64,000 bases of DNA from Salinicola aestuarinus (GTDB lineage: Bacteria > Pseudomonadota > Gammaproteobacteria > Pseudomonadales > Halomonadaceae), in contig NZ_PZJP01000004.1 in NCBI RefSeq assembly GCF_003206645.1, positions 211,952 to 275,951 on the forward strand, given 5' to 3'. Below are positions 1 through 64,000 of this stretch, piece after piece. Each line of letters opens with the position of its first letter. The first letter of the stretch is position 1. Position numbers and translations under genes: made by a program. The notes under the pieces are model-generated. The model saw nothing but the letters and a program-made list of their open reading frames with translations. It ran no database searches and was not told the DNA's origin.

Positions 1-55
1 CGACGAGGGCTTTTTCAATGGCGTGAGATAAACGCCGAGAGTGCCACCGTGAGCG

Positions 56-499
<444 letters not shown>

Positions 500-532
500 T
501 CAGTGTAAGCATACATCGCCAATTCGAGGAAT

Positions 533-554
533 AAAAAAGGCCCCCGAAGGGGCC
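533..554 (-). terminator. rho-independent terminator after amtB
   Basis: On the minus strand a GGCCCC/GGGGCC stem with a four-base loop is followed by six T. It ends the glnK-amtB transcript and separates it from the second PII gene. Confidence 0.85.
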
Positions 555-587
555 AGGGGAGCACGCCAGCTCACTCGGTTCGTCGGT

Positions 588-1838
588 TCATTTCTTGCCG
601 ACGTAGAATTCGGGATAGGCCTCCATGCCGCATTCGGCAATATCGACCCCTTCGTATTCTTCTTCTTCGGTCACTCGCACGCCCATGATCGCCTTGATGA
701 TCAGCCACACCACAAGGCTTGCGAGGAAGACCCAGGCGAAGATCGCGACGATGCCCAGAAGCTGCGGGCCGAAGGAGGCGTCAGCGTTGTTCAGCGGCAC
801 GGCGAGCACGCCCCAGATACCGGCGACACCGTGCGCGGAGATCGCACCGACTGGGTCGTCGAGCTTGAGCTTGTCGAGCAGGACGATGGCAGCGACGACC
901 AGCAGGCCACCGATCATGCCGATGATTGCCGCGCTCAAGCCGGAGGGCGAGAGCGGATCGGCGGTGATCGCGACCAGTCCGGCAATGGCCCCGTTGAGCG
1001 CCATGGTGAGGTCCGCCTTGCGGAACCAGATCTTGGCGAGGATCAGCGCCGCGATGACACCGCCGGCAGCGGCCGAGTTGGTGTTGACCAGAACCTGAGC
1101 CACGTTATTGGCGGAATCGACGTTGGAGACCATCAGCTCCGAGCCGCCGTTGAAGCCGAACCAGCCCATCCACAGGATGAAGGTGCCCAGGGCGGCCAGC
1201 GGCAGGTTGGCGCCGGGAATGGCGTAGATCGCGCCGTTCTTGCCGTACTTGCCCTTGCGCGGACCCAGCACGATCACGCCTGCCAACGCTGCAGCCGCCC
1301 CGGCCAGGTGCACGATGCCGGAACCGGCGTAGTCGGAGAACCCTGCCTCGGCGAGCCAGCCGCCGCCCCAGGTCCAGTAGCCGGAAACCGGGTAGATCAG
1401 ACCGGTCATGACCACGGCGAAGATCAGGAACGACCAGAGCTTCATGCGCTCTGCGACCGCACCGGAGACGATGGACATCGCCGTGGCGACGAACACGACC
1501 TGGAAGAAGAAGTCGGCACGCGCTGAGTAGTAGATGTCACCACCGCTGCCCATGACATCGTCGACGCTGTTTTCGCCACCCAGCAGGAAGCCGAAGTTCG
1601 GGAAGATCCCGCCGGCATCGCTCGAATACATCAGGTGGTAGCTGAACAGGAGGTAGACCAGGCTCGCGATCGCGAACAGCACCACGTTCTTGGTCAGGAT
1701 TTCGGTGGTGTTCTTGGCGCGAACCAGTCCCGCCTCGAGCATGGCGAACCCGGCCGCCATCCACATCACCAGAACGCCCGACACCAGGAAGTAGAAGGTG
1801 TCGAGCGCATAGGAAAGTTGCACTACTTGATCGTTCAT
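588..1838 (-). CDS. amtB: ammonium transporter AmtB
   Basis: Inner-membrane Amt/Rh channel that conducts ammonium, blocked by GlnK when nitrogen is sufficient. The 416-residue protein has about eleven hydrophobic segments. The twin pore histidines are visible in GSGIVHLAGAA and SAHGVAGIWG, and the C-terminal tail DIAECGMEAYPEFYVG is typical of the GlnK-regulated group. ATG 1838 is chosen over an upstream in-frame start at 1997 because it is preceded by GAGGAG and gives the family N-terminus; the extension would overlap the PII gene. It lies 25 bp downstream of the proximal PII gene and shares its transcript. Confidence 0.96.
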   Translation of the reverse strand: MNDQVVQLSYALDTFYFLVSGVLVMWMAAGFAMLEAGLVRAKNTTEILTKNVVLFAIASLVYLLFSYHLMYSSDAGGIFPNFGFLLGGENSVDDVMGSGGDIYYSARADFFFQVVFVATAMSIVSGAVAERMKLWSFLIFAVVMTGLIYPVSGYWTWGGGWLAEAGFSDYAGSGIVHLAGAAAALAGVIVLGPRKGKYGKNGAIYAIPGANLPLAALGTFILWMGWFGFNGGSELMVSNVDSANNVAQVLVNTNSAAAGGVIAALILAKIWFRKADLTMALNGAIAGLVAITADPLSPSGLSAAIIGMIGGLLVVAAIVLLDKLKLDDPVGAISAHGVAGIWGVLAVPLNNADASFGPQLLGIVAIFAWVFLASLVVWLIIKAIMGVRVTEEEEYEGVDIAECGMEAYPEFYVGKK

Positions 1839-1863
1839 TCTTGTGTCTCCTCGTTCCGCGCCG

Positions 1864-2280
<417 letters not shown>

Positions 2281-2344
2281 TCAGTTATTTATGCGATAAA
2301 TCGCGGGATTGCTTCACGGCGGCGCGACACCCTTGATCGGCTTA

Positions 2345-2392
2345 TGCACCAAAGTAGTGAGGCGGCCAAAGAGCGTGCACTTTTTGAGCGCA
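2345..2392 (-). promoter_or_regulatory. two tandem NtrC-like enhancer sites
   Basis: Site 1 (2345-2361) is TGCACC-N5-AGTGAG and site 2 (2376-2392) is TGCACT-N5-AGCGCA, compared with the NtrC consensus TGCACC-N5-GGTGCA. Their centres are 31 bp apart (three helical turns) and lie about 120 and 150 bp upstream of the predicted sigma54 start, the geometry known from glnA. Each right half is imperfect. Confidence 0.65.
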
Positions 2393-2452
2393 AGCGTGAT
2401 AACCGCACATTGCGTATGCTATTGAGAGACCTTTTTCATGGAGAGAACAGCG

Positions 2453-2782
2453 ATGTCGGCACAGGATCGATTCGAACGTCTGGCCAAGCAGCTCGGGGAT
2501 CGTCTGCAGGGGGCTTCCGGTGCGCCCGCTGACATACAGCGCAACGTTCAGGGTGTGCTGCGTGGCGCGATGGAGCGTATGGAGATCGTCTCCCGCGAGG
2601 ACTTCGACATCATGATGGAGGTGCTGCAACGCACCCGCGAGCGCGTCGAAGCGCTCGAAGAGCAGGTCTCTGCGATGGAAAATACCATCGAGAGCGAGCG
2701 TGCCGGCCAGCCGGCGCCGCCGACGCCCGCGCAGGACGATCTGGATGGCTCCTCTAACGGCACCCCGGAAACGCCGCGCTAA
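2453..2782 (+). CDS. ubiK: UbiK-type ubiquinone accessory factor (BMFP domain)
   Basis: Small coiled-coil protein of the YqiC/UbiK family; in E. coli UbiK is an accessory factor for aerobic ubiquinone (coenzyme Q8) synthesis and binds UbiJ. The 109-residue product has the family helix-turn-helix pattern: an amphipathic N-terminus (DRFERLAKQLGDRL), then REDFDIMMEVLQRTRERVEALEE forming a C-terminal coiled coil, then a Pro/Thr-rich tail. I chose ATG 2453 over 2438 because GGAGAG lies seven bases before it. The gene is divergent from the glnK-amtB operon and upstream of comM, a common gammaproteobacterial order. Confidence 0.85.
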   Translation: MSAQDRFERLAKQLGDRLQGASGAPADIQRNVQGVLRGAMERMEIVSREDFDIMMEVLQRTRERVEALEEQVSAMENTIESERAGQPAPPTPAQDDLDGSSNGTPETPR

Positions 2783-2891
2783 AGCTCGAAGCCGTCGAGA
2801 CGATAACCCGTTAATCGACAGTCACTGGAGGCGGGCCCATGCCCGCACCGCCTGTGGTAGTTGCGCAGGCTGACGATCAATGGGAGGCGGC

Positions 2892-4412
2892 ATGACGCTG
2901 GCAATCGTGCGGACGCGAGCGAGTCTCGGGCTCGAAGCGCCAGAGGTAACGATCGAGGTCCATCTCAGCAACGGTCTGCCGGGCCTGACGCTGGTCGGGC
3001 TGCCCGAAACCGCCGTCAAGGAGAGCCGGGAGCGCGTGCGCAGCGCGCTGATCAACGCCGGTTTCGAATTCCCATCCCGGCGCATCACGCTCAATCTCGC
3101 GCCCGCCGATCTACCCAAGGATGGCGGGCGCTTCGATCTGCCGATTGCCCTCGGCATTCTCATGGCGTCCGGCCAGGTCCCGGCGGAGGCTGCCGAACGC
3201 CTCGAGGTAGTTGGCGAACTCGCCCTGGACGGCAGCCTGCGGAGCGTCACCGGTGTCCTGCCCACGGCGCTGGCCGTGAGAGACGAGGCCCGCGCCCTGA
3301 TGGTGCCGTCGGCCAATGCCGATGAAGCCGCGCTGGCGGATGGCGTCGAGGTGTTCGCCGTGGGGCATCTACTCGAGGTGGTGGCGCATCTACTGGGGCG
3401 GAAGCGACTTTCTGCGCACCAGTTCGGCGCACGCCTGACCACGCCGCCGCCGCAGCCTGACATGGCGGACGTCAAGGGGCAGCATCAGGCGCGGCGGGCG
3501 CTCGAGGTTGCCGCTGCCGGAGGCCACAACCTGCTCTTCGCCGGCCCGCCCGGTACCGGCAAGACGATGCTTGCGAGCCGTCTGGCCGGCGTTCTGCCGC
3601 CGCTGACACGAAACGAATCGCTGGAAGTCGCCGCGGTGCGGTCGGTCTGCGGGCTCTCCATCATGGACCGCTGGGGGCAGCGTCCGTTTCGCAATCCCCA
3701 TCATACCTCCAGCAGCGTGGCGCTGGTCGGCGGCGGTTCGAAGCCGCGTCCGGGAGAGATCTCGCTGGCGCACGAGGGCGTGCTCTTTCTCGACGAGCTG
3801 CCGGAGTTCGACCGCCACGTGCTCGAGGTGCTGCGCGAGCCGATGGAGTCCGCGCAGATTCTGATCTCTCGCGCCAACCATCAGCGCCGTTTCCCCGCCC
3901 GCTTTCAGCTCGTGGCAGCCATGAATCCCTGCCCCTGTGGTCATCTTGGCGATCCACGCCAGCGCTGCCACTGCACGCCGGCACAGATTCAGCGCTACCA
4001 ATCGCGCCTCTCCGGGCCGCTGCTCGATCGTATCGATCTTCAGGTCGAAGTCCCGGCGCTGCCGGCGACCCAGCTGACCGACCGCACGCCCGGGGAGGAT
4101 TCGGCCACGGTACGTGAGCGAGTCCTTGCCGCCCGCGAGCGTCAGACCGCCCGCGGCGCCCTCAACGCCCATCTCCCGGGGCCGGCGCTCGAAGCCGCCT
4201 GCGCCCTGAGCGCCGACGAGCGTCACTGGTTCGCGGAGGTGCTCGATCGCCTCAATCTCTCCGCTCGCGCCTACCACCGGGTGCTGCGCGTTGCGCTCAC
4301 GCTGGCCGATCTCGGCGGCGAGAGCCGCGTGAGCAAGGCGCACCTGATGGAAGCCATCGGCTATCGCCAGCTCGACCGCATGCTCAATGCCCGAGGGCCC
4401 GCCGGGGCGTAA
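2892..4412 (+). CDS. comM: YifB/ComM family AAA+ ATPase (Mg-chelatase-like)
   Basis: ComM is a hexameric helicase that promotes branch migration during integration of transformed DNA; YifB is the E. coli homologue. The 506-residue protein has the N-terminal Lon-like fold (LGLEAPEVTIEVHLSNGLPG), Walker A GPPGTGKTM near residue 217, Walker B VLFLDE near 297, a Cys-rich segment PCPCGHLGD...RCHC, and the C-terminal Mg-chelatase domain. ATG 2892 is preferred to 2880 because GGAGGC lies between them as a ribosome site. It follows ubiK by 109 bp. The assignment is secure at family level; a role in transformation in this host is inferred. Confidence 0.94.
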   Translation: MTLAIVRTRASLGLEAPEVTIEVHLSNGLPGLTLVGLPETAVKESRERVRSALINAGFEFPSRRITLNLAPADLPKDGGRFDLPIALGILMASGQVPAEAAERLEVVGELALDGSLRSVTGVLPTALAVRDEARALMVPSANADEAALADGVEVFAVGHLLEVVAHLLGRKRLSAHQFGARLTTPPPQPDMADVKGQHQARRALEVAAAGGHNLLFAGPPGTGKTMLASRLAGVLPPLTRNESLEVAAVRSVCGLSIMDRWGQRPFRNPHHTSSSVALVGGGSKPRPGEISLAHEGVLFLDELPEFDRHVLEVLREPMESAQILISRANHQRRFPARFQLVAAMNPCPCGHLGDPRQRCHCTPAQIQRYQSRLSGPLLDRIDLQVEVPALPATQLTDRTPGEDSATVRERVLAARERQTARGALNAHLPGPALEAACALSADERHWFAEVLDRLNLSARAYHRVLRVALTLADLGGESRVSKAHLMEAIGYRQLDRMLNARGPAGA

Positions 4413-4427
4413 CCGGCGATGCCTCGC

Positions 4428-5537
4428 TCAGTCGAGGCGAAGCGCTTGCGTCAGTGTCTCCAGCCGGCCCGGTGTCAGGGCGTCATCCAGTGCACTGATC
4501 CGCAGCACGTGGCCCAGCGCCGGGTGAGCCGGTCGATGAATCAGCGTCCCCTCGGCCAGCAGCGCGGCGTGCAACTGGGCGGCGCGTTCCGCGCTCGGCA
4601 GGCGGAGCGCGACGAAGTTGGTCGTGCTCGCCAGAACGTCGCCGCCGTGTTCGATCAGCAGCCCAGCGAGTGCCTCGCGCCGCGCCACCACGGCGGCGAC
4701 GTGCTCCCGGGTCTCGTCGGGGTGGTCGAGCACCGTTATTGCCGCCGCCAGCGCCAGTGACGACACCGCGTAGTGGATGCGCGCCTTCATCATCATGGCG
4801 ACGGTTTCCGGCTCGGCAATCGCGTAGCCGATACGAAGCCCGGCCAGGCCATGCGCCTTGGAGAACGTGCGCAGTCGAATCACGCCGGGCCAGACGCCAT
4901 TGGCCGCCGGCGTCCAGGCGTCGTCGCGAAAGTCGTGATAGGCCTCGTCCAGGATCAGCGTGCACCCCTCGGGCAGCGCATCGCGAAGCGCGAGCACGTC
5001 GGCATCGCTGTGCAGATAGCCACTCGGATTGTCGGGGTTGGCCAGATAGACCGCCCGCGCGTCTTCGCGTCGGGCCGCCGCGGCCAGGGCGGCGAGGTCG
5101 GGGGCGAGCGCGTCGGCATCGCTGGCGTAGGCCACTTCGACCATTCGCAGCCCCTCGGCGTGCACGAAGTAGCTGAAGGTGGGATAGGTGCCGGCACTGA
5201 CGATGACGCGGCTCTCCGGGTCGCAGAGCGTGCGCAGGCAGAGGGCCATCAGGCTATCGGCGCCGGCATCGATCACGATCGATTCGGGGGCGACGGCAAG
5301 GGTGTCACCGAGACGCTGACGGGGGGCCCACGCTTCGGCGTCCCCGTAGGCGCGGGCAAGTGTCACGACGTCGTCGCCGAAGCGTGCGGCCAGCGCCCGG
5401 TGGGGCATGTCCAGCCCCTCGTTGGAGCCGATGCGGTGAGGCAGCGAGTGGCCGAGCTTGCGCTCCAGTGCGCTGACGCCGGGAAATGGGTTGTGGGGGC
5501 CGTCCTGGTTCTCGAGATGACGAGCGAAGCGGGGCAT
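4428..5537 (-). CDS. PLP-dependent aminotransferase, histidinol-phosphate aminotransferase-like
   Basis: Fold-type I aminotransferase (class I/II, HisC-like), 369 residues. Visible PLP-site elements are ANPDNPSG around 166-173, Asp197 in LILDEAYHDF, and the Schiff-base Lys227 in TFSKAHGLAGLRIGYA. The ending RISALDDALTPGRLETL is typical of HisC-like enzymes. It is not in a his operon, so it may be a secondary HisC or an aromatic or other aminotransferase; substrate is not readable from sequence. Start 5537 follows AGGA and gives MPRFARHLE. It converges on comM with 15 bp between the stops. Confidence 0.85.
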   Translation of the reverse strand: MPRFARHLENQDGPHNPFPGVSALERKLGHSLPHRIGSNEGLDMPHRALAARFGDDVVTLARAYGDAEAWAPRQRLGDTLAVAPESIVIDAGADSLMALCLRTLCDPESRVIVSAGTYPTFSYFVHAEGLRMVEVAYASDADALAPDLAALAAAARREDARAVYLANPDNPSGYLHSDADVLALRDALPEGCTLILDEAYHDFRDDAWTPAANGVWPGVIRLRTFSKAHGLAGLRIGYAIAEPETVAMMMKARIHYAVSSLALAAAITVLDHPDETREHVAAVVARREALAGLLIEHGGDVLASTTNFVALRLPSAERAAQLHAALLAEGTLIHRPAHPALGHVLRISALDDALTPGRLETLTQALRLD

Positions 5538-5594
5538 GGTGATGGGTCCTGAATGGCAAAGTCTGAAACGAAAGGGGAGCAATCGGCGCCGTCG

Positions 5595-6092
5595 CTAGCG
5601 AGGTGCGGGCAGCGCGTCGAGATCGAGCGCACCGCTGGCCTGCCACTGCCAGTGCGTCTCCGTGTCGCTGGCCTGGGAGAGCACGAAGCGCAGACGGTAG
5701 GGCTGCAGCGTGCGATCACTGAGGCGAAGCGGCGGGGCGTTGGCGCTGAGGGTGGCCTGGAGGACCCACTGATCGGGACTCGCTTGCCATTCGCCGCGCG
5801 GCGCCCAGTCGAGCACGTGCGGCGACGTCTCGCGGGCAAGCAGCGCACGCCCCAGCGCTTCGTTGAGCGCCTCGCCGCTGATCGGCAGATCGGCGTCCAC
5901 CTTGGCCGGGCGCAGCAGAACCACCGTGTCGTGGGTGCGCGCGGCGGGCCAGGGTGGCTCGGCGAGCAATCCACTGGCGGCGCTTTCGGCGAGATCGCTC
6001 AACGCCTGACGCGGCGAGGGCGGCGGCGCGGCGATTCCGGCACAGCCGGCCAGCATCGTCAGCATCAGCGATACGAGTAGTCCTCGTATCAT
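5595..6092 (-). CDS. putative lipoprotein
   Basis: 165-residue protein with a lipoprotein signal peptide: hydrophobic MIRGLLVSLMLTM and lipobox LAGC with Cys17. The mature part starts AGIAAPPPSPRQALSDLAESAASGLL and contains a basic/aromatic C-terminal half (WQWQASGALDLDALPAPR). It resembles the small PenR/LpoB-type lipoproteins only vaguely, and I do not recognise its family. The start overlaps the stop of the upstream hydrolase gene by ATGA, so the two are translationally coupled. Predicted location is the inner leaflet of the outer membrane. Confidence 0.75.
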   Translation of the reverse strand: MIRGLLVSLMLTMLAGCAGIAAPPPSPRQALSDLAESAASGLLAEPPWPAARTHDTVVLLRPAKVDADLPISGEALNEALGRALLARETSPHVLDWAPRGEWQASPDQWVLQATLSANAPPLRLSDRTLQPYRLRFVLSQASDTETHWQWQASGALDLDALPAPR

Positions 6093-7099
6093 GGCGGCGG
6101 CATTCCCTCGTCATCGCCTCGGGGCGGGTGACTGGGGTGCGTGGCCGCAAAATCGACCAGAAAGCGTGACAGCGCGTCGAACAGCTCGGTGCGGATATCG
6201 TCGGCCTCATTGACCAGATGGTGGCGCGCCAGCGGGTGGCGCACGATCTCGACACGGGGAAACTTGCGCTTGAGCGCCTTCAGGTTGAAGCTCCAGTCGA
6301 CGGTCAGATCCTGCTCTCCCTGCACAATCAGCACCGGTAGCTCGCTGGGGGGGCGCTTGAGCAGCCGGGGCATCCAGCGGCGCATCGCGGTGACCCAGGC
6401 CACCGCCAGACGGTCATCCTGCAGCGGGTCGTGCAGACGCAGAAAGTCGGAGAAAGCCACGTTGGTGGTATTGGCACGGTACTTTCTCGCGATGCTCGAG
6501 ACGAACGGGCTCGCCAGGCTGTGCAGCCAGCGCGACTGGTTCCAGCCCCAGGGGCGCACCAGCGGTGCGAGCAAGACAAGGCCTTCCCAGGGGGCGGCAT
6601 CACCGCGGTCCAGTGCATCCGTGGCGACGATCGAGCCGCCGGTGCTTTGACCGACGGCCAGCCACGGCCGGGGCGCCAGCCCCAGGGCCGCGATCTTCTG
6701 CTCGATGTCGTTGAAGCAGAGCACGTAGTCGGTAAAGTCGTCGATGCTCGCCCGCGCGCCACTCGAGAGCCCGTGGCCGGGCAGGTCCCACATCACCACC
6801 TGCCAGCCGAGTGACAGCAGCCGCTCGAGCAGGTGACCGTAGAGACCGAGATGGTCGAAGTAGCCGTGGACCACGAAAATCGTGCCCCGGGGCTCGGCGG
6901 GCGCCCACACCTGCGTCCAGAGATCGAAACGACGCTCGCCGTCACCACGCCCTTCCAGAAATCCGGCGTAGAGCGTGATGTTCTCCTGCCAGTGGCGGGT
7001 CAACTGGTAGTGGTCGAGGTAGGCCAGCAGCACGGGGTCGGCAGGGGGCTCGACGCGCCGAACCGGGCCGAGGGACTTCAATCGCGAAACGTCGAGCAT
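6089..7099 (-). CDS. alpha/beta hydrolase (monoglyceride lipase-like)
   Basis: 336-residue alpha/beta hydrolase of the serine aminopeptidase S33/lysophospholipase group. The oxyanion loop is VVHGYFDH (about 77-83), the nucleophile elbow is GQSTGG with Ser152, the acid is likely Asp in VQGEQDLTVDW, and the base is His in ARHHLVNE. No signal peptide is present, so it is probably cytoplasmic. ATG 7099 follows AGGAGA at seven bases; an in-frame ATG at 7123 lacks a good site. It overlaps the downstream lipoprotein gene by ATGA. Substrate is unknown; acylglycerols or lysophospholipids are reasonable from the family. Confidence 0.85.
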   Translation of the reverse strand: MLDVSRLKSLGPVRRVEPPADPVLLAYLDHYQLTRHWQENITLYAGFLEGRGDGERRFDLWTQVWAPAEPRGTIFVVHGYFDHLGLYGHLLERLLSLGWQVVMWDLPGHGLSSGARASIDDFTDYVLCFNDIEQKIAALGLAPRPWLAVGQSTGGSIVATDALDRGDAAPWEGLVLLAPLVRPWGWNQSRWLHSLASPFVSSIARKYRANTTNVAFSDFLRLHDPLQDDRLAVAWVTAMRRWMPRLLKRPPSELPVLIVQGEQDLTVDWSFNLKALKRKFPRVEIVRHPLARHHLVNEADDIRTELFDALSRFLVDFAATHPSHPPRGDDEGMPPP

Positions 7100-7428
7100 G
7101 GGCGAATCTCCTGAGATCTCCATGCTACCCGCCGCGCCGTCCCAAGGCCATGTGGCTGACTACCGGTCCTGCGGTGGAACAGCGCCATGGACCAAGGTCG
7201 AACACGACATCGCGGGCCTCGACGCCTACTATCTGGCCTGAGGTCAACTCTCTGGAAACGATTTCCATAGCGGGCCGTTTGTCCGACGTTTTATTGTTAC
7301 GCGGCCCCTCCCTGGCCGCGTCGCGACGCGCCACTGGCGCACCCATTTCGGTCTGTCCCACGTGCCACGCCGGCAGTGGCGGACCCCTCTGATCGTTTAG
7401 GGCCAGCGTGCCCGCACAGGAGGCTGAC
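7100..7428. other. intergenic region between hydrolase and malate synthase genes
   Basis: Divergent promoter region of about 330 bp. No convincing gene was found. It holds one clear inverted repeat at 7253-7267 (described separately) and an AGGAGG ribosome site just before 7429. Confidence 0.6.
7253..7267. promoter_or_regulatory. perfect inverted repeat, candidate operator for malate synthase G
   Basis: TGGAAACGATTTCCA is TGGAAA and TTTCCA around a three-base centre, about 160 bp before the malate synthase start. The central CG flanked by A and T runs resembles LacI-family operators. The regulator is not identified. Confidence 0.4.
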
Positions 7429-9609
7429 ATGACGCAGCGTGTGACGCATCACCGACTGCAGGTCGCCCGAGTACTCGAGCGCTTCATCGATAGCGAGGCG
7501 TTGCCCGGTACCGGCATCGCGTCCGAGACGTTCTGGCAGGGATTCGATGCCCTGGTCCACGAGCTGGCACCGCGCAATCGTGAGCTGCTGGCCGAGCGCG
7601 AGCGCCTGCAGGACGAGCTCGATGGCTGGCATCGTGAGCACCCCGGCGAGATCCGCGACATGGGCGCCTATCGCGCCTTTCTCGAAAAGATCGGTTATCT
7701 CGAGCCCCAGCCGACGTCGGTGGCCGCCACCACGACCCAGGTCGATGCCGAGATCGCCCGGCAGGCCGGTCCGCAGCTGGTCGTCCCGGTGAGCAACGCG
7801 CGCTATGCCCTCAACGCCGCCAATGCGCGCTGGGGCAGCCTGTATGACGCGCTCTACGGGACCGATGCGATCAGCGAAGCGGACGGCGCCGAGAAAGGGC
7901 GTGAGTACAATCCCCAGCGCGGTGCGAAGGTGATCGCCTACGCCCGCCAGGTGCTGGATCGCGCGGCCCCGCTGGCGGAGGGGTCCCACACCGAGGCAAA
8001 GGCCTACCGCATCAGCGACGGCCGGCTTCGGGTGACGCTCGAGAGCGGTCGCGAGAGCGGGCTCGAGAACCCGGATCGTTTCATCGGTTTTCAGGGCGAC
8101 GCCCAGGCCCCGGACGCCGTGCTGCTGTCGCATCACGATCTGCATCTGGAGATCCAGTTCGACACCGCCGACGCCATCGGCAAGACGGATAGCGCCGGCA
8201 TCAAGGACGTGCTGGTCGAGGCGGCGATCACCACCATCATGGACTGCGAGGACTCCGTGGCGGCAGTGGATGCCGACGACAAGACGCTGATCTATCGCAA
8301 CTGGCTGGGCCTGATGAAGGGCGATCTCGAGGAGTCGATCGACAAGGGGGGCAAGGTCACCACCCGACGGCTCAATCCGGACCGTGTCTACACCCAGCCC
8401 GACGGCGGCACTCTGCAACTTCCCGGGCGCTCGCTGATGTTCGTGCGAAACGTCGGACACCTGATGACCACCCCGGCGATTCTCGACGGCGAGGGCAACG
8501 AGATTCCCGAGGGGATACTCGACGCGGTGATGACGTCGCTGATCGCGATTCATGACCTCAAGCGCGAGGACCCGGACTTCAGCGGCAACTCGCGGACCGG
8601 CTCGGTCTACATCGTCAAACCCAAGATGCACGGGCCGCAGGAGGTCGCCTTCGCCAACGCGCTTTTCACCGGGGTCGAACAGCTGCTGGGGCTGGCCGAG
8701 AACACGCTGAAGATGGGCATCATGGACGAGGAGCGGCGCACCTCGATCAACCTAAAGGCCTGTATCGCCGCCGCTGCCGCGAGGGTGGCGTTCATCAACA
8801 CCGGGTTTCTCGATCGCACCGGCGACGAGATGCATAGCGCCATGAACGCCGGCCCCATGCTGCGCAAGGGCGACATGAAGGGCGCCGCCTGGATCGATGC
8901 CTACGAGCGCAATAACGTGCAGGTGGGGCTGGCCTGCGGGCTGCGTGGCCGGGCCCAGATCGGCAAGGGCATGTGGGCGATGCCGGACCTGATGGCCGCG
9001 ATGCTCGAGCAGAAGGTCGGGCACCCCAAGGCGGGCGCCAATACCGCCTGGGTGCCGTCGCCCACGGCGGCCGTGCTGCATGCGCTGCACTATCACCAGA
9101 TCGACGTCGAAGCGGTCCAGCGCGAGCTCGAAGCCAAGGGCGAGAGCGATCTGCTCGACGCGCTGCTGAGCGTGCCGGTCGATCCCGACGCGCAGTGGGA
9201 CGACGCGGCGATCCAGCAGGAGCTCGACAATAACTGCCAGGGCATTCTCGGCTACGTGGTGCGCTGGGTGGAGCACGGCGTCGGCTGCTCAAAGGTGCCC
9301 GACATCCACGATGTCGGGCTGATGGAGGATCGCGCCACGCTGCGTATCTCCAGTCAGCACATCGCCAACTGGCTGCATCACGGCGTGGTCGACGAGGCCC
9401 GCGTGCGGGAGACGCTCGCGCGCATGGCCCGAGTCGTCGACGAGCAGAACGCCAAGGACCCCGGCTACACGCCAATGCACACCCGTCTGGACGACTCCAG
9501 CGCCTTCCAGGCCGCATCGGATTTGATCTTCAAGGGGCGCGAACAGCCCGCCGGCTACACCGAGCCGCTGCTGCATCACTGGCGGGCGGTGGAAAAAGCC
9601 AGGCACTGA
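7429..9609 (+). CDS. glcB: malate synthase G
   Basis: Condenses glyoxylate with acetyl-CoA to give malate in the glyoxylate and glycolate pathways; a cytoplasmic monomer. The 726-residue length is that of the G isoform (E. coli GlcB 723), not the shorter A form. It begins [19 protein letters not shown] and shows the family blocks [47 protein letters not shown] and [25 protein letters not shown] 7429 follows AGGAGG. The gene stands alone with its own terminator; isocitrate lyase is not in this window. Confidence 0.97.
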
Positions 9610-9634
9610 GGCCGGGGAGTCGGCGTCAAACGTG

Positions 9635-9664
9635 AAAGCCAGCGGCCCGTCCGCTGGCTTTTTT
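9635..9664 (+). terminator. rho-independent terminator after malate synthase G
   Basis: The stem AGCCAGCGG/CCGCTGGCT with loop CCCGT is followed by six T, 25 bp past the stop codon. Confidence 0.9.
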
Positions 9665-9845
9665 GCGTCTCCGGACGCGCAGACATCGGGAGGCGCATCC
9701 GCCGGACACCCTGACGGCGGCGTCACGGGGTTGGCTGACTGGGACTCCTCGAGCGCTTGGGCTATCGTTAGCGCCAGTTTCCACCCTGCTGATCCACTGC
9801 CACTTCGCTCGGTCGCCCGCCTGCCGAGCCGCTCGGGAGAGTCCG

Positions 9846-10262
9846 ATGACCGTGATGACCGCCGCCGAGATCGAGGACTTTCTCGATGATGTCTTCCCGC
9901 ACCGTCAGGGCACCATCGAGGCGGTGGATCATCGACGGGCCACCATGAGCCTGGCCATCGAGGACGAGCACCTGCGCCCCGGCGCCAGCGTCTCCGGGCC
10001 CTGCGTCATGGGGCTGGCGGACGTCTGCCTCTACGTCGCGATCCTCGCCGAGATCGGCCCGGAAGCGATGGCGGTCACCAGCAGCATCAACTGCCACTTC
10101 CTGCGTCGGGCGCGGGGAGACCGCGACCTGATCGCCAATGCCCGGCTGTTGAAGCTCGGGCGGCGTCTTGCCGTCGGTGAAGTCCAGCTCTTCTCCACCG
10201 GCGACGACGAGCCGGTGGCGCTGGTCACCGCGACCTACGTGCTGCCGGATCGCGATGACTGA
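9846..10262 (+). CDS. hotdog-fold thioesterase (PaaI-type)
   Basis: 138-residue protein with the PaaI/4HBT hotdog pattern: LRPGASVSGPCVMGLADVCLYVAILAEIG followed by AVTSSINCHFLRRARG and ALVTATYVLP. Such enzymes hydrolyse acyl-CoA thioesters. ATG 9846 is used because GGGAGAG precedes it; the open frame extends upstream to 9663, but that part overlaps the terminator and reads as noise. It is monocistronic, converging on the DUF423 gene. Substrate is unknown. Confidence 0.82.
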   Translation: MTVMTAAEIEDFLDDVFPHRQGTIEAVDHRRATMSLAIEDEHLRPGASVSGPCVMGLADVCLYVAILAEIGPEAMAVTSSINCHFLRRARGDRDLIANARLLKLGRRLAVGEVQLFSTGDDEPVALVTATYVLPDRDD

Positions 10263-10285
10263 CGCGGCTCACCGCGCCCCCCTGT

Positions 10286-10705
10286 TCAGGCGTCTGGCGG
10301 CGCCGCTTGCGCCGCCGGCCGTTGGCGCCAGGCGCTGACCCCGAGCATCACCCAGCCCACCATCAGGCAGAGCCCGCCCACGGGGGTCACCACGCCCAGC
10401 AGGCGAGGCGCGCCGAAGGTCAGCGCATAGAGCGAACCGCTGAAAAGCACCATGCCGGCGAACCAGAACGCCAGCGTGACCAGCTGGCCGCGCAGCGCCC
10501 GTTGCTGACGCCAGGCGAACACGCCGAGTGCCGCCAGCGTGTGCCATGCCTGATAGCGCACCCCGGTCTGGAAGACCTCGAGCGACGCCGGCGACACCCG
10601 GCCGCTCAGCGCGTGGGCGCCAAAAGCGCCCGCCGCTACCACCATCAATCCGCTCACGGCCAGGGCGAGGCCTGAGATTTGCGTCTCGCGCCACCTTCGA
10701 TGCAT
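10286..10705 (-). CDS. DUF423 family membrane protein
   Basis: 139-residue integral membrane protein of the DUF423/YgdD family, function unknown. Four hydrophobic segments are seen. The family signature GAFGAHAL is near residues 27-34, followed by FQTGVRYQAWHTLAALGVF, LFSGSLYALTF and VTPVGGLCLMVGW. The start at 10705 is preceded by GGAG. It is convergent with the thioesterase gene, and no functional context is evident. Confidence 0.88.
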   Translation of the reverse strand: MHRRWRETQISGLALAVSGLMVVAAGAFGAHALSGRVSPASLEVFQTGVRYQAWHTLAALGVFAWRQQRALRGQLVTLAFWFAGMVLFSGSLYALTFGAPRLLGVVTPVGGLCLMVGWVMLGVSAWRQRPAAQAAPPDA

Positions 10706-10910
10706 GTCGATACCGCTCCAATCGGTCTATTCTTTCGAAGCGCCAGGACTTTCGTCCCAGGACTTCCTAGGTAGGGAGGCTCGTCGCTGCAAGCCGCGCC
10801 ATGACGGCATTTGACGCCCGACAGTCTAGCGCGTAAAAACCGCCCCGGCAGTCGCCCGCCCCACGCGTCGGGCCGGCGTCGGTGTCATCGCCCTCCATAA
10901 GGATCCCAAG

Positions 10911-12419
10911 ATGGAATTCATCACTACACTCCGCGACGCGGCCTACTCGGTCATGACTCCCGTCAGCGATTTCGTCTGGACCTACATCCTGGTCTACCTG
11001 CTGCTGGGTGCCGGCATCCTATTCACCATTCTCACTCGCGGCATGCAGTTTCGGCTCTTTAGTCACATGGCACGAGTCACTTTCACCAGTCGCGGTTCCG
11101 GCAACGGCGTCAGCGGCTTCCAGGCGTTCGCCACCTCGCTGGCCGCCAGGGTGGGGACGGGTAACCTCGCCGGCGTGGCGCTGGCGCTATGGGTCGGCGG
11201 GCCCGGGGCGATCTTCTGGATGTGGATGACGGCGCTGGTCGGCTTCTCGACGGCATTCATCGAGTCGACGCTGGCGCAGACCTACAAGAAGCGTAACGAG
11301 GACGGCGTCTTCCGTGGCGGACCGGCCTACTACATCGAGCGGGCGCTCGGCTTTCGCTGGATGAGTGCCCTGTTCGCCGTCTTTCTGCTCATCGCCTACG
11401 GCCTCGCCTTCAACGGTGCCCAGTCCAACACCATCGCCCAGGGGATGGATAAAGCGTTCTCGATCCCCCATTGGGTCACCGGTCTGGTGCTGGTGGTAAT
11501 GGCCGCGCTGGTCATCTACGGCGGGCTGAAGTCGGTGGCGCGCACCGCCGAGAAGATCGTCCCGGTGATGGCGATCGGCTATCTGCTGGTGGCGCTGTGG
11601 GTGCTGTTCATGAACCTCTCCGAGGTGCCGGCGATGCTCGCGCTGATCGTCAAGAGCGCTTTCGGCTTCGGTCCGGCCGTCGGCGGTGCAGTCGGCTATT
11701 CGATCAAGATCGCCATGGAGAACGGCATCAAGCGCGGACTGTTCTCCAACGAGGCGGGCATGGGGTCGGCGCCGAACGCCGCCGCCCAGGCGGACGTCAA
11801 GCATCCGGCGGCACAGGGGCTGGTGCAGTCCTTCGGCGTCTTCATCGATACCCTGGTGATCTGTAGCTGCACCGCGGTGGTGATCCTGCTCTCCGGGGTC
11901 TACGAGCGCCTGATGAGCGACTCGCCGGGTCAGGACATCGTGGGCATCCAGCTCACCCAGGATGCGATGGTCGATCACCTGGGCAGCTTCGGTGAGATCT
12001 TTATCGCGATTGCCATCTTCCTGTTCGCCTTCACCTCGATCATCGCCAACTTCTCGTTTTCGCAGATCAATATCGAGTATCTGTTCCAGCGTCGCGCCAA
12101 GCTCGCGGTCGCGGTGCTGCGCATCGCCGTGCTGGCGATGGTGATGATCGGTTCGGTCGCACAGCTCTCGTTCGTGTGGGACTTCGCGGATCTGGCGATG
12201 GGGCTGATGGCGACCACCAACCTCTTTGCGATCCTGCTGCTCTGCCCGATCGCGCTGCGCGTGCTCAAGGACTACGAGCGTCAGCGCCGGGACGGCATCC
12301 GCGAGCCGGTCTTCGATCCCAAGGGCGTGCTCAAACGTCCCGAGCAGGTCGACGCCGACGTCTGGCCGCCCAGAGAGAGCGAGCCACAAGAGCCTGCCAA
12401 GTCGCGCAAGGATGCCTGA
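10911..12419 (+). CDS. sodium:alanine symporter (AGCS family)
   Basis: Inner-membrane amino-acid:Na+ symporter of the alanine/glycine:cation family (AlsT/DagA/YaaJ type), 502 residues with about ten to eleven membrane spans. Conserved blocks include GFQAFATSLAARVGTGNLAGVA, GGPGAIFWMWMTALVGFSTAFIESTLAQ, GGPAYYIERALG, and the long block KRGLFSNEAGMGSAPNAAA. ATG 10911 follows AAGGAT. The charged C-terminus is cytoplasmic. It is the only gene of its unit; a hairpin follows before thiS. Alanine or glycine is the likely substrate by family. Confidence 0.93.
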   Translation: MEFITTLRDAAYSVMTPVSDFVWTYILVYLLLGAGILFTILTRGMQFRLFSHMARVTFTSRGSGNGVSGFQAFATSLAARVGTGNLAGVALALWVGGPGAIFWMWMTALVGFSTAFIESTLAQTYKKRNEDGVFRGGPAYYIERALGFRWMSALFAVFLLIAYGLAFNGAQSNTIAQGMDKAFSIPHWVTGLVLVVMAALVIYGGLKSVARTAEKIVPVMAIGYLLVALWVLFMNLSEVPAMLALIVKSAFGFGPAVGGAVGYSIKIAMENGIKRGLFSNEAGMGSAPNAAAQADVKHPAAQGLVQSFGVFIDTLVICSCTAVVILLSGVYERLMSDSPGQDIVGIQLTQDAMVDHLGSFGEIFIAIAIFLFAFTSIIANFSFSQINIEYLFQRRAKLAVAVLRIAVLAMVMIGSVAQLSFVWDFADLAMGLMATTNLFAILLLCPIALRVLKDYERQRRDGIREPVFDPKGVLKRPEQVDADVWPPRESEPQEPAKSRKDA

Positions 12420-12440
12420 GCCGCGCTGAGGGATTACAAT

Positions 12441-12469
12441 GCGGCGCGTTAACTGTGGTAACGCGCCGC
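12441..12469 (+). promoter_or_regulatory. GC-rich hairpin between the alanine symporter gene and thiS
   Basis: A perfect 11-bp stem GCGGCGCGTTA/TAACGCGCCGC with a seven-base loop has no T run behind it. It lies about 20 nt before the thiS ribosome site, so it could attenuate read-through or shape the thiS leader. It does not fit a TPP riboswitch. Confidence 0.5.
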
Positions 12470-12489
12470 AGTCCCGCGACGGAGCCATC

Positions 12490-12690
12490 ATGCAGATTCA
12501 GCTCAACGGTGAACCGCACCGCCTGGAGCCCGAGGCGACGCTTGCCACCCTGATCGAGTCGCTGGGGCTCGGCGGGCGCCGGATCGCCATCGAGGTCAAC
12601 GAGGAGATCGTGCCGCGCAGCCTTCACGCCGAGACGCCGCTCAGCGACGGCGATCGCGTGGAAGTGGTTCATGCCATCGGCGGCGGCTGA
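12490..12690 (+). CDS. thiS: sulfur carrier protein ThiS
   Basis: 66-residue ubiquitin-like carrier that delivers sulfur as a C-terminal thiocarboxylate for the thiazole ring of thiamine. It ends in the required diglycine (HAIGGG), and the core [25 protein letters not shown] and [13 protein letters not shown] matches the family. ATG 12490 follows GGAG; an upstream in-frame ATG at 12439 would read through the hairpin. It is followed 56 bp later by thiG. Confidence 0.93.
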
Positions 12691-12746
12691 GCGACGCATC
12701 GCCTCGCCGACCTCGCCATTTATCGCTGCCGTCTGGAGACTCTTCC

Positions 12747-13544
12747 ATGTCATCTGCCCCCCATGATTCGCCGCTGATCGTTGCCGGCCGCCGCTTTGCC
12801 TCGCGCCTGCTCGTCGGCACCGGCAAGTATCGCGATTTCGACGAGACGGCCACTGCCATCGAGGCGAGCGGCGCCGACGTCGTCACCTTCGCCGTGCGCC
12901 GCACCAATCTCGGCCAGAACCCGGACGAGGCCAACCTGCTCGATGCGATTCCGCCGTCGCGCTACACCCTGCTGCCGAATACGGCGGGCTGCTACACCGC
13001 CAAGGATGCGGTGCGCACCTGCCGGCTGGCGCGGGAGCTGCTCGATGGCCATAACCTCGTCAAGCTCGAGGTGCTCGGCGACGAAAAGACACTCTATCCC
13101 AACGTCACCGAGACGCTGGCGGCCGCGGAAACGCTGGTCAATGACGGTTTCGACGTCATGGTCTACACCAGCGACGACCCGATCGTCGCCAAGGAGCTCG
13201 AGAAGCGCGGCTGCTGTGCGGTGATGCCGCTGGGCTCGTTGATCGGCTCCGGCAATGGCCTGCTCAATCCGGCCACACTCGCGCTGATCCTCGAGCATGC
13301 CGAGGTGCCGGTGCTGGTGGATGCCGGTATCGGCACGGCCTCGGATGCGGCGCTCGCCATGGAGATGGGTTGCGATGGCGTGCTGATGAACTCCGCCATC
13401 GCCCATGCCAAGCAGCCGGTGCTGATGGCAAGCGCCATGCGCAAGGCGATCGAAGCGGGCCGCGAGGCCTTTCTCGCCGAGCGTATGCCGCGCCGTGCCA
13501 GCGCCTCGCCATCCTCCCCCTTCGCCGGGCGTATCAACGCCTGA
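12747..13544 (+). CDS. thiG: thiazole synthase ThiG
   Basis: Forms the thiazole phosphate of thiamine from deoxyxylulose 5-phosphate, dehydroglycine or iminoglycine and ThiS thiocarboxylate, in the cytoplasm. The 265-residue TIM-barrel shows [25 protein letters not shown], the Schiff-base Lys in [31 protein letters not shown], and the phosphate loop [32 protein letters not shown] 12747 follows GGAG. It pairs with thiS; thiD is at 26.9-27.7 kb. It carries a short Ser/Pro-rich C-terminal tail. Confidence 0.96.
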
Positions 13545-13605
13545 CGCGGTCGCCGCGACGGCGGCGACCTCCCCCTTATCGACAAGAGCGCCACGCAGCC
13601 ACCGC

Positions 13606-14400
13606 ATGACTGACAACTCGACCCCCGACAACCGTCCCCGCAGCGTCGATACCGATGTCGACGCACCGACGAACGATGACGTCACGCCGGACAGCGTCGA
13701 CGCCACCGCCGAGACGGCCAAGCCGCATCGCGGTATCAAGAGCTACGTGCTGCGCGCGGGGCGAATGACGGCCGCGCAGGAGCGCGGGCTGAGCGAGGTC
13801 TGGCCACGGCTGGGGCTAACGCTCGACCAGGGCCTGCAGGATCTCGACGCGCTTTTCGGCCGTCAGGCGCCGCGCGTGGTCGAAATCGGTTTCGGCATGG
13901 GCCAGTCGCTGATCGCGCAGGCCGAGGCGAATCCCGAGACCGACTTCATCGGTATCGAAGTCCACGCGCCGGGCGTGGGAAAGCTGCTGGACGAAGCGGA
14001 CAAGCGCGGGCTGACCAACCTGCGTGTCTATCGAGAAGATGCGCTGGCGGTGCTGGCGGACTGCCTGCCGGCGGCGAGTCTCGACACCCTGCAGCTCTTC
14101 TTCCCCGACCCGTGGCCGAAGAAGAAGCACCACAAGCGCCGGATCGTGCAGCTACCGTTCGTCGAGCTGGTGCGCACTCGGCTCAAGCCCGGCGGCACGC
14201 TGCACATGGCGACCGACTGGGAGGCCTACGCCGAGCACATGGCCGAGGTGATGGCCGAGGCGCCGGGGTTGGTCAACACCGCCCCCGTTGAGACGGCACC
14301 GTTCGTTGCACGCCCCGAGTTTCGCCCGCTGACCAAGTTCGAGACCCGTGGCGAGAAACTCGGCCACGGGGTGTGGGATCTGATTTTCCGCCGCGTCTAA
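13606..14400 (+). CDS. trmB: tRNA (guanine-N7-)-methyltransferase TrmB
   Basis: Makes m7G46 in tRNA variable loops using SAM. The 264-residue protein has an acidic, Thr/Asp-rich N-terminal extension of about 45 residues that is longer than in E. coli TrmB (239), then [12 protein letters not shown], the SAM loop [10 protein letters not shown] near 93-102, [13 protein letters not shown], and the signature [16 protein letters not shown]. It ends [10 protein letters not shown]. The start at 13606 is the first ATG after thiG; a longer frame from 13495 would overlap thiG. The gene order thiS-thiG-trmB is common in gammaproteobacteria. Confidence 0.94.
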
Positions 14401-14468
14401 CGGGCTAGACCGTACCGGCGGCGCGCATCGGCGTCTGGTGACAGCCCGGTGCGCCCCTCCCAGCCGGC

Positions 14469-15389
14469 TCAGGGCGTGACCGCGTCCTGAATCTGATGGC
14501 GCGTCTCCGGGTTGCGGGCCAGCAGCGACGCCGCCACCCCAAGCATCGCCAGGGCGATACCGCCCATCTGAAGCATGGCGACCGGCTCGCCGAACATCCA
14601 CATTGCCCATAGCAGCGTCACCGGCGGCGTCAGGAAGATGGCGCTGGAGACGGTGGTCAAGCCGACGCGACGCAGGCAGGCGGTGAAGAAGCCGTAGCCG
14701 CCGAAGCTGGAGAGCACGACCAGCCAGCCGAGCGTCTTGGTGTCGGCAAGCGTCATGCCCGTCGGCCAGCTCAGGTCGCCACCGATGCCGGCGGCGGCAA
14801 GAAAGACGAGGCTGGCTGCGCCGAGCTGGGCGGTGAGCGAGGGCGCCATGCTGAGCCCGGACGGAAAGCGAGAGGCGAGCACGCTGCCGAGCGTCACGCT
14901 GACCACCGACAGCAGCGGCAGCGCATACGCCCACGCTGCCGCGCCGCCGGCACTGCGCCAGTCACCGACCACGCAGAGTGCGACGCCGCCAGCGGCGACC
15001 GCCAGTCCCGCCCAGCCCAGCAGGCCAATTCGTTCGCGCAGGCAGATTGTCGCGATGGCCGCCGCCAGCAGCGGTTGCTGGGCGGTGATCAGAGCCGTGG
15101 CGCCGGTGCTGACGCCAGCGTCCACCGCGAGCAGTACCCCAAGCAGATATCCCCCCATCGTCAGCGCCCCCACGCCCATCTCGAGCACCACGGCGTAAAG
15201 ACTCACGCCGCGCACTCGACACGCCAGACAGACCGTTAGTGCAATGGCGGTCGCCAGCAGAAATCGCCAAGTGAACAGGTCGAGCGCGGCCATGGGCGCA
15301 TCGCTCGCCAGCCGGCTGCCGATGAATCCCGAGCTCCAGCAGATTACGAAACCGACCATGAGCCCGACGGTGGACATTGGGGTACGCAT
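14469..15389 (-). CDS. EamA/DMT family permease
   Basis: 306-residue transporter of the drug/metabolite superfamily with ten predicted membrane spans and the two EamA repeats. It begins STVGLMVGFVICWSSGFIGSRL, with repeat 1 ending near 140 and repeat 2 ending in FGEPVAMLQMGGIALAMLGV. ATG 15389 follows GGGAGG. It is divergent from a LysR regulator with 84 bp between, a classical regulator-exporter pair, so export of an amino acid or other metabolite under LysR control is likely; the substrate is unknown. Confidence 0.85.
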   Translation of the reverse strand: MRTPMSTVGLMVGFVICWSSGFIGSRLASDAPMAALDLFTWRFLLATAIALTVCLACRVRGVSLYAVVLEMGVGALTMGGYLLGVLLAVDAGVSTGATALITAQQPLLAAAIATICLRERIGLLGWAGLAVAAGGVALCVVGDWRSAGGAAAWAYALPLLSVVSVTLGSVLASRFPSGLSMAPSLTAQLGAASLVFLAAAGIGGDLSWPTGMTLADTKTLGWLVVLSSFGGYGFFTACLRRVGLTTVSSAIFLTPPVTLLWAMWMFGEPVAMLQMGGIALAMLGVAASLLARNPETRHQIQDAVTP

Positions 15390-15467
15390 GTTGAACCTCC
15401 CTCTCGTTAGGGCTTGAGTCTGGTCCTGAGGGAGCGTTCAATAAATCGAATAAATATTAATGAGGGG

Positions 15468-15482
15468 TTCAATATGATTGAA
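15468..15482. promoter_or_regulatory. inverted repeat enclosing the lysR start codon
   Basis: TTCAAT-ATG-ATTGAA, with the regulator's ATG as spacer. A second TTCAAT occurs at 15438-15443 followed by TCGAA. These lie in the short region shared with the divergent permease gene, so they may be autoregulatory contacts. Confidence 0.4.
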
Positions 15483-16430
15483 GGCGGCGCAACGCTGGAT
15501 CTCGAGCTGCTCAGAACCTTCGAAGTGGTGGCGCAGTCCGGGTCGCTGGCCGCAGCGGCGGAGATTCGTCACCGCACGCTCAGCGCCATCAGCATGCAGA
15601 TCAAGCGTCTCGAGACGGAGCTCGAGTCGCGGCTGTTCGAGCGCGGCCCGCGAGGCGTGACGCTGACGCCGAGTGGGGAGATCCTGCAGCGCGAGGCGCG
15701 GGAGCTGATGCGGGTTCACGATACGCTGGTCAGTCGGTTCAATGGCGAGCGTCTAAGCGGACGGGTGCGCCTCGGTATTCCCGAGGACTACGCCCGCGAG
15801 CTGCTCGACGATACCCTGCCGCAGTTCATGGCGCGCTACCCCGGCGTTCTGCTCGACGTCACCACCGACACCAGCGGACGTCTGGCACGCGCGCTCAAGC
15901 GTCAGCAGGTCGATCTGGCCATTGTGCTCGACGGTGCCGAAGGGCTGGCCCACGGCGAGACGCTGTGGCATCCGGAGCCGGTCTGGGCCGCCCCCAGCTA
16001 TGGCGTGCTGCATCTCGACCCCATCCTGCCGCTCGCCGTGCACCCGATGGAGTGTCCCTATCGGCAACTGGCGATCGATGCACTGGAGGCGGAGCAGCGA
16101 CCATGGCGCGCGCTCTTCACCAGCACCAGCATTCACGCCGTGGAGAAAGCGATCGAAGCCGGCATGGCGATTGGTGTGATCGACCGCGAGCGTCTGACCA
16201 CGGCGATGCGTTCGCTGGGTGAGGCCGATGACATGCCACCGCTTCGCCAGTGCGAGGCTCGGCTGCACTTCGCCCGCGCTATCGACGCGACGTCGCGCTC
16301 CGCGGTCGAAGCGCTGGCCACGCTATTGCGTGAGCGGCTGCTGGGGCGTGGCCCGTGGCAGACCGATTCGCTCAGCGAGCGCCATGGTAACGGTCGTGGC
16401 GGAATGAAGCCGGGCGCATCGCGTCGCTGA
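15474..16430 (+). CDS. LysR-type transcriptional regulator
   Basis: 318-residue LTTR. The N-terminal winged helix is at residues 8-65 (LDLELLRTFEVVAQSGSLAAAAEIRHRTLSAISMQIKRLE) with LFERGPRGVTLTPSGE, followed by a periplasmic-binding-protein-like effector domain from about 95 to 300 and a Gly/Arg-rich tail. The start 15474 has GAGGGG seven bases ahead; an in-frame ATG at 15414 would reach toward the permease. It probably controls the adjacent divergent permease. Effector is unknown. Confidence 0.88.
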   Translation: MIEGGATLDLELLRTFEVVAQSGSLAAAAEIRHRTLSAISMQIKRLETELESRLFERGPRGVTLTPSGEILQREARELMRVHDTLVSRFNGERLSGRVRLGIPEDYARELLDDTLPQFMARYPGVLLDVTTDTSGRLARALKRQQVDLAIVLDGAEGLAHGETLWHPEPVWAAPSYGVLHLDPILPLAVHPMECPYRQLAIDALEAEQRPWRALFTSTSIHAVEKAIEAGMAIGVIDRERLTTAMRSLGEADDMPPLRQCEARLHFARAIDATSRSAVEALATLLRERLLGRGPWQTDSLSERHGNGRGGMKPGASRR

Positions 16431-16487
16431 GGGAGGGGCGACACGGGCGCAGTGTTGCCGGCGGCGGAAAGCGGCGTCGGCGAGACG

Positions 16488-16514
16488 AAAAAAAGCCGCC
16501 CTGGGCAGGGCGGC
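16488..16514 (-). terminator. rho-independent terminator of the small RNA
   Basis: Minus strand: a GC-only stem (16495-16514) followed by seven T. No protein gene ends just upstream on this strand; the AEC transporter gene stops 175 bp earlier. Confidence 0.85.
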
Positions 16515-16603
16515 ACTAAGGACCGTGACTAGCTTGATGAGGAGATAACCATGGCAGGAACCTGACATTCGCTGCTGTGGTTAGTGGCGTTTGGCGACGC
16601 CAC
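16488..16603 (-). ncRNA. candidate Fur-regulated small RNA
   Basis: An orphan transcription unit of about 115 nt. On the minus strand there is a -35-like TTGCAA (16633-16638), a 17-bp spacer holding a Fur-like box, and a -10-like TACTTT (16610-16615). The predicted 5' end near 16603 forms a GTGGCG/CGCCAC hairpin. A pyrimidine-rich segment TTATCTCCTCATC that would be single-stranded is anti-Shine-Dalgarno in character, and the RNA ends in the hairpin GCCGCCC/GGGCGGC plus seven T. The only frame starting inside it runs through the terminator without a stop, so it is not a credible peptide gene. RyhB and PrrF RNAs have this design, but I recognise no sequence homology. Expression is untested. 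Confidence 0.62.
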
Positions 16604-16610
16604 GTCTTAA

Positions 16611-16625
16611 AAGTAATCATTCTCA
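16611..16625 (-). promoter_or_regulatory. Fur-box-like site
   Basis: Minus strand TGAGAATGATTACTT against the 7-1-7 Fur motif TGATAATNATTATCA: the left half matches 6 of 7 and the right half 4 of 7. It sits between the candidate -35 and -10 of the small RNA, the position expected for Fur repression. Confidence 0.6.
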
Positions 16626-16689
16626 TTTAGCTTTGCAAGCGAAACGAGAATATTTTTTATTCGCATCTGTGCCGCGTTGCATTCCGCCC

Positions 16690-17610
16690 TCATCCCACAC
16701 CGAGTAGCGGAAGCCAGAGCGGCAGCGTGAGTCCGGCCAGCAGTGTCTGACCGGTGATGATGGCTGCCATCAGCGAGGCGTCCCCACCGAGCTGACGCGC
16801 CAGAATGTAGGCCGAGGTCGCCGTCGGCAGGGCCGCGAAGAGCAGCGCCACGTCGCGGTTCACCCCTTCCAGGCCAACGAGACTGGCGAGCCCCGCGGCG
16901 ATCAGCGGCGTCGCCAGCAGTTTGAGCGCGCTCGATACCCAGAAGGCGCGGCCCGCGCGCAGTAGCGCCTGCGGACGCAGCGCGACCCCCACGGCGATCA
17001 GCCCCAGCGGCAGCGCCGCACCGCCGAGCAGACCGATCGCGCCGGCGCTCCAGCCGGGAAGTCCCAGGCCCGTGACGTTAAGCGCGACGCCGAGGAGGCA
17101 GGCCAGAATCAGCGGGTTACGTGCCAGCGCCAGGGCGCTGCGGCCAAGCCCCGCCCGGCCCAGCGTGCCGGAGGCGATAAAGGCCAGCACGCAGAGCACG
17201 TTGGCCAGCGGGACCATCAGCGCCACGGTCACAGCGGCCACGGTCGCCCCGGTGGTCCCGTGGAGCGCCGCCGCCCCGGCGACCCCGACGTAGGTGTTGA
17301 AGCGCGCCACGCCCTGAAAGACCGAGGTGAACGCGGGGGCGTCCAGGGCCAGGGGCTTGCGGGCGAGCCAGAGACCGCCGGAGAGCAGCAGCATGCCGCC
17401 GAGCACGACGCTCGCCAGACGCAGCACCGGCACCTGATGGACGTCGGCCTCGGCCAGGGTCGCCACCAGCATGGCGGGAAACAGCAGGTAGTAGATGAGA
17501 CGTTCGAGGCGAGGCCAGAAGTCACCGCCGGGAAAACGTGCCCAACCGAGCGCTGCACCGAGTAGAATCAGCAGGAAAAGAGGCCCCAGGGCGTGGGCGA
17601 CGTCGATCAT
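16690..17610 (-). CDS. AEC family transporter (auxin efflux carrier/malonate transporter type)
   Basis: 306-residue membrane protein with about ten spans of the AEC family. Typical blocks are LERLIYYLLFPAMLVATLAE, VFQGVARFNTYVGVAGAAALHG, NPLILACLLGVALN, and the ending LPTATSAYILARQLGGDASLMAAIITGQTLLAG. The start 17610 follows AGGAAG; an open frame to 17859 has no family similarity. It is divergent from the unknown membrane protein at 17734. Substrate is likely a carboxylate, but not readable. Confidence 0.88.
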   Translation of the reverse strand: MIDVAHALGPLFLLILLGAALGWARFPGGDFWPRLERLIYYLLFPAMLVATLAEADVHQVPVLRLASVVLGGMLLLSGGLWLARKPLALDAPAFTSVFQGVARFNTYVGVAGAAALHGTTGATVAAVTVALMVPLANVLCVLAFIASGTLGRAGLGRSALALARNPLILACLLGVALNVTGLGLPGWSAGAIGLLGGAALPLGLIAVGVALRPQALLRAGRAFWVSSALKLLATPLIAAGLASLVGLEGVNRDVALLFAALPTATSAYILARQLGGDASLMAAIITGQTLLAGLTLPLWLPLLGVG

Positions 17611-17733
17611 GGCGCTTCCTGTTACGGGTCGTCGGCGTGAGACATCCAGTGATCGGCGACGCGCCGATCCACTCCCACGCGTGGGCCCCGAGTTTATCGG
17701 CAAATCTTCACCGCCTGGAGTCTTCGAAAGTCC

Positions 17734-18297
17734 ATGCTCGCTCATGAAGAGGAAACTCATCGACCGCGAATGCTCAATCTGCTGATTGGGGTGACGCTGG
17801 CAACGATCGTGATCGCCCTCTGGTATCTGCTCGACTACTACCTGCGTGAAACCACGCATGAGGTGACCTGGTATCCACCGGCACAGGGATGTGAGCGACT
17901 CGACACGGTAGCCGGCTGCAGCGCCGGCCTCGGGGTCGGGGCGGCGCTCTCGTTCTCACTGCGGGAGGCGGACGACGCCAGCTCGCTGGTGTTCGAGGTC
18001 AACGTCAGTGGGGTCGAGCCGGAGGCGGTCGACGTCGAGTTCATCGGCCGCGATGCCAACGTCCACTCCCAGCGCTTTGCGCTTTCGCGCCAGGACGATG
18101 GTAGTTATGTCGGCTACGGCGATCTCGGGGTCTGCAGCGATCACATCGACGTCTGGCGGGCACAGGTGTCGGTGCAGAGCGAGTCGTGGTGGCGTGGCAG
18201 CTGGTTCGACTTCGACACCGATTCGCTCACGCATGCCCGCGAGCGGCGCGAGGCGCGTCAGGGGGAGACGGCCCGCTGTCTCTGGATCGCTGACTGA
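17734..18297 (+). CDS. membrane-anchored protein of unknown function
   Basis: 187-residue protein with one N-terminal membrane anchor (LNLLIGVTLATIVIALWYLL) after a short charged leader, then a likely periplasmic domain of beta character (LVFEVNVSGVEPEAVDVEFIG). Four Cys (GCERLDTVAGCSAG, GVCSDH, ARCLWIAD) could form two disulfides. I do not recognise the family. Neither possible start, 17734 or 17770, has a strong ribosome site. It ends before a perfect hairpin shared with the convergent FKBP gene. Confidence 0.7.
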   Translation: MLAHEEETHRPRMLNLLIGVTLATIVIALWYLLDYYLRETTHEVTWYPPAQGCERLDTVAGCSAGLGVGAALSFSLREADDASSLVFEVNVSGVEPEAVDVEFIGRDANVHSQRFALSRQDDGSYVGYGDLGVCSDHIDVWRAQVSVQSESWWRGSWFDFDTDSLTHARERREARQGETARCLWIAD

Positions 18298-18338
18298 TGC
18301 CCCACGCGCCGGTGCCGGATGATGCCGGTGTCGGAAAC

Positions 18339-18368
18339 GCGAACGCCGACCCGAAGGTCGGCGTTCGC
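18339..18368. terminator. hairpin between convergent genes
   Basis: A perfect 13-bp stem GCGAACGCCGACC/GGTCGGCGTTCGC with loop CGAA lies between the stops of the unknown protein and the FKBP gene. No T run, so termination strength is uncertain. Confidence 0.6.
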
Positions 18369-18397
18369 GAGAGTGGCAGGCGTCAGCGGTCGACGGA

Positions 18398-19135
18398 TCA
18401 GTCGTCGCTGTCGTTGCCGTCGTCGTTCTGGTCCGGGTTAACCGCGAGCAGCTCGACCTTGAACTGCAGCGCCTGGTTCGGACCGATCGGGCCGCCGCGG
18501 CCGGTGCCGGCGGTGCCGTAGGCGAGATCCGACGGAACCGTGATACGCCAGGTGTCACCGACCTCCATCATCTTAAGCGCTTCTTGCCAGCCGGGGATCA
18601 CCTGGCCGACCTTGAACGAGGCCGGCTGGCCGCGCTCGTAGGAGCTGTCGAAGACGGTGCCGTCAGGCAGCGTGCCTTCGTAGTTGACCTTGACCGTGTC
18701 GTCCTGACTCGGGGATTCGCCGTCGCCGGACTCGAGCTCTTCATACTGCAGCCCGGAATCGGTGGTCTTCACGCCGTCCTTCTCGGCATTCTCGGCCAGA
18801 AAGTCTTCACTCGCCTGGCGGTTGTCGTCGGCGATCTTCTGCTGTTCGGCGGCGAGCTCGGCCTGCTTCTGCTGCTGATACTGCTCGAGCGTGTCGGAGA
18901 TCGCCTGCTTGTTCATCTGCAGGTCGTTGTCGTCATAGATATCGCGCATCGCCGCGGCGAAGGCGTCGACGTCGAGATCCTCGAAGTCCTGCTTCATGCC
19001 CTGACCCAGCGTGGCGCCAAGGCTGTAGCTCAGCTTCGCCTGATCGCTGTCGAGGTCGGCGCTGTCCTGTGCGAGAGCGGTCAGCGGCAGCGTCACGAGG
19101 CTGCCGAGGGCGACAGCGGTTACCAAACGTTTCAT
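18398..19135 (-). CDS. fkpA: periplasmic FKBP-type peptidyl-prolyl isomerase (FkpA-like)
   Basis: 245-residue prolyl isomerase/chaperone for envelope proteins. A signal peptide (KRLVTAVALGSLVTLPLTALAQ) is followed by the helical FKBP_N dimerisation domain (about 30-115, ending in Gln-rich QYQQQKQAELAAEQQK), then the FKBP domain (VKVNYEGTLPDGTVFDSS, FKVGQVIPGWQEALKMM, GPNQALQFKVELL), and an acidic Asn/Asp tail. ATG 19135 follows AAGGAA; an upstream in-frame ATG at 19222 would destroy the signal peptide. The acidic tail fits a halophile envelope protein. Confidence 0.93.
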   Translation of the reverse strand: MKRLVTAVALGSLVTLPLTALAQDSADLDSDQAKLSYSLGATLGQGMKQDFEDLDVDAFAAAMRDIYDDNDLQMNKQAISDTLEQYQQQKQAELAAEQQKIADDNRQASEDFLAENAEKDGVKTTDSGLQYEELESGDGESPSQDDTVKVNYEGTLPDGTVFDSSYERGQPASFKVGQVIPGWQEALKMMEVGDTWRITVPSDLAYGTAGTGRGGPIGPNQALQFKVELLAVNPDQNDDGNDSDD

Positions 19136-19234
19136 GCGAATTCCTTGCGTTGATGAGAAGCCGATGTCGGCAGAGTGGCGAGTCAAGCGCCGGGAAATAG
19201 CCCAAAACATCGGCGGGATCACGGGTCTAGGACT

Positions 19235-19744
19235 CTAGCAAGGCCCGTTGGGTTCCGCATCCGGTGATTTTTCGAGCCAGCGCGTCATCAGCTGGCGTAA
19301 CGCGGGGTAAGCGGCGGCGTCGAGAGTGCCCAGGCGTTGGCAGTTGGCCAGCGCCAGCGCCACCGGCGACGTCGGCACCGCGGGCGTGCCCGCCGACAGC
19401 GCCTCCAGTCGGCGCAGCGTCTCCCGCTCGGCCTCTAGCTCGGCACGTTTGAGGGTCTGGCGCAGGTCATCGAGGGAGGGGGTGGCGGCGACCAGTGGCT
19501 TGAGCGCTCGGCGGCGTTCACGCAGTGGCTGGGTCATCTCGGCCTGCCAGCGGCGGATCGGTTCCAGTTGCGTCGGCGCCTCGGTGGCGACGGCCAGCTC
19601 GCGCTCGGCGAGCCAGGCGGACCAGAGCAGCTCGCAGACATCCAGACCGTGGCCGTCCTGGAGTTCGAGGCACAGCGTCTCGGTGCCCGGGCGCGCGTAG
19701 CGCTCGAGGGCAAAGGACCAGAGAGACAGCGGAGCGTGGGGCAT
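19235..19744 (-). CDS. TIGR02444/DUF2390 family protein
   Basis: 169-residue cytoplasmic protein of the TIGR02444 family: it begins PHAPLSLWSFALERYARPG and has LQDGHGLDVCELLWSAWLA, IRRWQAEMTQPLRERRRALK and LKRAELEAERETLRRLEAL. Function is unknown. The frame is open far upstream (to 20374), but only the part from 19744 matches the family; the rest is antisense to the ABC-F gene. It is divergent from that ABC-F gene, a pairing also seen in pseudomonads. Confidence 0.82.
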   Translation of the reverse strand: MPHAPLSLWSFALERYARPGTETLCLELQDGHGLDVCELLWSAWLAERELAVATEAPTQLEPIRRWQAEMTQPLRERRRALKPLVAATPSLDDLRQTLKRAELEAERETLRRLEALSAGTPAVPTSPVALALANCQRLGTLDAAAYPALRQLMTRWLEKSPDAEPNGPC

Positions 19745-19837
19745 GCGATCTCGTGATCTGCGGCCGTTGGCCGGGAAGTGTCGAGCGCGGCGGGCTGGTA
19801 GACTGTGCGCCTCATTCGACGCGCTCCGGAGTCCGGC

Positions 19838-21754
<1,917 letters not shown>

Positions 21755-21870
21755 GCTATCGGCTGACGGCGGTCATCGGCGGGTATTGAGTGTCATTGGC
21801 AGCGGTCAGGGAGGTCGGCGTCTATGAATACGACTCCAGGCCACTGACAATGTCGCCTTGCCGATTCTGA

Positions 21871-21901
21871 ACGGGCCGCCACACTTTTGGCGGCCCGTTT
21901 T
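21871..21901 (+). terminator. rho-independent terminator after the ABC-F gene
   Basis: The 11-bp stem ACGGGCCGCCA/TGGCGGCCCGT with loop CACTTT ends in TTT; it also faces the end of the SDR gene on the other strand. Confidence 0.75.
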
Positions 21902-21923
21902 GCGTCCGGCTATCCGGTTTTGA

Positions 21924-22700
21924 TTAGTCGGCGTAGATCATTTTGCGGGTCATGCCGCCGTCGACACTGATGTGCTGGCCGGTGATGAAGCCGGCCCTGT
22001 CGCTGGCGAGAAAGACGACGGTGTCGGCGACATCCTCCGGTTCGCCAACCCGCCCCACCGGATGCTGCTCCCGGTCGACGTCGCGGTGTTCGGGTTGGGT
22101 GCGGTTGGCCTGCTTCTGCCATGGCCCGGTCTCGATCCAGCCGGGACAGATAGCGTTGACGCGCACGTCCGGCCCCAGGCTCACGGCCAGGGCGTGGGTC
22201 ATCGAGAGCAGCCCGCCCTTGGCAGCGGCGTAGGACTCGCAGTGCGGCTCGGACTGCAGCGCGCGGGTGGATGCGATATTGACGATCGCGCCCTGGCGCT
22301 TGCGAAGCCCCGGCACCGAGGCGCGGGTGCAGAGGAAGGCACCGGTCAGGTGGCTCTCCTGCCACAGCCGCCAGTTGTCGAGCGAGAGCGCCTCGATCGG
22401 ACCGCACTCGGGGTCGGCGAGGCCGGCGTTGTTCACCAGCAGATCGATCCCCTCACTCTGGTCGCCCTCTTGCTGCCAGCCGCTGATGTGTTGAAACACC
22501 TCCTTGACCTGCGCCTCGTCGCTGACGTCGACCGCCATGGCGAACAGCGGTTGGTCGGGGAAGCGTTCGTCGAGTTCGGCAACCGCCTGCGGGTCGCGGT
22601 CCAGCGCGGCGACTCGCCACCCCGCGTTGAGAAACCGCTCGACCGTCGCGCACCCGATTCCCTGGGCGCCGCCGGTGATGATGGCTAAAGGCATCGTCAT
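21924..22700 (-). CDS. short-chain dehydrogenase/reductase
   Basis: 258-residue classical SDR. The NAD(P) loop TGGAQGIG is near residues 9-16 and an acidic Asp after the second strand (AALDRDPQ) favours NAD. NNAG, the Ser in IVNIASTRALQSE and the Tyr/Lys pair SYAAAKGG complete the active site, and the C-terminal SVDGGMTRKMIYAD is typical. The start at 22700 follows AAGGATAGAG; 22694 is a possible alternative. Substrate is unknown. Confidence 0.88.
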   Translation of the reverse strand: MTMPLAIITGGAQGIGCATVERFLNAGWRVAALDRDPQAVAELDERFPDQPLFAMAVDVSDEAQVKEVFQHISGWQQEGDQSEGIDLLVNNAGLADPECGPIEALSLDNWRLWQESHLTGAFLCTRASVPGLRKRQGAIVNIASTRALQSEPHCESYAAAKGGLLSMTHALAVSLGPDVRVNAICPGWIETGPWQKQANRTQPEHRDVDREQHPVGRVGEPEDVADTVVFLASDRAGFITGQHISVDGGMTRKMIYAD

Positions 22701-22815
22701 CGTCGTCTCTATCCTTGCTATGGCACGAAGCCGTTGTCGACGCCGGCGGGGCCGGCCTGAGTCATCACGCAGTGGCCCGTGGGGTCGTCACTGGAGTCCT
22801 GTGGGCCTGAGTCGA

Positions 22816-23253
22816 TCAGGTCTCGAGCATGAAGGTCACCGGCCCGTCGTTGACCAGTGCGACCTGCATGTCGGCGCCGAAGCGCCCGGTCGCCATGTGG
22901 GGCCAGGCGCGGCCGGCAGCGTCGACCAGGTGCTCGAACAGGGCGCGGCCGTGCGCCGGCGGCGCGGCGCTGGAGAAGCTGGGACGCAGTCCCTTGGCGG
23001 TACTGGCGACCAGCGTGAACTGCGAGACCAGCAGCAGCCCGCCCTCGACCTGCTGGAGGTTGCAGTTCATGCGTCCGTCGTCATCGGCGAACATCCGGTA
23101 GTGCAGCAGCTTGTGCAGCAGCTTGTCGGCGCGGGCGGCATCGTCATCGGCCTCCACGCCAATCAGAGCGAGCATGCCGTGATCGATCTGGCCGACCACC
23201 GTGTCGTCGACGGTGACCGAGGCTTTCGTGACGCGTTGAACGAGCGCTCGCAT
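22816..23253 (-). CDS. dtd: D-aminoacyl-tRNA deacylase
   Basis: Removes D-amino acids and mischarged Gly from tRNA. The 145-residue length is exact for the family. The start MRALVQRVTKASVTVDDTVVG, the catalytic SQFTLVASTAKGLRPSF loop and the Gly-cisPro motif in NDGPVTFMLET are all present. The start at 23253 gives the conserved N-terminus. It sits beside the SDR gene with 115 bp between, so co-transcription is uncertain. Confidence 0.96.
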   Translation of the reverse strand: MRALVQRVTKASVTVDDTVVGQIDHGMLALIGVEADDDAARADKLLHKLLHYRMFADDDGRMNCNLQQVEGGLLLVSQFTLVASTAKGLRPSFSSAAPPAHGRALFEHLVDAAGRAWPHMATGRFGADMQVALVNDGPVTFMLET

Positions 23254-23539
23254 GAATCGTGTCGTCTCTGTCGGGAATCGGTGATCGGGAAGCCGGGACA
23301 GGCCGCGTGGGAACGGGGTCTAGCCTAGCATGAGCGATCTGGTTGAAAAGGCTGAGCGCACCGTTTCCGTCCTCTCCGGCAAGGCGATCCGGTGGCAATG
23401 GTGACGGCCCTCTTGTTATAAAAGAGATCGCTTCGAGACGGATGGCCGGGACGAAACGTAGCGTATTGACCGTCTCGCGCTACTCTCTTGTCGCGTCGTT
23501 TTCAGGTAAAGGAAAACATTCACGACAAGGACAACATAC

Positions 23540-24160
23540 ATGGACTCAACCTCTTCTCCCCGGGGCGACGAGCCGCGTCCAACGGGCCTGCTGGGTGCGC
23601 TGCTGGCATTCGATCGGCTGCTCGGTGTGATCGAGCGCACGCTGATCGCCGGGGCGATTCTCTTCATGGCGCTTTTGATGAGCGCGCACGTGGTTGGCAA
23701 CATCCTCTTCAGTCAGGGGATCGCCGGCACCTACGAAATCACGGAAATGCTGATCGTCCTGATCACCTTCGTCGGGGTCGGCTACGCGGCGCGTCACGCG
23801 CGACACATCAGCATGTCCGCCTTCTACGACCAGCTGAAAGGCCGAGCGCGCAAGGCGCTGCTGATCGTGATTTCGCTGGGGACAGCCCTGCTGATGTTCT
23901 ACTTCTGCTACAAGTCCGTCGACTACGTGGTGGCGCTTCACGACCGTGGACGCACCAGCGCCTCGCTGCAGATTCCCTTCTGGATCGTCTATCTCGCACT
24001 GCCGGTGGGCTTCGCGCTGGCCGGCATTCAGTACGTGCTGACCGCCGTGCGCAATGTGCTCAGCCCGGGCGTCTGGCGCTCGCTGACCGAAGAAGAGACC
24101 TACGACGAGGTCGCGGTAGCGACGGAAGATGACGAGCAAGCGACCGGCCGAGAGCGCTGA
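23540..24160 (+). CDS. TRAP transporter small membrane subunit (DctQ)
   Basis: 206-residue protein with four predicted spans (about 33-57, 63-88, 103-130, 145-170) and acidic termini. EITEMLIVLITFVGVGYAARHARHISM is the DctQ family core. It supports the large permease encoded 44 bp downstream in Na+-driven uptake of an organic solute. ATG 23540 has AAGGA ahead. The matching binding protein is at 25639-26676 on the other strand. Confidence 0.9.
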   Translation: MDSTSSPRGDEPRPTGLLGALLAFDRLLGVIERTLIAGAILFMALLMSAHVVGNILFSQGIAGTYEITEMLIVLITFVGVGYAARHARHISMSAFYDQLKGRARKALLIVISLGTALLMFYFCYKSVDYVVALHDRGRTSASLQIPFWIVYLALPVGFALAGIQYVLTAVRNVLSPGVWRSLTEEETYDEVAVATEDDEQATGRER

Positions 24161-24204
24161 GACGCGCCGCTTCTCGCAAGACAACGACAACAAGGACGAT
24201 TCTC

Positions 24205-25488
24205 ATGCTGCTAGGTCTTGGCCTGATCATGCTCGTGCTGCTGCTGCTGGGCTTTCCCATGATGGTGCCGCTGGCCGCCGGCACGCTCTACATGATGTTT
24301 ACCGGCATGACCTTCTTCGGACCCGATCAGGCGGTGAGCTGGATGATCAGCGGCGTCGGAAGCTGGGTGCTGGCGGCGGTGCCGATGTTCATCTTCGCCG
24401 CGGATATTCTGACCAAGGGGCATACCGCCAACCGCCTGCTGGACGTGGTCGATGCCTTCACGCGTCATCTGCGCGGCGGGCTGCCGATCACGACGGCAGC
24501 CTCCTGTGCGCTGTTCGGCGCCGTCTCCGGATCGACTCAGGCAACGGTGGTGGCGATGGGCGGGCCGATGCGTCCGCGTCTGCTCAAGAAGGGCTACTCC
24601 GATGCCTTCACGCTGGCGCTGATCATCAACGCCAGCGACGTCGCGCTGCTGATTCCGCCGAGCATCGGTTTCATCATCTATGGCGTGGCGATGCAGACCT
24701 CCATCGGCGATCTTTTCCTCGCCGGCATCCTGCCCGGGGTGCTGATTCTGGTGATGTTTGCGATCTACTGCTGGATCGACTCCCGGGTCAAGGGGATCGA
24801 GCCGGAGCCGAAAGCGACCTGGAAAGAGCGCGCACAGGCACTCAAGCGCGTGATTCTGCCGCTCGGGTTTCCGATTCTGGTGGTGGGCGGTATCTACGGC
24901 GGCTTTTTCAGTGCCGTCGAAGCGTCGGCGGTCGCCGTCGCCTATGCGCTGCTGCTGGAGGTGGTCATCTATCGCCAGGTCTCGATACGCGATCTGGGTA
25001 GTCTTGCGCTCTCGACCGGCATGATCACCGCGGTGGTATTCATTCTGGTCGCGATCGGCGCGGCGTTCTCCCAGGCGCTGGGAACGGCGGGCGTGCCCGA
25101 CCAGATACTCGGCCCGCTGATCGAGGCCATCGGCGACAATCAGTTCCTGGCGCTGTTGCTGATCGCGGCGGCGTTCTTCGTCGGCTGCATGTTCGTCGAC
25201 CCCATCGTGGTGATCCTGATCCTGGTGCCGATCTTCAAGCCGCTGGTGCAGTCCACCGGGCTCGATCCGGTGCATGTCGGGGTGATCGTGACGCTGCAGG
25301 CCGCGATCGGTTCCGCCACGCCCCCGTTCGGCTGCGATATCTTCACCGCCATTGCGGTCTTCCGGCGTCCCTATATCGAGGTGATCAAGGGCACGCCGCC
25401 GTTCATCTTCATCCTGCTGCTGGCCACCCTGGTGCTGATTCTCTTCCCGCAGATCTCCCTGCTGCTGCCGTCCCTCGGCGGTGACTGA
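24205..25488 (+). CDS. TRAP transporter large membrane subunit (DctM)
   Basis: 427-residue permease with about twelve to thirteen spans. Family motifs include ITTAASCALFGAVSGSTQATVVAMG, INASDVALLIPPSIGFIIYGV, GGIYGGFFSAVEASAVAVAYAL and TLQAAIGSATPPFGCDIFTA. ATG 24205 follows AAGGA. It forms an operon with the DctQ gene and is closed by the bidirectional terminator near 25.6 kb. The substrate is not readable; the partner binding protein vaguely resembles TeaA (ectoine). Confidence 0.93.
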   Translation: MLLGLGLIMLVLLLLGFPMMVPLAAGTLYMMFTGMTFFGPDQAVSWMISGVGSWVLAAVPMFIFAADILTKGHTANRLLDVVDAFTRHLRGGLPITTAASCALFGAVSGSTQATVVAMGGPMRPRLLKKGYSDAFTLALIINASDVALLIPPSIGFIIYGVAMQTSIGDLFLAGILPGVLILVMFAIYCWIDSRVKGIEPEPKATWKERAQALKRVILPLGFPILVVGGIYGGFFSAVEASAVAVAYALLLEVVIYRQVSIRDLGSLALSTGMITAVVFILVAIGAAFSQALGTAGVPDQILGPLIEAIGDNQFLALLLIAAAFFVGCMFVDPIVVILILVPIFKPLVQSTGLDPVHVGVIVTLQAAIGSATPPFGCDIFTAIAVFRRPYIEVIKGTPPFIFILLLATLVLILFPQISLLLPSLGGD

Positions 25489-25571
25489 GGCAGTCAGTGA
25501 GTTGTCCGGCAGGCTCGCAGCGCCGTTGCGAGCTTGCCGATGCCCGGCGCAAACGCGGCCACCTTAGGCAC

Positions 25572-25605
25572 AAAAAAACCCGGAAGCGTTACGCTTCCGG
25601 GTTTT
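25572..25605. terminator. bidirectional rho-independent terminator
   Basis: The 12-bp stem AACCCGGAAGCG/CGCTTCCGGGTT has loop TTA, with T4 on the plus side and T7 on the minus side. It serves both the DctM gene and the convergent binding-protein gene. Confidence 0.92.
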
Positions 25606-25638
25606 GGCTAGGCGTCTATCCCAGCGGTCGATCGGCGA

Positions 25639-26676
25639 TCAGGAGTCGTCGTCGCTGTGATCGGCCGCGCTGGCATTGACCTGCTCGAGCACGATGTCGA
25701 GCGCTTCGCCGCCACGCTCGCCCACCAGATTGACGAAGTCGTCACGGATGGGCCGCGCCAGATCGCGGAAGCGACCGCGCTGCGCTTCGTCGAGGCGGAT
25801 GATCTTGATGTCGCTGTTATCCTCGATGGTGGTCAGGCGTTCCTCGTTGAGGTCGCTCTGGATCTCGTCACCTTTCTCCACCATCTCGTCGATGGTCGAG
25901 TCGAGCATCTGCCGCTGGTCCTCGGAGAGGCCGTCGTACCACTCCTCGTTGGCGATCAGGTTGGCGATGAACTGCGACTGCTCGGCGAAGATCATGTAGT
26001 CCTGAACTTCGTAGAAGCCCATGTTCTCGTGGGCGAAGACCGGCTGGATGTTGCCCTCGGCCTGACCCTGTTGCAGGGCGCTGTAGAGCTCACCGTAGGC
26101 GATGGTGATCGGCGCGGCGCCGTAGGCCTGATAGGTGGAGCGCAGCAGACTGTTATCCATCACGCGGATCTGCAGACCATCCATGTCCTCCGGGGTCTCG
26201 ATCGCCTTGTTGGCTGTCCACACCTGATAGCCCTCGGGGAGGGCGGCCAGCGGCACCAGATCACGTTCGCGGAACGACTGCTGCCAGGCGTCACTCTTCA
26301 TGAAGGCGTCGGAGTTGAGAATCTCCGCCGTCTCCCGCTGATCGTTGGGCATGACGTAGTTCAGGCTCATCAACTGGCTCTCGGGCACCGTGCCGCCGAG
26401 AAAGCCCGAGCCGAAGGAGAGCGGAATGGCGCCGCTCTGAATGGCGTCGTAGAGCGTCGAGTAGCTCGATCCCCAGACCCCGTAGGGGAGCACTTCGACG
26501 GTGGTGTCGCCGTCGCTCTTCTCTTCGATGAGCTGCTTGAACGCCATGGCGTATTCGTACTGCACGCTGCCTTCCGTCTCTTCGAGACCGAAGCGCCAGG
26601 TATCGGCGAGCGCGGTGGAAGTGGCGCCCATCAGGCTGAGTGCGATGACACTCGTGGCAATGTTACGCGTCTGCAT
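25639..26676 (-). CDS. TRAP transporter substrate-binding protein (DctP)
   Basis: 345-residue periplasmic protein. A signal peptide (about 1-25, ending TSTALA) is followed by the DctP fold: WRFGLEETEGSVQYEYAMAFKQLIEE, YGELYSALQQGQAEGN, and the anion-binding Arg region GLQIRVMDNSLLRSTYQAYGA. It carries an acidic tail. The N-terminal WRFGLEETEGSVQ and the YGELYSALQ segment recall TeaA, the ectoine-binding protein of Halomonas elongata, but my comparison is from memory and the substrate is open. ATG 26676 follows AAAGGG. It is encoded tail-to-tail with the DctQ-DctM genes instead of in the same operon. Confidence 0.9.
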   Translation of the reverse strand: MQTRNIATSVIALSLMGATSTALADTWRFGLEETEGSVQYEYAMAFKQLIEEKSDGDTTVEVLPYGVWGSSYSTLYDAIQSGAIPLSFGSGFLGGTVPESQLMSLNYVMPNDQRETAEILNSDAFMKSDAWQQSFRERDLVPLAALPEGYQVWTANKAIETPEDMDGLQIRVMDNSLLRSTYQAYGAAPITIAYGELYSALQQGQAEGNIQPVFAHENMGFYEVQDYMIFAEQSQFIANLIANEEWYDGLSEDQRQMLDSTIDEMVEKGDEIQSDLNEERLTTIEDNSDIKIIRLDEAQRGRFRDLARPIRDDFVNLVGERGGEALDIVLEQVNASAADHSDDDS

Positions 26677-26817
26677 ACGGATCCCTTTAGTCGTTGTTCA
26701 CCCGATTCAGAAGAGGATAGGAAGCGACGTCTGTCAAATGGCATGACCCGACGGTGATGCTTGCCTATCCCGCGAAATTTCACTGTATCACGATGCCGCC
26801 GAAGGGGATTTAGCCCT

Positions 26818-26850
26818 CACGCCGATGCCCCGCGACGGGGCATCGGCGTG
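26818..26850 (-). terminator. strong hairpin after thiD
   Basis: A perfect 15-bp stem CACGCCGATGCCCCG with loop CGA lies 9 bp past the thiD stop on the minus strand. It lacks a T run, so it may act as a stabiliser or a weak terminator. Confidence 0.55.
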
Positions 26851-26858
26851 TCATGGCG

Positions 26859-27701
26859 TTACCACCAGGCGTGAAAGTGGTGAGGTGGCCCCTTGCCGCG
26901 CCCGACCTCCAGACGCTCGCTCGCCTCGAGCGCGGCGTAGAGCCACTGTTTCGCCTCGACGATCGCCGGCGCTACCTGAGTGTCATCCGGCGCCAGGTGG
27001 GAAAGCTTGGCCGCGATGGCGGAGGAGAGCGCGCAGCCGGCGCCGTGGAGGTTTTGAGTCGCCAGGCGCGGAGCGTCCAGCCAGCGCGTGGTTTCCGGCG
27101 TCCAGAGCAGGTCCGGACAGCGCGCCAGCGGCAGATGGCCACCCTTGAGCAGGCCATAAGGGGCGCCCAGCGCGGCGAGTCGGGCCGTCATCCTCTCCAT
27201 CTCGGCAAGACTGTCCGGCACCGGGGCGTCGAGCAGCGCGGCGGCTTCCGGAAGGTTGGGCGTGATCACGTCCGCCAGCGGGACGAGGATGTCGCGCACG
27301 GCGCGAAGCCCGGCGTCGTCCACCAGTCGGTCGCCGCTCTTGGCCACCATCACCGGATCGAGCACGATCCAGCGAGGCCGCCGCTGCAGGAGGCAGTCGC
27401 GGATCGTCTCGGCGACCTCGCGGCTCGCCACCATGCCGATCTTGACGGCATCGAGGGTCACGTCGTCGAGCAGGTGATCGAGCTGCAGCGCGATCATCCC
27501 GGCGGACACCGGCTCGACCCCTCGCACCCCCTGCGTGCTCTGGGCGATGACGGCGGTAATGACATTGGTGGCGTAGACGCCAAGCGCAGAAAAGGTCTTG
27601 ATATCGGCCTGCAGCCCAGCGCCCCCGGAAGGGTCGGAGCCGGCGATGGTCAGTGCCTTGGGCACCGAGACGGAGGAGAGCGTCGGTTCGAAGGTTGGCA
27701 T
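26859..27701 (-). CDS. thiD: hydroxymethylpyrimidine (phosphate) kinase ThiD
   Basis: Phosphorylates HMP and HMP-P for thiamine synthesis. 280-residue ribokinase-fold enzyme: ALTIAGSDPSGGAGLQADIKTFSALGVYA at the start, KIGMVAS, WIVLDPVMVAKSGDRL, TPNLPEA, and the anion-hole/catalytic block HGAGCALSSAIAA. HGAGC carries Ala where HGTGC is usual. It ends PPHHFHAWW. It is separate from thiSG at 12.5-13.5 kb; no TPP riboswitch was seen upstream. Confidence 0.94.
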   Translation of the reverse strand: MPTFEPTLSSVSVPKALTIAGSDPSGGAGLQADIKTFSALGVYATNVITAVIAQSTQGVRGVEPVSAGMIALQLDHLLDDVTLDAVKIGMVASREVAETIRDCLLQRRPRWIVLDPVMVAKSGDRLVDDAGLRAVRDILVPLADVITPNLPEAAALLDAPVPDSLAEMERMTARLAALGAPYGLLKGGHLPLARCPDLLWTPETTRWLDAPRLATQNLHGAGCALSSAIAAKLSHLAPDDTQVAPAIVEAKQWLYAALEASERLEVGRGKGPPHHFHAWW

Positions 27702-27946
27702 GGTTTCGATGTTGCAAGCAGGAATAGAGCGACTAGCCTAAAACAAGGTGCCGGGGGAACCCAGCGCGGGATCGGCCCTGTCGTCACCGTCGGCCAATCG
27801 ACGGACGACAGCACGTTTGTACAGAACGATCGCCCCAGGGCAATAAGACGATCGTCAAACTGTAGGGCCTCCCCCTTGAGAGTAGACTCGTAAACTTACT
27901 ACATCGCGTGTTCGAAGTTCGTTTTCAGCATCTTGCGAGGGAACGC

Positions 27947-28402
27947 ATGTCCGATCAGGTCAGCGAGGGTATCGCCAGCTACTGGGCCACCGGCTTCTTC
28001 GTGGTGGCCGTCGTGTTGCTGTGTACCGTCATGATCGGCGCCGCCAGCCTGCTTGGGGGGCGGAGCACCGGGCCCAGCAAGTCCCTCCCCTTCGAATCCG
28101 GCATCGTCGGCGCCGGCTCCGCCCGACAGCGTTTTTCCGTCAAGTTCTATCTCGTGGCGATGCTGTTCGTCATCTTCGATATCGAAGCCGTTTACCTCTT
28201 CGGCTGGGCCGTCTCCGTGCGCGAGGTCGGCTGGCCCGGCTTTGCCGTAGCAGCGGTCTTCATCCTGATTCTACTGGCAGGGCTGATCTACGACGCCCGC
28301 GTCGGCGCCCTCGACTGGGCGCCGCGCAAGCGGGGTCGCGTGGACGCGCCGACAGCGCGAGCGCTTGCCAGCACGCCGGGCGCCAAACCCGGTGTACGTT
28401 GA
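27947..28402 (+). CDS. nuoA: NADH-quinone oxidoreductase subunit A
   Basis: Membrane subunit of complex I (proton-pumping NADH dehydrogenase). 151 residues, three spans; the family core LPFESGIVG...[31 protein letters not shown] is intact. ATG 27947 follows GAGGGAA; an in-frame ATG at 27908 is less likely. First gene of the nuo operon. The C-terminal tail ([19 protein letters not shown]) is longer than in E. coli NuoA. Confidence 0.95.
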
Positions 28403-28512
28403 TTCGCCGGGGCCGCGGGCCACGGCAGCGTTCGATCATTACGACGGGAGTCCATCCGTGACGTACTGGAACTTCCGCAACCGATTTTTCATCTGGTTTG
28501 GTGAGGCTTCCC

Positions 28513-29190
28513 ATGCAGTACACCCTGACCCGTGCGGAGGGAGACGACTCCGCGTCTGAACGCTATCCCCTGGGAGAACGCCAGCGCGTCGACGACCCCA
28601 TGGACGAGCAGGTCCATCGCAACGTTTTCATGGGCAAACTCGACGACGTGCTCAACTCGGCGGTGAACTGGGGGCGCAAGCACTCGCTATGGCCCTACAA
28701 CTTTGGGCTCTCCTGCTGTTATGTGGAGATGACCACGGCGTTCACCGCGCCCCACGACGTCGCTCGCTTCGGCGCCGAGGTCATCCGCGCCTCCCCGCGT
28801 CAGGCGGACTTCATGGTCATCGCCGGTACCTGCTTCATCAAGATGGCACCGGTCATCCAGCAGCTCTACGACCAGATGCTGGAGCCCAAGTGGGTGATCT
28901 CGATGGGCTCGTGCGCCAATTCCGGCGGCATGTACGACATCTATTCCGTGGTTCAGGGCGTCGACAAGTTCCTGCCGGTGGACGTCTACGTGCCCGGTTG
29001 TCCGCCACGTCCGGAAGCGTTCCTTCAGGGGCTGCAATTATTGCAGGACTCGATCCAGCAGGAGCGTCGGCCGCTCTCCTGGGTGGTGGGAGATCAGGGC
29101 GTCTACCGTGCGGAGATGCCGTCGCAGCGCGAGAAGCACCGCGACGAGCGCATCGCCGTGAAGGAGCTTCGCACCCCCGATGGGATCTAG
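28513..29190 (+). CDS. nuoB: NADH-quinone oxidoreductase subunit B
   Basis: Peripheral-arm subunit that carries the terminal 4Fe-4S cluster N2, next to the quinone site. 225 residues. The ligands are visible as Cys68-Cys69 in LSCCYVEM, Cys134 in GSCANSGG and Cys163 in [11 protein letters not shown] 28513 with GTGAGG upstream is preferred to 28498. There is a 110-bp gap after nuoA, unusual in an otherwise tight operon; it contains a short GTG frame (see findings). Confidence 0.96.
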
Positions 29191-29262
29191 GCCGTTGCCA
29201 TGTGACCGCCGCCCATCGTCGCCTGCGATGACGACCGATACCTCTTCCGGGAACCGCCATTC

Positions 29263-31038
29263 ATGACCCTAGCCGATGACACCGCCGCCGCGCCGAAGGG
29301 CGATCGCGACGTCGCTGCCCAGCTGATCGCCCACTTCGGCGAACGCGTGGCCGTGGCGCAGACGACGCTCACCGGCATGCCGGTGCTGTGGATCGCCCGT
29401 GAGCACCTTCGCGACGTGCTCGGCTGGCTCAAGGCGCTCGACGGCGCCTACTCGATGCTGTTCGACCTGAGTGCCGTCGACGAGCGTCTGCGCACCCACC
29501 GGCGCCACCTGCCGGCGGCGGACTTCACCGTCTTCTATCAGCTGATGTCGATCGAACGAAACGCCGACATCATGCTCAAGGTCGCCCTCGACGAGCGCGA
29601 GCCGACGCTGCCTTCGATTCACGACATCTTTCTCAATGCCAACTGGTACGAGCGGGAAGTCTTCGACCTCTTCGGTATCCACTTCACGGGCCACCCGCAC
29701 CTGACGCGCATCATGATGCCGCCGACCTGGACCGGTCACCCGCTGCGCAAGGACTACTCCGCCCGCGCCACCGAGTTCGATCCCTACACGCTGACGGTGA
29801 AGGGGCAGGAAGTGGAGCAGGAGGCGCTGCGCTTCGACCCTGAGGCCTGGGGCATGCAGCGCCAGGGTGAAGAGACCGAGTTCATGTTCCTGAACCTGGG
29901 GCCCAACCACCCCTCGGCCCACGGTGCTTTCCGGCTCGTATTGCAGCTCGACGGCGAGGAGGTCGTCGACTGTGTGCCGGACATCGGCTATCACCATCGC
30001 GGCGCCGAGAAGATGGCCGAGCGCCAGTCCTGGCACAGCTTCATCCCCTATACCGATCGCATCGACTATACCGGCGGGGTGATGAACAACCTGCCCTACG
30101 TGATGGCAGTGGAGAAGCTCGCCGGCATCACGGTCACCGACCGGGCCAAAACGATCCGGGTGATGATGGCGGAGATGTTCCGCATCAACAGCCACCTGCT
30201 GTTCCTCGGCACCTATCTACAGGATCTCGGCGCGATGACGCCGGTGTTCTTCACCTTCACCGATCGGCAGAAGGCCTACGAAGTGATCGAGGCGATCACC
30301 GGCTTTCGCATGCATCCGGCGTGGTATCGCATCGGCGGCACGGCCCACGATCTCCCCACCGGCTGGGAGAAGCTGGTCAAGGGATTCGTCGACTGGATGC
30401 CCAAGCGTCTCGCCGAATACGAGAAGGCGATGATGGACAACGCCATCGTGCGCGATCGCACCAAGCACGTCGCCGCCTTCAACACCCGGGAGGCGCTCGA
30501 CTGGGGCGTTACCGGGCCGAACCTGCGCGCCACCGGGCTCGACTTCGACCTGCGCAAGCAGCGGCCCTACTCCGGCTACGAGAACTTCGACTTCGAGGTG
30601 CCCACCGCCGCCAACGGCGACGCCTTCGATCGCGGCATGATGCGCATCGAGGAGATGCGCCAGAGCGTGCGCATCCTGCAGCAGTGCATCGATCACATGC
30701 CTGCCGGCGACTACAAGGCGGACCACCCGCTGACCACGCCGCCGCCGCGGGAGAAGATGCTCGAACACATCGAGACGTTGATCACCCACTTCCTGCAGGT
30801 CTCGTGGGGGCCGGTACTGCCGGCCAACGAGTCCTTCCAGATGATCGAGGCGACCAAGGGCATCAACAGCTACTACCTCACCAGCGACGGCAGCACCATG
30901 AGCTACCGCACGCGCATCCGCACGCCGAGCTTTCCACACCTGCAGCAGATTCCGGCGGTGATGCGCGGCGGCTTCGTGCCGGATTTGATCGCGCACCTGG
31001 GGAGTATCGATTTCGTCATGGCCGACGTGGACCGATGA
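29263..31038 (+). CDS. nuoCD: NADH-quinone oxidoreductase subunit C/D (fused)
   Basis: Fusion of the NuoC (about 1-180) and NuoD (about 200-591) subunits as in enterics and pseudomonads. NuoC part: [27 protein letters not shown] and HPLRKDYSA. NuoD part: [50 protein letters not shown], and the ending [21 protein letters not shown]. NuoD contributes the quinone chamber. 591 residues is normal for the fused form. Confidence 0.97.
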
Positions 31039-31048
31039 GGATGACGAC

Positions 31049-31561
31049 ATGAACCCGACCGTCGACAGCAGCTCGACCATCGCCAGCGACGCCTTCGTCC
31101 TCGACCCGGCCGACCGCGAGGCGATGCTCGAGGAGCGCTCGCACTACCCCTATCCGCAGGCGGCGAGCATCGAGGCGTTGAAGATCGTACAGAGGCGCCA
31201 CGGCCACGTGCCGGATGGCGCGATTCCCGCCATCGCCGAGACGCTCGGGCTCAAGGTCGCCGACGTCGAGGGCGTGGCGACTTTTTACAGTCTGATCTTC
31301 CGCCAGCCGGTGGGACGCCACGTCATTCTGATCTGCGACAGCAGCTCCTGTTTTCTGACCGATTACGAAGCGCTGCGGGATGCCATCGGCGAGCACCTGG
31401 GAATCGGCATGGGCCAGACCACGGCGGACGGCCGCTTCACCCTGCTACCGGTCTGCTGCCTCGGCGCCTGCGACCGCGGTCCGGCGATTCTGATCGGCGA
31501 GGATCTGCACGGCCCGGTGACGCCGGATCAAGTGCCGCGCCTGCTGGAGGGGTACGCATGA
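31049..31561 (+). CDS. nuoE: NADH-quinone oxidoreductase subunit E
   Basis: Thioredoxin-like subunit of the NADH module with a 2Fe-2S cluster (N1a). 170 residues. Ligands: Cys96 and Cys101 in ICDSSSCF, Cys137 and Cys141 in CCLGACD. ATG 31049 has GAGGAT upstream and starts 10 bp after the nuoCD stop. The core [28 protein letters not shown] is typical. Confidence 0.95.
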
Positions 31562-31616
31562 CCTTCCCATTCTCGAATCTCATGACCTCGAAGCGCACGA
31601 CGCAGGGGAGAGCGAC

Positions 31617-32957
31617 ATGAGCCGTATTCTGCAATCGGCGAGCGAACGTCAGGCCGACACCCATCCGCTGACCTGGCGGTTGCACGACGACGAAAGTCCG
31701 GTGCTATTCGACGAGTATCGTGACAAGGGCGGTTATGCGGCCGTCACCAAGGCGCTCACCGAGCACACCTACGAGTCGCTCACTGAAGAGGTGAAGACGG
31801 CCAACCTGCGGGGGCGCGGCGGTGCCGGCTTCTCCGCCGGCATGAAGTGGAGCCTGACGGTCAAGGGTGAGGACAAGCCGCGGGGCTATGTCGTCTGCAA
31901 CGCCGACGAGATGGAGCCGGGCACCTTCAAGGATCGTCTGCTGATGGAGCAGCAGCCGCACCTGCTGATCGAAGGCATGATCCTCGCCGGCTTCGCCAAC
32001 CGGTCGAAGCAGGGCTACATCTTTCTGCGGGGCGAGTACCATCTCGCCGCCGCCGCCATCCAGCGTGCGCTGGCCGACGCTCGCGCTGACGGCTGGCTCG
32101 GCGCCAACGTGCGTGACAGCGGTTGGGATTTCGACATCGCTCTGCACACCGGCGCCGGGCGCTACATCTGTGGTGAAGAGACGGCGCTGATCAACTCGCT
32201 CGAGGGCAAGCGCGCCAATCCGCGCTCGAAGCCGCCGTTTCCGGGGCAGTCCGGCGCCTGGGGACTCCCCACCGTGGTCAACAACGTGGAGACCCTCTGC
32301 AACGTACCGGGCATCGTCAACCACGGCGCCGACTGGTTCCAGGCGCTCTCCGGCGACCTCAGCGATGACGGCGGCACCAAGCTTTACGGTGTCTCCGGCA
32401 AGGTCAACAAGCCCGGGCTGTGGGAGCTGCCGATGGGCACCACCGGGCGCGAGATTCTCGACCGCGCCGGCGGCATGCGTGACGGGCTCACTTTGAAGAG
32501 CTGGCTACCCGGCGGTGGCAGCACCGGCTTTCTGCTGCCGGAGCATCTCGATCTGGCACTGGATTTCGACACTATCGGGAATACCGGCAGCCGCATGGGC
32601 ACCGGGCTTCTCACTGTGGTGGCCGACAATCAGAGCATGGTGTCGCTGACGCGCAATCTCGAGGAGTTCTTCGCCCGCGAGTCCTGTGGCTGGTGCACGC
32701 CGTGCCGCGACGGGTTGCCGTGGAGCGTCAAGCTGCTGCGCGCTCTCGAGGCCGGGGAGGGCGAAGCGGGAGACATCGCGCTACTCGAGCAGATGGCCAG
32801 CGATCTGGGTCCCGGCAAGACCTTCTGCGCCCACGCACCGGGAGCGGCGATGCCGCTGGCGTCCGCGATTCACTATTTCCGGGGCGAGTTCGAGCGCGGC
32901 GTGGCACACCCCCAGGGCAAGGCCCACGCGGATCCGATTCCCGTCGGCAGCGTGTAG
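31617..32957 (+). CDS. nuoF: NADH-quinone oxidoreductase subunit F
   Basis: NADH-binding, FMN-containing subunit. 446 residues. The Gly-rich nucleotide site [22 protein letters not shown] site [15 protein letters not shown] and [16 protein letters not shown] are visible. The N3 4Fe-4S ligands are Cys357, Cys360 and Cys363 (SCGWCTPCR) plus Cys404 (TFCAHAPG). ATG 31617 follows GGGGAGAG. Confidence 0.97.
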
Positions 32958-32976
32958 GCGAGAGGAGAGCGAATTC

Positions 32977-35754
32977 ATGGCGACCATTCATGTCGACGGG
33001 CAGGACTACGAGGTCGAGCAGAGCGACAACCTGCTCCATGCCTGCCTGTCGCTCGGGCTCGACATCCCCTATTTCTGCTGGCACCCGGCGATGGGCAGCG
33101 TCGGCGCCTGCCGTCAGTGCGCAGTGAAACAGTACAAGGATGCCGACGACGAGCGCGGCATGCTGGTGATGTCCTGCATGGCGCCGGTGAAAGACGACGC
33201 CTACATCTCCATCGACGACGAGGAGGCGAAGACCTTCCGCCAGACGGTGATCGAGTGGTTGATGGTCAATCACCCGCATGACTGCCCGGTGTGCGAGGAA
33301 GGCGGCCACTGTCACCTCCAGGACATGACCGTGATGACCGGCCATGACCGGCGGCGCTATCGCTTTCGCAAGCGTACGCACCGCAACCAGAATCTGGGGC
33401 CGTTCATCGCCCATGAGATGAATCGCTGCATCACCTGCTATCGCTGCACCCGCTTCTATCAGGACTACGCCGGCGGCGAGGATCTCGGGGCATTCGGTGC
33501 CCACGACAACGTCTATTTCGGCCGCCATCAGGATGGCACCCTGGAAAGCGAGTTCTCCGGCAATCTCACGGAAGTCTGCCCGACCGGGGTCTTTACCGAC
33601 CAGACTCACTCCGATCACTACACCCGCAAGTGGGATCTGCAGTTCGCGCCGAGCGTCTGCCACCAGTGCGCCAGCGGCTGCAACATCAGCCCCGGCGAGC
33701 GCTACGGCGACATCCGGCGCATCGAAAATCGCTACAACGGCGACGTCAACGGCTACTTCCTCTGCGATCGTGGCCGCTTCGGCTACGGTTACGTCAATCG
33801 CGACGACCGGCCGACCCGCCCCGAGCGCCATGAGAGAACGCAGGCGACCGAGGCGGCGGCAACGCTGCTGGAGATCGACGACGCCCTGGATCTGGCGGCC
33901 GACGGCCTGCGTGACGCCGGCGGCATCATCGGTATCGGCTCACCCCGGGCGAGCCTCGAGAGCAACCACCGGCTGCGCGAGCTGGTAGGCGTCGACAATT
34001 TTTCCTCGGGCATCGAGGCCGGTGAGTGGGCCCGCCTTCTGCGCATGCAGCAGCTCAATCGCGACACGGGGCTCGCGACGCCCAGCCTGCGCGAGATCGA
34101 GCAGTGCGACGCGATCCTCGTGCTCGGCGAGGACCTGCTGCAGAGCGCGGCCCGCGTCGCGCTCAGCGTGCGTCAGGCCGTTCGTGCCAAGGGCGTCGCG
34201 ATGAGCGAGGCCCGTGATGTGCCGGGCTGGAACGCCGAGGCCGTCAAGACCATCGCTCAGGACGCCGGCTACCCGCTCTATCTGGCGACGCCGGAGGCGA
34301 GCAAGCTCGACGCCATCAGCGCCGGGACGCTTCGCGGCGCCCCGGACGATATCGCCAGGCTCGGTTTTGCCGTCGCCCACGCGCTCGACCCTACCGCGCC
34401 GGCGGTGGACGCGCTCGATGAGATCACGGCAACCCTCGCCCAACGCATCGCCGACGATCTGCTCGCCGCCGAGCGACCGCTGGTGATCGCCGGGGAGTCG
34501 CTTGGCTCGATGCAGATTCTCGAAGCCGCCGGCAACGTTGCCCGCGCGCTGCATCGTCGCCAGAAGGCGCAAGGGGCGCTGACGCTGATCCGTCGCGAGG
34601 CCAATAGCGTGGGTCTCGGGCTGCTCGGCGGCGAGTCGCTGGACTGGGCGCTGGAGCGCCTCGAAAGCGGCGAGGCGAAAGGCGTGGTGATCCTCGAAAA
34701 CGATCTCTACGTGCGCCTGCCCGCCGAGCGCATCGACCGCGCGCTGGCGCAGGCGAGTAGCGTGGTGGTGCTGGATCACCAGCGCACCCCGACCTGGGCG
34801 CGGGCCGATATCGCGCTGCCGGCGGGCACCTTCGCCGAGAGCGACGGGACGCTGGTCAGCCTCGAAGGCCGCGCGCAGCGCTTCTATCAGGTCTTCGACC
34901 CGAGCTACCTGCGACCCGACACGCGCATCCGCGAGAGCTGGCGCTGGCTCCACGCGCTGGCGGCAACGCTCGAGCGTCAGCCAATGGAGACCGTGCTGCT
35001 CGATGACCTCACCGAAGCGGTCGCCCACTCGGCGCCGTCCTTCGCCCCTCTCGCCCAGAACGCACCGTCGGCTCTCTTCCGCATTCACGGCCTCAAGCTC
35101 GCCCGCGAACCGCACCGCTACAGCGGGCGTACCGCGATGCGTGCCAACCTGGACGTCAACGAGCCGCGGGCGCCAGTCGATGTGGACACGCCGTTCGCGT
35201 TTTCGATGGAAGGCTACTCCGGCTACCGCGAGCCCCGCCGCGAAGTGGCGTTCGCGTGGGCGCCGGGTTGGAACTCGCCGCAGGCGTGGAACAAGTTTCA
35301 GGATGAGGTTGGCGGTCACCTGCGCGCAGGTGATCCTGGCATACGCCTCTTTGAAGCCCCCGCGATCTCGGGTGACTACTACCGCGAGATCCCCGCCGCA
35401 TTCACCGCGCGTGAGGGCGAGTGGCAGGTGGTCGAGCTGCCGCGCCTCTTCGGCGGTGAGGAGATGTCGCGACGCGCGGCGCCGATTCAGGCCCGCATGG
35501 CGCCCGCCACGATCGCGCTCAACGCCGACGACGCCGAGCGCCTGGGAATCGTCGCCGACGACCCGGTGGCGTTAAGTCTCGACGGGGCGACGTTCACGCT
35601 GCCTGCCCGGTTTGGCGCCGGGCTGCCGCGTGGGGTGGTGGGCGTCTCGAGCGGTAGCGCCGAGAGCCTGGCGGCACCGACAGCCGTGGGCGGCGAACGC
35701 TGGGGCCGCGTCAGCCTCGGCGAGGCAAATGCGACCGGGGAGGCCCAACCATGA
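32977..35754 (+). CDS. nuoG: NADH-quinone oxidoreductase subunit G
   Basis: Largest peripheral subunit, 925 residues, holding several iron-sulfur clusters. N-terminal 2Fe-2S: Cys34, Cys45, Cys48, Cys67. Next is the His/Cys 4Fe-4S motif ([12 protein letters not shown]), then a ferredoxin-type motif ([13 protein letters not shown]...EVCPTG), then the N7-type [13 protein letters not shown], then a molybdopterin-oxidoreductase-like domain without a visible catalytic role. ATG 32977 follows GAGGAGA; the frame is open upstream to 32686 inside nuoF. Its last bases overlap the nuoH start by ATGA. The SD and start codon show a possible pairing with the small RNA at 16.5 kb. Confidence 0.95.
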
Positions 35755-36734
35755 GCTGGTGGACACCGCAGGTCGAGGCAACGCTATTCGCCATGTTCCA
35801 GGCCGTGGTGATTCTGCTGGCGGTGGTGCTGGCCGGGGCGCTTTTGAGCATGTTCGAGCGGCGGCTACTGGCGCTCTGGCAGGATCGCCACGGCCCCAAT
35901 CGGGTCGGCCCTCTGGGACTGTTCCAGATCGTTGCGGACATGCTCAAGATCTTCTTCAAGGAGGACTGGATCCCGCCGTTCGCCGACCGCACCTTCTTCG
36001 TGCTCGCCCCCGGCATCGCCATGGCCTCCCTGCTGCTCTCCTTCATGGTGATTCCGATCACCCCGGGATGGGGCATCGCCGATCTCAACATCGGCATCCT
36101 GTTCTTCTTCGCCATGGCGGGCATCAACGTCTATGCGGTGCTCTTCGCCGGCTGGGCGAGCAGCAACAAGTACGCGCTGCTGGGTGCGCTTCGCGCCTCG
36201 GCGCAGACCCTCTCCTACGAGGTCTTCATGGGGCTGGCGCTGATGGGCATCGTCGCCATGACCGGGTCGTTCAACATGCGCGACATCGTCAACGCCCAGG
36301 AAGGCTTCTGGAACGTCATTCCCCAGTTTTTCGGCTTCTGCACTTTCGTGGTCGCGGCGATCGCCGTGACCCACCGCCATCCGTTCGACCAGCCGGAGGC
36401 GGAGCAGGAACTCGCCGACGGCTATCACGTCGAGTACTCCGGCATGAAGTGGGGAATGTTCTTCGTGGGCGAGTACGTCGGCATCGTGCTGGTGTCGGCA
36501 CTGCTGGTGACGCTGTTTTTCGGTGGCTGGCACGGCCCGCTGCTGCCGCCGATCGTCTGGTTCCTGCTCAAGACGGGATTTTTCGTCCTGCTGTTCGTCC
36601 TGCTGCGGGCAGCGCTACCGCGACCGCGCTACGACAAGGTGATGAGCTTCGGCTGGAAGGTGTGTCTGCCGCTGACACTGATCAACCTGCTGGTGACCGG
36701 GGCCGTCATTCTGCTCATCGATCCGGCCGCCTGA
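35751..36734 (+). CDS. nuoH: NADH-quinone oxidoreductase subunit H
   Basis: Membrane subunit of the quinone chamber at the joint of both arms. 327 residues, eight spans. Conserved: [45 protein letters not shown] and [29 protein letters not shown]. It overlaps nuoG by four bases. Confidence 0.96.
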
Positions 36735-36747
36735 GGAAGGGATGCCC

Positions 36748-37296
36748 ATGCTGACAACGATCAAGAAAGTGGTCTTCGGGACCGGCACCCAGCTGCGCAC
36801 GCTGTGGATGGTGTTCAGCCACGCCTGGCGCCGGCGGGAGACGCTGCAGTACCCGGAAGAGCCGGTCTATCTGCCGCCGCGCTATCGCGGGCGTATCGTG
36901 CTCACGCGCGACCCGGACGGCGAGGAGCGCTGTGTCGCTTGCAACCTCTGCGCGGTGGCCTGTCCGGTGGCCTGCATTTCACTGCAGAAGGGCGAGCGCG
37001 ACGACGGTCGCTGGTATCCGGAGTGGTTTCGCATCAACTTCTCGCGCTGCATCTTCTGTGGCATGTGCGAGGAGGCTTGCCCGACCTCGGCAATCCAGCT
37101 CACGCCGGACTTCGAGATGAGTGAGTACCGACGCCAGGAGCTGGTCTACGAGAAGCAGGATCTGCTGATCGACGGTCCGGGCAAGGATCACAACACCAAT
37201 TTCTACCGGGTGGCCGGGCTGTCGATCGCCGGCAAGGACAAGGGCGAGGCGCAGAACGAAGCCGAGCCGATCAACGTCAAGTCCTTGATGCCCTGA
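36748..37296 (+). CDS. nuoI: NADH-quinone oxidoreductase subunit I
   Basis: Ferredoxin-like subunit with two 4Fe-4S clusters (N6a, N6b). The two motifs [12 protein letters not shown] and [12 protein letters not shown] are each complete. Start 36748 is preferred to 36742 because GAGGAAGG lies seven bases ahead of it but abuts 36742; the difference is two residues. 182 residues from this start. It follows nuoH by 13 bp. Confidence 0.94.
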
Positions 37297-37358
37297 TCCA
37301 TTCATCTGTACGCGAGGGTCGCGACCGGGCGATGGCGCGTCGTTTTGGGAGGCCGAAC

Positions 37359-37991
37359 ATGGAAGTCGCGTTTTATCTGAGCGCTCTGGTTGCGGTGGCG
37401 GCGACCTTTCGCGTGATCACCAGCACGCATCCGGTACACGCGCTGCTCTACCTGATCGTGTCGTTGATCGGGGTGGCGATGGTCTTCTTCGCGCTCGGTG
37501 CCCCCTTTGCCGGCGCGCTGGAGATCATCGTCTACGCCGGCGCCATCATGGTGCTGTTCGTCTTCGTGGTGATGATGTTGAACCTCGGGGAGTCCGCCGT
37601 GGAGCAGGAGCGCGCCTGGCTCGCGCCGACGCTCTGGAGGGGGCCGGCGGTCCTCGCCGGCGTGCTGCTGCTCGTGATGCTGGTCACGCTGGTGGGCGGG
37701 GATTTCGACGGCATCATCAGCGGCGAGACGCTGACGGCAAAAATGGTGGGGATCACGCTTTTCGGGCCCTACATGGTGGTCGTGGAACTCGCGGCGATGC
37801 TGCTGCTGGCAGCGCTGGTCGCGGCCTCTCATCTGGGCCGCAGCGACGCCCAGGGCGAAGCGGATCTCGCCCGCGAGCGCCAGCGCGAGCGAGCCGAGGT
37901 CACGGCGTCGCGCAACACCGCCCCGGTACCCGAGGAGACCCCGCTCACCGACGGCGCCGAACAACCCACCGGACGCGGAGGCAGCGCATGA
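37359..37991 (+). CDS. nuoJ: NADH-quinone oxidoreductase subunit J
   Basis: Membrane subunit with five spans, part of the E-channel. 210 residues: [74 protein letters not shown] and [14 protein letters not shown]. The hydrophilic C-terminus (about 165-210) is long. ATG 37359 follows GGGAGG at six bases; an upstream ATG at 37332 lacks one. It overlaps nuoK by ATGA. Confidence 0.95.
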
Positions 37992-38296
37992 ACGGCGTGC
38001 CCATGGAACACGGCCTGATACTCGCGGCGATCCTCTTCGTCCTGGGGCTGGTCGGATTGATGACGCGGCGCAACATGGTTTTCGTGCTGATGAGTCTCGA
38101 GATCATGATGAACGCGGCGGGACTGGCGTTCATCGTCGGTGGCACCCACTGGCAGCAGCCGGACGGCCAGGTCATGTTTCTGATGGTGATCACGCTGGCC
38201 GCCGCGGAGGCCAGCGTGGGCCTTGCGCTGCTGATGCAGCTCTACCGGCGCTTCAAGACGCTCGATATCGATGCGGCCAGCAGGTTACGCGGATGA
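37988..38296 (+). CDS. nuoK: NADH-quinone oxidoreductase subunit K
   Basis: Small membrane subunit (three spans) with conserved Glu residues in [17 protein letters not shown] and [15 protein letters not shown] used in proton translocation. 102 residues; GGAGG precedes the start and the gene overlaps nuoJ and nuoL by four bases each. Confidence 0.96.
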
Positions 38297-40158
38297 ACCT
38301 ACCCACCCAAGCCATGCTGATTGGCACGTTCTTCTTTCCGCTGCTGGGGGCGCTGCTCCTGGCTTTCTCCTTCGGCCGCCGCTCCGAGTGGGCCAGCAGC
38401 GCCATCGGCGTCGCCTCGATCGGACTGGCCGCGCTCTGCACGCTCGGCATCGGGCTCGACTTCTATGATCACGGTCGAGCGGCGCAGACGCTGACGCTGT
38501 GGCAGTGGATCGCGGTGGGGGATTTTCGCCCCACCATCGGCCTGATGCTCGACGGGCTGTCGCTGACGCTACTCGGTGTAATCACCGGGGTCGGCTTTTT
38601 CATTCATCTCTTCGCCTCCTGGTACATGCGCGGCGAAGAGGGGGTGACGCGCTTTTTCTGCTTCATGAACCTGTTCGTCTTCAGCATGGTGCTGCTGGTC
38701 CTCGGCGACAACCTGCTGCTGCTCTACTTCGGCTGGGAGGGCGTCGGGCTCTGCAGCTATCTGCTGATCGGCTACTACTACCGCACTTCTGCCAACGGCT
38801 GGGCCGCATTCAAGGCGTTCGTGGTGACCCGGACCGGTGATGTCTTCCTCGCCATCGGCATGTTCCTGCTCTTCGTCGAGCTCGGCTCGCTCAACATCCA
38901 GACGCTGTTGGCTCGGGCGCCGGAGGCGTGGGCCCAGGGTGACCTCATGGCTCAGCTCGCCGCATTGATGTTGCTGGGCGGCGCGGTGGGCAAGTCCGCC
39001 CAGCTGCCCCTGCAGACCTGGCTTGCCGATGCCATGGCGGGGCCGACGCCGGTGTCGGCGCTGATTCATGCCGCGACCATGGTCACCGCCGGGGTCTATC
39101 TGATCGCGCGGACCCAGGGCATCTTTGCGCTGGCACCCGACATTCAGCTGCTGGTGGGGATCATCGGGGCGCTGACGCTGCTGATGGCAGGCTTCGCGGC
39201 GCTCGCCCAGACCGACATCAAGCGTGTGCTCGCCTACTCCACCATGAGCCAGATCGGCTACATGTTCCTGGCGCTGGGCGTGGGCGCCTACGACGCCGCC
39301 ATCTTCCATCTGATGACCCACGCCTTCTTCAAGGCGCTGCTGTTCCTCTCCGCCGGCTCGGTGATCATCTGTACCCATCATGAGCAGGACATGCGCCATC
39401 TCGGCGGGCTATGGCGCAAGCTGCCGCTCACCTATGCCGGCTTTATCGTCGGTGGCGCGGCGCTGGCGGCGCTGCCGCTGGTGACCGCTGGCTTCTACAG
39501 CAAGGACGCGATTCTGGTGTCGGCACTCGGCGCGGGCCACTGGGTACTGATGCTGGCGGGCCTCGTCGGGGCACTGCTCACCTCGATCTACACCGTGCGG
39601 CTGATCCTCGGCACCTTCCACGGCCAGCCGAAGAGCGACCACGCCCGCGAGGCCCACGAGGGCAAGGGATTCGCCCACGGCCTGCCGCTGATCGTGCTGA
39701 TCGTGATGTCCACTGCACTGGGGGCGCAGCTGGTGCCACCGCTCGCGGAGGTGCTGCCGGCCGGGCCCCATGGCGATGGAACGGGCGCTCATGTCCTCGA
39801 GATCGTTGCCATGCTGGTCGCGGTGGGCGGCGTGGTAGGAGCGCTTTGGCTCTTCCGCCGGCGCCGTGGACTTCTGCGCCGCGCCGTTGCCGATCCGCGA
39901 GGCGCGAAGCTATGGACGTTGTGGAACGCTGCCTGGGGATTCGACGCGCTCTACGATCGTCTCCTCGTCCGGCCCTATCAGGCGCTGGTGCGGGTCAACC
40001 GCAGTGACTGGATCAACACGCTCTGCAATCTGGCTCCGTGGCTGGCGGGCGTCTCGCACCGCGGGCTCAAGCGCACGCAGACCGGACGGCTCAGGCACTA
40101 TGCCTTCTCGATGGTGCTGGGGGCGACGCTGCTTCTCGCCTTCGTGCTGGTGGGTTAG
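38293..40158 (+). CDS. nuoL: NADH-quinone oxidoreductase subunit L
   Basis: Antiporter-like membrane subunit with the lateral helix, 621 residues and about sixteen spans. Conserved parts include [53 protein letters not shown], and [43 protein letters not shown]. It starts with a four-base overlap to nuoK. Confidence 0.97.
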
Positions 40159-40161
40159 GCG

Positions 40162-40260
40162 ATGAGCGCTCCAACAACAACAGGTGGTGACGAGTTCGCC
40201 GCGGCAGCCGTCGCCGAACCCGGATCGCAACACACACACGCGCGGAAGGCTGATTCATGA
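40162..40260 (+). CDS. candidate small ORF between nuoL and nuoM
   Basis: A 32-codon frame starting three bases after the nuoL stop, whose TGA overlaps the nuoM ATG (ATGA). It is rich in Ala, Thr and His with no membrane segment and no recognisable family. Only a weak Shine-Dalgarno (GGTGGG) precedes it. It might be a translational coupling device or chance; the gap is otherwise unexplained. Confidence 0.3.
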   Translation: MSAPTTTGGDEFAAAAVAEPGSQHTHARKADS

Positions 40261-41783
40261 CTCTGGTCTGGCTGATACTGATCCCTTTCATTGGTGGCCT
40301 GGCGTGCTGGCAGGCTGAGCGATTCGGCGACCGCGCGCCGCGCTGGATCGCGCTGGCGACCATGGTGCTGGAACTGGCGCTGGTGCTCGCGCTGTGGATA
40401 GGTGCCGACTTCCGCCTGCCGGCGGAGGGCGCCACGACTGCGTGGACTCACGAGTGGCGACTCGACTGGATTCCGCGCTTCGGTATCCAGCTGCACCTGG
40501 CGATGGACGGCCTGTCGCTGATCATGATCGCGCTCACGGGACTGCTCGGGGCGATGGCGGTGGTCTGTTCCTGGCGAGAGATCGTCACTCGGGTCGGCTT
40601 CTTTCACCTCAATCTGCTCTGGATCCTGGGCGGCGTGGTCGGCGTATTCCTGGCGATCGACCTATTCCTGTTCTTCCTGTTCTGGGAAATGATGCTGGTG
40701 CCGATGTACTTTCTCATCGCGCTCTGGGGGCACAGCGGCTCGAAGGGAAGCTCGCGAATCGGCGCGGCGACCAAGTTCTTCATCTATACCCAGGCCAGCG
40801 GTCTGATGATGCTGATCGCGATCCTCGGGCTGGTCTTTGCGCACCATGACGCCACCGGCGTTTACACCTTCGCCTACGCTGACCTGCTCGATACACCGCT
40901 GTCGGCGTCCACGGCGTGGTGGCTGATGCTCGGCTTCTTCGTCGCCTTCGCGGTCAAGCTGCCGGTGGTGCCGCTGCACGGTTGGCTGCCGGACGCCCAC
41001 GCCCAGGCACCCACGGCGGGCAGCGTCGATCTGGCGGGTATCCTGCTGAAGACGGCGGCCTACGGCATGCTGCGCTTTGCACTGCCGCTGTTTCCGGAGG
41101 CGTCACAGGCGTTCGCGCCGGTGGCGATGACCCTCGGGCTGATCGGTATCTTCTACGGCGCCATCCTTGCCTGCGGCCAGCAGGACCTGAAGCGCCTGAT
41201 CGCCTACACCAGTATTTCCCACATGGGGTTCGTACTGATCGGTATCTATGCCGGCACCGAGCTCGCCCTGCAGGGCGTGGTTGCGCTGATGGTGGCGCAT
41301 GCCTTCTCCGCGGCGGGACTCTTCATCGTCTCGGGGCAGCTCTACGAGCGCCTGCATACGCGTGACATGCGCCAGATGGGCGGACTCTGGGGCCGGATTC
41401 ACGGCCTGCCCGGGTTCGCGCTGGTGTTCGTGGCCGCTTCGCTGGGCCTGCCGGGAACGGCCAACTTCGTGGGCGAGTTCATGGTGATGTTCGGTGCCTT
41501 CGGCGTCGCACCCTGGATCGTGGTGATCGGCAGCGTGGGGCTGATCCTGGCGGCGATCTACTCGCTCTTTCTGATGCAGCGGGTCTACTTCGGCCCACCG
41601 GCCGAGGAGCGTTCACTCGGTGGCATGGACCGGCGGGAGACGCTGCTGCTGCTGAGTGTCGTGGCGCTGGTGATCTTCTTCGGCCTCTTTCCGCAGCCGC
41701 TGCTCGAGACCACGGCCGGTGCCATGCAGGTCGTTCAACACAGCTTTCATCCGACCGGGGCGATGACCGGAGGTGTGCAATGA
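40257..41783 (+). CDS. nuoM: NADH-quinone oxidoreductase subunit M
   Basis: Antiporter-like membrane subunit, 508 residues, about fourteen spans. Signatures: FFLFWEMMLVPMYFLIALWG, AVKLPVVPLHGWLPDAHAQAPTAGSVDLAGILLKTAAYGMLRF and YTSISHMGFVLIGIYAGTELALQG. There is a 98-bp gap after nuoL. The gene overlaps nuoN by ATGA. Confidence 0.97.
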   Translation: MTLVWLILIPFIGGLACWQAERFGDRAPRWIALATMVLELALVLALWIGADFRLPAEGATTAWTHEWRLDWIPRFGIQLHLAMDGLSLIMIALTGLLGAMAVVCSWREIVTRVGFFHLNLLWILGGVVGVFLAIDLFLFFLFWEMMLVPMYFLIALWGHSGSKGSSRIGAATKFFIYTQASGLMMLIAILGLVFAHHDATGVYTFAYADLLDTPLSASTAWWLMLGFFVAFAVKLPVVPLHGWLPDAHAQAPTAGSVDLAGILLKTAAYGMLRFALPLFPEASQAFAPVAMTLGLIGIFYGAILACGQQDLKRLIAYTSISHMGFVLIGIYAGTELALQGVVALMVAHAFSAAGLFIVSGQLYERLHTRDMRQMGGLWGRIHGLPGFALVFVAASLGLPGTANFVGEFMVMFGAFGVAPWIVVIGSVGLILAAIYSLFLMQRVYFGPPAEERSLGGMDRRETLLLLSVVALVIFFGLFPQPLLETTAGAMQVVQHSFHPTGAMTGGVQ

Positions 41784-43225
41784 TGCCCGCGCTGCTGGCG
41801 ATCTCGCCGCTGATTCTCGTCTGTCTGAGCGTGGTCGGTGTGATGCTCTCCATCGCCTGGCGGCGAAACCACGCGTTGAACGCCATCCTCTCGGCGGTGG
41901 GACTCAACGCGGCACTGCTGGCGCTGCTGTTCGGCTGGACGCTGGGCGACGTCGACGTGACCGCGCTGCTCGTGGTCGACGATCTGTCGCGCTTTGGCGG
42001 CGTGCTGGTACTGGTCTCCACGCTCGCCTGTGTGACCCTCGCCCACCACTATCTCGAAGGCTACGAAGGCCCGCGGGACGAGTTCTATCTGCTGCTGCTG
42101 AGCGCGGCGGCCGGCGGGTTGGTGCTGGTGTCGGCGCGGCACATGGCGACGCTGTTCTTTGGTATCGAACTGCTCTCGATGCCGCTCTTCGGCATGTTGG
42201 CCTACACCTTTCGCGATCGCGGGGCGCTGGAGAGCGGTATCAAGTACATGGTGCTCTCGGCGGCGGCAACGGCGTTTCTGCTCTTCGGCATGGCGCTGCT
42301 CTATGCGGTCACCGGTACGCTCGAGTTCGCGGCGCTCGGCGACGCGCTGGCCACCTACGGCAACGACACCTGGCTGCTCGCCGGCGCCGGCATGATGCTG
42401 GTGGGGCTGTCGTTCAAGCTCTCCATCGTGCCGTTTCATCTGTGGACGCCGGACGTCTACCAGGGCGGGCCGGGACCGGCGACGACCTTTCTCGCCACGG
42501 CGAGCAAGGTGGCGGTCTTTCTGGTGCTGCTGCGGCTGTTCCAGTCGGCGCTGGCCTTCCATGAGAACTGGTGGCACGACCTGCTGGGCTTCATCGCCCT
42601 GATCACCATGCTCGTCGGCAACCTGCTGGCGCTGACGCAGACCGATCTCAAGCGGCTGCTTGGCTATTCGTCGATCGCCCACTTCGGCTATCTGCTGGTG
42701 GCGCTGGTGGTCAACGAGGGGCTCGCCACCGAGACCGTGGGCATCTATCTCGTCACCTACGTCGTGACCACGCTCGGCGCCTTCGGTGTGGTCACGCTGG
42801 TCTCCAGCCCCTATACGGCGACCGGCGGCACCGCCGATGCCAGCCCGCTGCACCACTATCGCGGGCTCTTCTGGCGTCGGCCCTATCTCACCGCCGTGAT
42901 GACGGTATCGCTGCTGTCGCTGGCGGGCATCCCGTTCACGGCGGGATTCATCGGCAAGTTCTACATCATCGCGGTGGGGGTGGAGGCGCATCGCTGGTGG
43001 CTGGTCGGTGGCGTCGTCCTGGGTAGCGCCATCGGGCTCTACTACTACCTGAGGGTGATGGTGACGCTCTTCCTGATCGAGCCGGGCATGCAGAACCGCG
43101 ACGCCACCTACGACTGGGCGGCGCGCGCCGGCGGCATGGTGGTGCTGGGCGTGGCAACGCTGGTGATCGTGCTGGGGCTCTATCCCACGCCGATGATCAA
43201 TTGGGTGAGCTGGATCGCGTCCTAG
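41780..43225 (+). CDS. nuoN: NADH-quinone oxidoreductase subunit N
   Basis: Antiporter-like membrane subunit and last gene of the nuo operon. 481 residues, about fourteen spans: FFGIELLSMPLFGMLAYTFRDRGALESGIKYMVLSAAATAFLLFG, SFKLSIVPFHLWTPDVYQGGPGP and LGYSSIAHFGYLLVALVV. A second ATG directly follows the first. Only a weak hairpin is seen after the stop (43264-43290). Confidence 0.97.
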   Translation: MMPALLAISPLILVCLSVVGVMLSIAWRRNHALNAILSAVGLNAALLALLFGWTLGDVDVTALLVVDDLSRFGGVLVLVSTLACVTLAHHYLEGYEGPRDEFYLLLLSAAAGGLVLVSARHMATLFFGIELLSMPLFGMLAYTFRDRGALESGIKYMVLSAAATAFLLFGMALLYAVTGTLEFAALGDALATYGNDTWLLAGAGMMLVGLSFKLSIVPFHLWTPDVYQGGPGPATTFLATASKVAVFLVLLRLFQSALAFHENWWHDLLGFIALITMLVGNLLALTQTDLKRLLGYSSIAHFGYLLVALVVNEGLATETVGIYLVTYVVTTLGAFGVVTLVSSPYTATGGTADASPLHHYRGLFWRRPYLTAVMTVSLLSLAGIPFTAGFIGKFYIIAVGVEAHRWWLVGGVVLGSAIGLYYYLRVMVTLFLIEPGMQNRDATYDWAARAGGMVVLGVATLVIVLGLYPTPMINWVSWIAS

Positions 43226-43393
43226 TCACCCCAGGTGCCACTGAACGGCCGCGGCGGCCCGCGATAAGCGCTTCTTCGGAGGCGCTTTCGCGTTATGGGC
43301 CGGCTTGCCGAGAGTCGCGGCGGGCGAAACAAGCAGAGCGTGTGGTGGCCAAGCCGTAAGTGTCAGCGCCCAGCCGGGTCGTCGGCGCCGACG

Positions 43394-44221
43394 CTAACGG
43401 CTGGTATTCGCCGCTCGCGACGTACCCAGTCCGATGCTGACACGGCAGGCAGCGGGGAGTCGGATGTTGACGGCCACGGGCAGGTGATCGGAGAACATCG
43501 CCTCGAGCACCCGGGGCGGTTCGGCAGCGAGCGAGGCGGAGAGCAGGATATGGTCCAGCGCTCGGCGCGGCCGCCAGGCCGGATAGCTTGCCACCGTATC
43601 CTGCGGGTTGAGGTCCAGCGCCTGGCAGAAGCGTGGATGGGCGCGCAGCTGGCTCAGCGTGCAGTTGAGATCGCCCATGACCACGACGTTATGCAGTGGC
43701 CGGATGATCTCGCCGAGATAGTCGAGCTGCCGGGCGCGACCGCGTTGACTCAACGCCAGATGCGCGACGAACAGATGCAGCGCTTCCGGCCCTTCGCCGT
43801 AGCGGGCGTGAATCGCCCCGCGACCGCGCATGCCGGGCAGCCGGTGCTCATCGATCTGGCTTGGAGTGAGGCGAGACAACAGCCCGTTGCTGTGCTGGGC
43901 GACGCGCCCGAGATCGCGGTTGAGCTGCTGGAAGTGGAAACTGAAGTCGGAGCGCCGAGCGAGATATTCGACCTGATTGACGTGGTTGGAACGAAAGCTG
44001 CCGCCGTCGACCTCCTGCAGCCCCACGACGTCGAAGTCGCCGAGCACGCTGCCGATGACGTCGAGCCGCGAGCGGCGCTTGGGATGCGGCAGCAGGTGCT
44101 GCCAGCTCCGCGTCAGATAGTGGTGGTATGCCGACGTGTGAATGCCGACCTGCAGGTTGCAGGTCAGCAGCTTCAATGTCGGCGCGACATCACTGGCGGG
44201 TGTCGAGGCGGCTAGGGACAT
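43394..44221 (-). CDS. endonuclease/exonuclease/phosphatase family protein
   Basis: 275-residue Mg-dependent phosphodiesterase-fold protein. Active-site blocks: LLTCNLQVGIHTS, VVGLQEVDGG, VVVMGDLNC, RRALDHILLS and FSDHLPVAVNI. No signal peptide. It resembles the YbhP/DNase I-like group found beside dsbA in pseudomonads. It could act on DNA, lipids or small phosphodiesters; the sequence does not tell. Its start lies 5 bp after the dsbA stop on the minus strand, so the two are probably co-transcribed. Confidence 0.88.
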   Translation of the reverse strand: MSLAASTPASDVAPTLKLLTCNLQVGIHTSAYHHYLTRSWQHLLPHPKRRSRLDVIGSVLGDFDVVGLQEVDGGSFRSNHVNQVEYLARRSDFSFHFQQLNRDLGRVAQHSNGLLSRLTPSQIDEHRLPGMRGRGAIHARYGEGPEALHLFVAHLALSQRGRARQLDYLGEIIRPLHNVVVMGDLNCTLSQLRAHPRFCQALDLNPQDTVASYPAWRPRRALDHILLSASLAAEPPRVLEAMFSDHLPVAVNIRLPAACRVSIGLGTSRAANTSR

Positions 44222-44225
44222 GACG

Positions 44226-44864
44226 TCACTCGGCCTCGGCGCGTTCCTCGCGGACCTTGTCGATCAACGCGCTGGTGATCTGGGTCATGTTCTCGAGCGA
44301 GCCGGCGGAGTCCGGCGTCACCACGTAGCGGTTGTCGACGATCAGGTCCGGAACGCCCATCAGCTTGTAGGCGCGCATCTTGGCGCTCGCCTGCTGGAGC
44401 TGGCTCTTCACGCCAAAAGAGTTGAGCGCCTTGCGCGCCTCGTCCTCGGTGACGCCATAGTTGGCGAAGAAGGCGGCGATGTCGTCCTCCTCGGTGAGAC
44501 GCTGTCCCTGCTTGTGGATGGCGTCAAAGAAGTCCTGACGCAGGTCTTCCTCGATCCCCAGCGCCTCGGCGGCGTAGAACGCCTTGGCATGCTGCTCCCA
44601 GACTCTGCCCAGCGGCGCGGCCATGCGGTCGAATGTGACGTCGTCAGGGAGTTCAGCCACCCAGTCATTGAGCGAGCTCTCCAGCGCATAGCAGTGCGGG
44701 CAGCCGTACCAGAACACTTCGGTGACTTCGATCTGATCGGCCGGCACCTCGGAGGCCATCGGCTCTTCGATGACCTGATAATCCTCGCCCTCGACCGGGG
44801 CCGCGGCCATGACTGCGCCGGAGAGAGTAAGTCCGGCCAATAGCGCCACAAACGACTTGATCAT
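44226..44864 (-). CDS. dsbA: thiol:disulfide interchange protein DsbA
   Basis: Periplasmic oxidase that introduces disulfide bonds. 212 residues: signal peptide 1-21 (ending VMAAA), thioredoxin fold with active site CPHC (Cys55, Cys58) in VFWYGCPHCYAL, and the cis-Pro loop GVPDLIVDNRYV. It heads a minus-strand unit with the nuclease-fold gene. In pseudomonads a cytochrome c4 gene lies between dsbA and engB; here no CxxCH-bearing frame was found. Confidence 0.95.
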   Translation of the reverse strand: MIKSFVALLAGLTLSGAVMAAAPVEGEDYQVIEEPMASEVPADQIEVTEVFWYGCPHCYALESSLNDWVAELPDDVTFDRMAAPLGRVWEQHAKAFYAAEALGIEEDLRQDFFDAIHKQGQRLTEEDDIAAFFANYGVTEDEARKALNSFGVKSQLQQASAKMRAYKLMGVPDLIVDNRYVVTPDSAGSLENMTQITSALIDKVREERAEAE

Positions 44865-45224
44865 GCGTTACAGCTCCTGAGCTTGAAAATGAAACGTCGG
44901 CACCGCGCCGGCTGTCGACCCTCGCAGGCCCCTCAGACGCGGCCCTGCGGCGCGCGGCAATCGCGATGACCGCCAATCCCTGTAGGGCGATCCGCAACGC
45001 CCTTCGCGAGCCGGCGCGTCGTGGCCAGCGCTACCGGTTGGAGCGTCCCGAGTCGGCAAAGGTTCCCGGCGACGGGGCGCGCGGTATGAGTTCGCCTCAT
45101 GCCAGCCTGACAGAAAGCCCGGGGAAAACGTAGCCCGCGCCGCGTCGTCGTCCACGCCATCTGGCGTCGCCAGCGATCATGCTACACTGCGCGCCGCCAA
45201 CGCCAAACGGACTTCGAGCCGGCC
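44865..45224. other. intergenic region between dsbA and engB
   Basis: 360 bp of divergent promoter space. Short frames exist on the minus strand, but they have no family features or ribosome sites. I see no RNA gene or terminator here. Confidence 0.55.
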
Positions 45225-45848
45225 ATGACCGACACCCCCGCACGCCTCAACTACCAGACGGCCCAATTCATGATCAGTGCGCCGACGCTCGCCCAGTGTC
45301 CCGCTGATGAAGGGGTCGAAATCGCTTTTGCCGGGCGCTCCAACGCCGGCAAGTCGAGCGCGATCAATACACTCACGCGGCAGAAGGCGCTGGCGCGGAC
45401 CTCCAAGACCCCGGGGCGTACGCAGCTGATCAACGCTTTCAGCATAGAGAACGACGAGAGCCGGCGCCTGATCGATCTGCCCGGCTACGGTTATGCCAAG
45501 GTGCCGGAGGCGATGAAGCGGGAGTGGCAGTCTCATCTGGCCGACTACCTGCGTCGGCGCCGCTCCCTCGCCGGGCTGATCCTGCTGATGGACGTGCGCC
45601 ATCCCCTGAGCGACTTCGACGTGCAGCTACTGGAGATGGCGGATGCCCGCGAACTGCCGGTGCACATCCTGCTGACCAAGGCGGACAAGCTCAAGCAGGG
45701 GCCGGCGAAGGCCTCGCTCGCCAGCGTCAAACGCCAGCTTGGCGAGTGGGAAGACCTGGTCAGTGTGCAGCTCTTCTCGTCGCTCAAGCGCCAGGGCGTT
45801 GACGACGCCTACGCGGTGATGAACCGCTGGATGGCGCCTGACGCCTGA
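45225..45848 (+). CDS. engB: ribosome biogenesis GTPase YihA/EngB
   Basis: Small essential GTPase for late 50S assembly. 207 residues: G1 [10 protein letters not shown]2/switch [15 protein letters not shown]3 [11 protein letters not shown]4 TKADK, G5-like SSLKRQG. The extreme C-terminus (APDA) and stop lie inside a heptamer tandem repeat, so its last residues could vary between strains. Confidence 0.96.
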
Positions 45849-45869
45849 CGCCTGACGCCTGACGCCTGG
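45835..45869 (+). repeat. heptanucleotide tandem repeat at the engB stop
   Basis: Four perfect CGCCTGA units and a fifth CGCCTGG, covering the last codons and stop of engB and the 3' spacer. Confidence 0.9.
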
Positions 45870-45889
45870 GCGAGCGTTGACGCTCGCCC
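45868..45889. terminator. hairpin between engB and the HAD gene
   Basis: GGGCGAGCG/CGCTCGCCC with loop TTGA between two convergent genes; no T run, so it is a possible weak bidirectional terminator. Confidence 0.55.
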
Positions 45890-45896
45890 GAGCCTG

Positions 45897-46631
45897 TCAG
45901 GCCATCTGGCGGTCCAGTCTCTCCACGACGCCTGGCAGTTCCCGCACGTGAGTGATCCGCGTCACTCTGGGGGGCAGCTCGCGCTCCCCCTCGTTCTTGG
46001 CATCGATCCAGACCGCCTGCATGCCCAGGCGCTGCGCCGCCAGCACGTCCTCCTCCCAATTGTCCCCCACATGCAGCGTCCGATACGGCACTGTACCCAG
46101 GCGAAAGACGGCATCGAGAAAGGGGCGGGCGTCGGGCTTCGGTGCATGCATCTCGCCGGCGAGAATGATCACGTCGAAGTGGTGATCGAGCGCGAGCCGG
46201 CGAACGTCGACATTGCCATTGGTGATGATGCCGAGCCGGTAGCGCCGTGCCCACGCCTCGAACATCGGCTCCACCTCCGGAAAGGGGGTCAGTGTGTGGC
46301 GCAGCGTCATGAACTGCTCGAAGCCCTTGGCGGCCCAGTGCGTCGCCGACGCCTCGGAGAGCCCGTGTGCCTGCAGAAGCTCGATCATCGCACGCTCGCG
46401 GATGAAGCTGTGATCGCCCCGGCTCAGCGGATAGCGCTGCATCAGCGAGGCCCGAATGCGCTGGTACTCCTCGAGCGGGAAGCGGCTTTTCAGCGGCTGG
46501 GCGACAGCGTCCGGCAGGGCGTCGATCTGCTCGGCCAGCCACTCGTAGTGGGTGGGCTCGGCGTGCGCCATCACCGGGCCGTTGTGCCACAGCGTATCAT
46601 CGAGATCGAAAGTGATTGCGTCCAGAGGCAT
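45897..46631 (-). CDS. HAD-superfamily hydrolase
   Basis: 244-residue HAD phosphatase (YigB-like). Motif I DLDDTLW (about 8-14), motif II TNGN, motif III Lys in HAPKPD, motif IV GDNWEEDVLAA. YigB in E. coli is a flavin mononucleotide phosphatase; the same operon neighbours (xerC, DUF484, dapF) support that orthology. The start 46631 is five bases past the xerC stop; the longer open frame to 46982 is antisense or overlap noise. Confidence 0.88.
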   Translation of the reverse strand: MPLDAITFDLDDTLWHNGPVMAHAEPTHYEWLAEQIDALPDAVAQPLKSRFPLEEYQRIRASLMQRYPLSRGDHSFIRERAMIELLQAHGLSEASATHWAAKGFEQFMTLRHTLTPFPEVEPMFEAWARRYRLGIITNGNVDVRRLALDHHFDVIILAGEMHAPKPDARPFLDAVFRLGTVPYRTLHVGDNWEEDVLAAQRLGMQAVWIDAKNEGERELPPRVTRITHVRELPGVVERLDRQMA

Positions 46632-46636
46632 TCGGC

Positions 46637-47536
46637 TTAGCTCTCGTCGGTGGAGGAGGGGCCGCGGCGCGCGCGGGGATGGGCTTTGTCGTAGACCTCG
46701 GCAAGCTGCTGCCAGTCCAGTCGGGTGTAGATCTGGGTCGTCGAGAGGTTGGCGTGCCCCAGCAGTTCCTGCACCGCGCGCAGATCCTGGCTCGACTCCA
46801 GCAGGTGGCTGGCGAAGGAGTGTCGCAGGCGGTGCGGATGCAGATGCTCCGGCAGGCCGCGGCGTTTGGCGGTCTCCGAAAGCCGCGACTGGATCGCGCG
46901 GTGGCCCAGCCGCCCGCCGTGCTGCGCGACGAACAGCGCGGTCTCGTTTGGCTTGGCAAGTCCGCTGCGGCTCCCCATCCACGTCTTGATCGCGTCAGCG
47001 GCGCGGCGGCCCAGCGGCACCTGGCGCGGTTTGCCGCCCTTGCCGACGACCCGCACGTGCTGCGCATCGAGGCTCGCCAGATCGAGTGCCGCGAGCTCGG
47101 CCAGACGCAGCCCGCACGAGTAGAAGAGCTCGAGCATGGCCTGATCCCGCATCTCGAGCGGTTCTGCAGCGTGAGGGGTGTCGAGAAAGTGGCTGAGCTG
47201 GTCGACGTCTACCGGGCTTGGCAGATGCCGCGGCTGGCGCGGCGCCTGGGTCAGCTTGACCGGGTTATGGCTGAGCTCGCCCTGGTTGACCAGGAAGTCG
47301 GCGAAGCGCGACAGCGACGCCCGGCGTCGTGCCAGCGTTCGCGGGGCCATGCCGCGGGTTCGTTCGCTGGCGAGATAGCGACGGAGCGTGGCCACGTCCA
47401 GTGCCGTCCAGCTCTCGATCGCCTGGGCGTCGAGCCAGGCGGTGAGATGTCCGATGTCCCGACGGTAGGCATCCACCGTCGCGGGGCTGGCGCGCTGCGC
47501 CAGCCGCGTCAGGAAGGCGTCAACCGCGGCCTGCAA
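46637..47536 (-). CDS. xerC: tyrosine recombinase XerC
   Basis: Chromosome dimer resolution at dif together with XerD. 299 residues. SAM-like N-domain 1-95; catalytic set Arg144 (SCGLRLAEL), Lys166 (VGKGGKPR), His235 and Arg238 (HPHRLRHSFASHLL), His261 (LGHANLSTT) and Tyr270. Its start overlaps the end of the DUF484 gene by 17 bp. It is in the conserved dapF-DUF484-xerC-HAD order. Confidence 0.96.
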   Translation of the reverse strand: MQAAVDAFLTRLAQRASPATVDAYRRDIGHLTAWLDAQAIESWTALDVATLRRYLASERTRGMAPRTLARRRASLSRFADFLVNQGELSHNPVKLTQAPRQPRHLPSPVDVDQLSHFLDTPHAAEPLEMRDQAMLELFYSCGLRLAELAALDLASLDAQHVRVVGKGGKPRQVPLGRRAADAIKTWMGSRSGLAKPNETALFVAQHGGRLGHRAIQSRLSETAKRRGLPEHLHPHRLRHSFASHLLESSQDLRAVQELLGHANLSTTQIYTRLDWQQLAEVYDKAHPRARRGPSSTDES

Positions 47537-48260
47537 CGGGCGTCTCCGCGCGCGACAGCAAACGGCTCACGACCTCGCCGAGATACTCGGTGAACAGCGT
47601 GTCGAGGGTGGCCCGGAAGTGCTCGTGATCGTGGCTCGCCAACACCAGAAAGCCGAGTGACTCGCCCTGGGTCAGGCGGGTAATCGCACAGGAGCCATTC
47701 TTTTCCGGCGCGATGCAGTGGGGCAGCAATACCTCCCAGGTGGCCCGGTCGAGGGTCGTGCAGCGACTGGTCTGGCCGTCGAGCAGCGCCTCCAAGGGTG
47801 CACGCGCCTCGTCGGTCAGCGCAAAGCGGGGCGGTTGCAGTGCATTGGCATCGCGGGGGCGGGCGTGACACTCGGCCGATGTCTCGAGCCAGAGTCCCAG
47901 GGCCTGGGTCCGAAAGCGCTCGGCGAGCTGGGTCGACAGCGTCTGCGCCAGGGCATCGGCATCCTCCGCCTCGATCAGTCCCAGAACCAGCTCCCGGGTG
48001 CGGCGATACTGCGCCTCGTTGTGACGCGCCGATTCCAGCAGGTTCTCGAGCCGCCACTCGGCGTCTTCCGCGCGTCGACGCAGGTCGAAGACCAGGCGTT
48101 CGAGCAGCGAGACCGAGCCGCCAATGTGCGGATGCGGCACCTTCATCTGCTGGAGGAGACCCTCGCGGCCGACGAAGAAATCGGTGTGCTGAGCGAGCCA
48201 CTCGGCGACTCGATCGGGGTCGAGCGTCTGTCGCGGCTCGGGGGCCTGTGCACCTGACAT
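47520..48260 (-). CDS. DUF484 family protein
   Basis: 246-residue cytoplasmic protein of the DUF484 family (GAF-like fold), function unknown. Features: DRVAEWLAQHTDFFVGREGLLQQMKVPHPHIGGSVSLLERLVFDLRRR, a coiled region, and ITRLTQGESLGFLVLASHD in the C-terminal half. ATG 48260 follows AGGAGA. The family is nearly always next to xerC, which suggests a link to recombination or division, but nothing in the sequence shows it. Confidence 0.92.
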   Translation of the reverse strand: MSGAQAPEPRQTLDPDRVAEWLAQHTDFFVGREGLLQQMKVPHPHIGGSVSLLERLVFDLRRRAEDAEWRLENLLESARHNEAQYRRTRELVLGLIEAEDADALAQTLSTQLAERFRTQALGLWLETSAECHARPRDANALQPPRFALTDEARAPLEALLDGQTSRCTTLDRATWEVLLPHCIAPEKNGSCAITRLTQGESLGFLVLASHDHEHFRATLDTLFTEYLGEVVSRLLSRAETPVAGRG

Positions 48261-48418
48261 GCGATCGTTCTCCTGTAGTTCCCTGATGACGTGGCAGACG
48301 CGGTCGTGTCGGATCAGTGCCGACGCGCGTCGGGCTGTCGGATAACGCGCGTGGCCACGTCTTTTATTGCTCTTTTCTGTTGCCGCCTGGCGGCGTCAGG
48401 CCGTCTCGGCGCGAGACG

Positions 48419-49252
48419 TCAATTCAAGGCGATGCGTCCCTCGAAAACCCGAACCGCCGGGCCGGTCATGATCATCGGGGCATCGCCGCCCGCCCATTCG
48501 AGGGTCAGGCGTCCTCCGCGGAGCTCGATCTCCACCGGGCTTTCGAGTACCCCGCAGCGGATGCCGCAGGCGACCGCGGCGCAGGCGCCGGTGCCGCAGG
48601 CGAGCGTCTCGCCGCTGCCCCGCTCGAACACGCGCAGACGGGCCGAGTGAGGCGAGTCGATCTGCAGGAAGCCGACGTTGACCGCCCGCGGGAAGCTCGG
48701 ATGGGCCTGCAGCTTCGGCGAGAGCTCGGCGACCGGAGCGCTCTCCACGTCGGCGACCCGAATCACCGCATGGGGATTGCCCATCGAGGCGACGCCGAAC
48801 TCCACCGTCTCGTTGTCGATCTCGAGGCGGTGCAGCGGCAGGTCCTCATCGGCGACGAAGGGGAGCGTCTCCGGGGCGAACCGGGGCGCGCCCATGTCGA
48901 CACGCACGCGTCCGTCGTCGTCGACCCGCAACGTCAGCGGCCCGCCGAGGGTCTCGACCTTGAACTCGCGCTTGTGGGTCAGACGCTGATCGACCACGAA
49001 GCGCGCGAAGCAGCGGGCGCCGTTGCCGCAGTTCTCGACCTCGCCGCCATCGGCATTGAAGATGCGGTAGCGAAAGTCCATGTCCGGCTGGCGCGGTGGC
49101 TCCACCAGCAGCAGCTGATCGAAGCCGATACCGAACTGGCGGTGAGCCAGCCGACGAATCTGCTCGTCGCGCAGGTAGGCGCGCTGGCTGATCAGATCGA
49201 TGACCACGAAATCGTTGCCGAGTCCGTGCATCTTGGTGAAATTCAGGAGCAT
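48419..49252 (-). CDS. dapF: diaminopimelate epimerase
   Basis: Converts LL-DAP to meso-DAP for lysine and peptidoglycan. 277 residues with the two catalytic cysteines Cys75 (ENCGNGARC) and Cys219 ([11 protein letters not shown]). It begins [21 protein letters not shown] 49252 overlaps the lysA end by 10 bp. There is a 158-bp gap before the DUF484 gene. Confidence 0.96.
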
Positions 49253-50514
49253 GACGTCGGCTCCGGCAGGCAGGACTCCAGCGCCCACAGCGAGGCCAGG
49301 GGTTCGCGGCGTCGCACCAGATGGTGGGCGTCACCGTCGACCATCACCTCAGCGGGGCGGGCGCGGGTATTGTAGTTCGAGGCCATCACGAAGCCATAGG
49401 CGCCGGCGGAGTGAACCGCGAGCAGGTCTCCCGCCTCGATGGCCAACTCGCGATCCTTGCCCAGGTAGTCGCCGGACTCGCACACCGGACCGACGATGTC
49501 CCAGCGCTCGCTCTGACGCGGCGCTCGGCTATCCACCGGGGTGATGTTCTGCCACGCCTGGTAGAGCGTGGGCCGGATCAGGTCGTTCATGGCGGCGTCG
49601 ACGATGGCGAAGTTCTTGGTCTCGCCGGGCTTCAGGTACTCGATCCGGGTCAGCAGTACGCCGGCGTTGGCAGCGATCGAGCGGCCGGGCTCGAAGATCA
49701 GCTCGAGTTCGCGCGCGCCGATGCGCTCTCGCAGCGCGCCGATGTAGTCCGCCACCGGTGGCGGAGTCTCGCCGGCGTAATTGACGCCGAGTCCGCCCCC
49801 GAGGTCGAGATGTTCGATCGCGATGCCGCTGGCGACGAGACGGTCGTGCAGCACCAGCAGCCGATCCAGGGCATCGAGAAACGGCGAGATCTCGGTGAGC
49901 TGCGAGCCGATGTGGCAGTCGATCCCGACGGGGGCGACGTGCTCGAGGGCGAAGGCGTGACGGTAAACCCGCTCGGCGTCGTCGATGGCGATGCCGAACT
50001 TGTTGTCCTTGAGCCCGGTGGAGATGTACGGGTGGGTGCGGGCGTCGACGTCCGGGTTGACGCGAATCGACACCGGCGCCACGCGACCGAGGCGCCCGGC
50101 CACGGCATTCAGACGTGCCAGCTCGGACTCGGACTCGACGTTGAAGCACTTGATGCCCACCTCGAGCGCGCGGGCCATCTCGTCGTCGCGTTTGCCGACG
50201 CCGGAGAAGACCAGCTTCGCCGGATCGCCGCCGGCGGCCAGCACGCGCTCCAGCTCGCCGACCGAGACGATATCGAACCCGGCGCCCAGCCGCGCCAGCA
50301 CGTCGATCACCGCCAGGTTGGAATTGGTCTTGAGCGAGTAGCAGACCAGGTGCGGCATGCTCGCCAATGCATCGCGATAGGCGCAGAAGTGCTGCGTCAG
50401 GGCGGCGCGGGAGTAGACGTAGCAGGGGGTGCCGTAGGTCTCGGCCAGCTGGACGAGACTCAGTCCCTCGGCGTGCAGCACGCCGTCATGGATCGGGAAC
50501 GCGGTGTCGGTCAT
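49243..50514 (-). CDS. lysA: diaminopimelate decarboxylase
   Basis: PLP enzyme that makes L-lysine from meso-DAP. 423 residues, alanine-racemase-type barrel: Schiff-base Lys62 in [39 protein letters not shown] and [20 protein letters not shown] site precedes ATG 50514, which overlaps the lptM stop (ATGA). It is part of the lptM-lysA-dapF operon. Confidence 0.96.
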
Positions 50515-50831
50515 TGCGGGGCCTCCCTCGATCGCATCCCCTCACGAGAACCCGCCGCCTCGGACGACGGGCCCTTGGCGTCGGTGCGCATGCCGGGGCT
50601 GGCGTCGACCGGGTCGGCAGGCGTCGCCTCTTCGCGGGTCACCGGTGCGTCGGGAAGCGGCGTGGCTTGCGGGGCCGGTGCGTCGCGCTCGTGGACCCCT
50701 TGCGGGTCGTAGGTCTCGGCCGCGTCGCTGTCGTTGGGCATGTAGAGCGGGCCTGTCTGGCCGCAACCGGCCAGGGCGACCAGTGCCAGCAGTGTCAGCA
50801 GGGCGAGCATGCGGCGAGCGTTAGGCGCCAT
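50511..50831 (-). CDS. lptM: LPS translocon maturation lipoprotein LptM (YifL)
   Basis: Small outer-membrane lipoprotein that assists LptD assembly in E. coli. 106 residues: hydrophobic signal and lipobox LAGC followed by the family hallmark GQTGPLYMP. The rest is a Pro/Ala/Asp-rich tail much longer than in E. coli LptM. ATG 50831 follows AGGAG; it overlaps the argH end by 11 bp. Confidence 0.88.
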
Positions 50832-52233
50832 GGCGACTCTCCTGCAGCGCGTTGAGGGCATCGCGCGCCCGGTTCGCGGCCGCGCGAACCTGATCCGGCG
50901 CCGTACCGCCGATATGGTTACGCGCCGCCACCGAACCCTCGAGCGTCAGCACCTCGAAGACATCGTCGCCGATGGCGTCGGAGAACTGCTTGAGCTCATC
51001 GAGCGTCATCTCCGACAGATCACGCCCCTGCTCGATGCCGAAGGCGACCGCCTTGCCGACGATCTCGTGGGCGTCGCGAAAAGCGACGCCGGCCCGTACC
51101 AGGTAGTCCGCGAGGTCGGTGGCGGTAGAGAAGCCGCGGCGGGCGGCCTCGAACATGCTCTCCGGCTTCGCCTTGAGCGCCGGGGCCATGTCGGCGAAGG
51201 CACGCAGGCAGCCCTTGACCGTGTCGAGGGTGTCGAACAGGGGCTCCTTGTCCTCCTGATTATCCTTGTTGTAGGCCAGCGGCTGCGACTTCATCAGCGT
51301 CAGCAGGCTCATCAGGTGGCCATAGACACGCCCGGTCTTGCCGCGAACGAGCTCCGGCACGTCGGGATTCTTCTTCTGCGGCATGATCGACGAGCCAGTG
51401 CAGAAACGGTCCGGCAGGTCGACGAAGTCGAACTGCGCACTCGCCCACAGCACCATCTCTTCGCTCATGCGCGACATGTGCATCAGGAGAATGCTGGCGA
51501 ACGCCGTGAACTCGATGGCGAAGTCGCGATCACTCACCGCATCCAGCGAGTTCTCCGCCGGCCGGTCGAAGCCGAGCAGCTCGGCGGTAACGTGGCGATC
51601 GATGGGGTAGGTGGTGCCGGCGAGTGCCGCCGCCCCCAGTGGCAGGACGTTGGCCCGCTTGCGGCAGTCGAGCAGACGTTCGTGGTCGCGGGCGAGCATC
51701 TCCTGCCACGCCAGCAGATGGTGGCCGAAGGTAACCGGCTGTGCCGTCTGCAGGTGGGTAAAGCCCGGCATGATGGTGTCGGCTTCGGCCTCGGCCAGGT
51801 CGATCAGCCCGCTGCGCAGGCGCGTCAATTCGGCGGCGACGGCGTCGATCTCGTCGCGCAGATAGAGGCGAATATCGGTGGCGATCTGATCGTTGCGCGA
51901 GCGTCCGGTGTGAAGCTTCTTGCCGGTCACGCCGATCTTGTCGGTGAGCCGCGCTTCGATGTTCATGTGGATGTCTTCCAGCGCCACCGACCACTCGATC
52001 TCGCCACGTTCGATCTCGGCTTCGATCTCGCCGAGTCCGTCGATGATGCGGTCGCGCTCGGCGTCGGTCAGGACGCCGACGCGCGCCAGCATGGTGGCGT
52101 GGGCGACGGAGCCGCGGATGTCGTGATGATAGAGGCGCTTGTCGAAGGCGATCGAAGCGGTGAAGGCGGCGACGAATGCGTCGGTGGGTTCGCTGAAGCG
52201 CCCGCCCCAGGATTGATTGGTTGCCTGCGTCAT
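50821..52233 (-). CDS. argH: argininosuccinate lyase
   Basis: Last step of arginine synthesis: argininosuccinate to arginine and fumarate. 470 residues: [20 protein letters not shown] at the start, [36 protein letters not shown] and the fumarase/aspartase signature [12 protein letters not shown] near residue 280. ATG 52233 gives the family N-terminus; an upstream in-frame ATG at 52302 does not add conserved sequence. It is divergent from hemC. Confidence 0.96.
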
Positions 52234-52602
52234 CGAAGATCGAGCTCTGTCGTGGTTGGCGAAAGACGTCGCGGTATCGCGGGTGCCGTCGGGAAAGGTC
52301 AAAGGGCCCGCAATGCGGTGATTCGAGTGTACCAGAGTCGCCGCCAGCGTAGCCTCAGCGGGTCAGCGTAGCCTCAGCGGGTCAGCGCCGCCTCACGGGT
52401 TAGCCACTGCCGGTTGCCGGGCGGGCAGGGGCGTGGTGTCCGGGGCCCGTTTCTCCTGGCTCGGCGACTGCTTTATCATGCGGATGAGGCCCCACGGGTG
52501 TCGAATGCTCGACCGAGGGCGCCTGCGATGGTGCTTCATTCTTCCAGAGGCTCTGGTGTCGACGGCGACACGCAGGGTAAATCCCCCGACTCGGAGAGAC
52601 GC
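52234..52602. other. intergenic region between argH and hemC
   Basis: About 370 bp. It contains a 19-bp direct repeat array at 52345-52400 (listed) and the hemC leader. No further gene is evident; the hemC frame is open upstream to 52414, but without family similarity. Confidence 0.55.
52345..52400. repeat. 19-bp tandem repeat, about 2.9 copies
   Basis: The unit CAGCGTAGCCTCAGCGGGT is at 52345-52363 and again at 52364-52382; a diverged third copy extends to 52400. Confidence 0.9.
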
Positions 52603-53544
52603 GTGCTCGACGCTAACAGATTGAGAATCGCAACCCGCAAGAGCGCGCTGGCGCTATGGCAGGCAGAGCACGTCAAGGCGCTGCTCGAGCACCACCATCC
52701 GGGGCTCGAGGTCGAACTGGTACCGATGTCGACGCGTGGCGACAAGATTCTCGATACGCCGTTGGCCAAGATCGGCGGCAAGGCGCTCTTCGTCAAAGAG
52801 CTGGAGGAGGCGATGCTGGACGGTCGCGCCGATCTGGCCGTGCACTCGATGAAGGACGTGCCGATGCACTTCCCCGAGGGACTCGGCCTCTCGGTCATTC
52901 TCGCCAGCGGTGCGACCACCGATGCGTTCGTCTCCAACCGCTACGCCAACCTCGCGGCGCTGCCTGAAGGCGTGCGTGTCGGCACCTCCAGCCTGCGTCG
53001 CGGGTTGCAGGTCAGCGCGCAGCGCCCCGACCTGGAAGTGCTGCCGCTGCGAGGCAACGTTCAGACCCGGCTGGGGAAACTCGACGCCGGCGATTTCGAA
53101 GCGATCATTCTTGCTACCGCCGGTCTGCAACGTCTGGGACTCGGCGAGCGTATCACCGCCGAGCTCTCCGCCGAGGAGAGCCTGCCCGCCTGTGGTCAGG
53201 GCGCGCTGGGGATCGAGTGCCGTCACGACGACGCCGAGCTGGTGTCGCTGCTGGCGCCGCTGGATCACGCGCCCACCGCGACGCGAGTGCGCGCGGAGCG
53301 GGCCATGAACACACGCCTCGACGGCGGCTGCCAGGTGCCCATCGGTGGCTACGCCCTGCTCGAGGAGAGCGGCGATACGCTCTGGCTGCGCGGGCTGGTA
53401 GGCAGCCCCGACGGCACCCGGGTGCTTCGTGCCGAAGGGCGGGGGTCAGCCATGGAACCGGAAGCCCTCGGTATCCGAATTGCCGAGGAGCTGCTCGATC
53501 AGGGCGCCGGAGAGATTCTGGCCGAGGTCTACGGTAGCGCCTGA
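52603..53544 (+). CDS. hemC: porphobilinogen deaminase (hydroxymethylbilane synthase)
   Basis: Polymerises four porphobilinogens to hydroxymethylbilane. From GTG 52603 the product is 313 residues, matching E. coli length. It shows [65 protein letters not shown], and the dipyrromethane-cofactor Cys243 in [12 protein letters not shown]. No ATG lies close to the conserved start; GTG 52603 has GGAGAG a few bases ahead, while ATG 52528 would add 25 unmatched residues. It overlaps hemD by one base. Confidence 0.93.
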
Positions 53545-54332
53545 TGCGCCAGCGCGTGCTGCTTACCCGGCCCGGCGAGCGCGGTGAGGTGCTGGCAACG
53601 GCCCTCGCCGAGGCGGGGTATGACCCTGTCCCACTCTCGGTGCTGCGTCTGGAAACGCTGGCGCTCGATGCCGAAACGCGCGGGCGCATTCTCGAGCTCG
53701 ACGGCTACGATGGCGTCATCGTCGTCAGCCCGCAGGCGGCGGTGTGTCTTGCCGAAGCGATTGATTCATACTGGCCGCAGCTGCCACTAGGGCTACGCTT
53801 CTATGCAGTGGGCCGCGCGACGGCGGAGGCACTGCATGCCGCGCTCGGCGTTCCTGCGGTAATGCCCCCGGCGGGTACCGGCGAGGATAGCGAAGCGCTG
53901 CTCGAGGCGCCCTCGCTGAAAGGGGGGTCCGGCAAGCGTCTGTTGCTGGCGCGGGGGGAAGGCGGGCGAGAACGGCTCGTCGAGGTACTGGGTGAGCGCG
54001 GTGCCCAAGTCGATCCCCTCGCGCTCTACCGCCGCTGCCATGAGCCGCCGCAGCCGCCGGGCAGTACCTGGCTCGAGCACGGTGACTACCGCGCTCTGGT
54101 GGTGACCAGTGCGGAAATCCTGCACCATCTCGTCAAATGGTGTGGAACGGCGGCGTTGAACCAACCGCTAATCGTTTCGAGTTGCCGCTTGGCTACACTG
54201 GCGACGACACTGGGGTTCGGCTCGCTTCACGTCGCGTCCGGCGCATCGCCCTCGGCACTGGCCGAGGCGCTCGACGCTCTACCGGCGCCGCGATGTGCGA
54301 CTTTCGATCAGGGTGACCAGGAAAAGGCATAG
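53544..54332 (+). CDS. hemD: uroporphyrinogen-III synthase
   Basis: Closes hydroxymethylbilane to uroporphyrinogen III with inversion of ring D. 262 residues; sequence is poorly conserved in this family, but RVLLTRPGERGEVLATALAEAGYDPVPLSVLRLE, GRATAEAL, LLLARGEGGRERLVEVLGERGAQVDPLALYRR and ALVVTSAEILHHL fit. TGATG overlap with hemC. Operon position supports the call. Confidence 0.92.
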   Translation: MRQRVLLTRPGERGEVLATALAEAGYDPVPLSVLRLETLALDAETRGRILELDGYDGVIVVSPQAAVCLAEAIDSYWPQLPLGLRFYAVGRATAEALHAALGVPAVMPPAGTGEDSEALLEAPSLKGGSGKRLLLARGEGGRERLVEVLGERGAQVDPLALYRRCHEPPQPPGSTWLEHGDYRALVVTSAEILHHLVKWCGTAALNQPLIVSSCRLATLATTLGFGSLHVASGASPSALAEALDALPAPRCATFDQGDQEKA

Positions 54333-54337
54333 CGTAG

Positions 54338-55984
54338 ATGAGCAAGCAACGAAAAGAACCGACATCGCAGTCGACGTCAGGGGGCGGCACCGCCGGTCAC
54401 AACACCGGCAGCGACGCCGTCGACCCGACAACCGACGCTGCGTCTTCCACGCCTACCGCTGCCGCAAGCGACAAGGCGGCATCCTCGACCGCCAGTCACG
54501 CCGGTGCTTCTCAGCCCATCAAGCCGGATGTCACCCAGTCCGATAGCCAGGGCGAGCCGAGCACCACCCCATCGCCTGAAAACGGCAGTGGCAACGCCTC
54601 GAGCAGCGCCGCATCGTCGGCTCCGTCATCTGGCGCCTCGGCAACGCCCAACGCCTCGACCGACAGCACCTCCAGCGCCGACCCCACCCCTGAGGCAGCG
54701 ACAGCCGACAAACCGACAGCGGGCACGGCCGCCTCCGGGGCCGCCACGAGCAGTGCGTCGGGCAAGACCAACACCGGCAAGGGGGCGAAGGAGACCGCCG
54801 GTCGTCCCTCCGGCCCCTACGCTCGCGGCGGCAGCGGCGGCAGCGGCGGCAGTGGCGGCAGTGGCGGCAGTGGTAGCGGCGGCAGCAAGCCCCCGAACGA
54901 GACGGGCCCGCGCGGCGGTGGCCGCGGGGGCAAGTTGGGTTTGGTGGCGCTGGTACTGCTGGTGGTGTTGGCGCTCGTGGTCGCCTTTCTCGGCTATCGT
55001 GGCTGGCAGACACTGCAGCAGCAGCAGGGCCGTCTCGATCAGATGGGGTCCAATCGCGATGCCATCGGCCAGCTCGAGTCGCGGCTGGATGAGGTCGATC
55101 AGAACCGTCAGCAGACGCTCAACATGATGCGCGGCGAATTCGATCAGTACCGCCAGAACGTCGATCAGACGCTGGACGACGTGCTCGACGATCTCGCCCA
55201 GCAGCAGCAGGCCGACCCGCGGGAGTGGCTCCACGCCGAAGCCGAGTACCTGCTGCGTCTGGCCAACCAGCGGCTGCAGCTGGAGCGCGACGTCAATGGC
55301 GCCAAGGCACTGCTCAATACGGCCGATGATCGCCTGCGCGAAGCCGACAACCCGGCGCTGGTACCGATCCGTCGCGCGATTCAATCGGAGCTGGCCGCCC
55401 TCGACTCGGTCCCCGCGGTCGATCGCACCGGTCTCTATCTGGCGCTGATGGCGCAGCAGGAGCAGCTGGCACGGCTACCGTTGAAGCAGGACATCGAAGA
55501 GGTGGCGGCGGCGAGCGCCGAGACCGAGCCTACGGGCGGCTGGCGCGAGCAGCTCGGCACGCTGGGTAGCGAGCTCAAGGATCTGGTCACGGTGCGGCGC
55601 CACGATCAGCCGCTCGAGGCGCTGATCACCCCGCAGCAGGAGTCCTATCTGCGCCAGAACGTCCGTCTGCTGCTGGAGCAGGCGCAGCTTGCCCTGCTTA
55701 AGGCAGAGCCGGCGCTCTATCAGGCCAGCCTCGACAAGGCGGTCGAGCTGATCAACGGCTACTACGCCACCGATCGCGACGGGGTCGAGAATGCCCTCGA
55801 CAAGCTCGAGTCGCTGCGGGATACCAACGTACGCCCCGACCTGCCCGACATCAGCGAATCCTCGCAGCTGCTCAAGCGCTTCATCGAACAGCGGTTCGGT
55901 AACGGCAGCGATGGTGGCAGCGCCAGCGGCAACAACAGCAACGGCGGCTCGCCGCGCGATTCGGACCAGGGAGACGACGCATGA
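54338..55984 (+). CDS. hemX: HemX family membrane protein (YfdX/uroporphyrinogen-III C-methyltransferase-like)
   Basis: 548-residue inner-membrane protein of the HemX family, found downstream of hemD; function is uncertain and it has no methyltransferase motifs. Residues 1-205 are low-complexity Ser/Thr/Ala-rich and then (GlyGlySer)n; a membrane span is at about 207-228 (LGLVALVLLVVLALVVAFLGY), then a coiled-coil with the family core (REWLHAEAEYLLRLANQRLQLERD) and a long helical C-terminal domain, ending with a Ser/Asn/Gly tail. The N-terminal low-complexity arm is longer than in E. coli HemX. It overlaps hemY by four bases. Confidence 0.9.
   Translation: MSKQRKEPTSQSTSGGGTAGHNTGSDAVDPTTDAASSTPTAAASDKAASSTASHAGASQPIKPDVTQSDSQGEPSTTPSPENGSGNASSSAASSAPSSGASATPNASTDSTSSADPTPEAATADKPTAGTAASGAATSSASGKTNTGKGAKETAGRPSGPYARGGSGGSGGSGGSGGSGSGGSKPPNETGPRGGGRGGKLGLVALVLLVVLALVVAFLGYRGWQTLQQQQGRLDQMGSNRDAIGQLESRLDEVDQNRQQTLNMMRGEFDQYRQNVDQTLDDVLDDLAQQQQADPREWLHAEAEYLLRLANQRLQLERDVNGAKALLNTADDRLREADNPALVPIRRAIQSELAALDSVPAVDRTGLYLALMAQQEQLARLPLKQDIEEVAAASAETEPTGGWREQLGTLGSELKDLVTVRRHDQPLEALITPQQESYLRQNVRLLLEQAQLALLKAEPALYQASLDKAVELINGYYATDRDGVENALDKLESLRDTNVRPDLPDISESSQLLKRFIEQRFGNGSDGGSASGNNSNGGSPRDSDQGDDA
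54827..54886 (+). repeat. GlyGlySer-encoding repeat in hemX
   Basis: Twenty codons of a GGC-GGC-AGY nonamer pattern, in frame, just before the hemX membrane span. Third-base changes show it is a diverging array. Confidence 0.9.
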
Positions 55985-57204
55985 GAAAGCTGATCCTGCT
56001 GATCGTCATCGGTCTGGCGGTCGGCGCGCTGTTCGGGCAGCTGATGTCGTCACTGCCGGGTTACTGGTTCATTCGCGTTGGTGACACCTCGATTCAGACC
56101 TCGTTCTGGTTCGGCTGTGTGCTGCTGCTGGTCGCCTTTGTCGTCTTCCACTTCGTGCTGCGGGCGCTGGTGCGCCTGCGCCGTCCGGTGAGCCGGCTCA
56201 AGGTCTGGAACAGCCGCACGCGTCACCGCACCGCCATGCGGCGCACGGTGAGCGGGCTGGTAGCGCTGGCGGAAGGACGCTGGAAGCGCGCCGAGAAGGC
56301 GTTGACCCAGGCCGCCGACGACTCCGGGACGCCGCTGGTCAACTACCTCTCCGCCGCTCTCGCCGCTCACTATCAGGGGCGATACGAGCAGGCGGACATT
56401 CTGCTCAACCGCGCGCATCACAGCACCGAAGGTGCCGACACCGCGGTGGGGCTGGTGCAGGCGCAATTGATGCTCGACCGCCAGCAGTTCGAGGAGGCGC
56501 TGGCGACGCTGACCCGGCTCGAGCAGCAGCTGCCCGAGCATCCTCAGGTGCTCAAGCTGCTCAAGCAGGCGTACCTCAGCGTCAACGACTGGGACGGTCT
56601 GCGACGCCTGCTGCCGCGCCTGGACAAGCATCGTCTGATTACCGAGGACGAGCGGCGCGAACTCGAGCAGCGGGCCTACCGCGCCATGCTCATCCAGGCC
56701 GCGCAGCAGGAGGGCAATCTCGAGCGGGTGCGGGCGCTGTGGGCGGACATGCCGGACAGCCTGCGCAGTGATATCGAACTGGTGCTGCTCTACAGCGAAG
56801 CGCTGATCAAGGGCGGTGAATCGGGAGACGCCGAGCGGCTGCTCCGCAATGCGCTAAAGGAGCACTGGGACACGCGTCTGGTGCTGCGCTACGGCCTGCT
56901 CGACGTCGATGCCGCGCGCCAGCTCGCCTATGCCGAAAAGTGGTTGCAGGAGCGGCCCAACGACCCCGATCTGCTGCTGACGCTGGGCCGCCTGTCACTG
57001 CGCAACGCCTACTGGGGCAAGGCGCAGGAGTATTTCGAGGCGAGTCAGCGCCAGCGATCGAGCGGCGTCGTCTGTGCCGAACTCGCGAGGCTGTACGCCA
57101 ACCTCGGCGACCACAGCAAGAGCCAGCTCTATTATCGCCAGAGCGTCACGCTGCTCGACAAGTCGCTACCGGCACTGCCGCAGCCGAGCGATATGACCCG
57201 CTGA
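55981..57204 (+). CDS. hemY: HemY family TPR protein
   Basis: 407-residue inner-membrane protein with two N-terminal spans (KLILLIVIGLAVGALFGQLM and TSFWFGCVLLLVAFVVFHFVL) and TPR-like helices from about 95 to 390 (HemY_N plus tetratricopeptides). In E. coli HemY is last in the hemCDXY operon and is linked to coproporphyrin/haem synthesis without known activity. It overlaps hemX by ATGA and is followed by a terminator. Confidence 0.93.
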   Translation: MRKLILLIVIGLAVGALFGQLMSSLPGYWFIRVGDTSIQTSFWFGCVLLLVAFVVFHFVLRALVRLRRPVSRLKVWNSRTRHRTAMRRTVSGLVALAEGRWKRAEKALTQAADDSGTPLVNYLSAALAAHYQGRYEQADILLNRAHHSTEGADTAVGLVQAQLMLDRQQFEEALATLTRLEQQLPEHPQVLKLLKQAYLSVNDWDGLRRLLPRLDKHRLITEDERRELEQRAYRAMLIQAAQQEGNLERVRALWADMPDSLRSDIELVLLYSEALIKGGESGDAERLLRNALKEHWDTRLVLRYGLLDVDAARQLAYAEKWLQERPNDPDLLLTLGRLSLRNAYWGKAQEYFEASQRQRSSGVVCAELARLYANLGDHSKSQLYYRQSVTLLDKSLPALPQPSDMTR

Positions 57205-57227
57205 CGCCCGACTCACCCAGCGCACCA

Positions 57228-57254
57228 GGGCGCCCCTCGAGGGCGCCTTTTTTG
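57228..57254 (+). terminator. rho-independent terminator after hemY
   Basis: GGCGCCC/GGGCGCC stem with loop CTCGA and then six T. Confidence 0.88.
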
Positions 57255-57338
57255 TGTATGCCGCCGGCGGCGACACTCTCCTGCGGATATTGATCGAGAC
57301 GTCGTGCGTGACGCACGACGCAGTGAGGAGCAACGAGC

Positions 57339-58283
57339 ATGCACTACGGGATCGACATCGGCGGCACCAAGATCGAGATAGCGCGCTTTGATGCCGACTG
57401 GGAACGGCTCGATCACTGGCGCCAGCCGACACCGGCCGCCGACGGCGAAGCGCTCTTGGACACGCTCAGCGCGATGGTGGCAGAGGCTGACCGGCGCACG
57501 GGCGACGCCGGCACCCTGGGGATCGGCGTGCCCGGGGTGATCGACCCCCAGGGACGGCTGATCGCCGCCAACCTGCCCGGACTGCGCCACCTGTCGATCG
57601 TCACAGCGCTGGCGTCGCGGTTCGCGCGTCCGATCGCGCTCGAGAACGACAGTCGCTGCTTTATCGTCTCCGAGATCGGGCCGGGCGGCAGCGCCGAAGG
57701 CGCCCAGCACGCTTTCGGCGCCATTCTCGGGACCGGGGCCGGTGGCGGGGCCGTCGTCGACGGCCGCCTGCTACGCGGCAGTGGCGGCTTTGCCGGCGAG
57801 TGGGGGCATCTGCCGCTGTCGGCCAGCGCGCGTGATCGCTACTCCCTGCCGGCACTCGCCTGCGGCTGCGGCCTCGAGGGGTGTCTTGAGCGCTACGTCT
57901 CGGGCCCGGGGCTGGTTCGCCTGCACCGACATTTCGGTGGGGACGCCGCCACGGCGGAAGAGTGGCATCGCGACTGGCTGGCGGGGGCGTCGGCAGCGGT
58001 GTTGGCGCACGAATGCCATCTCGATCTGCTGGGCGAGGCGCTGGCTAACGTCGTCAAGCTGCTGGCGCCGCAGATTATCGTACTCGGGGGTGGCCTATCC
58101 GCGCTGGAGTGTCTCCTCGACGGCCTGCCGGGCGCGCTGTCGCGACATCTGTTTCCCGGTATCGCGACCCCGCGCATCGTGCGCTCGCGGTTCGGCGACG
58201 CCAGCGGCGTGCGCGGTGCGGCCATGCAGGGCGCCGCGCTGGCACAGCGCCCTGCCAATGACCGGACAGCGCCCAGCGAATGA
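57339..58283 (+). CDS. nagK: ROK family sugar kinase (N-acetylglucosamine kinase-like)
   Basis: 314-residue cytoplasmic kinase. The phosphate-1 motif IDIGGTKIE is at residues 5-13, then NDSRCFIVSE, ILGTGAGGGAVVDGRLLRGSGGFAGEWGHLP with the Zn-site His, and the Zn-binding CGCGLEGCLE. The GlcNAc kinase or fructokinase subgroup is likely; the substrate call is tentative. ATG 57339 follows GAGGAG. The last codons and stop lie in a 22-bp tandem duplication. Confidence 0.85.
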   Translation: MHYGIDIGGTKIEIARFDADWERLDHWRQPTPAADGEALLDTLSAMVAEADRRTGDAGTLGIGVPGVIDPQGRLIAANLPGLRHLSIVTALASRFARPIALENDSRCFIVSEIGPGGSAEGAQHAFGAILGTGAGGGAVVDGRLLRGSGGFAGEWGHLPLSASARDRYSLPALACGCGLEGCLERYVSGPGLVRLHRHFGGDAATAEEWHRDWLAGASAAVLAHECHLDLLGEALANVVKLLAPQIIVLGGGLSALECLLDGLPGALSRHLFPGIATPRIVRSRFGDASGVRGAAMQGAALAQRPANDRTAPSE

Positions 58284-58300
58284 CCGGACAGCGCCCAGCG
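58257..58300 (+). repeat. perfect 22-bp tandem duplication at the ROK kinase stop
   Basis: The unit at 58257-58278 is repeated exactly at 58279-58300. The first copy is coding; the second supplies the in-frame TGA at 58281-58283. Confidence 0.92.
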
Positions 58301-58357
58301 TAGGATCGATCGCTGCCTTGCGGGGCCTTCTGGGGCACGGAGGCGGGAATGGCAGAC

Positions 58358-58384
58358 AAAAAAAGGCCGCCCGAGGGCGGCCTT
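58358..58384 (-). terminator. rho-independent terminator after the MscS-type gene
   Basis: Minus strand: AAGGCCGCCC/GGGCGGCCTT with two-base loop, then T7, lying 33 bp past the stop. Confidence 0.88.
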
Positions 58385-58416
58385 CGTCGTTGACGATCGC
58401 GGGTCGATAGCGACGA

Positions 58417-60879
58417 TCAGCGAGGGTCGTCAGGCCCGTCTTCATCGACGTCGTCATGCGTGGGTTTGCGGTGCGTGGCGTCCTGCGGCTGCTGGCTGGT
58501 GGGCAGGCTTCGCTGATCGCCGGCCGCGCTGTCGTGGCGCGGCTGGCCGGCGGGATTGCCGTCGATGCTGAAGTCCTGCTGCATGACCCGCAGATTCGCG
58601 GGCGGGGCGCCGCCTTCACGATCCTGACCGAAGAAGAGCGTGGTGTGCGGGAACGGAATCTCGATCCCGGCCCGGTCGAAGTGGTATTTGACCAACCGGT
58701 TGTAGGCGCGACCGACACCCCACTGCTCGCCCGGTTTGGTCTTGATCACCACACGGATGTTCACCGAGCTGTCGGCCAGCGCGATGACACCGGCCACGGT
58801 CATCGGCGCGAGCAGTTTGTGCCCGTGCTCTTCGTCCGCCTGAAGATCGTCGTAGGCGGCGTTGAGCTGCTCGATGGCGTAGTCGATGTCCTCGCGGTAG
58901 GCGATACCGTACTCACCGACGTGGTTGCCGAACTCGCGCATGAAGTTGGAGACCGTATCGACCGAGGAGAACGGCACGATGTGGTAGGTCCCGGCGAGAT
59001 CGCGAATCGCCACCGAGCGAATGCTGACCCGCTCTGCGGTGCCGGTGATGCCGCCAGCGGTAACGACGTCGCCGGTGTTCATGGCATTCTCGAGCTGGAT
59101 GAACACCCCGGTGATGACATCCTGAACCAGCTTCTGGGCGCCGAAACCGATCGCCAGACCCAGAACGCCGGCACCGGCGATCAGCGGGCCGATATTGATG
59201 CCGATCTGCGAGAGCACGATCATCACGGTCATGATGATCAGCGTGATCGCCAGCGCATTGCGGAACAGACTCATCAGCGTCTTGGCCCTGGCGGTGGGCT
59301 CGCCGTCGCCGGTTTCCGGGCTGAGATAGTTCTCGATCAGGCTGGAGAGGCCAATCCAGACGGCGGCGGCAACCACCAGGATCAATAGCACCTGAATGAC
59401 CGTCGCGACGGTGCGGCTGCCGGCGTCAGTGGCATACCAGGCGGCCAGATCGAAGAACTGCCAGGCGTCGAGCACGTACATCACCACGCCGACGAGGATG
59501 ATCGCGCGGATGACTTTCAGCAGCGTGGGAATGTAGGCGTTCAGGCGTACCTCGAGCAGCGGTAGCCGCTCGCGAAGGCCCTCGGAGAGCTCGATGCGAT
59601 GGCCGATCAGCTGGGTGAGGATGCCGGAGATCAGCATGCCGATGCCGATGTAGACCAGTGTCTGCAGCGTCGCGACCAGCACGAAGGGCAGCGCGGTTTC
59701 CGGATGCAGCAGCGTGACGGCGAACACCACGACCGCATAGGCGAGTGCGAGAATGTGCCAGCACCGCGCGAACAGGCGCAGGGCGAGGCCTGCCGCGCTC
59801 ATCGTCGCTTGCTCGGACTTGGCGATGAAGAAGTCGCGAACCGGCACGCGCTTGCGCAGAATGACGGTCACCGCCCAAATGAGCGCGATCAGCATCACCA
59901 TCACACCCACGGCCTTGCCGAAGACTGGCGAGAGGCTGGCGCTGACGATCGGTACCGCGACGAGCATGGCGTAGCCGACGAAACCGGCGAGCGTCGCCAG
60001 GAAACGATTGCAGTAGCGGGCCTGATCGGAGGCGATGGGGACCAGCCGCAGGCCTTCATGGCTCGACGAGAGCAGTACGCGTAGCGCGCACTTGAACAGT
60101 TCGATCATCAGGAAGGCGTTAAGGAATAGCGAGAAGCGCGTGCTCATGCTGCCGGCTTCGCCGACCAGGAAAGTGGCAACGAGATTGCCCGCGATGTAGG
60201 CGAGCACGATGACCACGACATCCACGATAGCCGCGAGCACGACGGCCGCGATGACGCGCAACAGTCCGCTGCGACCGCCGCCCCTGACCGACCATTGACT
60301 GAACTTGCTGAACAACGGGCGCGCGAGCAGACGCAGCACGAAGAAGGCCACGACCGTGGCCGCGATCACCATGGCCAGTTCCAGCGTCACGCTGAGGAAG
60401 CCGCCGAGGTCGAAGCTCGGTCCGCTGCTCGCCGCGGCGTCACCGCTGGTGAAGAAGCCACCGATGGTGGTGGCAATCAGTGTCAGCTGTGCGCCGATAT
60501 CGCCGGCGAAGTCGCTGGTGATCTCCGCCATCCGGCGCGGGAAGGACTGGGTCGGCGTTGCGCGCTCATCCTGACTGGTGGCGCCTTCGTCGCTGGCCGC
60601 CCCTTGCGAGGCATCCTCGGTCGTCGTGTCGGCAGGGGGGGTGTCGCTGTCGGCCTCGGAGGCCTGCTCACCTTGATTCTGGGCAAGCTGGCGAAGTTGG
60701 TCGATCAGCGTCTGGCGGGACTGCTCGTTTTCCAGCAGATCGGCCATGGTCGAGTAGGCCGGCGCTTCCTGAGCGGTCGCGTCACTTGAACTCTCCTGAG
60801 CCAGTGCCGGCGGGACGAAAACTATCAGTATCAGCAGTAGCCAGTGGCCTAGCCAGCGATCGGGGCGAAGGGCTGTCAA
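58417..60879 (-). CDS. MscS-family mechanosensitive channel (YbiO-like)
   Basis: 820-residue inner-membrane protein that should gate solute release on hypo-osmotic shock. Signal peptide (about 1-27), a periplasmic/linker segment with DLLENEQSRQTLIDQLRQLA and an acidic low-complexity stretch, then about eleven spans. The MscS pore and beta domain follow from about 540: PLIAGAGVLGLAIGFGAQKLVQDVITGVFIQLENAMNTGDVVTAGGITG, and FSSVDTVSNFMREF. A hydrophilic C-terminus ends the protein. Size and layout fit E. coli YbiO (741), slightly longer. It is monocistronic with its own terminator. Confidence 0.9.
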   Translation of the reverse strand: MTALRPDRWLGHWLLLILIVFVPPALAQESSSDATAQEAPAYSTMADLLENEQSRQTLIDQLRQLAQNQGEQASEADSDTPPADTTTEDASQGAASDEGATSQDERATPTQSFPRRMAEITSDFAGDIGAQLTLIATTIGGFFTSGDAAASSGPSFDLGGFLSVTLELAMVIAATVVAFFVLRLLARPLFSKFSQWSVRGGGRSGLLRVIAAVVLAAIVDVVVIVLAYIAGNLVATFLVGEAGSMSTRFSLFLNAFLMIELFKCALRVLLSSSHEGLRLVPIASDQARYCNRFLATLAGFVGYAMLVAVPIVSASLSPVFGKAVGVMVMLIALIWAVTVILRKRVPVRDFFIAKSEQATMSAAGLALRLFARCWHILALAYAVVVFAVTLLHPETALPFVLVATLQTLVYIGIGMLISGILTQLIGHRIELSEGLRERLPLLEVRLNAYIPTLLKVIRAIILVGVVMYVLDAWQFFDLAAWYATDAGSRTVATVIQVLLILVVAAAVWIGLSSLIENYLSPETGDGEPTARAKTLMSLFRNALAITLIIMTVMIVLSQIGINIGPLIAGAGVLGLAIGFGAQKLVQDVITGVFIQLENAMNTGDVVTAGGITGTAERVSIRSVAIRDLAGTYHIVPFSSVDTVSNFMREFGNHVGEYGIAYREDIDYAIEQLNAAYDDLQADEEHGHKLLAPMTVAGVIALADSSVNIRVVIKTKPGEQWGVGRAYNRLVKYHFDRAGIEIPFPHTTLFFGQDREGGAPPANLRVMQQDFSIDGNPAGQPRHDSAAGDQRSLPTSQQPQDATHRKPTHDDVDEDGPDDPR

Positions 60880-61228
60880 GCGCTAACCTCCTTGTCGTGT
60901 GGGCGGAGTCATGCGGAGAGTCGGTAGTGCGCGACCGTCCAAAACATCCTTAGGGTATCATCTTCATGCTGCGGGCCAATTTCGCAATTTGGGTAGCATG
61001 GCAGCGTCTTGAAAAGGCTAGCCGATGCCGCCGACTTTGGCATGTCCGATCGGCAGGGAGGCGCTGACGCGCCCGGGGCGTCGGGAACCCATTACAAGTC
61101 ATGAATAAATTCAGCCCCGGCGGTTGATGCCCGGTGGGGAGCCGTCTCGCTATAGTCAAAGGCTCGTCGAGCCAGTGAGCGTTGTGGCGTGGCCTGGCAG
61201 AGCCCACCCAATTGCAAGTGAGATCGCC
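60880..61228. other. intergenic region between the MscS-type and TPR/SGNH genes
   Basis: About 350 bp of divergent promoter space. The TPR/SGNH gene frame opens at 61124, but only the part from 61229 looks coding. Apart from an AT-rich patch near 60985, I see no structure. Confidence 0.5.
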
Positions 61229-62860
61229 ATGCAAACCCTTCCCCTGATCGAGCGCGGCATGGCACCCGCCGAGCCCGTCGACGCCGCCACCGCGGCGCTG
61301 GCAAGCGGTGAATTTGCGGCCGTCATCGACCAGTTGGAGCCCTCCTTTCGTGCCGGCGACGACAGCGCCGAGATCATGCTGATGCTGATTCGAGCCCACG
61401 CGGGACTGGGGCGGGTGGATGAGCGTCAAAGCCTGCTTGCCCTGGCGCTGGAGAGACACCCCGACAATCTGCAGATCCGCATTGCGGATGCCGAATTCGC
61501 CATGGCGCGCCAGGACTGGAAGGCGGCGAGCGAGCGCTGGCAGCGAATCCAGACCCAGTTCGCGAGATTTCCATCGGCGGTGTACCTGCGCCATGCGCGT
61601 GCCTGCCTGGCGGCTCAGGATCTCGATGCGGCTCTGCGCATCGTGGACACGGCACTCGAGCGTGAGCCCGACAACGCTGCCGCTCGTGATCTCCGCGATG
61701 TCATCGCGAGTCGCAGGGCACGAAAGTATCGTATTGCCGGTCAGTCGCTGGCGGCACCCTCCATGGTGAGCTGGGCACCGGCGGACGGGCAGAGTCGGAT
61801 AGGATCGCTGCAGAATTTTCGCCAGTGCCAAATCACGCTGACACTCGACCTGACCCAGCCGACAACGCTCGACGTCTCGGTCGGAGGCGAGGCGCAGGGC
61901 TCTGTGAAGCTGAGCCTGGAACCGGTCACCGAGGTGATCCATGGCGAAGAGGGCTGGCTGTTTCTGGCCAACGATGCCAACGCCAGTGCCGAGCAGTTCA
62001 CCGGGAAGCGGCCGCTGGACGAGGCGCAACGCCGTCGCTGGTACGAATTCGCCTCATCGCTCGCGGTGCTCCAGCAACAGCGGTCGGTCCTCTTTCTGAT
62101 CGCCAACTCCAAAGAGAAGGTGTCTCCCGAGCGCTATCCCCACCGACGCGCTGCCGTGACACCAACCGAAGAGGTGGAAGCGATTCTCCAGCAGGCGGGC
62201 GCCGACTACCTCAACCCGATCGAAGCGATGCAGGCGGCGCCGGCGAGTTACTACGCAACCGATACGCACTGGAGCGGTCTCGGCGCTTTCATCGCCTTCC
62301 AATCCTGTCTACGACGCCTCGGCTACGTCGAGAACGTCGAGCACCTTTTTAGCTTCAGCGAGCGGGAAGTCGTCGGAGATCTCGGCTCCAAGCTGGATCC
62401 GCCGGCACGGTCGCTGACGACGGTCGTGGAACCGCAGGGCGAGACGCGAGCGCGCTGTCGCTTCACCAATGGTGTCCCAGGCACCGGCAACATCAGCATC
62501 TTCGAAAACGAGCAGCCCCTCCATGCGCGCACGTTGATCATCTTTGGCGGCTCCTCGGCGGGAGCGGGCGGCTTCGCCAGACTGTTCGCGGCGGTTTTCC
62601 GGCGCGTCGTCGTGTTCAACCTGCCGGGGAGCTACATTCACGAGGTGGTGGAACACGAGCAGGCGGATCACGTCATCATTCAGACCAACGAGCGCTACCT
62701 GCCAACCCCGGGCAGCGTGCGCCAGCAGCTGTCGGAGATGGCACCGGAAATCCGGCGCCACCGGCTGCCTGAGGCCCAGCGAAACAAGCTATGGGAGCAG
62801 ATCCGGCATCAGCGACGTTACGCCTTCTACCGAACGTTCATGCAGGAGGTCCTGCGCTGA
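61229..62860 (+). CDS. TPR protein with AlgX/AlgJ-like SGNH acetyltransferase domain
   Basis: 543-residue protein. Residues about 15-165 are TPR-like helical repeats (LIRAHAGLGRVDERQSLLALALERHPDN). A short beta segment follows, then an AlgX/AlgJ-type SGNH domain from about 235: HGEEGWLFLANDAN, catalytic Asp345-x-His347 in YYATDTHWSGLGAF, and a nucleophile-like IIFGGSSAGAG at 437-446. Family members O-acetylate polysaccharides in the periplasm. Here no signal peptide or membrane span is seen, so it is either cytoplasmic or exported by another route. The SGNH order is the permuted one of AlgX (Ser after Asp/His). Start 61229 has only a weak GTGAG site. No polysaccharide genes are next to it in this window. 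Confidence 0.78.
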   Translation: MQTLPLIERGMAPAEPVDAATAALASGEFAAVIDQLEPSFRAGDDSAEIMLMLIRAHAGLGRVDERQSLLALALERHPDNLQIRIADAEFAMARQDWKAASERWQRIQTQFARFPSAVYLRHARACLAAQDLDAALRIVDTALEREPDNAAARDLRDVIASRRARKYRIAGQSLAAPSMVSWAPADGQSRIGSLQNFRQCQITLTLDLTQPTTLDVSVGGEAQGSVKLSLEPVTEVIHGEEGWLFLANDANASAEQFTGKRPLDEAQRRRWYEFASSLAVLQQQRSVLFLIANSKEKVSPERYPHRRAAVTPTEEVEAILQQAGADYLNPIEAMQAAPASYYATDTHWSGLGAFIAFQSCLRRLGYVENVEHLFSFSEREVVGDLGSKLDPPARSLTTVVEPQGETRARCRFTNGVPGTGNISIFENEQPLHARTLIIFGGSSAGAGGFARLFAAVFRRVVVFNLPGSYIHEVVEHEQADHVIIQTNERYLPTPGSVRQQLSEMAPEIRRHRLPEAQRNKLWEQIRHQRRYAFYRTFMQEVLR

Positions 62861-62903
62861 TCGGCGCTGCTCGACTCTCCAGTCACCCGGCGCGTCACTA
62901 ACG

Positions 62904-62941
62904 AAAAGCCCCCCGATGAGCGAATCATCGGGGGGCTTTTT
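62904..62941. terminator. bidirectional terminator beside the ssrA end
   Basis: A perfect 16-bp stem AAAAGCCCCCCGATGA with loop GCGAA and U tracts on both strands. It closes the TPR/SGNH gene and, on the minus strand, would have been the terminator of ssrA, whose 3' CCA lies 7 bp away. Confidence 0.92.
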
Positions 62942-62947
62942 GCGATT

Positions 62948-62973
62948 TGGTGGAGGTGGGGGGAATTGAACCC
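62948..62973 (-). other. ssrA: tmRNA (ssrA) 3'-end fragment, probable attachment site
   Basis: Minus strand: GGGTTCAATTCCCCCCACC followed by TCCACCA, the T-arm and acceptor end typical of tmRNA with encoded CCA. Upstream of the T-loop the sequence (GCAGCGC) no longer pairs with the CCCCC of the T-stem, and no 5' acceptor GGGGGTG, alanine-tRNA-like D region or tag ORF follows. So only the 3' end of ssrA is here, as expected for a tyrosine-integrase attachment site at the edge of an island. An intact ssrA should lie to the right, beyond the window. Confidence 0.72.
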
Positions 62974-63029
62974 GCGCTGCATCTATACAAAACAAAGGCT
63001 TAGACCAATTGCTGACCAAACCATCACCA

Positions 63030-63695
63030 CTAAGGTCTTTCCCTTAGAATCTGTGTAAACGTTTCCTTCAGGTCCATCCATTCCGCGGTGGTCTGGCATC
63101 GCCATCCGACAACTCTTTGAAGCCTAACGTAATCCTGGGCGTGATTTCGGCTCAGGATTGATTCATGGTGGGCGACTCGATTTCGCACCTTTTTTATTTG
63201 GTCTAGGTCGGAGGACAGCTGGCTACGGATCTCGGATTGGCTCAGATGAGCAGGAGCCAGAGGGAACGTGCCTTTGATGTGGGGTATCCAGATCCGCCCA
63301 TCGTGTCTACTAGTCAGCATCTGAAGCCAAAACATGAATTTCAGTTCAGGGATCACTTTTCCTGTATTTCCTTGCTGTATCCCTTGCCGTGCGAGTTCCA
63401 GGTCTTGGCGCATCCTGTAGCGGCCGACCTTGACCGGTAGGCTCAGCAGGAAGTTAGTTTGCCATGGCCAGTCGGGCCCGTAGGTTAGGGTAATGGCTTC
63501 AGAAATTGCATTACGCACTGTAACCTCGCAGAAGTGCAACGGGAGCATCAGAGCCGCTGACAGGCTAGCGTTCCATCCATAGAGATGCATGCCATGCAGC
63601 CTGTTGCCTGTGATGCTAGGGTGGGCACCATAGGTGGAGAGTCGGCTGGCCGAGAACGTTCGCGTTAACGCATCAAGCTGATCATCAGTCATCAC
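63030..63695 (-). CDS. Abi-like (Abi_2/HEPN) protein, probable phage defence
   Basis: 221-residue protein, all-helical in appearance. It carries the HEPN-type motif RNRVAHHE (residues about 170-177, consensus R-N-x4-H) in DLDQIKKVRNRVAHHESIL, with upstream LSTYGAHPSITGNRLHGMHLYGWNASLSAALMLPLHFCEVTVRNAI, a pattern of the Abi-like family. HEPN proteins are often RNases acting in abortive infection or toxin modules. The gene is visibly richer in A/T than its chromosomal neighbours, starts next to a candidate antisense RNA, and lies directly inside the ssrA attachment fragment, so it is probably island cargo. Confidence 0.75.
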   Translation of the reverse strand: MMTDDQLDALTRTFSASRLSTYGAHPSITGNRLHGMHLYGWNASLSAALMLPLHFCEVTVRNAISEAITLTYGPDWPWQTNFLLSLPVKVGRYRMRQDLELARQGIQQGNTGKVIPELKFMFWLQMLTSRHDGRIWIPHIKGTFPLAPAHLSQSEIRSQLSSDLDQIKKVRNRVAHHESILSRNHAQDYVRLQRVVGWRCQTTAEWMDLKETFTQILRERP

Positions 63696-63749
63696 GTAGC
63701 CCCATGCGATACGTATTTGTATTTTCGTGGGGCGCGCTATAGACTACAC

Positions 63750-63838
63750 GAGAATCGCCTTGGGATTCGCGGGCTTCTTGCCTCCACCCGAGGACATGAG
63801 ATGAAAGGGCGGGTTGCCATTGGTAACCCGCCTTTTTT
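63750..63838 (+). ncRNA. candidate phage C4-type antisense RNA
   Basis: Plus-strand unit with a TATAGA box at 63738 (its -35-like TTGTAT is at a short 15-bp spacing) and a strong terminator. It contains CTTCTTGCCTCCACCC, which is anti-Shine-Dalgarno in character, then GAGGACATGAGATGAAA and the final hairpin. This order recalls, from memory, C4 antisense RNAs of P1/P7 and P4-like phages. No homology search was possible. Confidence 0.4.
63808..63838 (+). terminator. rho-independent terminator of the short RNA
   Basis: Stem GGCGGGTTGCC/GGTAACCCGCC (one G-U pair), loop ATT, then six T. No plus-strand protein gene precedes it. Confidence 0.88.
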
Positions 63839-63945
63839 GTTTTTTGGTTTCGCATTTTTCTAGCCCCTGTATCTAATGTCCTCATGATGGCTCTCCAAAA
63901 GCTTGAAAGGAAGACATGCGAGGTAATGCTAGGGCCCCATTTTTG

Positions 63946-63983
63946 CACCCCACTGGGCTTCTTTTATGCATCCCAGTGGGGTG
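63946..63983. repeat. 12-bp perfect inverted repeat at the window end
   Basis: CACCCCACTGGG at 63946-63957 and its complement CCCAGTGGGGTG at 63972-63983, spacer 14. It could be a transcription hairpin or a recombination or protein-binding site of the island. Confidence 0.75.
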
Positions 63984-64000
63984 TGGCTCTGACCTACAAA

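What the first reader, a model, noticed from the sequence alone, without database searches (positions are those of the whole stretch)
16488..16638. Orphan Fur-box promoter plus terminator: an undescribed iron-regulated small RNA
On the minus strand, a -35/-10 pair with 17-bp spacing holds a Fur-like box. About 115 nt later there is a textbook terminator, with no protein gene between. The RNA would have a 5' hairpin, a pyrimidine-rich UUAUCUCCUCAUC loop and a terminator hairpin, the design of RyhB/PrrF-type iron-sparing RNAs. The only ATG frame inside runs through the terminator without a stop, arguing for non-coding RNA.
Basis: partly seen in the sequence, partly recalled or inferred. Interest (0 to 1): 0.8.

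Follow-up and report, generated by a model that had tools for sequence, protein, structure and literature searches.

The report
PrrF-like iron-sparing small RNA, Salinicola
A salt-loving bacterium of the genus Salinicola carries a predicted gene for a short RNA whose sequence and folding match the PrrF RNAs of Pseudomonas; it is likely switched on when iron is scarce and would then save iron by blocking messages for iron-using proteins.

Summary
On the minus strand, 16638-16488 carries a Fur-box-like promoter, about 116 nt of non-coding sequence with two hairpins and a pyrimidine-rich core, and an intrinsic terminator. It is not an orphan. Rfam's PrrF model aligns over its full length (49.1 bits, E 4.3e-7 on the genome), below Rfam's cut-off of 90. 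A covariance model built only from Halomonadaceae copies hits 249 of 250 Halomonadaceae genomes. Among its hits elsewhere in the order, six genomes checked from one family hold above-cut-off PrrF at the same places. All 18 modelled pairs show compensatory changes. A Fur-like box is kept in 81 of 83 named copies, and the RNA persists at 12 of 61 loci without the usual neighbour gene. So "PrrF-type" is supported; "orphan" is not. My searches found no report of a native PrrF in Halomonadaceae. Transcription, iron response, Fur binding and targets are untested. Target prediction gave one fair lead (Fe superoxide dismutase start, in genera that have it), one weak (sdhC), one rejected (ectC).

The parts
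16633..16638 (-). -35-like hexamer TTGCAA
   Evidence: sequence; most relatives read TTGAC in its place; not accepted by the consensus scan
16610..16615 (-). -10-like hexamer TACTTT, 17 bp from the -35
   Evidence: sequence; weak by consensus, not accepted by the scan
16606..16630 (-). Fur-box-like array: two overlapping 19-mers, 13 of 19 (16606-16624) and 12 of 19 (16612-16630)
   Evidence: consensus recalled; at least 12 of 19 in 97.6% of 83 copies
16641..16650 (-). upstream half-box TTCTCGTTTC, roughly the mirror of AAATGAGAAT in the spacer; possible second Fur contact
   Evidence: sequence; function inferred
16488..16603 (-). predicted 116-nt PrrF-like small RNA (5' end inferred, not mapped)
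   Evidence: RF00444 over 16637-16487, 49.1 bits; model R1 over 16608-16489, 132.3 bits, the window being one of R1's rows
16584..16603 (-). 5' hairpin GTGGCGT-CGCCAA-ACGCCAC
   Evidence: 6 of 6 modelled pairs with changes on both sides
16546..16583 (-). second hairpin TAACCA...TGGTTA
   Evidence: fold; only its inner 4 pairs were modelled, 91.5% of cells paired
16522..16547 (-). conserved core TATCTCCTCATCAAGCTAGTCACGGT, the predicted target-pairing stretch
   Evidence: invariance is imposed by the search pattern; changed in G026 and G036
16488..16514 (-). intrinsic terminator, 8-bp stem and seven T
   Evidence: 8 of 8 pairs with changes on both sides, 99.8% of cells paired

Best explanation
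The minus-strand stretch 16638-16488 holds a homologue of the Pseudomonas PrrF small-RNA genes, predicted to make a non-coding RNA of about 116 nt that Fur would repress when iron is plentiful and that would, in iron shortage, pair through its UCUCCUCAUCAAGCUAGUCACGG core with the start regions of messages for iron-using proteins and so likely spare iron. Shown here: homology to PrrF by covariance models in both directions, base-pair covariation, conservation of a Fur-like box and terminator, and lack of a shared reading frame. Inferred: transcription from about 16603, Fur repression, help from Hfq, and target pairing. The best-supported predicted target in the family is the Fe superoxide dismutase start region in genera that have that gene; in Salinicola itself the targets are open.
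For: RF00444 full length, E 4.3e-7 on the genome, single place at E up to 1. R1 (Halomonadaceae rows only) hits 249 of 250 family genomes and 58 of 390 order genomes, 40 of them outside the family. RF00444 on 30 genomes (25 of those 40 plus 5 of the family): 28 match at E up to 0.01, 6 over the cut-off, all in family f21 and overlapping R1's places. Covariation: 214 double-change cells against 41.0 in shuffles, 97.6% paired against at most 60.3% when slid. Fur-like box kept. AEC neighbour missing at 12 of 61 loci while the RNA remains. Hfq and Fur genes present. Fe-SOD starts pair better than Mn-SOD starts. Length as PrrF1, 116 nt (PMC2851614 abstract passage).
Against: Score below Rfam's cut-off of 90, in the window and in every Halomonadaceae genome. 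At E up to 1 RF00444 also rings below the cut-off in 5 of 14 control genomes, at E up to 0.01 in 1 of 14. Two of the 30 genomes (G261, G370) gave RF00444 no match. The 30 were chosen mainly among R1's own hits. Weak promoter hexamers. Fur box of the window copy alone modest. No transcript or iron data. Salinicola SODs read are Mn-type yet still pair above shuffles in 6 of 8, so part of the pairing signal is generic.
Confidence: 0.87

Rival explanations
1. It is the 3' untranslated region and terminator of the upstream AEC transporter gene, and any RNA arises by processing, not from its own promoter.
For: The AEC gene lies just upstream on the same strand, ending at 16690, and is near the RNA at 49 of 61 loci with at least 1.5 kb upstream. 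The promoter hexamers are weak.
Against: 12 of 61 loci have the RNA without the AEC gene, though some of these are second copies (Cobetia L048, L077) in genomes whose other copy keeps it. The Fur-like box before the RNA is kept in 81 of 83 copies.
Confidence: 0.05
2. It is an unrelated iron RNA that converged on a PrrF-like core because both target ribosome-binding sites.
For: The core is complementary to Shine-Dalgarno sequences; the score is below Rfam's cut-off; iron RNAs without sequence likeness exist, such as BrrF (PMC7377471 passages).
Against: The alignment spans Fur box to terminator over all 150 positions; the likeness holds in both directions; families f2 and f35 have intermediate best scores of 67.7 to 84.4 bits; the likeness continues past the SD-complementary part into GCTAGTCACGGT.
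Confidence: 0.05
3. The transcript is a small messenger coding a short peptide.
For: 76 of 84 copies have at least one ATG before the core.
Against: No open frame is common to the 84 copies; 8 have no ATG, and frames differ or run through the terminator. The constraint follows base pairs.
Confidence: 0.02

Closest known systems
PrrF1/PrrF2 of Pseudomonas (Rfam RF00444)
   Same: Fur-box placement before the RNA, length (116 nt), 5' hairpin, second hairpin, core CTCCTCATCA.GCTA.TCACGG, terminator; full-length covariance alignment (lengths from PMC2851614 passage).
   Different: 49.1 bits against a cut-off of 90; core reads AAGCTAGTC where the Pseudomonas-type copy read has GGCTAATC; Salinicola has one copy in each of the 18 genomes, while nearly all sequenced Pseudomonas species have siblings (PMC4211561 passage); GCCATGG before the core is absent from the L140 copy.
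ArrF of Azotobacter vinelandii
   Same: Iron-repressed PrrF homologue said to act on sodB (named in PMC2851614 passage and in reference lists; the ArrF paper itself not seen).
   Different: Not compared here by sequence.
RyhB (enterics) and BrrF (Burkholderia)
   Same: Predicted iron-sparing role.
   Different: No RyhB among the seven lax Rfam matches. BrrF lacks its own Fur box and is probably co-expressed with hemP (PMC7377471 passage); its sequence was not compared here.

Membership tests
PrrF, Rfam RF00444 as curated | covariance score at or above Rfam's gathering score of 90 | tested here: not met
   49.1 bits. So it is not filed as a member of RF00444 as curated; it is called a PrrF-like homologue.
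PrrF-like RNAs (homology group) | full-length covariance alignment and recognition in the reverse direction | tested here: met
PrrF-like RNAs (homology group) | Fur box directly upstream | tested here: met
   13 of 19 in the window; at least 12 of 19 in 81 of 83 copies; binding itself untested
PrrF-like RNAs (homology group) | intrinsic terminator about 115 nt downstream, non-coding | tested here: met
PrrF-like RNAs (homology group) | induction by iron limitation through Fur | not testable with these tools
   needs RNA data
PrrF-like RNAs (homology group) | pairing with and repression of iron-protein messages (sodB, sdh and others) | tested here: inconclusive
   Fe-SOD starts favoured in genera that have them; sdhC not above shuffles; ectC not conserved; repression untested
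RyhB | match to the RyhB family in Rfam | tested here: not met
   not among seven matches at E up to 5 in 16300-16800

The most novel reading that the evidence does not exclude
PrrF is the ancestral iron-sparing RNA of a whole order that holds both Pseudomonas and the halophiles, not a Pseudomonas speciality. It was duplicated in tandem again and again (five copies in a row in one genome). In Halomonadaceae it gained an arm complementary to a whole translation start (Shine-Dalgarno, spacer and AUGGC), with which it silences Fe superoxide dismutase but spares the Mn enzyme.
Probability: 0.3. Interest if true: 0.6.

Novelty: new member of a known kind. Interest (0 to 1): 0.45.

Why it matters
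If true, a well-studied iron regulator of Pseudomonas is also a near-universal gene of the Halomonadaceae, hidden there because it scores below Rfam's cut-off. Halomonas bluephagenesis is engineered with the P. aeruginosa PrrF1 scaffold and Hfq (PMC12164125, PMC13414033, PMC13101641; passages), so a native PrrF could cross-talk with that tool. The many single, paired and tandem copies offer natural cases for the open question why iron RNAs come as siblings.

Tried and rejected
Ectoine synthase as target: ectC ranked first of 378 start regions in the first score, second of 379 in the refined one. Of 28 ectC loci fetched my script read 12 starts; only the window genome's own has ATGAGGAGAT, and its nearest relative has ATGAGGATG. 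Rejected as chance.

Seed search: TGATGAGGAG occurs three times in the genome (the reversed control pattern twice). One is the antisense of the RNA itself; after the other two only frames of 67 aa and at most 35 aa follow, so no target was named.

sdhC: the GTG start reads GCCGTGAATAGC, 10 of 11 against the core's complement CCGTGACTAGC, in the eight Salinicola and in nine other genomes (G018, G021, G024, G027, G029, G030, G035, G036, G058); Halotalea (G032) has ACCGTGACTA. Rank 6 of 379, but duplex energies are no better than shuffled cores. There 4 of 28 starts were not found and several others were placed at a wrong upstream codon by my script. Kept as a weak lead only.

SOD: against shuffled RNA, 7 of 9 Fe-type starts are at or below 0.015, and 7 of 21 Mn-like, six of these in Salinicola. 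With the accessibility term the Salinicola Mn-SOD ranked 298 of 378 and 351 of 379. Fe or Mn type was read from motifs that I recalled.

The first covariation count used 23 rows that I picked for clear hairpins from 48; RNAalifold gave no structure on the 48-row MAFFT alignment. I repeated the count on all 90 model matches, an alignment fitted to the model.

Full report
What is there. The minus strand between the AEC transporter gene (Mem_trans, ends 16690) and the convergent LysR gene (ends 16430) reads, 5' to 3': TTGCAA, 17 bases, TACTTT, about 116 nt with two hairpins and a pyrimidine-rich stretch, then an 8-bp terminator stem and seven T. The RNA folds at -44.7 kcal/mol, z -3.91, 0 of 200 shuffles as good. 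The promoter hexamers are weak; the sigma-70 scan reports none. The Fur box scores 13 of 19 against a consensus that I recalled; 38 of 463,622 positions in sampled DNA of the same genome score at least 13. Alone this would be only suggestive.

What it is. Rfam at gathering thresholds finds nothing in the window. With the lax threshold PrrF (RF00444) aligns over all 150 positions to 16637-16487: 49.1 bits, E 2.3e-7, cut-off 90. It is the only place in the 3.87-Mb genome at E up to 1 (E 4.3e-7). The same family rang below its cut-off in 5 of 14 control genomes at E up to 1 and in 1 of 14 at E up to 0.01, so the direct hit needed support from the other direction.

Reciprocal test. Model R1 was built from 23 Halomonadaceae rows, the window included. 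It hits 249 of 250 Halomonadaceae genomes at E up to 0.01. In 390 genomes of the order it hits 58: 18 of the family and 40 from nine other families. I gave 30 genomes to RF00444, 25 of those 40 and 5 of the family: 28 match at E up to 0.01, two do not (G261, G370), and 6 are over the cut-off. These six are all six genomes tested from family f21 (best scores 127.5 to 161.8 bits), at places overlapping R1's, for example G528:C1:3572800-3572913 by R1 and 3572768-3572917 by RF00444. Families f2 and f35 have intermediate best scores, 67.7 to 84.4. In a class-wide sample of 274 genomes R1 gave three hits outside the order, E 0.0016 to 0.0072, about what chance gives.

Named distribution. I looked up two genera, both Halomonadaceae. 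The pattern forces the core to be the same; looser evidence is that all 30 loci fetched by blastn carry the core within the 2 mismatches in 13 letters allowed. Two genomes of large genera (G026, G036) have a changed core...CTCATTGCTAGTCACGGTC. The window's genome is a Salinicola: G010, same genus, has a contig of the length of S. halophilus CECT 5903 (659543) and is 96% identical over the region.

Structure. On all 90 R1 matches in 76 sources (83 distinct rows), 18 of 18 pairs show changes on both sides (13.2 in shuffles), with 214 such cells against 41.0; 97.6% of cells pair, against 80.2% in shuffles and at most 60.3% with slid partners. That alignment is fitted to the model. The unfitted MAFFT alignment of 23 picked rows gives 34 cells against 9.1 and 98.3% paired.

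Regulation. In 83 named copies the 75 bases before the RNA hold a Fur-like box of at least 12 of 19 in 97.6%, against 12.5% of shuffles of the same regions and 1.9% of random 75-mers; at least 13 in 88%, against 2.7% and 0.3%. The two exceptions, best score 10, are in Larsenimonas (L036, L065). The genome encodes one Hfq and two Fur-family proteins. The AEC gene is missing at 12 of 61 loci with at least 1.5 kb upstream, while the RNA remains; two of these are second copies in Cobetia. The RNA is thus likely its own unit.

Coding. The 84 copies share no open frame; 8 have no ATG. In the window two ATG frames exist: 16568, running through the terminator, and 16552, ending at 16529.

Targets. Of 379 start regions from the window and 20 stretches of its genome (464 kb in all), ectC ranked near the top but its match is not kept in relatives, and sdhC ranked sixth but fails against shuffled cores. 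Across the family, Fe-type SOD starts (9 genomes) pair with the local RNA better than Mn-type ones. The median share of 179 SD-plus-ATG start regions of the window's genome that pair as well is 0.073 for Fe, 0.536 for all 21 Mn-type and 0.704 for the 13 Mn-type outside Salinicola (Mann-Whitney p 0.0029 and 0.00026; rows not independent). G021 and G029 have both types: -37.6 (Fe) and -24.2 (Mn), and -48.1 and -17.5. Against this: single Fe-type shares run from 0 to 0.168; the eight Salinicola SODs read are Mn-type by motif, and six of the eight still pair above shuffles, so part of the signal is generic complementarity to translation starts. A second, distant SOD of the window's genome (G000:C32:312292) was not examined.

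Literature. Searches: PrrF with Halomonas (7 papers), Halomonas with small RNA, iron, Fur, RyhB, PrrF with Oceanospirillales-type terms (45 papers, 10 listed), PrrF with Marinobacter, Halomonas sRNA surveys (58 papers, 10 listed), Salinicola with small RNA. None of the titles and abstract openings listed reports a native PrrF in Halomonadaceae; the library holds open-licence papers only. Of the seven papers I read passages in four: three describe P. aeruginosa PrrF1 used as a tool in Halomonas bluephagenesis; the fourth, on cheese microbes, says RyhB-like systems there are understudied. PMC4211561 (passages) treats PrrF as a Pseudomonas RNA; PMC2851614 (passages) gives 116 and 114 nt and names ArrF and NrrF as homologues; PMC13104616 (passages) reports PrrF effects on sodB and brnD in Pseudomonas.

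Verdict. A real, conserved, divergent PrrF homologue; function inferred. The kind is known; its presence throughout Halomonadaceae was not in what I could search.

Noticed in passing
L283 480-1850 (G498:C3:1547549-1548839): Five PrrF-like copies in a row, about 280 bases apart, each with its own Fur-like box and terminator, in a genome of another family of the order. G599 has three in a row.
   Followed up: partly
L033, L036, L037, L043, L056, L065, L076, L082, L102: Nine of 75 named stretches hold two exact-core copies, eight of them under 700 bases apart; model R1 finds further copies with a changed core in L048, L052, L076 and L077.
   Followed up: partly
L033, L082, L038, L048, L077: In these copies the Fur-like box lies upstream of the -35 instead of in the promoter spacer (read), as if the operator had moved.
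   Followed up: no
window 16531-16560, plus strand: The opposite strand reads like a ribosome-binding site and start codon (GATGAGGAGATAACCATGGCAGGAACCTGA, four codons): the mirror of an RNA arm complementary to translation starts.
   Followed up: partly
L245 near 15882, minus strand (ectC): The ectoine synthase start region has ATGAGGAGAT, a 10-nt match to the core's complement, in the window's genome only among the 12 starts read.
   Followed up: yes
L058, L070, L073 (Kushneria): The AEC neighbour gene is not found near the RNA in these Kushneria loci while the FKBP gene next to it in the window is still nearby.
   Followed up: no
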